Made by a program: the position numbers and the translations under genes. Of a stretch of 39,138 nt of DNA, positions 1 through 39,138 are shown in pieces. Under the pieces are notes generated by a model, which saw only the letters and a program-made list of their open reading frames with translations, made no database searches and was not told the DNA's origin. Position 1 is the first letter of the stretch. Every line of letters starts with the position of its first letter. Source of the DNA: Thermoplasmata archaeon (GTDB lineage: Archaea > Thermoplasmatota > Thermoplasmata > Lutacidiplasmatales > UBA184); the NCBI GenBank assembly GCA_021823345.1, contig JAKAOF010000012.1:1-39138 (forward strand). The letters run 5' to 3'.

Positions 1-1
1 C

Positions 2-88
2 TCGCTCCTCATCGCGCTTGCCATCTTCCACGATGTCCGGTGGAGGTACGCCCTCGACCGGAGTGGGGGAAAGCTCCCGCAACCGTAG
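2..88 (+). CDS. C-terminal end of an unidentified, probably membrane-associated protein (partial)
   Basis: The reading frame is open from the window edge to a TAG at 86-88 and encodes 28 residues. It begins with a hydrophobic run (SLLIALAIF) followed by a charged tail (HDVRWRYALDR), as at the cytoplasmic end of a last membrane helix. Only 12 bases separate it from the GmhB-like phosphatase, so the two probably share a transcript, which would suit a glycan or sugar-nucleotide enzyme. The family cannot be named from so short a fragment, and the frame could also be chance. Confidence 0.45.
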   Translation, partial: SLLIALAIFHDVRWRYALDRSGGKLPQP

Positions 89-100
89 GATCAGGTTGCC

Positions 101-712
101 ATGTCGGTCGCTGAAGAGCCCCTGCGCCGGGCGGTCTTCTTGGACCGGGACGGGACCCTCAACGTGGACCCCGGCTACATCTCCGACCCGAAACAGATCG
201 AGGTGTATCTCGGGGTCGCCGCAGGGCTGCGGCGACTTTCTGAACGAGGGTACTTGCTGGTGGTCATTACGAACCAGTCCGGGGTCTCGAGGGGCTACTA
301 CACCCACGAGACGGTGGAGGCGCTTCATCAGCGGATACGGGAAATACTCGCCCGGCGCGGGGCCGCCATCGATGCGTTCTACTACTGTCCGCACGCCCCC
401 CATGAGCACTGTGGTTGCCGGAAACCCGGAACGGAGCTCTTTGAACGCGCCGCACGGGACCACCGGATCGACCTCGAGCGATCGGCGGTCATCGGGAACA
501 TGGAACTCGACGTCGAAGCGGGCCGACGCCTCGGGCTCTTGACCGCCTACGTCCGTTCCCCGGGCTTTTACCTCGAACCCGATCCGGGAAGAGGCTACGG
601 GGCGGACATTGTCGCCCCGAACTTTCTCGCGGCGTGCGAGGCGATAGTGACGCGTGACCCGGACGGGCAACGGAGCACCCGGTCTCCCCGCACTCCCGAA
701 ACCAAAGCTTGA
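101..712 (+). CDS. gmhB: HAD-IIIA phosphatase, GmhB / D-glycero-manno-heptose-1,7-bisphosphate 7-phosphatase-like
   Basis: This 203-residue protein has the HAD nucleophile motif DRDGTLN, with Asp15 and Asp17 as expected nucleophile and acid/base. It also has motif II (ITNQSG) followed by SRGYY, and the Cys/His zinc-loop CPHAPHEHCGCRKPG that marks the GmhB/histidinol-phosphatase branch. Motifs III and IV are the Lys in CRKPG and GNMELDVEAG. GmhB dephosphorylates heptose 1,7-bisphosphate on the way to nucleotide-activated heptose. In archaea the same fold may act on other sugar phosphates, so the substrate is inferred. The ATG lies 12 bases after the previous stop. The last 25 or so residues are a polar tail outside the domain. 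Confidence 0.85.
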   Translation: MSVAEEPLRRAVFLDRDGTLNVDPGYISDPKQIEVYLGVAAGLRRLSERGYLLVVITNQSGVSRGYYTHETVEALHQRIREILARRGAAIDAFYYCPHAPHEHCGCRKPGTELFERAARDHRIDLERSAVIGNMELDVEAGRRLGLLTAYVRSPGFYLEPDPGRGYGADIVAPNFLAACEAIVTRDPDGQRSTRSPRTPETKA

Positions 713-738
713 AGAGCCTACCCCACTTCCCACGATCC

Positions 739-1389
739 ATGACGGATCCGGGCGCACGGGAGGATGAGATCGCCCGATTACTGCTGGAGATCGGGGCGGT
801 CTCCTTTTCGCCGAAGGAACCCTACACGTGGGCCTCCGGTGTCCGGTCACCCATCTATTGTGATTGCCGCCGGATCATGAGCTTCCCGGATGCCCGCCGG
901 GTCATCGAGGATGCCTGGGCCCAGCTCGTGCGGGAGCACTGGACCGGGGTGCAGGAGATCGTCGGGGTGGCTACCGGAGGAGTTCCGCATGCTGCGCTCG
1001 TCGCTGAGCGGCTCGGTCTCCCCATGGCCTATGTCCGGGCCAAGGCGAAGGACCATGGCCTCGGGAAGCGGATCGAGGGAGTCCTTCCCCCCCAGACCCG
1101 CACGGTCGTGCTCGAGGACCTGGTGTCGACGGGAGGCTCGCTCCTCGAGACGCTCGGTACGCTGTCGAGCGAGGGAGCGCAGGTCATCGGTGCGAGCGCG
1201 ATATTCTCCTACGACCTCGAGGTCGCCCACACGGGGTTCTCCCAGGCGGGAGTGCCGCTGCGCACCCTCACCAGCTTTCCCGTGGTCCGCGCCCGAGCGG
1301 AAAAGATGGGGTTGCTGTCCGCGGCGGACCTCGAACTCCTCGAACAGGGCATGCGCTCTGTCGCTTCCCAGCTCGCATCCCGTAAATGA
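739..1389 (+). CDS. pyrE: Orotate phosphoribosyltransferase
   Basis: This 216-residue type I phosphoribosyltransferase joins orotate to PRPP to make OMP in pyrimidine synthesis. The PRPP-binding motif is VVLEDLVSTGGSL, with the acidic pair followed by TGGS. The N-terminal hood reads FTWASG-like (YTWASGVRSPIYCDCR), and the loop YVRAKAKDHGLGKRIEG carries the catalytic Lys residues. I chose the ATG at 739 because it fits the usual family N-terminus; a TTG ten codons upstream overlaps the gmhB stop. The stop overlaps the endA start (ATGA), which points to one transcript from gmhB to endA. Confidence 0.93.
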   Translation: MTDPGAREDEIARLLLEIGAVSFSPKEPYTWASGVRSPIYCDCRRIMSFPDARRVIEDAWAQLVREHWTGVQEIVGVATGGVPHAALVAERLGLPMAYVRAKAKDHGLGKRIEGVLPPQTRTVVLEDLVSTGGSLLETLGTLSSEGAQVIGASAIFSYDLEVAHTGFSQAGVPLRTLTSFPVVRARAEKMGLLSAADLELLEQGMRSVASQLASRK

Positions 1390-2537
1390 CCATCGTGAAC
1401 GAACCACCGGCCGCCCGGGCGGCAGAAGAGACGCCGACCACCTCCACCGAGGAGCGGGGACCGAGCCGCGCCCACGCGACCCTGCGGAAGGACGGGACTT
1501 CGGTCGTCACCGACCCGGGGGAAGCGTCCCTCCTCCACTCGAAGGGCTATTACGGCAGTTTCGTGGGACACGGTACCCTCGAACTGGATGCCCGCGAGAC
1601 GCTCTACCTCGTGGATGTGGGACGGCTCGAGATCGGCCAGACCGCCCGCGGACCGACCGTCGCACTCCCCGACCTCGTGCACCGGGTGCAGTGTGCCGAA
1701 CCCGGGTTCGAGATCCCGTATCTCGTCTATCGGGACCTGCGCCAGCGCGGGTACGTGGTGCGGACCGGTCCCGGGGATGTGGAGTTCAGCGTGCTTCCTC
1801 GGGGAGGCACGTATCCGACGACCCCGTCGCAATATTGGGTCTGGGCCATTTCGGAACGCAAGCCGTTCGACCTTCAGAAGCTCGTCGCGCAGTTGGGCCG
1901 GGCCCAGTCCGCCCGCAAGAAGATCCTGCTCGGCATCGTCGACGAGGAGAGCGACCTCACCTACTACCAGCTTCGTCCCATCACCCCGAAGGGTCGGGTC
2001 CCGGCGCTCGCGGGAGGTCCCGTCGCCGAAGGAGTCCTCCTCGATGACCGAGTGACGGTCTTCGATCCGGAGGCGGTCGAACGGCTCGGCCAGGGAGGCG
2101 CCTACGGGAGTCTCGTAGGGCATCGGCTCGACCTTTCCCTCGTGGAAGCGGCCTACCTCATCGAAGAGGAACGGCTCGCGCTCACGGACGGCGCCACCCG
2201 CAGACGGGTGGGCCGGTCGGCGTTCCTCGAGCATGCCCACGCGATCGAACCCGAGCTCGACGTCCTGCTCCGGACCTACCGCGATCTACGACGCAGCGGT
2301 CTCATCCCGAAGACCGGGTTCAAGTATGGTGCGCATTTCCGTGCCTACGAAGGCGACCCGGCCCAGAACCACGCGCGCTTCCTCGTCCATTCCGTGCTTT
2401 CCACCTTCTCGACCTCTTGGCCCGAGATCTCGCGGGCGATACGGCTCGCCCACGGTGTGAAGAAGACCTTCCTGCTCTCTTGGACGGAGGGCAAGGAACC
2501 GCCGGGATATCTCAGCCTGCAGCGGATCCGGCCCTGA
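1386..2537 (+). CDS. endA: tRNA-splicing endonuclease, fused double-domain form
   Basis: This enzyme cuts bulge-helix-bulge introns out of pre-tRNAs. At 383 residues it is twice the single-subunit size and holds two homologous halves, as in the alpha2 type known from euryarchaea. The C-terminal half keeps the catalytic set: Tyr in FKYGAHFRAY, His in NHARFLV and Lys in GVKKTFLL. The N-terminal half matches in layout (YLVYRDLRQRGYVVRTG) but lacks the His and Lys, so it is structural. About 45 polar residues precede the first domain. The ATG overlaps the pyrE stop by four bases. A stem-loop follows the stop at 2543-2559. Confidence 0.92.
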   Translation: MTIVNEPPAARAAEETPTTSTEERGPSRAHATLRKDGTSVVTDPGEASLLHSKGYYGSFVGHGTLELDARETLYLVDVGRLEIGQTARGPTVALPDLVHRVQCAEPGFEIPYLVYRDLRQRGYVVRTGPGDVEFSVLPRGGTYPTTPSQYWVWAISERKPFDLQKLVAQLGRAQSARKKILLGIVDEESDLTYYQLRPITPKGRVPALAGGPVAEGVLLDDRVTVFDPEAVERLGQGGAYGSLVGHRLDLSLVEAAYLIEEERLALTDGATRRRVGRSAFLEHAHAIEPELDVLLRTYRDLRRSGLIPKTGFKYGAHFRAYEGDPAQNHARFLVHSVLSTFSTSWPEISRAIRLAHGVKKTFLLSWTEGKEPPGYLSLQRIRP

Positions 2538-2542
2538 TATCT

Positions 2543-2559
2543 TCCCGCATGGTGCGGGA
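2543..2559 (+). terminator. Stem-loop after endA
   Basis: A perfect 7-bp inverted repeat (TCCCGCA / TGCGGGA) with a 3-base loop begins five bases after the endA stop. It is probably a 3'-end hairpin. No T-rich tract follows, so its role in termination is inference. Confidence 0.45.
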
Positions 2560-2610
2560 GCTAACCCCGAGGGGCGGCCCCAAAGCGCCCGCCCTGAACG
2601 TAGGGTTCTT

Positions 2611-2639
2611 CGGACCGGACCCCTAGGTCGTCCGGTCCG
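2611..2639. terminator. Stem-loop at the endA/exonuclease convergent junction
   Basis: Perfect 10-bp arms CGGACCGGAC and GTCCGGTCCG are separated by nine bases. On the minus strand the loop contains the TAG stop codon of the exonuclease (2623-2625), so the arm on the gene side is coding. It is the strongest perfect hairpin in the window and lies where two transcripts converge. Confidence 0.6.
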
Positions 2640-3216
2640 TCATCCGCAGGAGCAAGATCGCTTCCCGGAGGATGTCGCTCAGGCTGTGCTCCATGATCTT
2701 CTGGAGCGTCGAAGGGGCGCCCGTGGCGAGGTACTCGCGCCAGAGCCGGGGGACGTCCCGTCCGGTGATCTTGTCCGTGCCGAAGTAATCCTCGGGCTCG
2801 CTGATCAGCTCGTCCAGCTTCGGCCACTTGAGCCCCGCGGCCTCCGCCTTCTTGCGCCACGGCGCCATGATGTCCACGAGGTCCTCTTCCCGGATCCGCA
2901 GGCCCAGCTCGGCCTCGATGATCTCCCGCTCGAACTTCGCGTTGTACGAGAAGAGGGGACGGGGGAGATGGGCGATCACGTTCCGGACCTCCCCGTAGAA
3001 GGGGTCCTTCTCCCGGGTCCTTCGCTGCATGACGACCAGCTTGTTCGCGTAGAGGTATCCCAGCGTGACCACCTCATGCTCCGGGGTCTTGCCCGGGATC
3101 CCGGTGGTCTCGAAGTCGATGAGCGTGCCTTCCTCCACCCCGAGGGCGAGGGTGACGGTGCGGGAGACGAACTTCCCCCGATCCGATGTCGCAGTATCCG
3201 TACCCGGACGCGCCAC
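2623..3216 (-). CDS. Predicted DEDD-family 3'-5' exonuclease (RNase H-like fold)
   Basis: This 197-residue protein opens its core with IDFETTGIPG, the ExoI motif of DnaQ-like nucleases (Asp34, Glu36). FSYNAKFEREII resembles ExoII and HSLSDILREAILLL resembles ExoIII, with a metal-binding Asp. Such enzymes remove nucleotides from DNA or RNA 3' ends with two metal ions; the substrate here is unknown. The GTG start lies directly after the rnp4 stop with no gap (TAG then GTG), so it is almost surely co-translated with the RNase P subunit. That makes an RNA 3'-end trimming role attractive, but this is inference. About 30 residues precede the domain, so a later start cannot be excluded. Confidence 0.75.
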   Translation of the reverse strand: MARPGTDTATSDRGKFVSRTVTLALGVEEGTLIDFETTGIPGKTPEHEVVTLGYLYANKLVVMQRRTREKDPFYGEVRNVIAHLPRPLFSYNAKFEREIIEAELGLRIREEDLVDIMAPWRKKAEAAGLKWPKLDELISEPEDYFGTDKITGRDVPRLWREYLATGAPSTLQKIMEHSLSDILREAILLLRMTDRTT

Positions 3217-3642
3217 CTACTCGGTCTCCCCGTCGGCGAACTCGTTCTCCTCGTCCGGCGCTCCAACGAGCTCGGGTCCCTGGTCCACCCCACCCTGGCG
3301 CCCCGCACCGCTAAGGTCAGTGCGCGGAAGGTACGGGAACCGGCTCACGTGATGGCAGACCCCGCACGTGATCACGAGTTTCCCATCGCGGAGCCGCGGG
3401 CGGGACGTACTCCCGTATCGATACCAGGAGTTGCACTCGGAGCAGAACTGACGCCGGGCGGAGAGCGGAAGCCGCACGTTGTAGCGCATCCCGATCTTGC
3501 GCGCGAGGTCCACGTAACGACGGGAACGCTCGGCGTTCCCCCCCTGGATGGCCTTCTCCGCCATGCCGAGAAGACCGTCCATGCGCTCGCGGGCCACGCT
3601 CACCATGAGCGAGGTACGCACCCCGCGCCTTCCCCCCTTCAT
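3217..3642 (-). CDS. rnp4: Ribonuclease P protein component 4 (Rpp21/Rpr2 family)
   Basis: This 141-residue protein matches the archaeal Rnp4 pattern. An N-terminal helical part (ARERMDGLLGMAEKA) is followed by YVDLARKIGMRYNVRLP. A zinc ribbon with FCSECNSW and ITCGVCHH supplies four Cys, and it ends RFPY. Rnp4 pairs with Rnp1 on the specificity domain of RNase P RNA and aids 5' maturation of tRNA. I chose the ATG at 3642 because it overlaps the stop of the upstream zinc-ribbon gene as ATGA; a longer frame to 3708 would overlap that gene by about 70 bases. The acidic C-terminal tail (PDEENEFADGETE) is not part of the ribbon. Confidence 0.9.
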   Translation of the reverse strand: MKGGRRGVRTSLMVSVARERMDGLLGMAEKAIQGGNAERSRRYVDLARKIGMRYNVRLPLSARRQFCSECNSWYRYGSTSRPRLRDGKLVITCGVCHHVSRFPYLPRTDLSGAGRQGGVDQGPELVGAPDEENEFADGETE

Positions 3643-3974
3643 TGATGGCCGGCGCATATCGGGCATGCGACCGCCGCGGAGGAGATAATATTGTTGCAAT
3701 GCACGCACCGTTTTGCGTCAGGGGGAAGCTGCTCGACGACCCACGGCGGAGGAGGCACCCCTCCGCTGGAAGGAGGCGGCGTGGAACTGACCCGCGGTTC
3801 ACTCGATAGCGGGGGCGGCGGAGGTGGGGGAGGAGGGGGTGGAGGCGGTGGTGGGGGAGGTGGAGGGGGCGGAGGGACCGCTCCTCCCGGACCCGGCATT
3901 TGGACCTTGAGACACGACGGGCAGAAGATGGACCCATCCTCGATCGTGGTCCCGCAGTGCATGCAGTGGGCCAT
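3639..3974 (-). CDS. Double zinc-ribbon protein with a 22-residue polyproline linker
   Basis: This 111-residue protein is unrecognised as a family. It has a CxxC...CxxC zinc ribbon at the N-terminus (CMHC and CPSC) and a second at the C-terminus (CVHC and CPIC). Between them lie 22 consecutive prolines and a further Pro/Ser-rich stretch. The prolines use all four CCN codons in mixed order, so this is not a simple slipped repeat. A TATA box 26 bp upstream of the ATG predicts a leaderless transcript. The stop overlaps the rnp4 start (ATGA), so this is the first gene of a three-gene unit with rnp4 and the exonuclease. The zinc ribbons could bind RNA or a protein partner; its role is unknown. Confidence 0.8.
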   Translation of the reverse strand: MAHCMHCGTTIEDGSIFCPSCLKVQMPGPGGAVPPPPPPPPPPPPPPPPPPPPPPLSSEPRVSSTPPPSSGGVPPPPWVVEQLPPDAKRCVHCNNIISSAAVACPICAGHQ

Positions 3975-3995
3975 GGAAAGCCAGTTCGTCCGGGG

Positions 3996-4004
3996 TGTAT
4001 ATGG
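3996..4004 (-). promoter_or_regulatory. TATA box for the zinc-ribbon/rnp4/exonuclease unit
   Basis: The minus-strand element CCATATACA is centred about 26 bp upstream of the ATG at 3974, which predicts transcription starting at or next to the start codon. It separates this unit from the pst operon upstream. Confidence 0.55.
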
Positions 4005-4030
4005 ATTGCTCCCCGGGGAACGGTCGACCC

Positions 4031-4732
4031 TTAGCCCGGCGAGGACGTGGGGGGCCGATTGAGTTTGCCCGGTCCCTCTCCCGTCTCCATGTACACGACC
4101 CGACGGCCCACATTGACCGCGTGGTCGGCGATCCGCTCGAGGTAGCGTGAGACCAAGATGCACTGGACCCCCACCCGGGGAGGAAGGGACCCTTCCTCGA
4201 TCTGGTTGACGAGGTCGTCATAGAGCTCATCGTACAGGTCGTCAACGGCGTTGTCAAATTCCGCGATATCGCGGACGGACGCGGCGTCGTGGTTGGTGAA
4301 CGAACGGATCGCCGTGTCCACCATGTGGATCGTGAGGTCGGCCATGCGCTTCAACTTCTCCTGGTTCCGCGTCACGCTTTCCCGCCCGTTCTCCAAGGAG
4401 AGCGCCACCTCGGCGATGTCCCGGGCGTAGCGTCCGACCCGGTCGAGGTCCGTGACGATCTTGAGCGAGGTGGTGATGGTACGCAGGTCCTTCGCCACCG
4501 GGGCGTGCAGTGCGATCAGGTCGACGCACGTCTTCTCGATAACGTTCTGCAGGGCGTAGATCTCCCGGTCGAGGGTCGAGACCTCGCGGGCCTGGGCGGA
4601 ATCGGACTCGAGGAGACCTCCCATCGCCTTCCGGATGGCCATCTCGCTGATCTCAGCGAGGGTGATCATGTTCTCATTGAGCTTCGACAGGCCCTCGCCC
4701 AGGGCCATCCGGCGCGGTTTCTCCGGCTTCAT
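4031..4732 (-). CDS. phoU: Phosphate transport regulator PhoU
   Basis: This 233-residue all-helical protein has the two PhoU repeats: LAEISEMAIRKAMGGLLESD with VIEKTCVDLIALHAPVAKDLR, then DLTIHMVDTAIRSF with CILVSRYLERIADHAVNVGRRVVYM. The two metal-binding signatures (VGRYARDIAEVA and LERIADHAVN) are present. PhoU restrains phosphate import through the Pst transporter. The ATG at 4732 overlaps the pstB stop (ATGA), and it is the last gene of the operon. It is a second PhoU in the same operon besides the AbrB-PhoU regulator at 10051-11169; only that one carries a DNA-binding domain. Confidence 0.93.
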   Translation of the reverse strand: MKPEKPRRMALGEGLSKLNENMITLAEISEMAIRKAMGGLLESDSAQAREVSTLDREIYALQNVIEKTCVDLIALHAPVAKDLRTITTSLKIVTDLDRVGRYARDIAEVALSLENGRESVTRNQEKLKRMADLTIHMVDTAIRSFTNHDAASVRDIAEFDNAVDDLYDELYDDLVNQIEEGSLPPRVGVQCILVSRYLERIADHAVNVGRRVVYMETGEGPGKLNRPPTSSPG

Positions 4733-5727
4733 CCGAAACGCCCGGTGACGTAGCTTTCCGTCAGCTTCTCGCGCGGGTTCTCGAACAGCCGCTTCGTCTC
4801 GTCGAACTCGACGAGCTTGCCCTGGTAGAGGAACGCGGTCCGGTCGGCCACCCGGGCGGCCTGCTGCATGTTGTGCGTCACGATCACGACCGCATACTCC
4901 CGCTTGAGCTCGAACAGCAGATCTTCGACCTTCTGCGTGGCCGAGGGGTCGAGGCTGGAGGTGGGCTCGTCCAGCAGGAGGACCCGCGGATTGACCGCGA
5001 GGGCCCGGGCAATGCACAGGCGCTGCTGCTGACCTCCCGAAAGGGTGAGCGCGCTCCGGTTCAGGTTATCCTTGAGCTCCTCGTAGAGACCCGCCCGGCG
5101 CAGGGATTCGGTCACCCGTTCGCTGATCACGTCACGGCGTTCCCGGATCAACCGGAGACCGAAGGCCACGTTGTCGAAGATGGACATCGGGAACACCGTC
5201 GACCGTTGGAAGACCATCCCCACCCGCTGTCGGAGAAGGACCGGGTTCACGGACCGGGAGTGGATGTCCTGGCCCTTGTACTGTATCAGCCCCTTGACGC
5301 GCAGGCCGGGGGAAACATCGCTCATGCGGTTCAGGGTGCGGATGAAGGTGGTCTTGCCACACCCCGAGGGACCGATGAGAGCGGTGACCTCACGGTCGTT
5401 GAAGTCGAGGCTGATCCCGGAAAGGATGGGTTTCTTGCCCGCCCATACCCAGAGGTCCTTCACCGAGATGAGTGGAGCGACCGCGGCCGGGCCCCCGGGG
5501 GGCTGGGGGGTGCTCGCCATCTCCTCGAGGGGAGCGTTCTGCGTGGATTCTGATGGAGACATGTATCGAGTGCTCGACCGCCCCGCAACGGGCGACCCCA
5601 TGAACCCGGTACCCGGTATATCGTCTGCGTACCCCCCCGACGGAGACGCGGCGGAAGCCAACTGCATAGGACCCACGCCCGACCGAATGTCGCCCTTCGT
5701 TGGGACGAAATTCCTTCCCTCGACCAT
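4729..5727 (-). CDS. pstB: Phosphate ABC transporter ATP-binding protein
   Basis: The nucleotide-binding subunit of the high-affinity phosphate importer. From about residue 85 it has all ABC motifs: Walker A GPSGCGKTT, Q-loop MVFQRSTVFPMS, signature LSGGQQQR, Walker B VLLLDEPTSSLDP and switch His in IVTHNMQQA. It is 332 residues long, against about 250-260 for the family. The extra 80 or so N-terminal residues are polar and Ser/Pro/Gly-rich. The ATG overlaps the pstA stop (TGATG), which favours the long form; internal Met codons at positions 21, 43, 56 and 70 are alternatives. It overlaps phoU by four bases. Confidence 0.93.
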   Translation of the reverse strand: MVEGRNFVPTKGDIRSGVGPMQLASAASPSGGYADDIPGTGFMGSPVAGRSSTRYMSPSESTQNAPLEEMASTPQPPGGPAAVAPLISVKDLWVWAGKKPILSGISLDFNDREVTALIGPSGCGKTTFIRTLNRMSDVSPGLRVKGLIQYKGQDIHSRSVNPVLLRQRVGMVFQRSTVFPMSIFDNVAFGLRLIRERRDVISERVTESLRRAGLYEELKDNLNRSALTLSGGQQQRLCIARALAVNPRVLLLDEPTSSLDPSATQKVEDLLFELKREYAVVIVTHNMQQAARVADRTAFLYQGKLVEFDETKRLFENPREKLTESYVTGRFG

Positions 5728-6638
5728 CAGCCTACCAACCCCCGGAGCTTGCGGCGGTAGTGCTCCGAGATGATCTGGACCCCGACGTTGAGGGCGATCA
5801 CGATGAGGATGAGCAGGAACGCGGCTTGGAAGGCCAGGGTCTGGAAGCTACCGTACGTGGAGGGGAAGTCGTAGAAGTTCCAGATCGCTCCCGTGAGGTA
5901 TCCCGTGGGCTGAAGGAGATTGGTGGGAACGGTATTGCTCCAGCCCACCGTGAGGACGAGCGGGGCGGTCTCGCCCATCCCGAGGGCCATCGCCAGGAAG
6001 ACGCCCGAGAGGATCGTCGGCATCGCGATCGGGAACGCGACCCGCCGAAGGTACTGGAATCTCGATGCGCCCATCGCGAGCGCACCCTCCCGCTGGTCGT
6101 GCGGCACGTTGACGAAAGCGAGGTCGGTCGCGCGGTAGACGAAGGGGACCATGAAGATCCCGAGGGTGATCGCACCGGCGAGCGTGTTGTAGTCCCACTT
6201 GGTGTAGATCACCAAGAGGTAGAAACCGAAATAGCCGAGCACGATGGCCGGGACCCCCGCCAGGAGGTAACCGGCGACCCGGCCCGCCTCCGCCACCCGC
6301 CGCGGGGCGAACTCCGCGGTGTACATGCCGGCGAGCACCCCGATCCCGGTGGCGATGACCGTGGAGAGGATGAGGATGATGAAGGTCCCGACGATCATGG
6401 AGTGAAGCCCCCCCCCGGTCCCCACTTGGTTGAGGGTCAGGGTGTTCATCGTGAACGTGGGGAGGGCCTTCTCGCCGACCCAATAGAGCATGTCGGCGAG
6501 CGGAAAGAGCACGGCGAGGAAGGCGAGGAGCAGCACCCAACCGACGATCTTGTCGATCACGAAACGCAGCCGAAGGTGTCCCGGAGAATATCGGAGGATG
6601 TCCCCCGCAGGATTTCCGGTGGAGTTCTGGACCGCCAT
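5727..6638 (-). CDS. pstA: Phosphate ABC transporter permease PstA
   Basis: A 303-residue inner-membrane permease with about six transmembrane helices, starting with VGWVLLLAFLAVLFPLA. The coupling-helix motif is in EGALAMGASRFQYLRRVAFPIAM (EAA loop), the contact site for PstB. Together with PstC it forms the membrane channel for phosphate. A ribosome-binding site (AAGGTG) lies five bases before the ATG and overlaps the pstC stop region. The gene follows pstC by seven bases and overlaps pstB by one. Confidence 0.92.
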   Translation of the reverse strand: MAVQNSTGNPAGDILRYSPGHLRLRFVIDKIVGWVLLLAFLAVLFPLADMLYWVGEKALPTFTMNTLTLNQVGTGGGLHSMIVGTFIILILSTVIATGIGVLAGMYTAEFAPRRVAEAGRVAGYLLAGVPAIVLGYFGFYLLVIYTKWDYNTLAGAITLGIFMVPFVYRATDLAFVNVPHDQREGALAMGASRFQYLRRVAFPIAMPTILSGVFLAMALGMGETAPLVLTVGWSNTVPTNLLQPTGYLTGAIWNFYDFPSTYGSFQTLAFQAAFLLILIVIALNVGVQIISEHYRRKLRGLVG

Positions 6639-6646
6639 GGTGCACC

Positions 6647-7684
6647 TTAGTTGAGGGTCCCCGAGTTCCTGGAGCCGCGCGTGAGCCGGTGGCCGACGAT
6701 GTTCACTACAACACTGATGAGCAGAAGGATGAGGGCGAACTCGACGAGGACCTGGAGCAGCACCGGATAGGCGAAGGCACTGTCCTGTTGGTCAAGGATG
6801 TAGGCGGCGATCGTGTACCCCCCGGCATAGAGGCTGGGAGGGAGCTGGGGGGTCGCGCCGATGAGCATGGAGACGGCCACGCTCTCCCCGATCGCCCGAC
6901 CGAACCCAAGGAACAGGGCACCGAAGATCCCGGCCCGGGCCATCGGCAGGCGTACCTTGCGTACCACTTCCCACCGGGTGGCCCCAAGGGCGAGACCGGC
7001 TTCGATGGCACTGTGCGGGACGGCCCGCAGGGACTCCCGCATGATGGCGGTGGTGATCGGGATGATCATGATCGTGAGCACAAAGACGGCCAGGAGGATC
7101 CCGGTCCCGCCCCCGATGGCGAACGCGGGCCCGCCGAACCCCGGGAGCCAATACAGGGCGTCCCGAAGCGATGGCTCGAGGTTCTCGCCAAAGTACGGTG
7201 CTAAGACCACGAAGCCCCAGATGCCGAAGACGACGCTCGGGATGCCGGCCAAGAGGTCGGTAACGACCGTTAGGGCCCGGCTCGGGATCACGGGCAGATA
7301 GACCACGATGGAGATCGCCATGGCGAGGCTGAGAACGGTGGCAAGGAGCATGGCCAGCGAGGCCGTGAGGACGGAGCCGAGAGCAAAGTAGCCGATGCCG
7401 TAGCTGGATCCGGGTCCCGGAGGGATCCAGTTCCAGTCCGTGCCCCACAAGGACCATCCGAAATTGTGCAGGTCCGAGGCATAGAGCAGCACCCCGGCCA
7501 CCGCGGCGAGGAGGAACATGGGCAGGAGAGCGACCGGGCTGCCGAGCACCATCTTCCAGGTGATCCGGTCCCGCAATCGCTCGGGAGGCGGAAGGGTTGG
7601 AGCCGCCCCGGTGGGAACCCCCCCCTCGGGGGGGCCCGGCTCGCTCACCGGGGGCGGCTCAGGGGTTTTTGTTCTACGGTGCAA
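6647..7684 (-). CDS. pstC: Phosphate ABC transporter permease PstC
   Basis: A 345-residue permease with an N-terminal Pro-rich cytoplasmic segment, then about six helices. The EAA coupling loop reads EAGLALGATRWEVVRKVRLPMA, and GFGRAIGESVAVSMLIG is typical of PstC. The frame opens with TTG at 7684, 15 bases after the pstS stop. A G-rich ribosome-binding site (GGGGGAT) just upstream supports that start, and a GTG at 7648 is an alternative. The N-terminal part is coded across a C7/G7 inverted repeat (about 7622-7637), which could fold in the mRNA. Confidence 0.9.
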   Translation of the reverse strand: MHRRTKTPEPPPVSEPGPPEGGVPTGAAPTLPPPERLRDRITWKMVLGSPVALLPMFLLAAVAGVLLYASDLHNFGWSLWGTDWNWIPPGPGSSYGIGYFALGSVLTASLAMLLATVLSLAMAISIVVYLPVIPSRALTVVTDLLAGIPSVVFGIWGFVVLAPYFGENLEPSLRDALYWLPGFGGPAFAIGGGTGILLAVFVLTIMIIPITTAIMRESLRAVPHSAIEAGLALGATRWEVVRKVRLPMARAGIFGALFLGFGRAIGESVAVSMLIGATPQLPPSLYAGGYTIAAYILDQQDSAFAYPVLLQVLVEFALILLLISVVVNIVGHRLTRGSRNSGTLN

Positions 7685-7699
7685 AACTCGGAATCCCCC

Positions 7700-10054
7700 C
7701 TAAGATTGGGCTCCCACGGAGACCGAGTTCAGCGCCTGCATGTCGTACCCGATCACGGCGGCGGTCAGGGGCAGGAAGTTCACCTGTGCGGTGTACGATC
7801 CGCCGGCCTGAAGGCACCATTCCAGGAACTGCACGACGTAGAACTGCTTGGCCGCGTTCGTCGGGCTCGTCTTGACCAAGGTGTACTCGAGGTTCGTGTC
7901 CGGGTACGGGTTCGGGTAGGCCGCCGATGGGAGCGTGCCCCCTTGACCGAGCTTGAGGTCCGTCGCCCCGGGCACTCCGCCCAGGATGAGGCTCACGGCG
8001 ACGCTGGGCGGCTGGAGGTTCTCCAGACCCAAGTTCGCATCTTCGCTGATCGTGGTGGGGGTGGGCAGGATGTAGTTGGCTGGGTTGGTGCCGTTCACGT
8101 TCGCCGCCTGGTCTCCCAGGGCTGCGTATCCCAGTCCCGCGGCATTCGCCTCGCTCTCGTAGCTGATGCCGATGTAGGCGATCCCGTACTTCGTGGACTG
8201 CAGTCCCGTCACCATTCCGCTGTTGCCCTTGTATCCGGACTGTCCCGCGGGCCAGGTGATCGAGGTACCATAGCCAGCCGTCCATCCGTTCCAGGACATG
8301 TAGCACAGCGAGGTGAACATGAACGTGTCCCCGCTCCCGTCCGACCGGTGGAGGGGCACGATCGGGTTGCTGGGCAGGGTCACGCCAGGGTTCGCCGCCT
8401 GGATCTCAGGGTCGTTCCAGTTGGTGATCGCCCCTGCGTAGATCTTCGCCAGCACCGTCCCGTTCAGGTTCAGGTGCGCCGAGACTCCGGGCAGGTTGTA
8501 GTACACGAGCTGGGCCGAGATGGCGATGGGCACGTTGATGAGCCCATACTTGCTCGCATTGGCGGGGTCGAGGTACGCGTCCGTCCCGCCGATGTCGACC
8601 AAGCCCTGCTCGGCCGAGCTGATCCCAGTTCCGCTCCCCGTGCTGTCGGGGGAGATCTGGACGTTCGAGTAGAGCTTGGTGAAGTTCGGACCAAGGACCT
8701 GCATGTACGGGTAGATGAGCGAAGACCCTGTCTCACTCACCGTGAAGCTCGTGAGACCGCTGGGCCCTGACACCGACACCGAGTTGAGGGCCTCCATGTC
8801 GTATCCGATCACCGCCGCCGTCAGGGGCAGGAAGTTCACCTGTGCGGTGTACGATCCGCCGGCCTGCAACGACCACTCCAGGAACTTGACCACGTAGAAC
8901 TGCTTGGCCGCGTTCGTTGGGCTTGTCTTGACCAAGGTGTACTCGAGGTTCGTGTCCGGGTACGGGTTCGGGTAGGTCGTCGACGGGAGCGTGCCCCCTT
9001 GACCGAGCTTGAGGTCCGTCGCCCCGGGCACTCCGCCCAGGATGAGGCTCACGGCGACGCTGGGCGGCTGGAGGTTCTCCAGACCCAAGTTCGCATCTTC
9101 GCTGATCGTGGTGGGGGTGGGCAGGATGTAGTTGGCTGGGTTGGTGCCGTTCACGTTCGCCGCCTGGTCTCCCAGGGCTGCGTATCCCAGTCCCGCGGCA
9201 TTCGCCTCGCTCTCGTAGCTGATGCCGATGTAGGCGATCCCGTACTTCGTGGACTGCAGTCCCGTCACCATTCCGCTGTTGCCCTTGTATCCGGACTGTC
9301 CCGCGGGCCAGGTGATCGAGGTACCATAGCCAGCCGTCCATCCGTTCCAGGACATGTAGCACAGCGAGGTGAACATGAACGTGTCCCCGCTCCCGTCCGA
9401 CCGGTGGAGGGGCACGATCGGGTTGCTGGGCAGGGTCACGCCAGGGTTCGCCGCCTGGATCTCAGGGTCGTTCCAGTTGGTGATCGCCCCTGCGTAGATC
9501 TTCGCCAGCACCGTCCCGTTCAGGTTCAGGTGCGCCGAGACTCCGGGCAGGTTGTAGTACACGAGCTGGGCCGAGATGGCGATGGGCACGTTGATGAGCC
9601 CATACTTGCTCGCATTGGCGGGGTCGAGGTACGCGTCCGTCCCGCCGATGTCGACCAAGCCCTGCTCGGCCGAGCTGATCCCAGTTCCGCTCCCCGTGCT
9701 GTCGGGGGAGATCTGGACGTTAGGGTAGAGCTTGGTGAAGTTCGGACCAAGCACTTGCATGTACGGGTAGATCAGCGAGGATCCGGTCTCACTGATCGTG
9801 TAGGCAGTGGGACCCCCACAGCCCGAAGTGCAGGTAGTATTGTTGTTGTTGCCACCACCCGACGAGCTCTTTCCTTTGTAGACGTACTCGTAGTAGTAGA
9901 ATGACCCGGCGATCCCGGCGATGACCAGCACGGCCACCAATGCGATGGCCATTCCCTTGCTTCCGCCCTTACCGGCAGATTTGGGAGAGGTCTGGCTTGG
10001 ACCCGAGATCGAGTCCTCCGAGTGCGCTGTTGACGAGGGATTCTTCGCACTCAT
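7700..10054 (-). CDS. pstS: Phosphate-binding protein PstS with two tandem, nearly identical domains
   Basis: A membrane-anchored substrate-binding protein that captures phosphate outside the cell for PstCA. Residues 30-55 form a signal-anchor helix (GMAIALVAVLVIAGIAG), followed by a Gly/Ser/Asn-rich linker. Two PstS domains then follow, repeating with a 352-residue period. Each has the phosphate-site motifs ISPDSTGSGTGI, VDIGGTDAYL and PLHRSDGSGDTFMF. At 784 residues it is about twice the family norm. The DNA repeats with a 1056-bp period and is identical over 738 bp. The ATG overlaps the stop of the AbrB-PhoU regulator (ATGA). Both domains keep the ligand motifs, so both probably bind phosphate. 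Confidence 0.92.
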   Translation of the reverse strand: MSAKNPSSTAHSEDSISGPSQTSPKSAGKGGSKGMAIALVAVLVIAGIAGSFYYYEYVYKGKSSSGGGNNNNTTCTSGCGGPTAYTISETGSSLIYPYMQVLGPNFTKLYPNVQISPDSTGSGTGISSAEQGLVDIGGTDAYLDPANASKYGLINVPIAISAQLVYYNLPGVSAHLNLNGTVLAKIYAGAITNWNDPEIQAANPGVTLPSNPIVPLHRSDGSGDTFMFTSLCYMSWNGWTAGYGTSITWPAGQSGYKGNSGMVTGLQSTKYGIAYIGISYESEANAAGLGYAALGDQAANVNGTNPANYILPTPTTISEDANLGLENLQPPSVAVSLILGGVPGATDLKLGQGGTLPSTTYPNPYPDTNLEYTLVKTSPTNAAKQFYVVKFLEWSLQAGGSYTAQVNFLPLTAAVIGYDMEALNSVSVSGPSGLTSFTVSETGSSLIYPYMQVLGPNFTKLYSNVQISPDSTGSGTGISSAEQGLVDIGGTDAYLDPANASKYGLINVPIAISAQLVYYNLPGVSAHLNLNGTVLAKIYAGAITNWNDPEIQAANPGVTLPSNPIVPLHRSDGSGDTFMFTSLCYMSWNGWTAGYGTSITWPAGQSGYKGNSGMVTGLQSTKYGIAYIGISYESEANAAGLGYAALGDQAANVNGTNPANYILPTPTTISEDANLGLENLQPPSVAVSLILGGVPGATDLKLGQGGTLPSAAYPNPYPDTNLEYTLVKTSPTNAAKQFYVVQFLEWCLQAGGSYTAQVNFLPLTAAVIGYDMQALNSVSVGAQS
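7722..8741. repeat. pstS: PstS domain repeat, copy encoding the C-terminal domain
   Basis: This repeats at an offset of 1056 bp the segment 8778-9797. By eye, positions 7928-8665 (738 bp) are identical between the copies. The outer 206 bp at the low-coordinate end hold about 20 differences, and the outer 76 bp at the other end about ten. Confidence 0.95.
8778..9797. repeat. pstS: PstS domain repeat, copy encoding the N-terminal domain
   Basis: Partner of the 7722-8741 repeat in direct orientation. A 36-bp stretch (8742-8777) encoding a short Ser/Gly/Pro/Thr linker separates the copies. The identical core corresponds to 8984-9721 here. Confidence 0.95.
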
Positions 10055-11169
10055 GCAGAATTCCTCTTCGACGCGCTCCGGCTTTCTTTCCGCGGTAGGG
10101 GAGACTTGCGTTCCTCGCTTTCGTTCATAGACCTTTGCTGGGGATGGGAGAAGACGCCCGCGGGGGTGTCCATCACGAGCTCACCGACATCGGCGAGGTG
10201 ACGGGCGACCCGCACCAGGGCATCGAGTACGACGGAAACGGAGGGCAAGCACTCTCCGGCCATCTTGCCGGATTTGGTGAGCCGAACGGCTTCGAGCACG
10301 AGCGCCGAGCGCTCGGCTTCGAACGCGCTCACCTGATCGATGTACTCGTTCGCCGAGAGCACGTTGTGCCCCCGGAGGACTTCCGGACCACGGGAGAGCA
10401 TCTCGAGGGCGCGCTCGTGCAGATTGTTGATGTGCACCATGTAGGAGGAAGGCGGGGGTGAGCCGGCCAGTTTCTCTTGCTCCTCCTCGATATGGACCGC
10501 GAGATCGGCGATCCGCTCCCACGTTCGGGAAAGGAGCAAGAGGGGGATCGCCTCCTTTGCAGAGAAGCGGTCCCCATGGTCACCGGCGCGGGTGAGAGCG
10601 CGCCGGACCTGCCAGCCGAGCCGGTCGACCTCGTCGTCCCGGCTTGCTAGATGGAAAGAATGGGTGAAGGGAAGATCGCTCCACCGCGAAGAAAGGTTCG
10701 AGTGCATCTCGACCGCGATGCTGTGCATCCGCTCGATGCGACCCTCGATCGGGATCTCGACCGAGCCGAGGTCCCGGAACTCGACCCGCCCGGGATCTTC
10801 GGACACGACGACCATGGAACCGGTGCGCCGGGCGAACTCGCGAACGGCCCGGGAAGGAATGCCTTCCTTCTTGTCGGATTCGAGCAGGATATCGGAGTGT
10901 CCCTGGAGGAACCCCCCGAGGAGCTCCCGGAACACGTGAACGTCCCCGTCATGGGCGCCCAGGGTGAATCGCTCCGAGGTTTCCGACCGAGGAGCATCGA
11001 TGACGAAGGAGTCCGGGCGATACCGACGCAACCGCATGACTTTCCCGCGGTTCCACCCACCTTCGGAAACCCAAACGGTGGGGATCGTGACGGCGTAGGA
11101 GTTGCCCGACCGGCGAAGCTTGAGGTGGACCTCCTCGGCACGGTTCATTGGGGTCTGACTGTCCCGCAT
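10051..11169 (-). CDS. AbrB-PhoU phosphate uptake regulator
   Basis: A 372-residue fusion. An N-terminal SpoVT/AbrB-type DNA-binding hairpin (LKLRRSGNSYAVTIPTVWV, residues 16-34) is followed by a swapped-hairpin partner strand, a linker region and a C-terminal PhoU domain. PhoU signatures are SRTWERIADLAVHIEEEQE and VVLDALVRVARHLADVGELVMD. This architecture is known in archaea at the head of pst operons, where it is predicted to sense transporter state and control transcription. It is the first gene of the operon and overlaps pstS by ATGA. A TATA box lies about 31 bp upstream. The ATG at 11148 is an alternative start. The basic tail (KRNSA end) is polar and probably disordered. Confidence 0.9.
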   Translation of the reverse strand: MRDSQTPMNRAEEVHLKLRRSGNSYAVTIPTVWVSEGGWNRGKVMRLRRYRPDSFVIDAPRSETSERFTLGAHDGDVHVFRELLGGFLQGHSDILLESDKKEGIPSRAVREFARRTGSMVVVSEDPGRVEFRDLGSVEIPIEGRIERMHSIAVEMHSNLSSRWSDLPFTHSFHLASRDDEVDRLGWQVRRALTRAGDHGDRFSAKEAIPLLLLSRTWERIADLAVHIEEEQEKLAGSPPPSSYMVHINNLHERALEMLSRGPEVLRGHNVLSANEYIDQVSAFEAERSALVLEAVRLTKSGKMAGECLPSVSVVLDALVRVARHLADVGELVMDTPAGVFSHPQQRSMNESEERKSPLPRKESRSASKRNSA

Positions 11170-11196
11170 TTTCGAACGGGATTACTTTTAGCGAGG

Positions 11197-11204
11197 TATA
11201 TATA
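11197..11204 (-). promoter_or_regulatory. TATA box of the pst operon
   Basis: TATATATA in an AT-rich island, centred 31 bp upstream of the ATG at 11169. It predicts a very short leader of about six bases. Confidence 0.65.
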
Positions 11205-11217
11205 GAAACTCTATTTT

Positions 11218-11229
11218 CTCTATATAGAG
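11218..11229. promoter_or_regulatory. Palindrome upstream of the pst operon TATA box
   Basis: CTCTATATAGAG is a perfect 12-bp palindrome centred 23 bp upstream of the TATA box, and a further CTCTAT lies between them. It is a candidate operator, perhaps for the AbrB-PhoU protein encoded next to it. It could also serve as an alternative TATA element. The remainder of 11230-11346 shows nothing I can name. Confidence 0.4.
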
Positions 11230-11346
11230 GTATTTACGGATACTGAGACCTCGGTGTGTTGAGCAGAGTCATGGGGTCTTCGCCCGGCGCAAGGGAGTGC
11301 CCGCTCTCACGCCGCCCGCCGGGCGGAAATCTCGATGGAACGGGTC

Positions 11347-12456
11347 TCAGCTCGGGGTCGCGGATTCGGAGGCCGAGCGAGAGCGGACCTGGAGGTACTG
11401 CCGCAACACTCCCGCGAACGTCCCCATGGCGATCCCGAGCGCGATGCCGAGGATGTTGGGAAGCAGGGCCCCGAGCGCGTAGGTCCCGCCCGTCGTAGCC
11501 TGGGCGAGGGACAAGAGGGCATAGCTCTCGACCCCGAAGGCCGTGATGGAGACCACGACCACCCAGAAGCTGGAGGGGAATCCCTTGCCGGACATCGCCT
11601 GGTGGACCGCACTGCCCCCTTCCCATACGGCCGCGGCACCGACCCACCAGTAGAGGGCGCTGGTCAGGAACGAATAGATGTGGGCCCCCGGGGAGGAGAG
11701 CGAGGGGTTCGCGAGCGATGCATCCCCGTTGACCCAACCGAGCACGAAGAACGCGACGGCCACGATCCCCATGAACACGGCGATCGAGCCGCTGCGAAGG
11801 TCACTGCCGAAGGATTCGACCTTCTCCAGCATCCACTCATCGATGTCGAACGTCCAGATCACGAGGTAAGCGCCGATGAAGAGCAGGAGGAACACGGCCC
11901 CGTAGCTCCAGATGTCCACCCCATAGAAGACGCTCAGGCTCTCGACGAAGCCCAGGAAGAGAAGGAAGGCGGCGGCCGGCAGGATGGTCTTGAACCGCAG
12001 CTTGCGGTCCTTGAGCGCACGGACCACCGAGTAGTACGTGCCCTGCAGCGTGGCGGTCTGGCGGATGTAGATCCGCTTCACCGAGGCGATGGGCTTACGG
12101 GAGGAGAGGATCGGGAAGACGTTCTCATCCTCCGCCCCGTCGGAGACCATGTAGAGCGAGCTCACGTCGAGGCGCTTGAGGACGGCGTCGAACTGCCGGG
12201 CGATCTCCCGGTCCGAGAAGATGCCGACCCGCTCATCCCCGGTCAGTACCGCAACTTCGACCTCATCGCCCGCGGACCGGAGCTCGTCGTGGAGCCCCAC
12301 CGCGGCGAGCATGGCGTTGGCGTCGGAGTCCTCTGGATCCGCCACCCCGAGCCGGGTGGCCGCATCCAAGACCGCCTCCCGACCCACTACGGGGCCCGTA
12401 ACATGCGCCTTCCGCCCGAGATCATCATCTCGGTCGACGCAGACGACGAGGTGCAT
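11347..12456 (-). CDS. DUF373 family archaeal membrane protein
   Basis: A 369-residue protein of the archaeal DUF373 family. The N-terminal soluble third opens with MHLVVCVDRDDDLGRKAHV and GPVVGREAVLDAA, the hallmark of the family. It continues with a Rossmann-like segment (VAVLTGDERVG...) and is followed by about seven transmembrane helices from residue 160. Its function is not known. I chose the ATG at 12456 because the family starts at this point; a GTG eight codons upstream is possible. It is divergent from proS, and an inverted repeat lies between the two genes. Confidence 0.85.
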   Translation of the reverse strand: MHLVVCVDRDDDLGRKAHVTGPVVGREAVLDAATRLGVADPEDSDANAMLAAVGLHDELRSAGDEVEVAVLTGDERVGIFSDREIARQFDAVLKRLDVSSLYMVSDGAEDENVFPILSSRKPIASVKRIYIRQTATLQGTYYSVVRALKDRKLRFKTILPAAAFLLFLGFVESLSVFYGVDIWSYGAVFLLLFIGAYLVIWTFDIDEWMLEKVESFGSDLRSGSIAVFMGIVAVAFFVLGWVNGDASLANPSLSSPGAHIYSFLTSALYWWVGAAAVWEGGSAVHQAMSGKGFPSSFWVVVVSITAFGVESYALLSLAQATTGGTYALGALLPNILGIALGIAMGTFAGVLRQYLQVRSRSASESATPS

Positions 12457-12457
12457 A

Positions 12458-12478
12458 GCACCTATACCTAACAGGTGC
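12458..12478. promoter_or_regulatory. Inverted repeat in the DUF373/proS divergent region
   Basis: Arms GCACCT and AGGTGC are separated by nine bases, just upstream of the DUF373 start and just before the proS TATA-like element. It is a possible shared operator, weakly supported. Confidence 0.25.
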
Positions 12479-12483
12479 ACATC

Positions 12484-12490
12484 GTTAAGA
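12484..12490 (+). promoter_or_regulatory. TATA-like element of proS
   Basis: GTTAAGA centred about 29 bp upstream of the proS ATG. The spacing fits a leaderless transcript, but the sequence is a weak TATA box. Confidence 0.4.
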
Positions 12491-12515
12491 ACCTTGCGTA
12501 GTATTCCCGCGAAAA

Positions 12516-13940
12516 ATGAGCGAGCTACCGGCCAAGGAACAGGCGTTCTTCGAGTGGTACAACGAAGTCCTCGAGCGCTCGGGCATCACCGACAAGCGCT
12601 ACCCCATCAAGGGGATGAACGTCTGGACGCCCTTCGGGCAGAAGACTTCCTCGCTCCTGGACCGGCTCATCCGGTCCCGGATCGAGCCGCTGCTCTATGA
12701 AGAGGTCAACTTCCCGACCCTCATCCCGGAAACGGAGTTCCGAAAGGAAGGGGACCACATCAAGGGGTTCGACGAGCAGGTCTACTGGGTGACCCACGGG
12801 GGCCGTACCGAACTCGATGTGAAGCTCGCCCTCCGTCCCACGAGCGAGACGGCGATGTATCCCATGTTCGCACTGTGGGTCCGCTCGCACAAGGACCTAC
12901 CCCTTCGCGTGTACCAGATCGTCTCGGTGTTCCGGTACGAGACCAAGACCACTCGGCCGTTCATCCGCGTGCGGGAGATCCACTTCTTCGAGGGTCACAC
13001 GGCCCACCTGGATGGTCCGCGGGCCGAGGAACAGGTCCGCGCCGATATCGGCTCCTTCGACGAGATATCCCGCGCCCTCTGCCTCCCCCACCTCCGGGTC
13101 CGACGGCCGGACTGGGACAAATTCCCTGGCGCGCACTATTCGATCGCCTTCGACCTGCCGCTCGGTGGATCGAAGACGCTGCAGATCGGGACCGTGCACT
13201 ACTACCGGGACAACTTCGCCCGGGCCTATGGTATCGGCTACGAGGATGCCCAGGGCAACCGGCAGCTTCCGCACCAGACCACCTACGGGATCTCGGAGCG
13301 GATACTGGGTGCCGTGATCGCCCTGCATGGGGACGAGAAGGGATTGGTACTTCCCACCATCATCGCGCCCATCCAAGTGGTCGTGATCCCGATCATGGGC
13401 AAGGAGCCGGCCGAGGGGCTGGTCGAACACGCCCAAGGATTGGTCCAGGCCCTCACCGACGCGGGCCTGCGCGCCAGGCTGGACGCATCCGATGAGCGCC
13501 CCGGAGCCAAGTACTACGCCTGGGAACTCAAGGGGGTCGCTTTGCGTATCGAGGTCGGCCGCAAGGAGCTCCAGGCACGCACGGTCACCTTGGTGAACCG
13601 CCTGGGCGTCCGTTCCACCCTGGACGTCGATGAGCTCGTCTCGGGGGTGCGGAGCGCCCTCGCGGACTTCGATCAAGCCCTGTGGACCCGAGGGCTCAAT
13701 GCGCTCATGTCCCGTTTGCACCGGGTAGCTCCCGGAGAGAAGCTCGACCCGGAGAAGGTCAACGTGATCGGCTGGTGCGGGCAGGAGAAGTGCGGGAAGG
13801 ACGTGGAGAATACCGCGGGGCTGAGCCTCCTCGGGACGCTCGAGGATGCCACGCACTTCGATGGGCTTCCGAGCCCGGTCTGCCACTTCTGCGGTAATTC
13901 CTCTGGCGCGGTGTGGGCCCTCGCCGCCCGCCCCCTGTAG
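12516..13940 (+). CDS. proS: Prolyl-tRNA synthetase, archaeal/eukaryotic type
   Basis: A 474-residue class II synthetase that charges tRNA-Pro. Motif 1 lies in the region leading to NFPTLIPE, motif 2 is FRYETKTTRPFIRVREIHFFEGHTAH (split across a loop) and motif 3 is GISERILGAVIALHGDEKGL followed by LPTIIAPIQVVVIPI. The anticodon-binding domain follows. The C-terminal zinc domain characteristic of the archaeal type has CGQEKC and CHFC. There is no editing insertion between motifs 2 and 3, as expected for this type. Length and order are normal. It ends 38 bases before the convergent RnfD-like gene, with two small stem-loops between. Confidence 0.96.
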   Translation: MSELPAKEQAFFEWYNEVLERSGITDKRYPIKGMNVWTPFGQKTSSLLDRLIRSRIEPLLYEEVNFPTLIPETEFRKEGDHIKGFDEQVYWVTHGGRTELDVKLALRPTSETAMYPMFALWVRSHKDLPLRVYQIVSVFRYETKTTRPFIRVREIHFFEGHTAHLDGPRAEEQVRADIGSFDEISRALCLPHLRVRRPDWDKFPGAHYSIAFDLPLGGSKTLQIGTVHYYRDNFARAYGIGYEDAQGNRQLPHQTTYGISERILGAVIALHGDEKGLVLPTIIAPIQVVVIPIMGKEPAEGLVEHAQGLVQALTDAGLRARLDASDERPGAKYYAWELKGVALRIEVGRKELQARTVTLVNRLGVRSTLDVDELVSGVRSALADFDQALWTRGLNALMSRLHRVAPGEKLDPEKVNVIGWCGQEKCGKDVENTAGLSLLGTLEDATHFDGLPSPVCHFCGNSSGAVWALAARPL

Positions 13941-13953
13941 GCGACACTTCGCC
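13940..13953. terminator. Stem-loop at the proS stop
   Basis: Arms GGCGA and TCGCC with a 4-base loop start at the last base of the proS stop codon, in the 38-bp convergent gap. The stem is short (5 bp) and its function is inferred. Confidence 0.35.
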
Positions 13954-13954
13954 G

Positions 13955-13968
13955 AACCGCAACCGGTT
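13955..13968. terminator. Second small stem-loop in the proS/RnfD junction
   Basis: Arms AACCG and CGGTT with a 4-base loop, 11 bp beyond the stop codon of the minus-strand RnfD-like gene. Together with 13940-13953 it fills most of the gap. Confidence 0.3.
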
Positions 13969-13978
13969 TGAGGTCAGA

Positions 13979-15205
13979 TCACGGAGAGCAACCGCTCGTC
14001 GCGTAATCGTCTCCGTTGAACTCCGCGTACCCGAAGTCCTCGTAGAGGTCGGTCTCGGTCACCGTGACCTGGTTCACGGGGTCGTAAAAGACCACGACCC
14101 CCGTATTCGCGTCATAGGAGAGGATGACCGAGGGACCGAGCGCCTTGTGGAGCTGGCTCAGCGTGCTCTGGGGGATCGAGGGGTTGTCCGCCTGGCAGTT
14201 CGAGTAGGTGGTCGTTCCCCCACTCCCGGAGGACACGGGGGGGGCCGCACCGGAGGCGATGAGCGGCGCCGGGGTCGCCGAGGGACCCGTCGAGGCCGCC
14301 ACCAACGCAAGGAGGAGGGCGACGGCGATCCCCGCGCTGACCCGTCTCGGGATGGACCACCTCTCGGTGGGAGACAAGAGGGCCTGGCGGCGCTTCTTCT
14401 TCTTCTTCTCCGAAACGATGGTGGTCGCCGGTTTCACGGAGCGATGAAGGGCCAGATGCAGGAGGTTGCCGACCATGAGCGCCAGGAGCACTCCCGTGGT
14501 GGGGAGCAACAAGCTGAGGCCCAGGCTTGCGATCGCCACCGTGGCACCGAACAATGGCTGCACGGCGGGGTCGGCGGGGGCGGTCCGGGGCTCGCTCACC
14601 ATGTAGAGCCCGAAGAACACCGTCGCCGGGTCGAAGATCTTGAGCAGGAAGAGCGTGGGGGCGGTTATCTGTTGGAAGAAGAGCAGGTAGAGCGTGGCGA
14701 TCCCCGCGTAGGCGAGGAAGAAGCTCACGACCATCTCCCAGCGGGACAGGTTCCTCCAGAAGATGAACAGGCCGAGGGCCGGGAGCAGGATGAAGCCCGG
14801 AGTCCCGAGTCCGACCCACCACGAGGGAGCGAGCCCGAGAGCGACCGCTCCGGCAAGGACACCGAGCGCCGCAGGGTTGAAGATCGGGGAGCCCGAGCGC
14901 CGGAGCACGTGCTTGAGGGTGATGGTCACGATGGTCGCCGTGCCCGAAAGCAGGAGGGCGGAGGTCGGTGGGAAGAGAAGGACCAGGAATCCGGCGGTGG
15001 CGAGGGCTCCCTCGGGCAGCCTCAGCTTGTCGAATCGGATGCGTTGGAAGGCGAGGTCGGTCAGCGCAGCGATCGGGAAGAGGAAGAGCTCGTACCAACC
15101 CGCGCCTTGGAGGTAGTAGATCCCCCAGAGGATGAGGGCGAGCAGCGCCACCCAGACCACGCGTACCGGAAGGAGGGCTGATGCAACCGAACGCGGCAGC
15201 CTCAC
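13979..15205 (-). CDS. RnfD/NqrB-like membrane protein with extracytoplasmic C-terminal domain
   Basis: A 408-residue protein. Residues 1-260 hold about nine hydrophobic helices with the RnfD/NqrB signature SGSPIFNPAALG and the later SEPRTAPADP segment that corresponds to the DPVSAP loop. Such subunits are the membrane cores of Rnf and Na+-NQR redox pumps. I find no S-G-A-T flavinylation motif and no other Rnf subunits nearby, so electron-transport function is uncertain. After a Lys/Arg run (EKKKKKRRQ) and one more helix come about 100 residues outside the membrane, with two Cys (SNCQADN and TSGCSP). A TATA box 28 bp before the GTG predicts a leaderless mRNA. Confidence 0.72.
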   Translation of the reverse strand: MRLPRSVASALLPVRVVWVALLALILWGIYYLQGAGWYELFLFPIAALTDLAFQRIRFDKLRLPEGALATAGFLVLLFPPTSALLLSGTATIVTITLKHVLRRSGSPIFNPAALGVLAGAVALGLAPSWWVGLGTPGFILLPALGLFIFWRNLSRWEMVVSFFLAYAGIATLYLLFFQQITAPTLFLLKIFDPATVFFGLYMVSEPRTAPADPAVQPLFGATVAIASLGLSLLLPTTGVLLALMVGNLLHLALHRSVKPATTIVSEKKKKKRRQALLSPTERWSIPRRVSAGIAVALLLALVAASTGPSATPAPLIASGAAPPVSSGSGGTTTYSNCQADNPSIPQSTLSQLHKALGPSVILSYDANTGVVVFYDPVNQVTVTETDLYEDFGYAEFNGDDYATSGCSP

Positions 15206-15228
15206 GACCTCCTATGAGTCGACCACCC

Positions 15229-15237
15229 CTAATAAAC
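15229..15237 (-). promoter_or_regulatory. TATA box of the RnfD-like gene
   Basis: GTTTATTAG on the minus strand, centred about 28 bp upstream of the GTG start. Confidence 0.6.
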
Positions 15238-15299
15238 CCCACGTACGAACCTGTCCGGGATTTTGCTCTTCCACAACCTCCCGGGGCTTCACGGAACGG

Positions 15300-15307
15300 T
15301 TAAGAAT
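15300..15307 (+). promoter_or_regulatory. TATA-like element of purD
   Basis: TTAAGAAT centred about 39 bp before the ATG at 15343. A ribosome-binding-like GAGGT at 15329-15333 stands nine bases before that ATG, which supports it over the ATG at 15352. Confidence 0.4.
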
Positions 15308-15342
15308 CCGGACACTTCTCCCGGGACCGAGGTAAAATCGGG

Positions 15343-16752
15343 ATGTCGCCGATGCGGGTGCTGCTCGTCGGAGCCGGAGGAAGGGAGCACGCGATCGGAG
15401 CGGCGCTCCACCGCAGCGAGGCCCTGCTGTTTGTGGCTGCCCCGACCGTGAACCCCGGTCTCAAGCGCCTCGCCCAGGAATATTACCCGGCGAACGTCGA
15501 GGACGGACCGGCGATCGTGGCGAGAGCCCGTCAATGCCGGGCACAGCTGGCCGTGTTGGGTCCCGATGCGTCGATCGCCGCCGGAGTAGCCGACAGCCTG
15601 CGCCAGGCCGGGATCCCGACGCTGGGACCCGGGCAGCAGGCGGCCCGTCTCGAGAGCTCGAAGGCGTTCGCTCGAGAGTTCCTCGCCCGCAACGGGATCA
15701 CGGCGACTCCCACCTTCCGCATCGTGAAGGCACCCGGGGAGCTCGACGCCGCTCTCAGTGCGTTCTCGGGGGAGAAGTTCGTCATCAAGCCCACCGGGCT
15801 CACCGGGGGCAAGGGAGTGCTCGTCGGGGGGATCGACTTCCCTACGGCGGCCGACGGCAAGAGCCGAGCCCTTGCGATGTTGGCCGAGAGCCACGGACAG
15901 CCGATCGTCCTCGAAGAGAGGCTGGAGGGGGAGGAATTCAGCTTGATGGCGTTCGTCGATGGAAAACGCGTGGTCCCGATGCCGCTCGTCAAGGATTACA
16001 AACGCGCCCTGGACGGCGACCTGGGCGGGAACACGGGGGGGATGGGTTCGTTCTCCACCCGGGACCACCTGCTGCCCTTCATTCCCGCTTCGGACCGGGA
16101 CACGGCGGTCCACGTGATGGAGCAGACCGTGGCGGCCCTCCACAAGGAAGGCATGGACTACCGCGGGATCCTCTACGGGGGCTTCATGTCCACGGCCCGG
16201 GGACCCCAACTCCTCGAATACAATGCCCGCTTCGGGGACCCCGAGGCGCTCAACGTCCTCACGATCTATGAGGGGACGGATTTCGCCCCGCTCCTACTCA
16301 GCGTCGCCGAAGGGGAAACGCGCGATGTCTTTGTGCGGTTCCGACGCCGGGCGACCGTGGTGAAGTACCTTGCTCCCCCCGGCTACGGCGCCACGTCCGT
16401 TCCCGGAGGAGAGCTCCAGATCGATGAGGCCACCCTCGCCCGGAACGCGGTCACCGTCTACTATGGCTCGGTGACGCCGGGTTCCCGGGCCGGGAGCGTC
16501 GTGATGGGCACGTCCCGGGCGATCGCCCTGGTCGGGGAGGGAAGCTCGCTCAAAGATGCCCTCAACCGGGTCGAGGAGGGGATCCCCTTCGTGCGCGGGG
16601 AATACTCCCAGCGACATGACATTGCGAATGCGATCGACGTGACGAAACGCGTGACCCGCATGAATTCGCTGCGGGGGATCGAGCCCAAGCCACAGGGGCT
16701 CGTGGACAATCATACCCGGAGCGGACCCCAACCCCCCCAGGTATTCTCGTAG
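15343..16752 (+). CDS. purD: Phosphoribosylamine-glycine ligase (GAR synthetase)
   Basis: An ATP-grasp enzyme that joins phosphoribosylamine and glycine, the second step of purine synthesis. The N-terminal Rossmann motif is VLLVGAGGREHAIG, with GPDASIAAGVAD behind it. The ATP-grasp glycine-rich loop is KPTGLTGGKGVLVG, and the metal and substrate sites are in GGNTGGMGSFS and EYNARFGDPE. The 469 residues exceed the usual 430 or so by a polar tail. It stands alone, with no other purine genes in the window. The 125-bp gap to ubiA holds a G-run hairpin. Confidence 0.95.
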   Translation: MSPMRVLLVGAGGREHAIGAALHRSEALLFVAAPTVNPGLKRLAQEYYPANVEDGPAIVARARQCRAQLAVLGPDASIAAGVADSLRQAGIPTLGPGQQAARLESSKAFAREFLARNGITATPTFRIVKAPGELDAALSAFSGEKFVIKPTGLTGGKGVLVGGIDFPTAADGKSRALAMLAESHGQPIVLEERLEGEEFSLMAFVDGKRVVPMPLVKDYKRALDGDLGGNTGGMGSFSTRDHLLPFIPASDRDTAVHVMEQTVAALHKEGMDYRGILYGGFMSTARGPQLLEYNARFGDPEALNVLTIYEGTDFAPLLLSVAEGETRDVFVRFRRRATVVKYLAPPGYGATSVPGGELQIDEATLARNAVTVYYGSVTPGSRAGSVVMGTSRAIALVGEGSSLKDALNRVEEGIPFVRGEYSQRHDIANAIDVTKRVTRMNSLRGIEPKPQGLVDNHTRSGPQPPQVFS

Positions 16753-16759
16753 TTCAGTA

Positions 16760-16772
16760 CCCCCACCGTCAG
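16760..16772. repeat. 13-bp direct repeat, first copy
   Basis: CCCCCACCGTCAG just after the purD stop recurs exactly at 16864-16876, immediately upstream of the ubiA ATG. The meaning is unknown; it may be a small duplication. Confidence 0.6.
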
Positions 16773-16808
16773 CGCTCGGTGATTGGATCGTTCCTGGGAG
16801 CCCCGTTC

Positions 16809-16824
16809 GGGGGGGGGACCCCCC
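16809..16824. other. G9-A-C6 inverted repeat upstream of ubiA
   Basis: Nine G, one A and six C can fold into a 6-bp all-GC stem, followed by a T-rich stretch (TTCTTTGTT). It could end the purD transcript. Confidence 0.4.
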
Positions 16825-16843
16825 TTCTTTGTTCGCTCCTGCG

Positions 16844-16851
16844 TTTTTATA
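16844..16851 (+). promoter_or_regulatory. TATA box of the lipid gene cluster
   Basis: TTTTTATA centred 30 bp before the ATG at 16878, which predicts a near-leaderless start. This decides the ubiA start against an earlier in-frame codon at 16779. Confidence 0.65.
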
Positions 16852-16863
16852 CCCCCGTCCGCT

Positions 16864-16876
16864 CCCCCACCGTCAG
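16864..16876. repeat. 13-bp direct repeat, second copy
   Basis: Exact copy of 16760-16772, 104 bp away. It lies over the predicted transcription start and ends one base before the ubiA ATG. Confidence 0.6.
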
Positions 16877-16877
16877 A

Positions 16878-17768
16878 ATGTCCGGCGTCACGCCGTGGTT
16901 CCGGCTGCTGCGCCCGGTCAACGGTTTCATCTCGCTCATCGGTACCGTGGTCGGCGGCATCTCGGCCACAGGGATCTACGGAACTCCGCTCCCATCCGAG
17001 TTGGCGGCCCTCTTGCTCGCGGGCACGGCCACGTTCCTCGTCACGGGGGGAGGGAACGTGCTCAATGACTGTCTGGACGTGGAGGGGGACCGGGTCAATC
17101 ATCCGGAGCGCCCGTTGCCGCGGGGAGAGATCTCCCGGGAGGCGGCACGGCGCTTTGCGCTCCTGCTCTTCCTCCTATCGGCCCTTCCGATCGTCCTGAT
17201 CTCCCCCGTCACACCGACCCCGTTCCATCTCGCTCTCGTACCGTTCCTTCTCACCCTGGTCGTATGGGTAAGCTCGGCGCTGCTCCTGGTCGCCTACGAG
17301 TATCGCGGGAAGGCCATGGGGCTGCCGGGTAACGCGTTGGTCGCTTACCTCACTGGAGCGGTCTTCCTCTTCGGGGGGTCGGTGGTGGGCAACCCCTGGA
17401 CGACCCTTCCCTGGCTCCTCATGGCCTTCTTCGCCACGCTTTCCCGGGAGATCGTCAAGGACATGGAGGATGCGGGCGGGGACGACGGTCGGGCGACCCT
17501 TCCCCGGGAACATGGGATGGCGACAGCGGCTCTCGCCGCCCGCGTGTCGGTCGCCTGTGCCATCGGCCTCAGCATCTTCCCGCTCGTCACGTGGCTTCCG
17601 CCAGTTTCTGTAGCGGGGATCGCGTACCTGGGAGCGGTGCTGGTGAGCGATGTCACTTTTGTGCTCTCCATCCGATGGCTCCCGGAGCGTTTGCACCGGG
17701 AGCAAGGGCTATCTAAGCTTGCAATGGTGTTCGCGCTCGTGGCGTTCGTGGGGTCCTCCCTAAGATGA
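16878..17768 (+). CDS. Digeranylgeranylglyceryl phosphate synthase (UbiA prenyltransferase family)
   Basis: A 296-residue membrane prenyltransferase that adds the second geranylgeranyl chain to GGGP in archaeal ether-lipid synthesis. It has about eight to nine helices. The two Asp-rich motifs are NDCLDVEGDRVNHPERPLPR (first) and KDMEDAGGDDGRATLPR (second), which bind the Mg-prenyl diphosphate. The start at 16878 is set by the TATA box and by the family N-terminus (WFRLLRPVNGFISLIG). Its stop overlaps the GGGP synthase start (ATGA), so the two consecutive lipid steps are made from one message. UbiA enzymes with other substrates look alike, but this neighbour makes the assignment firm. Confidence 0.93.
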   Translation: MSGVTPWFRLLRPVNGFISLIGTVVGGISATGIYGTPLPSELAALLLAGTATFLVTGGGNVLNDCLDVEGDRVNHPERPLPRGEISREAARRFALLLFLLSALPIVLISPVTPTPFHLALVPFLLTLVVWVSSALLLVAYEYRGKAMGLPGNALVAYLTGAVFLFGGSVVGNPWTTLPWLLMAFFATLSREIVKDMEDAGGDDGRATLPREHGMATAALAARVSVACAIGLSIFPLVTWLPPVSVAGIAYLGAVLVSDVTFVLSIRWLPERLHREQGLSKLAMVFALVAFVGSSLR

Positions 17769-18511
17769 AGAGCGTTGCCGATCGGATGGCGGAAAGCCTG
17801 GCCAAGGGCCCCATCCATTTCACCCTGATCGATCCGGACAAGACCCGGGGAAAGAGCGCTGGGGAACTCGCCCGCGAGGCGGAACGGCTGGGAAGCTTTG
17901 CGATCCTGATGGGAGGGTCGACGGGGATCACCCCGGAGATCATGACGGAGGCCGCCCGTTCGGTCCACCAAGAGAGCTCGCTCCCGGTGATCATCTTTCC
18001 CCAGGGACCGGAGTCCATCACGGGAGAGGCGGACGCCCTGCTCTTCATGAGCCTCCTCAACTCGCGCAGCGTAGCGCACGTCATCCGCATGCAGGCCCGG
18101 GCTTCCGGATACATCAAGAAGCTGGGGCTCGAACCCATCCCGGTCGGGTACCTCATCGTGGCGCCCGGCATGAAGGTGGGGGAAGTGGGCGAGGCCGACT
18201 GTATCGAGCGGTCGGACCTGGCGGGTGCGACCGGCTACGCCCTCGCCGCACAGTACCTCGGAATGAAGCTCCTTTACGCAGAAGCAGGATCCGGCGCGCC
18301 GTCGCCCGTTCCTCCCCCGATGATCCGCGAGCTCAAGAGCAACCTCTCGATCCCGCTGCTGGTCGGTGGAGGGATACGCACCGCGGCCGACGTGGCGTCG
18401 GTGCTCGACGCCGGGGCGGACGCCATCGTGACCGGCACGATCGTGGAAAAGGACGGTAAAGCGGCCCTGGGACCGATCGTCGGCGAGGTCCGGAGGCGGC
18501 GTGGAGGATAA
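17765..18511 (+). CDS. Geranylgeranylglyceryl phosphate synthase
   Basis: A 248-residue TIM-barrel prenyltransferase that makes the first ether bond of archaeal lipids from glycerol-1-phosphate and GGPP. Typical motifs are FTLIDPDKT near the N-terminus, ILMGGSTGIT, PVIIFPQGP, LVVGGG-like LLVGGGIRTAADV (phosphate binding) and GADAIVTGTIVE. KLLYAEAGSGAP matches the conserved YLEAGSGA segment. Length is normal. It is coupled by overlap to the DGGGP synthase upstream and overlaps the DUF2070 start downstream by 11 bases, which makes this a three-gene unit. Confidence 0.95.
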   Translation: MKSVADRMAESLAKGPIHFTLIDPDKTRGKSAGELAREAERLGSFAILMGGSTGITPEIMTEAARSVHQESSLPVIIFPQGPESITGEADALLFMSLLNSRSVAHVIRMQARASGYIKKLGLEPIPVGYLIVAPGMKVGEVGEADCIERSDLAGATGYALAAQYLGMKLLYAEAGSGAPSPVPPPMIRELKSNLSIPLLVGGGIRTAADVASVLDAGADAIVTGTIVEKDGKAALGPIVGEVRRRRGG

Positions 18512-20318
18512 GCGGGAAGGGAAGTGGACCGTCGGGCTCCGCTCCCCGGTCTGGGGCTGGAGCGTGCTGCTCATCGTGCTCATCTCCTTCCTGTTAAGCA
18601 TCCTGGCGTTCGGTTTCTCCCCCAACCTGAGCTATCTTTCGGGCCTCCCGTACGGGACGATCTGGATCGGGTCGGTCCTCTTCCTCCTGGCCCTCGGGCT
18701 CGGGAGCGTCGCCACCTCCGTGGTCTCGAACGCCCTGGGGGGAAAGTTTCCCCTGCGTCGGGCCTTTATCGCCGCGCTCTTGTCGGCCTTGCCCCTCGGC
18801 TCGGTCCTTGTCGGATGGAGGGTCTACACCCTGCTCTTGCAACCGTTCCCCGTGGAGCGGGCCCTGTTGGCGGCCTTCGGCCTGACCCTGTGGCTCGACC
18901 TCTTGCTCGTTGCGGGGATCTCGGGGCCGAGCATCCCTCGCTCGCTTCCCGCGGCGCTCATCGAGCCCGGGATCGGGGTGGCCGGGACGCTCATCTTTCT
19001 CGGTCCGACGGCGGCCTACGTGGTGGAGGCGGTGGTCTTCCTCCTGATATCGTTGGGCGCCGGGGTACTGTTGCTCTACGCCACGGACCGACCGCTCAAG
19101 CGCGAGTTCGGCATGGGGAGCGTTGCGATCGTGCGCCCGCTCTTTGATCACATCAATGATCGAGATCCCGAGGGATCCAAGTACCTCGAGGACTTCTTTG
19201 CCCGGGCCTCCCGGGAAGGGGACCTCCACGCCTCGGTGCTAGGGTTCGGACGGCAAGGTTCCCCCCCGAGGGTCCTGTGGCTCGTACCCTCAGTGCATCC
19301 CGGCCCCTTTGCCGAGATCGGCGCGAGCAACCTGCCCCATAAGCTCGCCGAGCGGCTGAAGACGGAAGCCGAACACATCTCCGTTCCCCATACCGCCTGT
19401 ACCCACGACCAGAACCTTCCCACGACGGCGGACGTGGACCGGGTGGCCGATGAACTGCGCGTCATGACCCGGACGCTTTCCTATCAGGACAAGGTACGTT
19501 GCACCCCGCTCCTCGCCCCGCGGCCCGGCGCCCTCGTACGGGCCCAGGCCCTGGGGAACGCCGTGATCCTCGTGGTGACGCGGTCCCCGGCGCCCTCCGA
19601 CGATCTCGACTACGCGGTGGGCGAGATGCTCCGCGACGAGGCGGTGCGCCGGGGATTCCCGAACCCCATCGTCATCGATGCCCACAACTCGTTCACCGAG
19701 GGCGACCAGTCCCAAGGATCGATCCCCTTCGGGTCTCCCGCCAGCACGCAGGTATTGGAAGATGCCCGGGCCGCGTTGGACCTCGTTGCGCGCCAGGCCC
19801 AGGAGGGGACCCTCCGGGTCGGTTTCGCCCGGCGGACCGACTACACGGTATCCCGGGACGGGCTGGGAAAGGAGGGGATCACGGTCACCGTGATCGAGAC
19901 GTCCGGAAAGAAGACTGCTTACGCCCTCTGCGATGGGAACAACCTCATCCAAGGTTACCGAGAGAAACTGCTGGCGTCCGTGGAGGGGCTCGTGGACGTC
20001 TGCGAGGTGATGACCACCGATAACCATGTCGTCCACGAGGTGGAGGGCGGGGTCAACCCCATAGGCAAGAAGCGATCGTTGGAGCACTTGAGCCGCGATC
20101 TCCGGACCGCCTTGGAAGAGGCGCTGGCGGGGCTCGCTCCGGCCGGCGTGGGAGCGGCGAAGACCCAGGTGCAGCACGTCCGGATCCTGGGTCCGGGGGT
20201 CACCTTCCGACTGATGACCGCCCTGTCGGACTCCTTTCACATCTTCTGGATGCTCTTTGTCGCGACCTTCCTGCTCGTCTTGAGCGGGGGACTGCTCGTG
20301 CTCGCGGTCACCCCTTGA
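18501..20318 (+). CDS. DUF2070 family archaeal membrane protein
   Basis: A 605-residue protein of archaeal DUF2070. About seven hydrophobic helices occupy residues 17-195. A large soluble domain follows, with the family hallmark VHPGPFAEIGASNLP, then HTACTHDQNLPT, VIDAHNSFTEGD and MTTDNHVVHEVEGGVNPIG. One C-terminal helix pair region (HIFWMLFVATFLLVLSGGLLVL) ends it. The many conserved His, Asp and Asn in the soluble part look like a metal-dependent active site, but the function is unknown. The GTG start lies inside the end of the GGGP synthase gene, so translation is coupled to ether-lipid synthesis. That context hints at a membrane-lipid role, which is inference. Confidence 0.88.
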   Translation: MEDKREGKWTVGLRSPVWGWSVLLIVLISFLLSILAFGFSPNLSYLSGLPYGTIWIGSVLFLLALGLGSVATSVVSNALGGKFPLRRAFIAALLSALPLGSVLVGWRVYTLLLQPFPVERALLAAFGLTLWLDLLLVAGISGPSIPRSLPAALIEPGIGVAGTLIFLGPTAAYVVEAVVFLLISLGAGVLLLYATDRPLKREFGMGSVAIVRPLFDHINDRDPEGSKYLEDFFARASREGDLHASVLGFGRQGSPPRVLWLVPSVHPGPFAEIGASNLPHKLAERLKTEAEHISVPHTACTHDQNLPTTADVDRVADELRVMTRTLSYQDKVRCTPLLAPRPGALVRAQALGNAVILVVTRSPAPSDDLDYAVGEMLRDEAVRRGFPNPIVIDAHNSFTEGDQSQGSIPFGSPASTQVLEDARAALDLVARQAQEGTLRVGFARRTDYTVSRDGLGKEGITVTVIETSGKKTAYALCDGNNLIQGYREKLLASVEGLVDVCEVMTTDNHVVHEVEGGVNPIGKKRSLEHLSRDLRTALEEALAGLAPAGVGAAKTQVQHVRILGPGVTFRLMTALSDSFHIFWMLFVATFLLVLSGGLLVLAVTP

Positions 20319-20444
20319 GACGACACCCATTTTCCGTCGTTCCGCCCGCAGACGGTTACCGTGGGACCGCCCCGTCCGGCTTCGAGGCTCCGAAAAGCGC
20401 TTCCTCCCCGAAGCATTCCCGGTTTACCCCCGATTGGAGAAGGC

Positions 20445-20452
20445 TTTTTAAA
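20445..20452 (+). promoter_or_regulatory. TATA box of the nitroreductase gene
   Basis: TTTTTAAA lies 89-96 bp upstream of the ATG, so the expected start near 20475 would leave a leader of about 66 bases, much longer than elsewhere in this window. Confidence 0.5.
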
Positions 20453-20488
20453 GCTGAGGCGGTTGGGCCTTTCAATGGGAAGTCCATG

Positions 20489-20505
20489 AGTCGCCGGGGG
20501 CGACT
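20489..20505 (+). promoter_or_regulatory. Leader stem-loop upstream of the nitroreductase
   Basis: Perfect 7-bp arms AGTCGCC and GGCGACT with a GGG loop lie in the predicted leader. A seven-codon frame (MSRRGRL, 20486-20509) covers the hairpin. It may be a regulatory leader, a small RNA or chance. Confidence 0.35.
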
Positions 20506-20540
20506 GTAAGCTTCGAACGAGAGGACCCCGTACCGTCTAC

Positions 20541-21080
20541 ATGGACTTACTCGACGCGATTCAGCAATCAAAGCCCTGCCGCCTTTTCAAGGCGGCCCAG
20601 ATCCCGGATGCGAAGCTGACCAGCGTCCTCAACGCGGGCCGGCTTGCCCCCTCCATCGATGACAAGCAACCGTGGCGATTCCTGGTCGTCCGGGAGGAGG
20701 GGAACAAGCTCAAGCTCTCCCAGCTCGTTTCCAAGGGGACTTTGATCCGTTCCGCCCCGGTCGTCATTGTGGTGCTCGCCTCCGAAGGAGAATCCCCGTC
20801 GCTCGTGGGCGGCGTGGTCATGAGCCACCTTCTCGACGTGGCCGTCGCGATCGAGAACATCGTTCTCGCCGCCACCGCCGAAGGGCTCGGGACCTTCTGG
20901 ATTTCGGACTTTAACACGGACAAGATCTCCCGTTTCTTCGGGATCCCCGACGGCTTCCAGGTCGTCGGTCTCCTCCCGATCGGATTTCCCATGCCCGAGG
21001 CCCCCTCCACGAACGGGAAGGCCCCGAATGGCCGCAAGAGCCTGGCCGAAGTGACGGCCTACGAGCGGTTCAACTGGTGA
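20541..21080 (+). CDS. Nitroreductase family FMN oxidoreductase
   Basis: A 179-residue flavoprotein of the nitroreductase fold. LTSVLNAGRLAPSIDDKQPWRFLVV is the FMN-binding N-terminal signature (normally APSxxNxQPW). The dimer helix AVAIENIVLAATAEGLGTFWI and the final VVGLLPIGFPMP are also typical. The usual Asn in the first motif is Asp here (SIDDKQPW). Members reduce nitro groups, quinones or other acceptors with NAD(P)H, and the physiological substrate is not predictable. Its stop overlaps the GTG of the XTP pyrophosphatase, so both are translated together, perhaps as a clean-up pair. Confidence 0.85.
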   Translation: MDLLDAIQQSKPCRLFKAAQIPDAKLTSVLNAGRLAPSIDDKQPWRFLVVREEGNKLKLSQLVSKGTLIRSAPVVIVVLASEGESPSLVGGVVMSHLLDVAVAIENIVLAATAEGLGTFWISDFNTDKISRFFGIPDGFQVVGLLPIGFPMPEAPSTNGKAPNGRKSLAEVTAYERFNW

Positions 21081-21700
21081 GCCGCTCGAGATCGTCCATG
21101 GCCCCCCGGGTCTTCTTCTATACGAGCAATCCCGGGAAGGTCCACGAGGTCGAGCTCGTGCTCGGAGACCTTGGCTACGACGTGGTGTGGAGGAAAGCCG
21201 AGCTGATCGAGCCACAGATGGACTCGCTCGAGAAGGTCGCGGCGTTCAAACTGATGGGCGTTCCCGAACCGGACTCCCCGGCCATGGTAGAGGATTCCGG
21301 GCTATTCATCCCAAGCCTCGGAGGCTTCCCCGGCGTCTACTCCGCCTATGTGCTTCGGACCGTCGGCCTCGATGGCGTGCTCCGGCTCGTGCGCGGCAAG
21401 GACCGCGCGGCCGAGTTCCGGGCCGTGGTCGGGTTCCGGGATGACCGAGGCGTCCAACTCTTCACCGGCGCCGTACGGGGCCGGATCGCTCCCTCCCCTC
21501 GAGGCAAGAACGGCTTCGGCTACGACCCGATCTTCATCCCGACCGGGTATCGCCGGACCACGGCCGAGATGGCGAGCGAGGAGAAGAACCGCCTCTCCCA
21601 CCGAGGGATCGCGGTCCGAAAGCTCGCGCAATGGCTCGCTCGGGAGGGGACCCGTCCTCCCCGGCGCGCTCGGACCACGTCTGTCCGGAACGTGGCTTAA
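21077..21700 (+). CDS. XTP/dITP pyrophosphatase (HAM1/RdgB family)
   Basis: A 207-residue house-cleaning enzyme that hydrolyses ITP, XTP and their deoxy forms to keep deaminated bases out of nucleic acids. It has the family opening FFYTSNPGKVHEVE (T-x-N-x-x-K), the metal-site segment VEDSGLFIPSLGGFPGVYSAY and the nucleotide loop GKNGFGYDPIFIP, with KNRLSHRG at the end. The GTG at 21077 overlaps the nitroreductase stop; an ATG at 21098 is the alternative. The extra Arg-rich tail (about 20 residues) is unusual. The stop TAA lies in the loop of an inverted repeat that also holds the pirin TATA box. Confidence 0.92.
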   Translation: MSRSRSSMAPRVFFYTSNPGKVHEVELVLGDLGYDVVWRKAELIEPQMDSLEKVAAFKLMGVPEPDSPAMVEDSGLFIPSLGGFPGVYSAYVLRTVGLDGVLRLVRGKDRAAEFRAVVGFRDDRGVQLFTGAVRGRIAPSPRGKNGFGYDPIFIPTGYRRTTAEMASEEKNRLSHRGIAVRKLAQWLAREGTRPPRRARTTSVRNVA

Positions 21701-21708
21701 ATAGCCAC
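21692..21708. promoter_or_regulatory. Inverted repeat holding the pirin TATA box and the XTPase stop codon
   Basis: GTGGCT-TAAAT-AGCCAC is a perfect 6-bp inverted repeat. TTAAATA (21697-21703) is a TATA box centred 35 bp before the pirin GTG, and TAA (21698-21700) is the stop of the upstream gene. A protein bound here would block TBP; as RNA it would be a 3' hairpin. Confidence 0.5.
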
Positions 21709-21734
21709 TTCGGATAGAACAATTCGGTGGGACC

Positions 21735-22607
21735 GTGGCGGAGACGGTACGGAGCATCCAGCGTCGATTTCCTGGAAAGGAGACGCTGGAAGGCGCCGGG
21801 GTCCGGCTTCGACGGGCGTTCTCCAACCCCGAGGTCGCGCTGCTCGACCCCTTCTTGCTGCTCGACAACTTTGGTTCGAACAACCCGGCGGATTACTGTG
21901 CCGGCTTCCCCTGGCACCCTCACCGGGGTATCGAGACCGTCACCTACATGCTGAGCGGCGAGGTCGAGCACGGGGATACCCTCGGGAACCAGGGTACCAT
22001 CGGTGCCGGGGACCTCCAGTGGATGCGCTCCGGCGGCGGGATCGTTCACCAGGAAATGCCCCAACAGACGGAAGGGGAGCTCCGGGGCTTCCAGCTCTGG
22101 CTCAACATGCCCGCACGGTCGAAGATGGACCCTCCCGCCTACCATGACGTGCGCGCTCCGAACATCCCGAAGGTGGACGGAGACAATGGTCAAGAGGTGA
22201 AGGTGGTCGCCGGGTCCTACGCCGGCGTGGAGGGACCGATCCACCACGCCGTCACCCGCCCCGAGTACCTTGATGTCCGGCTCCCCCCCGGGAGCTCGTT
22301 CTCGCACCCCGTATCCTCCGGGCGCACGGTCTTCGCCACCGTGATATCGGGAAGCGGCACGCTCGATGGGAGCGGCGCGGCGGTGCGGAAGGGAGAGACG
22401 GTCCTCTTCGGGGACGGGGGAAAGGTCGCGGCCACGCCGGGGGCCGATGGCCTACGGTTCCTCCTGGTGTCGGGAACACCGCTCCACGAGCCGATCGCCT
22501 GGTACGGTCCGATCGTGATGAACACGCAACGTGAGATCGCAACGGCGCTCAGCGAACTACGGAAGGGCGATTTCCTAAAACACCGGGAAGTCGAGGTCGA
22601 GGGCTAA
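21735..22607 (+). CDS. Pirin family protein
   Basis: A 290-residue double cupin. The N-terminal cupin carries the iron ligands in HPHRGIETVTYML and in GGGIVHQEMP (His-x-Glu), and the C-terminal domain ends in RFLLVSGTPLHEPIAWYGP, typical of pirins. Bacterial and archaeal pirins often act as quercetin 2,3-dioxygenase-like enzymes or as redox-sensitive regulators; which applies here is open. The GTG start fits the TATA box 35 bp upstream. The gene converges on the thermosome gene across a strong stem-loop. Confidence 0.93.
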   Translation: MAETVRSIQRRFPGKETLEGAGVRLRRAFSNPEVALLDPFLLLDNFGSNNPADYCAGFPWHPHRGIETVTYMLSGEVEHGDTLGNQGTIGAGDLQWMRSGGGIVHQEMPQQTEGELRGFQLWLNMPARSKMDPPAYHDVRAPNIPKVDGDNGQEVKVVAGSYAGVEGPIHHAVTRPEYLDVRLPPGSSFSHPVSSGRTVFATVISGSGTLDGSGAAVRKGETVLFGDGGKVAATPGADGLRFLLVSGTPLHEPIAWYGPIVMNTQREIATALSELRKGDFLKHREVEVEG

Positions 22608-22642
22608 CAGGGCCTTCGATCCGTCATCGATAAAAATGGTTG

Positions 22643-22676
22643 CCGGGGATCCGGAGGGGTGCTCCGGAATCCCCGG
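22643..22676. terminator. Strong bidirectional stem-loop between pirin and thermosome
   Basis: CCGGGGATCCGGAG pairs with CTCCGGAATCCCCGG (14 bp, one bulged base) around a 5-base loop, midway between the two convergent stop codons. It is almost symmetric, so it can act on both transcripts. Confidence 0.65.
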
Positions 22677-22700
22677 TTGTATTCGACGAGTTCGGGGGGC

Positions 22701-24365
22701 TTAGTCTTCGCCGAAGTCCCCGCCGCCCATTCCGCCCATGCCACCCATTCCGCCCATGCCACCGGGTCCACCGGGGGAGGGGGCCGGGCTCGACTTGGAC
22801 GCGATGACGTCATCGATGCGGAGGATCATGACCGCCGCGTCGGTGGCGCTCTCGATCGCCTGGCGGCCCACCCGGATCGGTTCGATCACGTTCTGGGCCT
22901 TCATGTCGTCGATCTTGCCGGTGACGACGTTGATCCCGCTCGTGATCTTGCCCGCCTTGTGGCTCTTGCGCAGGTCGATGATGACGTCGATGGGGTCGAG
23001 CCCGGCGTTCTCGGCCAGGGTGCGAGGAACGGTCTCGAGCGCTTCGGAGAAGCTCTCGAAGGCGATCTGCTCGCGGCCCCCGACCTTGGCGGCCTCGTCC
23101 CGAAGGCGCATGGCCAGTTCCTCAGCGCTGGACCCGCCGCCGGTGACGGTCTTCCCGTCCTCGATGGCGACGGCGACGACGTTGAGCGCATCCTCGACGG
23201 ACCGCTCGATCTCGTCGATCACGTGCTCGGTCCCGCCGCGGATCAGCATGCTGACCGCCTTGGCGTTCTTGCAGCCCGTGACGAAGGTCATCTGGTCGTC
23301 CCCGATCTTGCGCTCCTCGACGAAGCCGGCCGTGCCGAGGTCTTCGGCGGTGAGCTCGCTCACCTTGCTCACGACGCTTCCGCCCGTGGCCTTGGCGAGC
23401 TTGTCCATGTCGGACTTCTTGACGCGGCGGACCGCGTAGATGCCTTCCTTGGCAAGGAAGTGCTGGGCGAGGTCATCGATGCCCTTCTGGCAGAAGACGA
23501 CGTTCGCTCCGGACTTCTTGACCTGGTCGACCATCTTCCGGATCATGTTCTCCTCCTCCTGGAGGAAGGCATTGAGCTGGTTCGGGTCGTTGATCTCGAT
23601 CTTGGCGTCGATCTCGGTCTTCTTGATCTCGAGGGCCGCGTCCAATAGGGCCACCTTCGGGCTCTTGACCGAAATGGGCATCCCGGTGTGCACCTTCTCC
23701 TTGTCGACGATGATCCCTTCGATCACCTCGGTGTCGGTCATGGTGCCTCCCTGCTTCTTGATGACCTGGATGTTATCGAGGTCCACGGTGTAGCCCTTCT
23801 CGGTCTTCTCGGCGACGGCCGTGACGGCCTTCACGCAGAGCTCCGAGAGCTGGTCCCGGTTGAACGAGACCGACTTCGAGGCCATCGCGGTGGTCGCGAT
23901 CTTGGCGAGGGTGGAGTGGTTGGTGATCTCCACCTTCTCGCTGATGGCGTCCAGGGTCTCGATCGCCTTCTTGCAGGCGAGGCGGTACCCCTGGGCGATG
24001 ATGGTGGGGTGAATGTTCTGCTCAATGAGCTGCTCGGCCTTCTTCAGGAGCTCCCCGGTCAGGACGACCGCGGTGGTGGTCCCATCCCCGCACTCCTGGT
24101 CCTGGGTCTTGGCGACCTCGACCAGCATCTTGGCGGCGGGATGTTCCACGTCCATCTCCTTGAGGATGGTCACGCCGTCGTTCGTCACGACCACGTCGCC
24201 CATCGAGTCGACCAGCATCTTGTCGAGACCGCGGGGACCCAGCGTGGACCGCACGGCGTCAGAGATCGCCTTGGCCGCGGCGATGTTGTTGGAAAGGGCA
24301 CCTCGTCCCTTCTCTCGCTTCGTTCCCTCCTTCAGCACCAGTATCGGCGTTTGTCCAGACATCAT
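22701..24365 (-). CDS. Thermosome subunit (group II chaperonin)
   Basis: A 554-residue ATP-driven folding chaperone that forms double-ring cages. The ATP-binding motifs are [22 protein letters not shown] and [12 protein letters not shown]. The C-terminal ATP site is [14 protein letters not shown] with [12 protein letters not shown], and the apical region holds the built-in lid. The Gly-Met repeat tail (GGM repeated, ending GDFGED) is typical. Upstream of the chosen ATG at 24365 there is a second ATG three bases on (24362) and an in-frame GTG at 24383. The GTG would lie eight bases from the predicted transcription start, so the real start is not settled. It is a single thermosome gene with no partner subunit in the window. 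Confidence 0.96.
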
Positions 24366-24413
24366 ATGCTTTCTCGTGCGCACGATTGCGCGGCCGGAAT
24401 AAGAAAGCGCTCG

Positions 24414-24420
24414 TATATAA
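24414..24420 (-). promoter_or_regulatory. TATA box of the thermosome gene
   Basis: TTATATA on the minus strand, centred 52 bp before the ATG at 24365 and 34 bp before the GTG at 24383. The remainder of the gap to 24515 is GC-rich with short complementary runs and nothing I can name. Confidence 0.6.
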
Positions 24421-24515
24421 GCATTACCTTGAGGAGCCCCCGTTGCCGCCCCCCCTCGGTCGTCTCCCCGGGAGGCGGGGAACCGCCCGGACGGGACGGA
24501 GCGGACGCGTGCGCC

Positions 24516-25598
24516 TTATTTCACCTGAAAGACGATGTCCACCGTGTAGGTCCCCGGGGTCGTGGGGGTCCCCAGCTTGAGGACGAACATCCACATGAAC
24601 CCCGGGGCGATCGATGCGGGGATCGCGGGACCGGACACGATGGAGAAGGGAGAACTGACCGTCATGGATTCCACCACGACCGTGCTGCTGCTCTGATTGT
24701 TCGTCAGCATCACCTCTTCCTGGGCGACGGATCCCGGGTTCACCTGCTCGACGCACAGAAAGCACCCATCTTGGGAGGAGGGACCCACCCCTCCGCTCAG
24801 CGACCCATTGGCATAGTCGACGGAGTAGTGGATGTCCGTGATCTTGACCACCCCCGAGCCGCCTCCTCCGCCCGTTCCCGATGCCCGAGAAAAGGGCGCC
24901 AAGGGTACCACGGCCAACGCCAGGAGCAGTAAGATGAGGAGAAGGGACACGAGGCTTCCCTTCCAAAAGCGCCGGCGGGGGACCAGCTCCCCGTCCCGGC
25001 TGGGGGAGGATGGAGTCTCGTCGGAGGCCTTCCCGGTACCGGTGCCGATCGGGGGAGTGAGGAAGAACCGCGCGAACTGCGGGTGACGCCCGCCCTCCTC
25101 CCAGTACCAGCGATCGACCGAGAGGTACTTCCCGGCCCCTCCCACGAAGAGGATGACGTAGATGAGGAGGTAGAGCGGATGGGCGCCCACATCGGTGCCC
25201 CCCGGGAGCATGAAGGTCATCAGGAACTGCGTCCACAGGAAGAAGACGGAGGCCACGCCCCCCACGAGACTGGCCAGTCGCGTGGTAAACCCTAGGAGAA
25301 GGGCGACCGCGAGGTATACTGAGACCACGGCGATCAACCATGCGAAGACCGCGGCATGCGCCACCACGAAATCCGGGATGGCCGGGCCCCCCAGGGTCTG
25401 GGTGTCGTAGGAGTCCGCGACGGAGGAGAACGTCGAGAAGTACTGGTTCGCGGGGTCCAGGATGAAGATGAGATTGAGCGCCCAGATGAACCCCATCCCG
25501 ATGCGCAGGAGGTCCAGGGAGACCCCTTTCGGGTCTCCCGTCCAGAGCGTGCGGAGGCGGTCGAGCGGCCTCTCGGCACGTGCCGTGCTCCCGGTCAT
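24516..25598 (-). CDS. DoxX/DoxD-like membrane protein fused to an extracytoplasmic beta-sandwich domain
   Basis: A 360-residue protein. Residues 20-170 form a DoxX-type four-helix bundle (LRIGMGFIWALNLIFILDP ... LGFTTRLASLVGGVASVFF). A charged cytoplasmic loop and a helix at 215-235 follow. After a Gly-rich linker comes a domain of about 110 residues with alternating beta strands, ending PGTYTVDIVFQV, and it carries a Cys pair (DGCFLCVEQ). DoxD and DoxA are the subunits of archaeal thiosulfate:quinone oxidoreductase and are fused in some organisms. A DoxDA-like enzyme is possible but not proven. The gene follows the cupredoxins at 75 bp with no clear promoter, so a shared transcript is likely. 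Confidence 0.7.
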   Translation of the reverse strand: MTGSTARAERPLDRLRTLWTGDPKGVSLDLLRIGMGFIWALNLIFILDPANQYFSTFSSVADSYDTQTLGGPAIPDFVVAHAAVFAWLIAVVSVYLAVALLLGFTTRLASLVGGVASVFFLWTQFLMTFMLPGGTDVGAHPLYLLIYVILFVGGAGKYLSVDRWYWEEGGRHPQFARFFLTPPIGTGTGKASDETPSSPSRDGELVPRRRFWKGSLVSLLLILLLLALAVVPLAPFSRASGTGGGGGSGVVKITDIHYSVDYANGSLSGGVGPSSQDGCFLCVEQVNPGSVAQEEVMLTNNQSSSTVVVESMTVSSPFSIVSGPAIPASIAPGFMWMFVLKLGTPTTPGTYTVDIVFQVK

Positions 25599-25607
25599 GG
25601 GCCGCCC

Positions 25608-25623
25608 GGGGGGGACCCCCCCC
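25608..25623. other. G7-A-C8 inverted repeat between cupredoxin 1 and the DoxX-like gene
   Basis: Seven G, one A and eight C form a short GC-only hairpin just upstream of the DoxX-like ATG, much like the one before ubiA. It may attenuate read-through. Confidence 0.35.
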
Positions 25624-25673
25624 GCATGGCATCCGCTACCTGCGGGGCAGGCTCGGAGGGAGACAGGGGGCGC

Positions 25674-26315
25674 TTACCCGTTCACGACGGTCATGGTCCC
25701 CATCATGAAGCCGAGACTCGCCATGGAGGGGGAGTCACAGGGGGCCATGCACTGCCACACGAACGATCCGGTCGAGTTGAAGTACGCCTCGAAGGTAACC
25801 ACGGTCGGGGAGGTGGTCGATGCGGCGGGCATGGCCACGTTGAACCCGGCGTACGGTCCCTTGAGGATGGTGAAGGTGTGGGCCACGGAGGTCACCGGCA
25901 CGGAGCTCACTCCCGTGGTGCTGCCATTGAGGTACTCGAGGTTGCCCACCGTCCCGTTCATCTGAGAGTAGATGGGGGCGATCGGGTTCTCTCCGTTGTC
26001 ATAATTGGTGATCTGGAAGATCAGCAACGTATGTGTCGGAACGGTGAAATTGGCCGGAGTGTACTGGTCGGTGGACTGGTTCCGGTCCGGGTTGGCGTTG
26101 ATCGCCATGTAGATGTAGTCGGGGCCACCGCCGCCGGTCGTGCCCCCCTTCGTCGGGGTATTGCTGTTTCCAGAGCCGACGCCGACTCCGTAGGCAGCAG
26201 CGAATGCGAACCACGTGATAATGCCCGTAACGACGATCACCACCAATCCCCACGCTAGGGTGGATCCTTCGATTTTGCTATGGCTCCTGCTCTTCGGCTG
26301 GGACTCTTCAGTCAT
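25674..26315 (-). CDS. Membrane-anchored cupredoxin with a CuA-like Cys pair (copy 1)
   Basis: A 213-residue protein with one helix at 20-42 and the rest outside the cell. The cupredoxin strands end in VAHTFTIL (His146) and VWQCMAPCDSPSM, giving Cys189, Cys193 and Met198, and a later Met in GFMMGTMTV. This resembles subunit II of haem-copper oxidases, where CxxxC, a second His and a Met bind the dinuclear CuA. The second His is absent (Ser at that point). It may be an electron carrier or a copper protein; which metal site forms is open. It is homologous to the next gene, and a TATA box and two inverted repeats lie upstream. Confidence 0.82.
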   Translation of the reverse strand: MTEESQPKSRSHSKIEGSTLAWGLVVIVVTGIITWFAFAAAYGVGVGSGNSNTPTKGGTTGGGGPDYIYMAINANPDRNQSTDQYTPANFTVPTHTLLIFQITNYDNGENPIAPIYSQMNGTVGNLEYLNGSTTGVSSVPVTSVAHTFTILKGPYAGFNVAMPAASTTSPTVVTFEAYFNSTGSFVWQCMAPCDSPSMASLGFMMGTMTVVNG

Positions 26316-26346
26316 GTGCGCCTCAGGAGGTTCATCGGTTATAGGG

Positions 26347-26354
26347 TTTAAGAA
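26347..26354 (-). promoter_or_regulatory. TATA box of cupredoxin 1
   Basis: TTCTTAAA on the minus strand, centred 35 bp before the ATG at 26315. An inverted repeat AAGAACT (26350-26356) / AGTTCTT (26371-26377) overlaps it. Confidence 0.55.
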
Positions 26355-26378
26355 CTACGAGTGTTTTCCAAGTTCTTG

Positions 26379-26394
26379 TTCCAAAACTTTGGAA
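26379..26394. promoter_or_regulatory. 16-bp palindrome upstream of cupredoxin 1
   Basis: TTCCAAAACTTTGGAA has perfect 7-bp arms around AC. It is centred 36 bp upstream of the cupredoxin 1 TATA box and ends directly at the stop codon of cupredoxin 2. A copy with 15 of 16 matches lies in inverted orientation at 27131-27146. Confidence 0.65.
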
Positions 26395-27015
26395 TCACCA
26401 GCTTTGTACCGTGATCAGCCCCGACATTTTCCCGTCCACGGACATCTGGTTCTCGCCGCAGTTCGCCATGCACTGCCAACGATACACCCCCGGGGTGCTG
26501 AAGTAGACGTAGAAGCTGACCTGGGCCGGGGCCCCCGAGTTCCCCGGGGCGGCCGGGATGGGCACGTTGAACCCCCGGTAGCTGCCGTTCGTGATGGTCA
26601 TGGTGTGGGCCAGCGTGATGTTGGCGAGGGACGAGAGGTTGGAGCCGGAGTACGACAATGTCCCGTTCACGGTTCCACAGACCGCGGTGTTCACCGCCGG
26701 GACCTGCGAGGGGCCGGAGTCATAGTCATCGATGGTCACCTCGACCAGCGTGGAGGCCGGGATCGTGAAGTTGGCCGGTGAAAAGAACTCCTCGTTATCT
26801 GCAGGGTTCACGAAGATCGAGAGGTTGAGGAAGTCCCGGACGGACGCTCCCGGGGGGATCGAAGCCGAAGCGCAGGCCGCCGGGGAGGTGAATCCCCCCT
26901 CCAGCCCGAGCACGCCGCTCATCCAGCCGCTCAGCAACAACGAAGCGATGGCGGTCGTCACCAACAGGACATACGCCTGCCGCAATGCCATCCGAGAGAG
27001 GAATGCGCGCCGCAC
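26395..27015 (-). CDS. Membrane-anchored cupredoxin with a CuA-like Cys pair (copy 2)
   Basis: A 206-residue paralogue of the preceding gene. One N-terminal helix (AYVLLVTTAIASLLLSGWMSG) anchors it. The metal residues are His137 (LAHTMTIT), Cys182, Cys186 (WQCMANCGENQM) and Met191, with Met197 in GKMSGLITV. The position of the second CuA His is Gln here. Two further Cys (PAACAS and TAVCGTV) are absent from copy 1 and may form a disulfide. The GTG at 27015 has a ribosome-binding site (AGGTGA) just upstream; an ATG at 26991 is an alternative. The two copies are alike in the last 80 residues and diverged in the first half, so the duplication is old. Confidence 0.82.
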   Translation of the reverse strand: MRRAFLSRMALRQAYVLLVTTAIASLLLSGWMSGVLGLEGGFTSPAACASASIPPGASVRDFLNLSIFVNPADNEEFFSPANFTIPASTLVEVTIDDYDSGPSQVPAVNTAVCGTVNGTLSYSGSNLSSLANITLAHTMTITNGSYRGFNVPIPAAPGNSGAPAQVSFYVYFSTPGVYRWQCMANCGENQMSVDGKMSGLITVQSW

Positions 27016-27094
27016 AGCTCACCTTTAGAGGTAGTCTCCTCGTGGCATTACCGCCCGGTGGTACGGGGTCCTGAGGCGCGTCATCTCTGAGGGG

Positions 27095-27102
27095 ATTATT
27101 TT
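27095..27102 (-). promoter_or_regulatory. TATA-like element of cupredoxin 2
   Basis: AAAATAAT on the minus strand, 40 bp downstream of the 27131-27146 palindrome centre. The predicted leader is about 58 bases and ends in a ribosome-binding site, unlike the leaderless genes around it. CCATATACTC at 27111-27120 is an alternative TATA. Confidence 0.4.
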
Positions 27103-27130
27103 CCGAAAGGGAGTATATGGAGGGGCACGA

Positions 27131-27146
27131 TTCCACAGTTTTGGAA
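27131..27146. promoter_or_regulatory. 16-bp near-palindrome upstream of cupredoxin 2 and of the GT4 gene
   Basis: TTCCACAGTTTTGGAA is, on the other strand, TTCCAAAACTGTGGAA, one base different from the site at 26379-26394. It stands in the divergent region between cupredoxin 2 and the glycosyltransferase. Confidence 0.6.
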
Positions 27147-27209
27147 AGGAGCAGGAGGAGGGAGCGGAGAGGGCAAGCCCTTTTTCCCCCGGTTCCTTAG
27201 CGCGGTCCC

Positions 27210-28259
27210 GTGAAGGTGCTCTTCCTCGGGAGCGGCATGCTCCCCATTCCGCCTCCCGGGTGGGGCGCCGTCGAAAAGGCCATCTTCCGGCTGTCCGAGG
27301 CGTTGCGCTCCCGGGGGGTGGAGACCGAGATCCTCAATCGTCCCGGGAAGGGGCGGTCGCTCGACGAGTATCGTTTCGCCTGGAAGCTCCGAGGGTTGCT
27401 CCGGTCCCATACCTGGGATATCCTCCATGCCTCGACGCCGGTGGTGGCGAACCGCCTCCGTCAAATGTCGCTCCCCTATGTCTACACCTCCCACTCCCGT
27501 CACTGGTCGGGAACGAGCGGCCCGTCGCAACGCTTCGGATTCTACCTGGAGCGGCGAGCGGTCGCGGGAGCGCTCCAGGATGTGGCCCTCACCCCGGCCA
27601 TTGCCGAACTGATGCGGGCGGGGCCGCTCCGGGAACATCCCGAACGTTGCCGCGTGATCCCGAACGGGGTCGAGACCTCGACCTATGGACCCCAGTGGTC
27701 CGAGCGGACGGGCCAGGTCGCGCTCGGGGTCGGTGCGGTCCATCCCCGGAAGCGCTGGCACGTGGCTGTGGAGGCGATGAGCCAGCTCCCGCAGGGCGAG
27801 CTCGTCATCGCGGGACCGATCCAGGATGCGCGCTATGCCGAAGAGCTCCGGCGAAGGTCCCCGAACGGACGGCTCCGGTTGGCGGGCGAGGTCTCGGAGA
27901 CCGACCTGCGGGCGCTCTACTCGAAGGCGGACGTGTTCCTCCTTCCCAGCCGCTCGGAGCTCATGAGCATGGCCGTGGTCGAAGCCATGGCCTCCGGTCT
28001 GCCCGTGATCGGCACCGGGCGGCTCGAGGGTATGGTCCTACCGGGGGAACAGGGGTATCTCATCCCGGAAGGGTCCGGGACCGAGGAGGTCGCCGAGATC
28101 GCTCGCCGGCTCGGGGAGATACTAGGGGATGCGGCGCTTCGCCGCCGAATGGGGGAGTCGGCCCGGGCCAAGGCGGTCACGGAGTGGGACTGGTCGGTCA
28201 TCGCGGGGAAGACCCTCGAACTCTATCAGGGGATTCCCGCGTCGACCCGCTCGCGTTGA
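27210..28259 (+). CDS. Glycosyltransferase family 4 protein
   Basis: A 349-residue GT-B fold enzyme. The N-terminal domain opens KVLFLGSGMLPIPPPGWGAVEKAI, the acceptor side. The C-terminal nucleotide-sugar domain has VGAVHPRKRWHVAVEAM, ADVFLLPSRSELMSMAVVEAMASGLPVIGT (the E-x7-E motif) and a terminal helix. It transfers a sugar from a nucleotide donor to an unknown acceptor, probably in cell-surface or lipid glycosylation. The start is GTG at 27210. No clear TATA box stands 25-30 bp upstream, so its promoter is not located. It converges on the KaiC-like gene across a stem-loop. Confidence 0.92.
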   Translation: MKVLFLGSGMLPIPPPGWGAVEKAIFRLSEALRSRGVETEILNRPGKGRSLDEYRFAWKLRGLLRSHTWDILHASTPVVANRLRQMSLPYVYTSHSRHWSGTSGPSQRFGFYLERRAVAGALQDVALTPAIAELMRAGPLREHPERCRVIPNGVETSTYGPQWSERTGQVALGVGAVHPRKRWHVAVEAMSQLPQGELVIAGPIQDARYAEELRRRSPNGRLRLAGEVSETDLRALYSKADVFLLPSRSELMSMAVVEAMASGLPVIGTGRLEGMVLPGEQGYLIPEGSGTEEVAEIARRLGEILGDAALRRRMGESARAKAVTEWDWSVIAGKTLELYQGIPASTRSR

Positions 28260-28276
28260 ACCGAAAGGAACGGTTC
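28258..28276. terminator. Stem-loop at the GT4 stop
   Basis: GAACCG pairs with CGGTTC around a 7-base loop, starting inside the GT4 stop codon in the 39-bp convergent gap. Confidence 0.45.
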
Positions 28277-28298
28277 CTCCGTTTCAGCGGACCGCGGC

Positions 28299-29129
28299 TC
28301 ACTTCGGAGGCACAGGCGGGGGAGGAGTCGGGCCCGGAGACTTTGTCGGGGGACCCGGAGGCGGGCGCTCGTTCGCCTTCTCCTTGACGAAATCTGCGGT
28401 CCCTTCCACCAGGAACCCGTCCGAAGTGATGACGTAGGGCCGCCGCTGGCTATCGTGCGGCGCCCCGCGCATCCTTCGCACCCAGATCCAGCGCTGGATA
28501 CGGTGGCCGGCCCACTCCTTCGTGAGGTCGATCTCCCCGCGGCAGAGCACCGCCTCCGGAGTGAGGCTGTCGTAGGGACGGGCGGTCATCAGGGTCGTGA
28601 TCCCCCGCTCGGACAGGAAGCGCAAGAGGGACTGGATCTCCAGGCGCTCGGTCTGGACATCGTCCCCCACGCGCAGGGCGTAATGGCGCACCGAGGTCAT
28701 GGAGTCGATCAGGATCCGTTTGAACGGGATGACATCGAGCTGGCGCTTGAGCTTGAGGTAGATCGATTGGAGGGACACTTCCTCTCCCGTCTGGGAAGAG
28801 GGCTGTTTCTCGCCCATCTCGCCCATGGACTTGACATCATGCATGGACTTGATCTCCTGCAGGTTTCCCATGCGGCGGAAGACCGCGACCCCGGGGGTAG
28901 CGTCCAGGGTATGGATCTTGGAGAGGTCCCATCCGAAGGAGCGCACGTTGTCCAGGATCTCAGTGGCCGGCTCGTCGACCGCGACGAGCAGCACCTTCTC
29001 CCCCGCACGTACGCCCTCGAGCAGGAATTGGAGTCCGAGGAGCGTCCTGCCGCTCCCAGAGTCCCCGCAGAGGAGGTACGGCCGTCCGGGAATGAGCCCG
29101 CCCCCGAGCATGACGTCCAGGCCTGCCAC
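28299..29129 (-). CDS. KaiC-like ATPase domain protein with a substituted Walker A lysine
   Basis: A RecA/KaiC-fold protein. GLDVMLGGGLIPGRPYLLCG leads into the P-loop GDSGSGRT, where the usual Lys is Arg28. Walker B is RILIDSMTSVRHY, and the catalytic EE pair is DE (VAVDEPATEI). A Pro-rich tail (GPPTKSPGPTPPPPVPPK) closes it. The same-frame sequence matches the family for at least eight residues upstream of this GTG (GRLGTG...), but no ATG, GTG or TTG occurs there before a stop. A GTG at 29152 overlaps the previous stop (GTGA) in the wrong frame; adding one base near 29146-29148 would join it. The protein may be a regulatory partner of the neighbouring KaiC. Confidence 0.8.
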   Translation of the reverse strand: MAGLDVMLGGGLIPGRPYLLCGDSGSGRTLLGLQFLLEGVRAGEKVLLVAVDEPATEILDNVRSFGWDLSKIHTLDATPGVAVFRRMGNLQEIKSMHDVKSMGEMGEKQPSSQTGEEVSLQSIYLKLKRQLDVIPFKRILIDSMTSVRHYALRVGDDVQTERLEIQSLLRFLSERGITTLMTARPYDSLTPEAVLCRGEIDLTKEWAGHRIQRWIWVRRMRGAPHDSQRRPYVITSDGFLVEGTADFVKEKANERPPPGPPTKSPGPTPPPPVPPK

Positions 29130-29148
29130 GCCGGTGCCGAGCCGACCC

Positions 29149-32100
29149 TCACTGGGAGCCAGAGGTCACCTCCTTCTCAGGGGGAGGATCGGCAGGCGGA
29201 GGCGGCTCGGCCGGAGGGGGGGAGGGGGATTCGGGTGGAGCTGAGGGGGGCGCTTCGTTCCCGGGGGGAGGAGCATCGGAGGACGCCGCACTTCCTTCCG
29301 AGTGCCCCGCCTCGGCAGGTGGCGTACTGGGGGGAGAGGAAGCGGTCGCCGGTTTTTCCGTACCGGGGTCCGGGGCGGCATCTCCGTCCGGGGTCGCCTT
29401 CTTCTTGCGAGTGCGTGGGGCCCGGGGCTTAGCTTCCCCCGGCACCTTCGGCTTCGAGGCCCGACGGGGCTTCTTCGGTGCCTCGGGAACTCCCGAAGGA
29501 GGGACCGCCCCGGTCTCGGCACCGGGTGCAAACCCTTCCAATGTCGTGGGAGTCTCGGAGACCGGTAGCGCGCCCTCGACGGCGGTGGCGGTCTTGCGGG
29601 CGCGGGGTGGTCTGGGCTTGGCCCCTTCCGCCCCCGGCGTGCCCGCGGCTGAGCGAGTGCGTCGTGCGCGGGGTTTCGCAGGAACGGCCGTGGGTCCCGG
29701 AGCGGCAGGAAGGCTCTCGGGCACTGTGGGAGAGACGGACGGAGCCGCTGGCGCGGGGCTGGGGGGACTGGGCGAGACCTCCTGTTCCGGGGGAGCGGGC
29801 TCGGATGCGGGCGGGGACACCGCTGGAGCAGCGGGCGGCTCGACGGGGGTGGGTGCCGCGACGACGGGCGGCGTTTCGACCGCCTCGGCCGTGGGGATCA
29901 CGGGAGCGGGCTCGGGCTTCGGAACTTCGGGCTTTTCGGTCGTCGTGAGGGGGAGTGGGGTCAGGGAGATCGGCGGTGCCTCGACCGGCCCCTTCTCGAT
30001 GGCCGCTGGAGGGACCGGCTTGGGTTCTTCTTCACGGGAAGGGGCTACCACTTCCACCGGTCGTTCTTCCGCAGCGATCTTGGCCGGCTCGCTTGACTCG
30101 TCGGAGTTCACCGAAGCCTCGACGGGCAGTGCGGGGGCCACCGCGACCGGAGCGGGAACGACCGGTTCCTTCGCGATCTCTGGCGCTTCCTTCGAAGACT
30201 CTGTCGGAACCGGGACCGCTACCGGTACCGTCGGGGGAGCCGGTTCCACGGGAGACGGGGGCGCCACGGGGAGTTCCTTGGCCGCTTCCGGCACTTCCTT
30301 GGGCACCTCGGCAGGTACCGGGGCCTCTGTCGGAAGTACCGGGGGGACCGAGACGGGCGCGGGCTCTAAAGGGGTAGGGGCCGGCACGGCGGGTTCCTTG
30401 ATGATCTCCGGCACTCCTTTCGGAGTCTCAGTGGAGACCGAGGGACGGACCTCCGGTTCGGGAGGGTGCGCCGGCGGGGGCGACTCTACGACGGGTACGG
30501 GCGCGGGCTCCACTTTCGGGGGGGAGACCTCCCGGGCTTCTGAAGGTTCACGTGGGAGAATAGGCTCCTCGGTCCGGGTGACGGCCGCAGGGGGCGCTTC
30601 GGTGGGTCGGGGCGGCTCGGGCTTCTCCACCTCCACGGGGGGAGTTGGAGAGGGGGCACGAGCAACTTCGGGCATCTCCTTCGGGACGGGGGCCGGGGGC
30701 GGACGGACGACCTCCGGCGGCTTCGAGGGGGAAATCGAGCTGGGCGGTGAGGATATGGGCCGAGGAGGGGGGGCTGGCGGAGCCGGCCCCTTCGCGCCGG
30801 TCGACCCCGAGGGCGGGGGAACATTGGGTTTCGAAGGAGGAGGGGACACGACGCCGGAAGGAGGCGGCCGCCCGAGCGGAGGGCGCGGCGGAATGGCCCC
30901 CGGCGGACGGGCGGGAGGAGGGGGACCGACCACCTTCTGTCCCGGCGGACCGGGCCGAGGGGGTAGGGGGCCGGGAGGGCGGGCCGCGGGGTTGAGCGGA
31001 GGGCGCGGCGGGGGGGCCCCCGTGCCCGGTGGCCGGGGAGGCGGGACGGCCGGGGCCCCCGGTCTTGGAGGAGGGGAGGTCGGCATTCCGGGGACATTGG
31101 GCTTCGGGGGAGGGACCGCGCTCGATGGAGGTGCCTCTTTGGACGGTGCAGGGCTGCCAGCGGGAACGGGCGCTGAAGGCGGGGCCGGCGCCGGAGGAGC
31201 GGGCGAGGCCGGTGAGGACTGCATCGCCCCGGAAAGCATGGTCTGAGCCACCCGTTCGAGCAGCTTGGGAGAAAGGTTCTCGGTCACGGAGCGGCCCTGC
31301 TTGGTGCCCAGCATGGCCACCATGCGGCTGAGGAGCGGGAGCATCGCCTGCATGTCGGCGCGACCGCCGCCGGCCAACTTGGAAAGGGGGCTGGGCTCGC
31401 CGGTCTCCATCGTGCGCTTGAGCGCGGGGAGACGTCCCCCTTTCTCCCGGAACTCCTGGGAGACCTGGTGGGTGAGGATCAGGTGATTGACCATCTGCCG
31501 GCTCTCCAAGAGGATCTTGAGGCTCTCGTCGACCTTGAGCGCGGAGAGCTCCGTGTGGGCCCTCTGGAGCAATACTCGTACCGGTTCGGCATCGATCCCG
31601 AGCTCGGAGAGCTCTCGGACGTCATCCAGCAACGTCAGCATCGCCCACTCGGCCTCGAACTGGAGTTCCGTCTCGGTCGGCTTGCTCACGAGGCTCGGGG
31701 CTTCCGCCGGCATCGGGATGAACTCCGTGGTTCCCAACGGGATCGACACGCTGCGGTCGATCTCGACCCCGTGGGCCGTGATCCGATAGGGGTGAAGGTA
31801 GGTGTCGTGCGCGCTGCCCCGGAACTTCTCGATGCCGACCGCCCGCATATGGGTACCCTGGGAATTCCAGTTCCGGAGCCGGATCTCCCCCCGGGCGAGG
31901 AGCCGTTCGGGAGGGTTGAACTCGAGCGGCGACTCTTCTGCGGTGACGAGCGCCGTGATCTTGAGGTCCGAAAGGAACCGGAGGAAGGCCTGCGCCCCGA
32001 TGACGTCGTCGAAGCCCTTCATCCCGAAGTACTTGAGCGCGGTCAGGGAGTCCACCACGATCCTCCGATAGAGGCGCTTCACGGTCTCCATCTTGAGCGC

Positions 32101-32523
32101 CTGCATGAGCGCGGTGATCGCGATCTCGACGCTGCGGAACTCGTCGGTCTGGCGCATCGTGACCGGGATGTCCGAAAGGCGTTGGGTGGTGCGCACGGTG
32201 GCGATGTCCTTGAACGGCGCCTTCTCGTAGCGCATGACGTCCGGGATCGCGTCGAAGATCCAGACCTTCTCGATGTCCTTGGGGAACGAACGGAAGTTGT
32301 AACGGAGCTCGTTGGGGGGCTCTTCCAGGGTCACGTAGAGGACCTCCTCCCCCTGCCGGATCCCCTTCAGCAGGAACTGCATCGCCATGGTCGTCTTCCC
32401 GGAGCCGGGCGGACCCACGAGGAGATACGGACGTGCCGGAAGGAGGCCGCCCCCCAACATCTCGTCCAGACCGGCGATACCGGTCGCGATCCGGACGTGT
32501 GGGCCGACGTAGCCGTTTCTCAT
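29149..32523 (-). CDS. KaiC-like ATPase with a very long disordered Pro/Ala/Glu and Lys/Arg tail
   Basis: A 1124-residue protein. Residues 10-265 are a KaiC/RecA ATPase: TGIAGLDEMLGGGLLPARP, Walker A GPPGSGKT (37-44), the catalytic pair in VTLEEPPNEL and Walker B RRIVVDSLTALKYF. Residues 265-420 are helical. The remaining 700 or so are low-complexity: first PPPRP-rich, then a long P/A/V/E region with repeats like KEVPEAAKE and KEAPEIAKE, then a basic part (KPRAPRTRKKK, GAKPRPPRARK) that resembles histone H1 tails, and a Pro/Ser-rich acidic end. Archaeal KaiC-like proteins often control signalling, but the role here is unknown. A TATA box lies 40 bp upstream, and an inverted repeat covers the predicted start. 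Confidence 0.85.
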   Translation of the reverse strand: MRNGYVGPHVRIATGIAGLDEMLGGGLLPARPYLLVGPPGSGKTTMAMQFLLKGIRQGEEVLYVTLEEPPNELRYNFRSFPKDIEKVWIFDAIPDVMRYEKAPFKDIATVRTTQRLSDIPVTMRQTDEFRSVEIAITALMQALKMETVKRLYRRIVVDSLTALKYFGMKGFDDVIGAQAFLRFLSDLKITALVTAEESPLEFNPPERLLARGEIRLRNWNSQGTHMRAVGIEKFRGSAHDTYLHPYRITAHGVEIDRSVSIPLGTTEFIPMPAEAPSLVSKPTETELQFEAEWAMLTLLDDVRELSELGIDAEPVRVLLQRAHTELSALKVDESLKILLESRQMVNHLILTHQVSQEFREKGGRLPALKRTMETGEPSPLSKLAGGGRADMQAMLPLLSRMVAMLGTKQGRSVTENLSPKLLERVAQTMLSGAMQSSPASPAPPAPAPPSAPVPAGSPAPSKEAPPSSAVPPPKPNVPGMPTSPPPRPGAPAVPPPRPPGTGAPPPRPPLNPAARPPGPLPPRPGPPGQKVVGPPPPARPPGAIPPRPPLGRPPPSGVVSPPPSKPNVPPPSGSTGAKGPAPPAPPPRPISSPPSSISPSKPPEVVRPPPAPVPKEMPEVARAPSPTPPVEVEKPEPPRPTEAPPAAVTRTEEPILPREPSEAREVSPPKVEPAPVPVVESPPPAHPPEPEVRPSVSTETPKGVPEIIKEPAVPAPTPLEPAPVSVPPVLPTEAPVPAEVPKEVPEAAKELPVAPPSPVEPAPPTVPVAVPVPTESSKEAPEIAKEPVVPAPVAVAPALPVEASVNSDESSEPAKIAAEERPVEVVAPSREEEPKPVPPAAIEKGPVEAPPISLTPLPLTTTEKPEVPKPEPAPVIPTAEAVETPPVVAAPTPVEPPAAPAVSPPASEPAPPEQEVSPSPPSPAPAAPSVSPTVPESLPAAPGPTAVPAKPRARRTRSAAGTPGAEGAKPRPPRARKTATAVEGALPVSETPTTLEGFAPGAETGAVPPSGVPEAPKKPRRASKPKVPGEAKPRAPRTRKKKATPDGDAAPDPGTEKPATASSPPSTPPAEAGHSEGSAASSDAPPPGNEAPPSAPPESPSPPPAEPPPPADPPPEKEVTSGSQ

Positions 32524-32542
32524 GAATAGTGAGCGACTATTC
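32524..32542. promoter_or_regulatory. Inverted repeat at the KaiC gene transcription start
   Basis: GAATAGTGAGCGACTATTC has perfect 7-bp arms and a 5-bp spacer. It touches the ATG and spans the start point predicted from the TATA box. A protein bound here would repress; as RNA it would form a hairpin against the start codon. Confidence 0.5.
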
Positions 32543-32559
32543 CCATGCGATTTCGGGGC

Positions 32560-32566
32560 TTAAAAG
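32560..32566 (-). promoter_or_regulatory. TATA box of the KaiC gene
   Basis: CTTTTAA on the minus strand, centred 40 bp before the ATG at 32523. It overlaps the TAA stop of TrmY (32560-32562). Confidence 0.5.
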
Positions 32567-33234
32567 CTCTGCCGGTCCAACCGGTTGTGGATGATCGTGA
32601 CGCACTGCGCGGTATGGAGCGCCAACGGTCCCAACGACACCTTCGGAAGGCCGATCCCCTCGAGCAGCTCCTGTTCCGGGGGGGTGAACTCGTACGGGTC
32701 GCTCAGGATCGCCCGCGCGGTGCTTCCCCCGACCACCTCCGGGAACGGCGTTCCCCGCTCGTGGAGCCAAAGGGTCCCCGGCTCCCGGGCGAAGGCGGAG
32801 AGGTCCTCGAGCGCTCGGGACCGGGCGACCCAGATGCCGGGGGAGGTCTCCGCGGTCTCCACCGGGGTCTCGCCCTCGCGTTCGGCGGCCGCCCGGTTCC
32901 CCCAGAAACGCTGGATCGCGTTCTTGAGCAGCGCGGCGGTCGACCGCTCATCGGGGTTGAGGTAGCGGAGCCCGGTGCCCTCCAATCGGACCCGAAGGGC
33001 CCGTTCAGGGTCCGACACGAGGAGCAGGGTGAGGGTCGTGTCCCGGCGCATGTTGTTCGAGTAGAGGAAGGTGGAAGTGACCACGTTCGCCACCGCATCC
33101 ATGCGGCCCCCGGTCCCGGCGAGATCGTTCAGGGAAAAATCCGCGCTGACGGGAACCTTGTGGGCGATGACCAGGAAATGGCGCCTCAGTGCTCCTGTTG
33201 TTCCTGCTGCTGTGACGGCTGACGCTGGGCCCAC
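32560..33234 (-). CDS. trmY: tRNA (pseudouridine-54-N1)-methyltransferase TrmY
   Basis: A SPOUT-class methyltransferase that makes N1-methylpseudouridine at position 54 of the T-loop in archaeal tRNA. It matches the family in FLVIAHKVPVSADFSLNDLAG, GGRMDAVANVV and MRRDTTLTLLL. The knotted SAM-binding end is TPPEQELLEGIG, KVSLGPLALHTAQCVTIIHNRLD. The homologous part begins at RRHFLVIAHK. The frame given starts at GTG 33234, which overlaps the upstream gene by 49 bases and adds 15 low-complexity residues. A CTG at 33189, overlapping the upstream stop as CTGA, sits where the family normally starts and may be the true start. Confidence 0.88.
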   Translation of the reverse strand: MGPASAVTAAGTTGALRRHFLVIAHKVPVSADFSLNDLAGTGGRMDAVANVVTSTFLYSNNMRRDTTLTLLLVSDPERALRVRLEGTGLRYLNPDERSTAALLKNAIQRFWGNRAAAEREGETPVETAETSPGIWVARSRALEDLSAFAREPGTLWLHERGTPFPEVVGGSTARAILSDPYEFTPPEQELLEGIGLPKVSLGPLALHTAQCVTIIHNRLDRQSF

Positions 33235-33647
33235 ACCTCGTCCCCAAGCTCGTTATAGATGGACTGGGCCGTGAGATAGGCGCCGGACTCGTTCTGCTCG
33301 TCCCGGGCGCGCTCGAGCTCCAGTTCCCGCGCCTCTTCGGACGCGAGCCGGATCACCCGTTCCTTGCGCATGGACCAGTAGTGGATCCGCCATTCCCGCC
33401 CGTCGTAGAGGGTGGTCTCGTCCCGCTCGGTCTCCAGGAGACCGCAGTCCTCGAGCATGTAGAACACGTCGCGGTCATCGGGCTCGAGGATGTTGTCGAT
33501 GATGCGCTCGTTGAACCCAAAGAAGTTGAGGATATGCGAGGCGATGGCCTCAGCGTCCTCAATCCTCATGCTCTCACGTCCCACGCTGCGACGAAGGGCC
33601 ATCGAGAGGGAGGCGGTGTCGATCGTCGTCTGAAGATGTTGTGCCAT
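33186..33647 (-). CDS. Small uncharacterised protein upstream of trmY (perhaps DUF6015-like)
   Basis: A 153-residue protein without a family I can name with confidence; its length and setting recall the Thermoplasmata family DUF6015. The N-terminal 50 residues are helical, then FFGFNERIIDNILEPDDRDVFYMLEDCGLLETERDETTLYDG (split across about 40 residues) looks like a winged-helix domain, and the end is a Glu/Arg helix with a Gln-rich tail. I chose ATG 33647 rather than 33668 because the TATA box at 33682-33688 predicts transcription starting between them. It is coupled to trmY by overlap, so a link to tRNA modification or RNA binding is possible. Confidence 0.75.
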   Translation of the reverse strand: MAQHLQTTIDTASLSMALRRSVGRESMRIEDAEAIASHILNFFGFNERIIDNILEPDDRDVFYMLEDCGLLETERDETTLYDGREWRIHYWSMRKERVIRLASEEARELELERARDEQNESGAYLTAQSIYNELGDEVWAQRQPSQQQEQQEH

Positions 33648-33681
33648 CTCCTCTTCGGAGGATAACATGACCGTCCTAGTG

Positions 33682-33688
33682 TATAAAA
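33682..33688 (-). promoter_or_regulatory. TATA box of the small protein/trmY unit
   Basis: TTTTATA on the minus strand, centred 38 bp before ATG 33647 but only 17 bp before ATG 33668, which rules out the longer reading frame. Confidence 0.65.
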
Positions 33689-33764
33689 CCTTGCACCGAA
33701 ATGCGCTCGAAGTCGTGCTCCGACCCCGGGCGCGCGCTCGGGCCGGGGCCGGCGGAGGGCTGTT

Positions 33765-33780
33765 TGTCCGTAAACGGACA
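33765..33780. promoter_or_regulatory. 16-bp palindrome upstream of the TFB gene
   Basis: TGTCCGTAAACGGACA has perfect 7-bp arms around AA and is centred 31 bp upstream of the TFB TATA box. It is a strong candidate operator or activator site. Confidence 0.55.
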
Positions 33781-33798
33781 CCCGGAGAAATCCAGAAA

Positions 33799-33808
33799 GG
33801 TTTAAACC
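33799..33808 (+). promoter_or_regulatory. TATA box of the TFB gene
   Basis: GGTTTAAACC, itself a perfect 10-bp palindrome, centred 28 bp before the ATG. It predicts a leaderless transcript. Confidence 0.7.
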
Positions 33809-33831
33809 CCCCGGTTTCTCTCTAGTACACA

Positions 33832-34740
33832 ATGGAGACCCGCCGCAAGTGTCCGCAATGCGGCTCCCTGCGGGTTGAGAAGGACCCGCAACTTCTGGAG
33901 CTCACCTGTGCCGAGTGCGGACTCGTGCTCTCCGAGCCGGACCTCGTGAACCCCCTCCCCCAGTTCGAGCGGGACGGGATCGATCAAGGGGGCCGCGGAG
34001 TGGGACCCGTGGTCAAACCTCAGCCCTATCAGAAGGCGCTCGGCAGCTCGATGAACGGCCTCCGGGATGCCCAGGGGCGGCGTTTGTCCCAAGGGGCCCG
34101 CGACCGGTATGGTCACCTGGGGTGGCTCATGAAACGGGAGATCACCCGCGGAAAGCTCTGCCCGCAAGAGAACCCCGAGGCCCGGGACTCCATCGCCCGG
34201 ATCGTGTCCCATCTCGAATTGCCGTCCATCATCCGGGAAGAGGCCGAGAGCATCTTCCGGGAGTCCTTGGTACGCGGCGTCCTGCGCGGCCGGAGCCTAT
34301 CGGCATGTACCGGAGCGGCCGTCTACGCCGCCTGCCGCAAGTACGATCAGCCGCATGCCCTCTCGGAGATCGCCACGGCTGCGGGGATCAAGCGCTGGGA
34401 GGTCGGCCGGGCGTTCAAGGCCCTTAACCGGGGACTCGAGAAGCCCGTGCCGCCCACCAACCTCAAGACCTACCTTCAACGCTATGCCGAGGAGCTGGCC
34501 CTTTCCCCGGCCGTACGCGGCACGGTCGAGGACATGCTGGAGCGGGCGAGCGAGCACCCCGAAGTGTCGGGGCTTTCTCCGCACGGCATCGTCGCCGCCC
34601 TCATCTACATCGCCTCCGAGCAGCACGGGGAGAAGGTGTCCCGGGTCCAGATGGCCCGGGTCGGCTCCGTGACGGAGATGACCCTCCGCACCACCACGAA
34701 AGTGATGGAGCGCCTGGTCGGCAAGCCCCAAGCCCCGTAA
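33832..34740 (+). CDS. tfb: Transcription initiation factor TFB
   Basis: A 302-residue archaeal TFIIB homologue that bridges TBP-bound promoters and RNA polymerase. The N-terminal zinc ribbon has CPQC and CAEC. A linker follows with GSSMNGLRDAQGRRLSQ (B-reader region). Two cyclin-fold repeats come next: SLSACTGAAVYAACRKYDQPHALSEIA in the first, and GLSPHGIVAALIYIASEQHGEKV with the helix-turn-helix VGSVTEMTLRTTTKVM in the second. The reader segment is less conserved than usual, with a Gly/Arg-rich stretch. Only one TFB is visible here; archaea may carry several. Confidence 0.95.
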   Translation: METRRKCPQCGSLRVEKDPQLLELTCAECGLVLSEPDLVNPLPQFERDGIDQGGRGVGPVVKPQPYQKALGSSMNGLRDAQGRRLSQGARDRYGHLGWLMKREITRGKLCPQENPEARDSIARIVSHLELPSIIREEAESIFRESLVRGVLRGRSLSACTGAAVYAACRKYDQPHALSEIATAAGIKRWEVGRAFKALNRGLEKPVPPTNLKTYLQRYAEELALSPAVRGTVEDMLERASEHPEVSGLSPHGIVAALIYIASEQHGEKVSRVQMARVGSVTEMTLRTTTKVMERLVGKPQAP

Positions 34741-34749
34741 ATTGCTCGC

Positions 34750-34769
34750 CGGGCCCTACGGTGGGCTCG
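34750..34769. terminator. Stem-loop at the TFB/DUF981 junction
   Basis: CGGGCCC pairs with GGGCTCG (one G-T pair) around a 6-base loop. It lies 10 bases past the TFB stop and covers the stop codon of the minus-strand gene (34756-34758). The gap between the two genes is only 15 bp. Confidence 0.45.
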
Positions 34770-35442
34770 CGAGGTGCGGGGATAGGGCACCGCCCCCGAT
34801 CGTCAAGGCGACCAGGGCGGATATCGCGGCGAAGAGAAGGAAGAGCACGAACCCCCCGAACGCCACTTTCCAAGGAAGCGTGAGGGTCTGCCGGGCATCC
34901 GGGGCGTCGGAGTTCGCCTGGGCCGGTTCCATCACCATCTTGTCCAGGAAGATCGTGACGGGGAACGTCAGGAGGGCGGTCCCTCCCAGCACGACGTAGA
35001 GCGCCAGCATCGCGAGAGGTTCCTTCGTCAGGTTCAGTTGGTAGGCGGCGATCCCGTAGTAGATGCTGAGGGCCCCGGTCATCCCGGCCAGAAGCCCCAC
35101 GTATTGGGTGTGGAACCGCGCCTCCACGGATACGGCGAAGGCGACCAGGACGAACCCCAGCATGAGGTAGGGGTCATAGAACAGGATGTTGTAGGCGCCG
35201 AGCACGTTCGTGCCGTTGACCTCCACCGCGATGGGCCAGGTCACCTCTCCCCAAAGGCCGATGGCGGCGATCGCCACGCCCACGACCCCCAGCGGGACCG
35301 CCTGGGCCCTCAGGAGCTGGTACGTGGCTCGCGGCCCGCGCCGTGAGTAGGTGAGGTACCCCGTGATCCCGGAGTAGAAGATGAGTGTCGAGACGAAGAC
35401 CAAGGTGAACAGCTGGAAGGCGAGGGGGTCGACGAAGGTCAT
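34756..35442 (-). CDS. DUF981-like archaeal membrane protein
   Basis: A 228-residue protein with about seven hydrophobic helices, starting FQLFTLVFVSTLIFYSGITGYLTY. The central segment ILFYDPYLMLGFVLVAFAVS and length match what I recall of the DUF981 family, but I cannot check this here. Function is unknown. It shows no soluble domain. The C-terminal helix is preceded by a short polar loop (MEPAQANSDAPDARQTL). The likely promoter is a weak GTTCAAATAC at about 35484-35490; CTTAAG at 35459-35464 is too close to the ATG for a leader. It follows xerA (35591-36430) on the same strand at about 150 bp. Confidence 0.7.
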   Translation of the reverse strand: MTFVDPLAFQLFTLVFVSTLIFYSGITGYLTYSRRGPRATYQLLRAQAVPLGVVGVAIAAIGLWGEVTWPIAVEVNGTNVLGAYNILFYDPYLMLGFVLVAFAVSVEARFHTQYVGLLAGMTGALSIYYGIAAYQLNLTKEPLAMLALYVVLGGTALLTFPVTIFLDKMVMEPAQANSDAPDARQTLTLPWKVAFGGFVLFLLFAAISALVALTIGGGALSPHLASPP

Positions 35443-35590
35443 GGCTTCCGATGGGACCTCTTAAGATGCAATTCCTCCACGAGGTATTTGAACCGGGCAT
35501 CTATTCCCACATTTGGTTCCAATTTTCGGGAGTATGAAAATGCCCCCGCAGTTCCGTGTCGTGAGCGGAGCCCGGCCCGCCCGTGACGGC

Positions 35591-36430
35591 TCAGTACTTC
35601 GGCCGGGCGGCGCGGTAGGCCGTTTGGAGGGCCTCGGTGTCCACATGGGTGTAGAGTTCCGTGGTGGCCACGCTGGCGTGGCCCAGCTGCTTCTGGATGA
35701 AGCGGATGTCGAGCCCATGCCGGAGCAAGGTGGTGGCGAGGGTATGGCGGAGGGTGTGCGGGGTGACCTTCTTGTCAATCCCCGCTCGGCGGGCGTGGTC
35801 CTTGACCATCCGTTCCACCGTGCGGGGGACTACGCCGAAGAGGGTAGGTCCCGGGATCCCTTCGGTGCGAGCCTGGGCGTTCCAGGCACGGAGCGATGCG
35901 ATGGTGGAATCGTCCACGACCACCATGCGGTCCTTGTCCCCCTTTCCCCGGCGGACCCGGACCAGGGAGTGGTCAAGGTCCACATCGTTGATCTCGAGGT
36001 GGCAAAGCTCTCCCACCCGGAATCCTCCGTAGCACAACAACCGGAGGATGGCCGCTGCCCGAGGGTCTCCCACCGTGGTGGCGAGGAGCCGGTGCGTTTC
36101 CTCTTCGTTGAGGAAGGAGGGGAGACGCTGGGACCGCCGGGGTACCTCGACCGTATCGGCGACGTGGGAACCCCGGGAGCGGAGGAAGTAGGCGACGGCC
36201 CGCAGGGCGAGGTAGACCGAGCTCTTGGCATAGCGCCGCTCGAGCACCAGGTGTTCCCGGAAACGCTGCACATCTTCGGAGGTGACATCGCTCGGGGCCT
36301 TCGGGACGAACTCGAGGAACTCTCGGACCAGGCAGAGGTACTCTTTCACCGTCCAGGGGCTCTTCTCCTCGCCCTCCATCCGGACCCGCAGCTCCCGGAG
36401 CAGTTCCCCGGCGTCGACCGCGTCTGCCAT
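35591..36430 (-). CDS. xerA: Tyrosine recombinase XerA
   Basis: A 279-residue site-specific recombinase of the archaeal XerA type, which resolves chromosome dimers at a dif site. The N-terminal SAM-like domain ([17 protein letters not shown]) is followed by the catalytic domain with Arg in GGFRVGEL, Lys in [13 protein letters not shown] (His and second Arg), His in QLGHAS and nucleophile Tyr260 in TTELYTHV. Length and order are those of a full, active enzyme. No phage genes lie nearby, which favours a housekeeping role. A TATA box lies 30 bp upstream of the ATG, with inverted repeats over it. Confidence 0.93.
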
Positions 36431-36441
36431 TTGTCAGACAA
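36431..36441. promoter_or_regulatory. Short inverted repeat at the xerA transcription start
   Basis: TTGTC-A-GACAA begins at the base next to the xerA ATG. It overlaps the predicted transcription start and shares two bases with the larger inverted repeat at 36440-36459. Confidence 0.35.
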
Positions 36442-36459
36442 TTGGCAGACACGCCAATT
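36440..36459. promoter_or_regulatory. Inverted repeat with 6-bp spacer over the xerA promoter (operator or dif-like)
   Basis: AATTGGC and GCCAATT are separated by six bases. The right arm overlaps the xerA TATA box. A 6-bp spacer between two arms is also the layout of Xer/dif sites; extended to 11-bp arms (36436-36463), only the inner seven positions match. Confidence 0.5.
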
Positions 36460-36463
36460 AAAG
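36457..36463 (-). promoter_or_regulatory. TATA box of xerA
   Basis: CTTTAAT on the minus strand, centred 30 bp before the ATG at 36430, predicting a leaderless or nearly leaderless transcript. Confidence 0.6.
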
Positions 36464-36556
36464 CCATCGCTCCAGTGGAAAGGCCGGGGTGCTACGGCGA
36501 CGCATGGCGCACGACAGGCCGTTTTGGGTCTCACCGAGGGTTCCACCGGAAGAAGA

Positions 36557-36580
36557 GGGGTCCTCCCGGGGAGGAACCCC
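36557..36580. other. GC-rich stem-loop between xerA and the acyl-CoA dehydrogenase
   Basis: GGGGTCCTCC pairs with GGAGGAACCCC (10 bp, one bulged A) around CGG. It lies 75 bp upstream of the dehydrogenase ATG and 127 bp from the xerA start, in a divergent gap. Its role is unknown. The remainder of 36464-36654 shows nothing else I can name. Confidence 0.4.
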
Positions 36581-36624
36581 CGATTCCACTCCAGTGCCTC
36601 GAGGGAAGTGCGGCGGGACGCGCA

Positions 36625-36631
36625 GATTATG
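36625..36631 (+). promoter_or_regulatory. Weak TATA-like element of the acyl-CoA dehydrogenase
   Basis: GATTATG centred 27 bp before the ATG at 36655. The spacing is right, the sequence weak. Confidence 0.35.
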
Positions 36632-36654
36632 CTCTCGGGGGGCTCTCCCCGGGC

Positions 36655-37803
36655 ATGGATTTTGAGCTCTCCCCCGAGGAGAACGCGCTTCGGGAGGCGG
36701 TTCGCGGGTTCGCCCGCAAGGACCTGGCCTCGGTCGCCGAGAAGATGGACCGCGAGGAGTACTTTCCCCAGGAAGTGTTCCGGAAGGCCGGCGAACTGGG
36801 CTTTCTCGGGGCCACTTTGCCCGAGGAGAATGGGGGCTCGGGGCTCGGATACCTGGCCCAAGCGGTGATCCTGGAGGAATTTGCCCGGGTATCCCCGGCG
36901 TTCGCGCTCACGGCCGGAGCGCATTCGAACTTGTGTGCGGACAACATTGCCCGCAATGCGAACCCGGACCTGAGGGCGCGCTACCTTCCGGGACTCGCCC
37001 GGGGAGAGACCATCGGCGCTCTTGCACTGACCGAGCCGGAATCCGGAAGCGATGCGATGTCCATCCGGACCCGGGCCGAGAAGAAGGGGGACGAGTACGT
37101 GCTCAACGGGAGCAAGCTGTTCATCACGAACGGACCCGTCGCCGACGTGCTCCTGGTCTATGCGAGCACGCGTCCCGATGCCGGGTCCCATGGCATCTCG
37201 GCCTTCATCGTGGAGAAGGGCTATCCCGGGTTCTCGGTCGTCCGGAAGCTCGACAAGATGGGCATGCGCGGCTCTCCGACCGGAGAGCTCGCCTTTGAGA
37301 ACGTGCGGGTCCCGGCAGCGAACCTGGTGGGGCGGGAGAACGAAGGCGCGAAGGTCGTGATGAGCGGCCTCAACGTCGAACGGGCCGTGCTCGCGGCCAT
37401 CCCCGTGGGGATCATGGAGGAGTGCCTGGCGCTCTCGCTCGCCTACGCCCGGGAGCGACGGCAGTTTGGTGAGCCCATCGGTTCCTTCCAGCTCATCCAG
37501 GAGAAGCTGGCCAACATGTACTCCCGCTCGCTCGCCTCCCGACTGCTCCTCTACCACGCCCTGCTCGCCGTGTCGAAGAACAAGCGGATCAACCGCGAGG
37601 CGTCGACCGCGCTCACCTACGGGAGCGAATCTTCCACCCAAGTGGCCCTGGACGCCATCCAGATCTTCGGGGGGAACGGCTACATGCGGGACTATCCCGT
37701 GGAACGCTTGATGCGCGATGCGAAGCTCCTCGAGATCGGGGCCGGCACGAGCGAGATCCGGCGGCTCGTGGTCGCCCGCGAGCTCCTCGGCCTCCAGCGG
37801 TAG
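36655..37803 (+). CDS. Acyl-CoA dehydrogenase, isovaleryl-CoA dehydrogenase-like
   Basis: A 382-residue FAD enzyme that oxidises acyl-CoA to enoyl-CoA and passes electrons to ETF. FAD and substrate motifs are [29 protein letters not shown] and [29 protein letters not shown]. The end reads [12 protein letters not shown]: the Glu used as base in short- and medium-chain enzymes (YEGT) is Ala here. A Glu in [11 protein letters not shown] (about residue 240) stands where isovaleryl-CoA dehydrogenases keep theirs. This favours branched, leucine-derived substrates. The start is at ATG 36655, the usual family N-terminus (MDFELSPEE). It lies five bases before the pantothenate gene. Confidence 0.92.
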
Positions 37804-37808
37804 GCGGC

Positions 37809-38573
37809 ATGGCGAACATCCCTCGCTCCCATCCGCGTTACCGGAGCCTGGTGACCCGGGCGTTCCTCGCGAGCCAGATGGAGCGGGGGCTGTTGGTACC
37901 CGAGGGACTCATCGCCCAGGGACGCGGCGAGGCCTTCGACTACCTTTACGGGGAACGGACTCCGCCGTTCGCCCTCCGGGCGGAGCGGGCGGCGGCCGCG
38001 TTGCTCCTGCGATCGCGACGCCCGGTGATCTCGGTGAACGGGAACGTCGCGGCCCTCGCCGCCAAGGAGGTGGCCGCGCTCGCAAGATCGATCCCGAGGC
38101 TGCAGGTCGAGGTCAACCTCTTTCACCGAACCCCGCGCCGGGCCAAGTTGGTCGAGCAAGCGTTGATCGAAGCCGGCGTGGACCGGGTCCTCGGGGTACA
38201 CCCGACCGCCCGGATCCGGGGGCTCGCCTCCGACCGCAGCTGGGTGGACCCCCAAGGAATTCTCCAAGCGGACACCGTGCTGATCCCGCTCGAGGACGGG
38301 GACCGGGCCGAAGCGCTCGTCCGGGCGGGGAAGACCGTGATATCGATCGACCTCAACCCCTTCTCCCGGACCACGCTTGCCGCCCAGCTTCCCATTGTGG
38401 ACGAGTTGACCCGGGCGCTCCAGCGCATCCGTCGGGAGGCGCTCCAACGCACGCAACGAGCGGTCTCGACATCACATAAAGCGAGCCCGCCACCGTCGGC
38501 GGACCAACTGCGCCGGGAAAGCGTGGAGTTCCTGCTCCGACGCCTGGAACACATCGCGAAGGGTACTCGTTAG
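37809..38573 (+). CDS. 4-phosphopantoate-beta-alanine ligase (phosphopantothenate synthetase)
   Basis: A 254-residue archaeal enzyme of coenzyme A synthesis that joins 4-phosphopantoate and beta-alanine using ATP, replacing the bacterial PanC route. Family landmarks are IPRSHPRYRSLVTRA at the N-terminus, GLIAQGRGEAFDYLYGERT, PVISVNGNVAAL, VEVNLFHRT, PLEDGDRAEALV and KTVISIDLNPFSRTT. The C-terminal 50 residues are polar and less conserved. It follows the acyl-CoA dehydrogenase by five bases (stop, then GGC and ATG), so CoA synthesis and CoA-ester oxidation share a transcript. Confidence 0.93.
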   Translation: MANIPRSHPRYRSLVTRAFLASQMERGLLVPEGLIAQGRGEAFDYLYGERTPPFALRAERAAAALLLRSRRPVISVNGNVAALAAKEVAALARSIPRLQVEVNLFHRTPRRAKLVEQALIEAGVDRVLGVHPTARIRGLASDRSWVDPQGILQADTVLIPLEDGDRAEALVRAGKTVISIDLNPFSRTTLAAQLPIVDELTRALQRIRREALQRTQRAVSTSHKASPPPSADQLRRESVEFLLRRLEHIAKGTR

Positions 38574-38611
38574 GCCCGTCCCGAAAGTTGTCGTGCCGTT
38601 GAGAGGATCGA

Positions 38612-38630
38612 CCGTCGCTTCAGGCGACGG
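38612..38630. terminator. Stem-loop with the GAF gene stop codon in its loop
   Basis: CCGTCGC pairs with GCGACGG around a 5-base loop. On the minus strand the loop and stem edge contain the TGA (38620-38622) of the GAF gene. The gap to the convergent gene is 46 bp. Confidence 0.5.
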
Positions 38631-39108
38631 GGTTGGACGAGGAGGGTGCGAGCGCCGTCACGGTCGAGGCCAGGTGCCGGGCCAGTTCTTCCAGGAACGC
38701 CTGGTCCCCCGGGCCGTAGGCGTTCCTCGCCTCTCCGTCGATGTCGATCTCCCCGATGGCGACCGTTCCCCGGAAGATCGGGACCACGATCTCACTGCGC
38801 GTGTAGGGGAAACAGGCCAGGTACTCGGGGTTCGAATCCACGTTCCCGACCGTGACCGTCCGACCTTCTCGGACCGCCATTCCGCAGAGCCCCTTGTCGA
38901 CGGGGATGCGCACATGCTCCGTGGCCTCACGCCCGTCCCAGGCCCAGAGCACCAGCTCGTGACCCTCCACCACGTAGATCCCGACCCAGTTGTAGTGCGG
39001 GAAGTCCGCCCGCAGCCGCCGACAGAGCTCGGAGAGGCGTTCTCGGGGGGACCCGGAAAGGCCATCGTACCACGCCAAGAACCGAGCGGGATCCGGTGGG
39101 GAACTCAT
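38620..39108 (-). CDS. GAF-domain protein, free methionine-(R)-sulfoxide reductase-like
   Basis: A 162-residue single GAF domain. It matches the fRMsr group in PHYNWVGIYVV, DKGLCGMAVREG and NPEYLACFPYTRSEIVVPI, followed by IGEIDIDGEA. The two Cys in GLCG and YLAC stand where the reductase keeps its resolving and catalytic Cys; the first Cys of the three in E. coli (CysX in the upstream loop) is not obvious here. Such enzymes repair oxidised free methionine with thioredoxin. The ATG overlaps a possible upstream stop (ATGA): the minus-strand frame 39105-39137 is open and ends there, so a further gene may lie outside the window. Confidence 0.85.
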   Translation of the reverse strand: MSSPPDPARFLAWYDGLSGSPRERLSELCRRLRADFPHYNWVGIYVVEGHELVLWAWDGREATEHVRIPVDKGLCGMAVREGRTVTVGNVDSNPEYLACFPYTRSEIVVPIFRGTVAIGEIDIDGEARNAYGPGDQAFLEELARHLASTVTALAPSSSNPVA

Positions 39109-39138
39109 GGGTGAACCCTCGGGGACTCGCCGCGAGAA

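Follow-up and report, generated by a model that had tools for sequence, protein, structure and literature searches.

How can a single gene hold two copies of one domain whose DNA is identical, base for base, through the middle and plainly diverged at both ends? The question is raised by a pstS gene in the window, the 39,138-nucleotide stretch of Thermoplasmata DNA analysed here. A sequence-only reading of the locus had described one 784-residue PstS with two phosphate-binding domains and a DNA period of 1056 bp, and both the open reading frame and the matches to families TIGR00975 and PF12849 agree with that description. The account favoured here, with a probability of roughly 0.83, is that a two-headed PstS would have arisen by in-frame duplication, after which its core was overwritten by gene conversion or by paired unequal crossovers.

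The gene lies at 7700..10054 on the minus strand, as do all of its parts and the operon genes named below. TIGR00975 matches the protein with 458.7 bits, against a cut-off of 205, in two stretches that place both heads in the family, and PF12849 likewise matches in two stretches. An N-terminal hydrophobic segment (aa 34-58; 9881..9955), read directly from the translation and resembled by a segment of the protein from the sister species G004, would serve as a membrane anchor and is followed by a Ser/Gly/Asn-rich linker. Head 1 spans about aa 85-429 (8768..9802) and head 2 about aa 437-781 (7712..8746), with an inter-head linker at about aa 430-436 (8747..8767); the junction has the same position in G004. 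The solved structure nearest in sequence to head 2 is Mycobacterium tuberculosis PstS1 (1pc3, 7dm1; E about 5e-68). The motifs ETGSSL, STGSGTGI, GGTDAYL and HRSDGSGDT are present in both heads, and 12 relatives show no variation in the ligand-site motifs. The product is best read as the phosphate-binding component of a Pst importer in a form with two heads, both predicted to bind phosphate. Whereas a PstS chain usually has a single binding domain, and the solved chains matched here are of one-domain size (about 250-380 residues), this one has two; judged by its family matches it is a variant architecture, each head of which is a family member. An AlphaFold2 model of the whole protein, built from 12 sequences, was unusable (mean pLDDT 36), and a scan of viral contigs returned no match.

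Downstream of pstS the operon continues with one copy each of pstC, pstA, pstB and phoU. The permease genes are pstC (6647..7684; TIGR02138, 223 bits, cut-off 196) and pstA (5727..6638), the latter identified by its operon position together with a TIGR00974 score of 190.5 bits, just below the cut-off of 193.45. The ATPase gene pstB (4729..5727) scores 356 bits with TIGR00972 (cut-off 343), and phoU, listed as an ORF at 4031..5017 inside which its true start probably lies, scores 181.6 bits with TIGR02135 (cut-off 130). pstS and pstC are separate ORFs, with no fusion of the GlnPQ type to the permease. Directly upstream of pstS, and overlapping it by 4 bp, is a gene for a PhoU-domain protein (10051..11169, minus strand; PF01895, 40.7 bits; synteny), which adjoins pstS in the window, in G001 and in G004; in G003 its sole match is distant and on another contig. 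The N-terminus of this protein looks by eye like an AbrB-type DNA-binding segment, without a Pfam match. Near the pst operon there is a prolyl-tRNA synthetase homologue, both in the window's genus (12516-13940 in the window) and in a distant multi-headed family (G428, G505, G510). Just downstream of phoU, the ORF at 3639-4163 encodes a product whose two ends are cysteine-rich and resemble zinc ribbons, with a long stretch of prolines between them.

When the two heads are compared at the 1056-bp period, the longest exact run is 737 bp, at 8985..9721 in head 1 and 7929..8665 in head 2. The identical core reported by the sequence-only reading thus stands, and its length and start require correction: the 738 bp given for 7928-8665 and 8984-9721 are one base too many, as base 8984/7928, the third base of codon 357/709, differs (CCG/CCA). 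The outer ends are diverged, as had been claimed, with 11 differences in 81 positions on the N-terminal side (9722..9802 in head 1, partner 8666-8746) and 22 in 216 on the C-terminal side (8768..8984, partner 7712-7928). Core codons thus show 0 differences in 735 positions versus 33 in 297 for the flanks (Fisher p = 4e-19), and when the 33 differences were placed at random 20,000 times, a 737-bp run arose in 0. The absence of differences in 735 positions sets a 95% upper bound of 0.4% on core divergence. Identical runs left in the window flanks are all shorter than 55 bp, the longest being 53 and 52.

Synonymous sites place these differences in time. None of the 245 core codons differs between the window heads, and core dS is 0 within the window gene and 0 within the G004 gene; between species, the same core has 74 synonymous codon differences (window versus G001; dS 0.67) or 81 (window versus G004; dS 0.84). 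In the flanks, head 1 and head 2 of the window differ with a dS of 0.56 (N-terminal) and 0.37 (C-terminal), values comparable with the 0.55 and 0.49 found there for window versus G001, so that the heads would have parted at about the window/G001 split or not long after. Orthologue divergence between the window and G001 is even along the domain, at about 12-15%, and the core is therefore not intrinsically frozen. Overwriting of the core would then have come much later than the parting of the heads. The earlier judgement that a simple recent duplication fits poorly is borne out by this combination of an identical core, flanks of high dS and evenly diverged orthologues.

The named relatives examined are metagenome-assembled Thermoplasmata archaea. 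A first search of 101 genomes found a full-length PstS match of 79% identity in G004, of the same genus, whose 770-aa protein also has two domains, with a period of 1053 bp, an 818-bp identical core and a diverged C-terminal flank. Recurrence of the two-domain architecture in this separately binned genome argues against assembly expansion. It also allowed the proposed comparison of halves within and between species: in both two-headed species the halves within a gene are more alike than orthologous halves, the window and G004 being 80% identical over the core. Concerted evolution is thus seen in two species of one genus, silent sites included, and in trees the heads cluster by species, with support of 100% for the core and 94-99% for the C-terminal flank. 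In the tree of that flank (7712-7928, 8768-8984), the head 2 branch is the longer in both species (0.084 vs 0.027; 0.113 vs 0.050).

The two-headed form is unusual, as had been proposed: when 106 genomes of the order were searched with a query across the head junction, the window's genome and G004 alone matched it without a break. A ProRS tree places the single-headed G003 outside the group of the window, G001, G002 and G004. Most simply, two heads in the window and G004 reflect one gain followed by homogenisation; separate duplications may also have occurred, since the flanks too cluster by species. Site patterns favour a head split older than the species split at 4 sites and the opposite pairing at 3, numbers too small to establish that the duplication arose once. 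A further case is suggested, though not decisively, by G001 and G002: the G001 contig ends 5 bases past its domain match, the G002 contig begins inside its match, and their overlap differs at 12 of 216 flank sites and 2 of 156 core sites, neighbouring DNA being 96.7% identical.

The architecture is not unique to this genus, however. A profile built from the window and G004 proteins was searched over 390 genomes of the phylum, and in another family of the class it revealed two heads in G442 and G471 (690-codon open frames). Three heads were found in G428 of that family, in a 1019-codon open frame with a period of 987 bp, and within the order of that genome G505 has three heads and G510 two; in a further family G532 and G533 have two, the G533 gene holding a few unknown bases and running to the contig end. 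In all, two other families of the class hold seven multi-headed genes. Single heads are found in G504 and G535, and in G508 the contig stops within the gene, which retains one head and some of the next. Homologues of pstC, pstA and pstB lie downstream in those tested loci that have enough downstream sequence.

In these other genes, overall identity between heads is about 70-76%, and in a tree built from the C-terminal part the heads sort largely by position across species, which indicates that the duplications are old. Against this background, exact tracts stand out between heads 1 and 3 in G428 (131 bp) and G505 (113 bp), and in the two-headed genes G510 (116 bp), G532 (85 bp), G442 (83 bp) and G471 (54 bp). 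In the window, G004, G428, G442, G471, G505, G510 and G532 the tracts are longer than expected by chance, at a permutation p of about 0.0003 that is the floor of the test, per pair and uncorrected for the number of pairs. Conversion-like tracts thus occur in three lineages. The C-terminal ends of the other-family heads tend to be the least alike, and conversion in patches that spares the ends looks general, with the window gene its apparent extreme form. In G428 and G505, head 2 lacks the exact tract of heads 1 and 3 at that length; the G505 frame, like that of G428, has 1019 codons and a period of 987 bp. When the domains of all families were placed in one nucleotide tree, the branch between families was very long, and neither the root of that tree nor the order within the window group was used.

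The sequence-only reading had offered conversion of the core or selection for sameness as the better fits. Within-species likeness supports the first, while the second, as sole cause, fails on the synonymous data. Purifying selection keeping both binding domains the same would account for the invariant ligand-site motifs of 12 relatives and for a low dN, but zero synonymous differences in the core within the gene, set against 74-81 between species and beside flanks of dS 0.37-0.56, rules out selection on amino acids alone, and this explanation can hardly be entertained. Also very improbable is that each species duplicated one domain recently and on its own, and that the flanks then changed more quickly. 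The clustering of heads by species, in the core and in the C-terminal flank, and the small number of sites favouring a shared origin are as such a history would predict; 737-818 bp unchanged beside flanks of dS 0.11-0.56, orthologues that diverge evenly and a junction at the same place in both species are not. Independent duplication could hold for the origin of the heads, but the identity of the core would still need later overwriting.

An artefact is somewhat easier to imagine, and still unlikely. A de Bruijn assembler could merge core differences lying between shared k-mers, while the outer ends, where no bubble closes, would stay as they were; an identical core with diverged ends is what this predicts, the relatives' contigs bear SPAdes-style NODE names, and flank runs all below 55 bp are what a final k of 55 would leave. 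When collapse was simulated with k of at least 55 and clean k-mers forced at both edges, however, merging of the full 737 bp was likely only up to about 2% divergence, fell to about 35-50% at 3% and 6-8% at 5%, and was seen in 0 of 3,000 trials at 11%. The bulge limits in this simulation are SPAdes values, and the window's own assembler may differ. With collapse limited to about 2-3%, the core would be several-fold more alike than the flanks even if it had been collapsed. Collapse also requires shared k-mers on either side of a tract, and the 83-131-bp tracts, set in backgrounds of about 70-76% identity, have none. In the window core a few differences may nonetheless have been merged, and near-identical tandem domains in metagenome assemblies call for read-level checks.

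The identity pattern and concerted evolution, taken together, support gene conversion or equivalent unequal crossing-over. In the proposed sequence of events, in-frame tandem duplication of a PstS domain would have given two heads, which diverged first, as the dS of the flanks suggests. One head would subsequently have supplied the 737-bp core of the other, through intragenic gene conversion or, with the same outcome, through a pair of unequal crossovers; as to the molecular route, conversion and repeated unequal crossing-over are indistinguishable here. Overwriting would have spared the stretches bordering the unique linker and the two termini of the gene. By this account the same process also acted in G004 and, in patches, in the multi-headed PstS genes of other Thermoplasmata.

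By analogy with GlnPQ, the product may act as a membrane-anchored tandem receptor serving one PstCAB, in which two equivalent phosphate sites would face a single importer. The benefit, which the sequence-only reading had looked for in a possible gain in capture at low phosphate, would be that each anchor carries more binding sites while both heads offer PstCA the same docking face. Conversion may be favoured since one and the same PstCA has to receive either head, an argument like that made for mtrA (PMC4632066). Because the heads are identical, capacity rather than wider specificity would be gained. A broader proposal is offered tentatively and is open to considerable doubt, namely that Thermoplasmata repeatedly build PstS with one to three heads and that conversion keeps these interchangeable, adding capture sites per anchor while compatibility with a single PstCAB is kept. 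One class of archaea may in any case provide a compact natural record of intragenic conversion in genes of one, two and three heads, with stages from about 70% identity with patches to a completely uniform core. The analysis adds to the earlier reading a sister species, a dating from synonymous sites, a bound on the assembly artefact, and relatives with two or three heads that carry conversion-like tracts.

A literature search for tandem PstS, with subscription papers mostly outside its coverage, found no report, and the closest comparisons are with systems that share one or other feature. With the PstS family itself (TIGR00975; M. tuberculosis PstS1, 1pc3), the similarity lies in heads that each match over their length, in the shared motifs and in the pstC-pstA-pstB-phoU operon; two complete domains per chain and a 737-bp identical DNA core set the present gene apart. 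GlnPQ of Lactococcus lactis is likewise an ABC importer served by two binding domains in series, and these are able to act independently of each other (PMC8025302). The GlnPQ domains, however, are part of the permease chain and have different specificities and affinities, whereas the PstS heads belong to a protein of their own and are nearly identical; their sameness points to capacity or avidity, which could be tested by removing one head. A survey of recurrent concerted evolution in prokaryotes covers 26 genes in which, as here, paralogues within a species are closer than orthologues, at synonymous sites too, but it treats separate genes, and PstS and ABC transporters do not figure in its main text (PMC6053082). 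In the methanogen pair mtrA-1 and mtrA-2, gene conversion over a long time has kept a shared domain uniform, and the parts attached to it have diverged (PMC4632066); these archaeal paralogues resemble the PstS heads in both respects. The mtrA copies are two adjacent genes, whereas the PstS copies are two domains of one gene, and number from one to three among its relatives.
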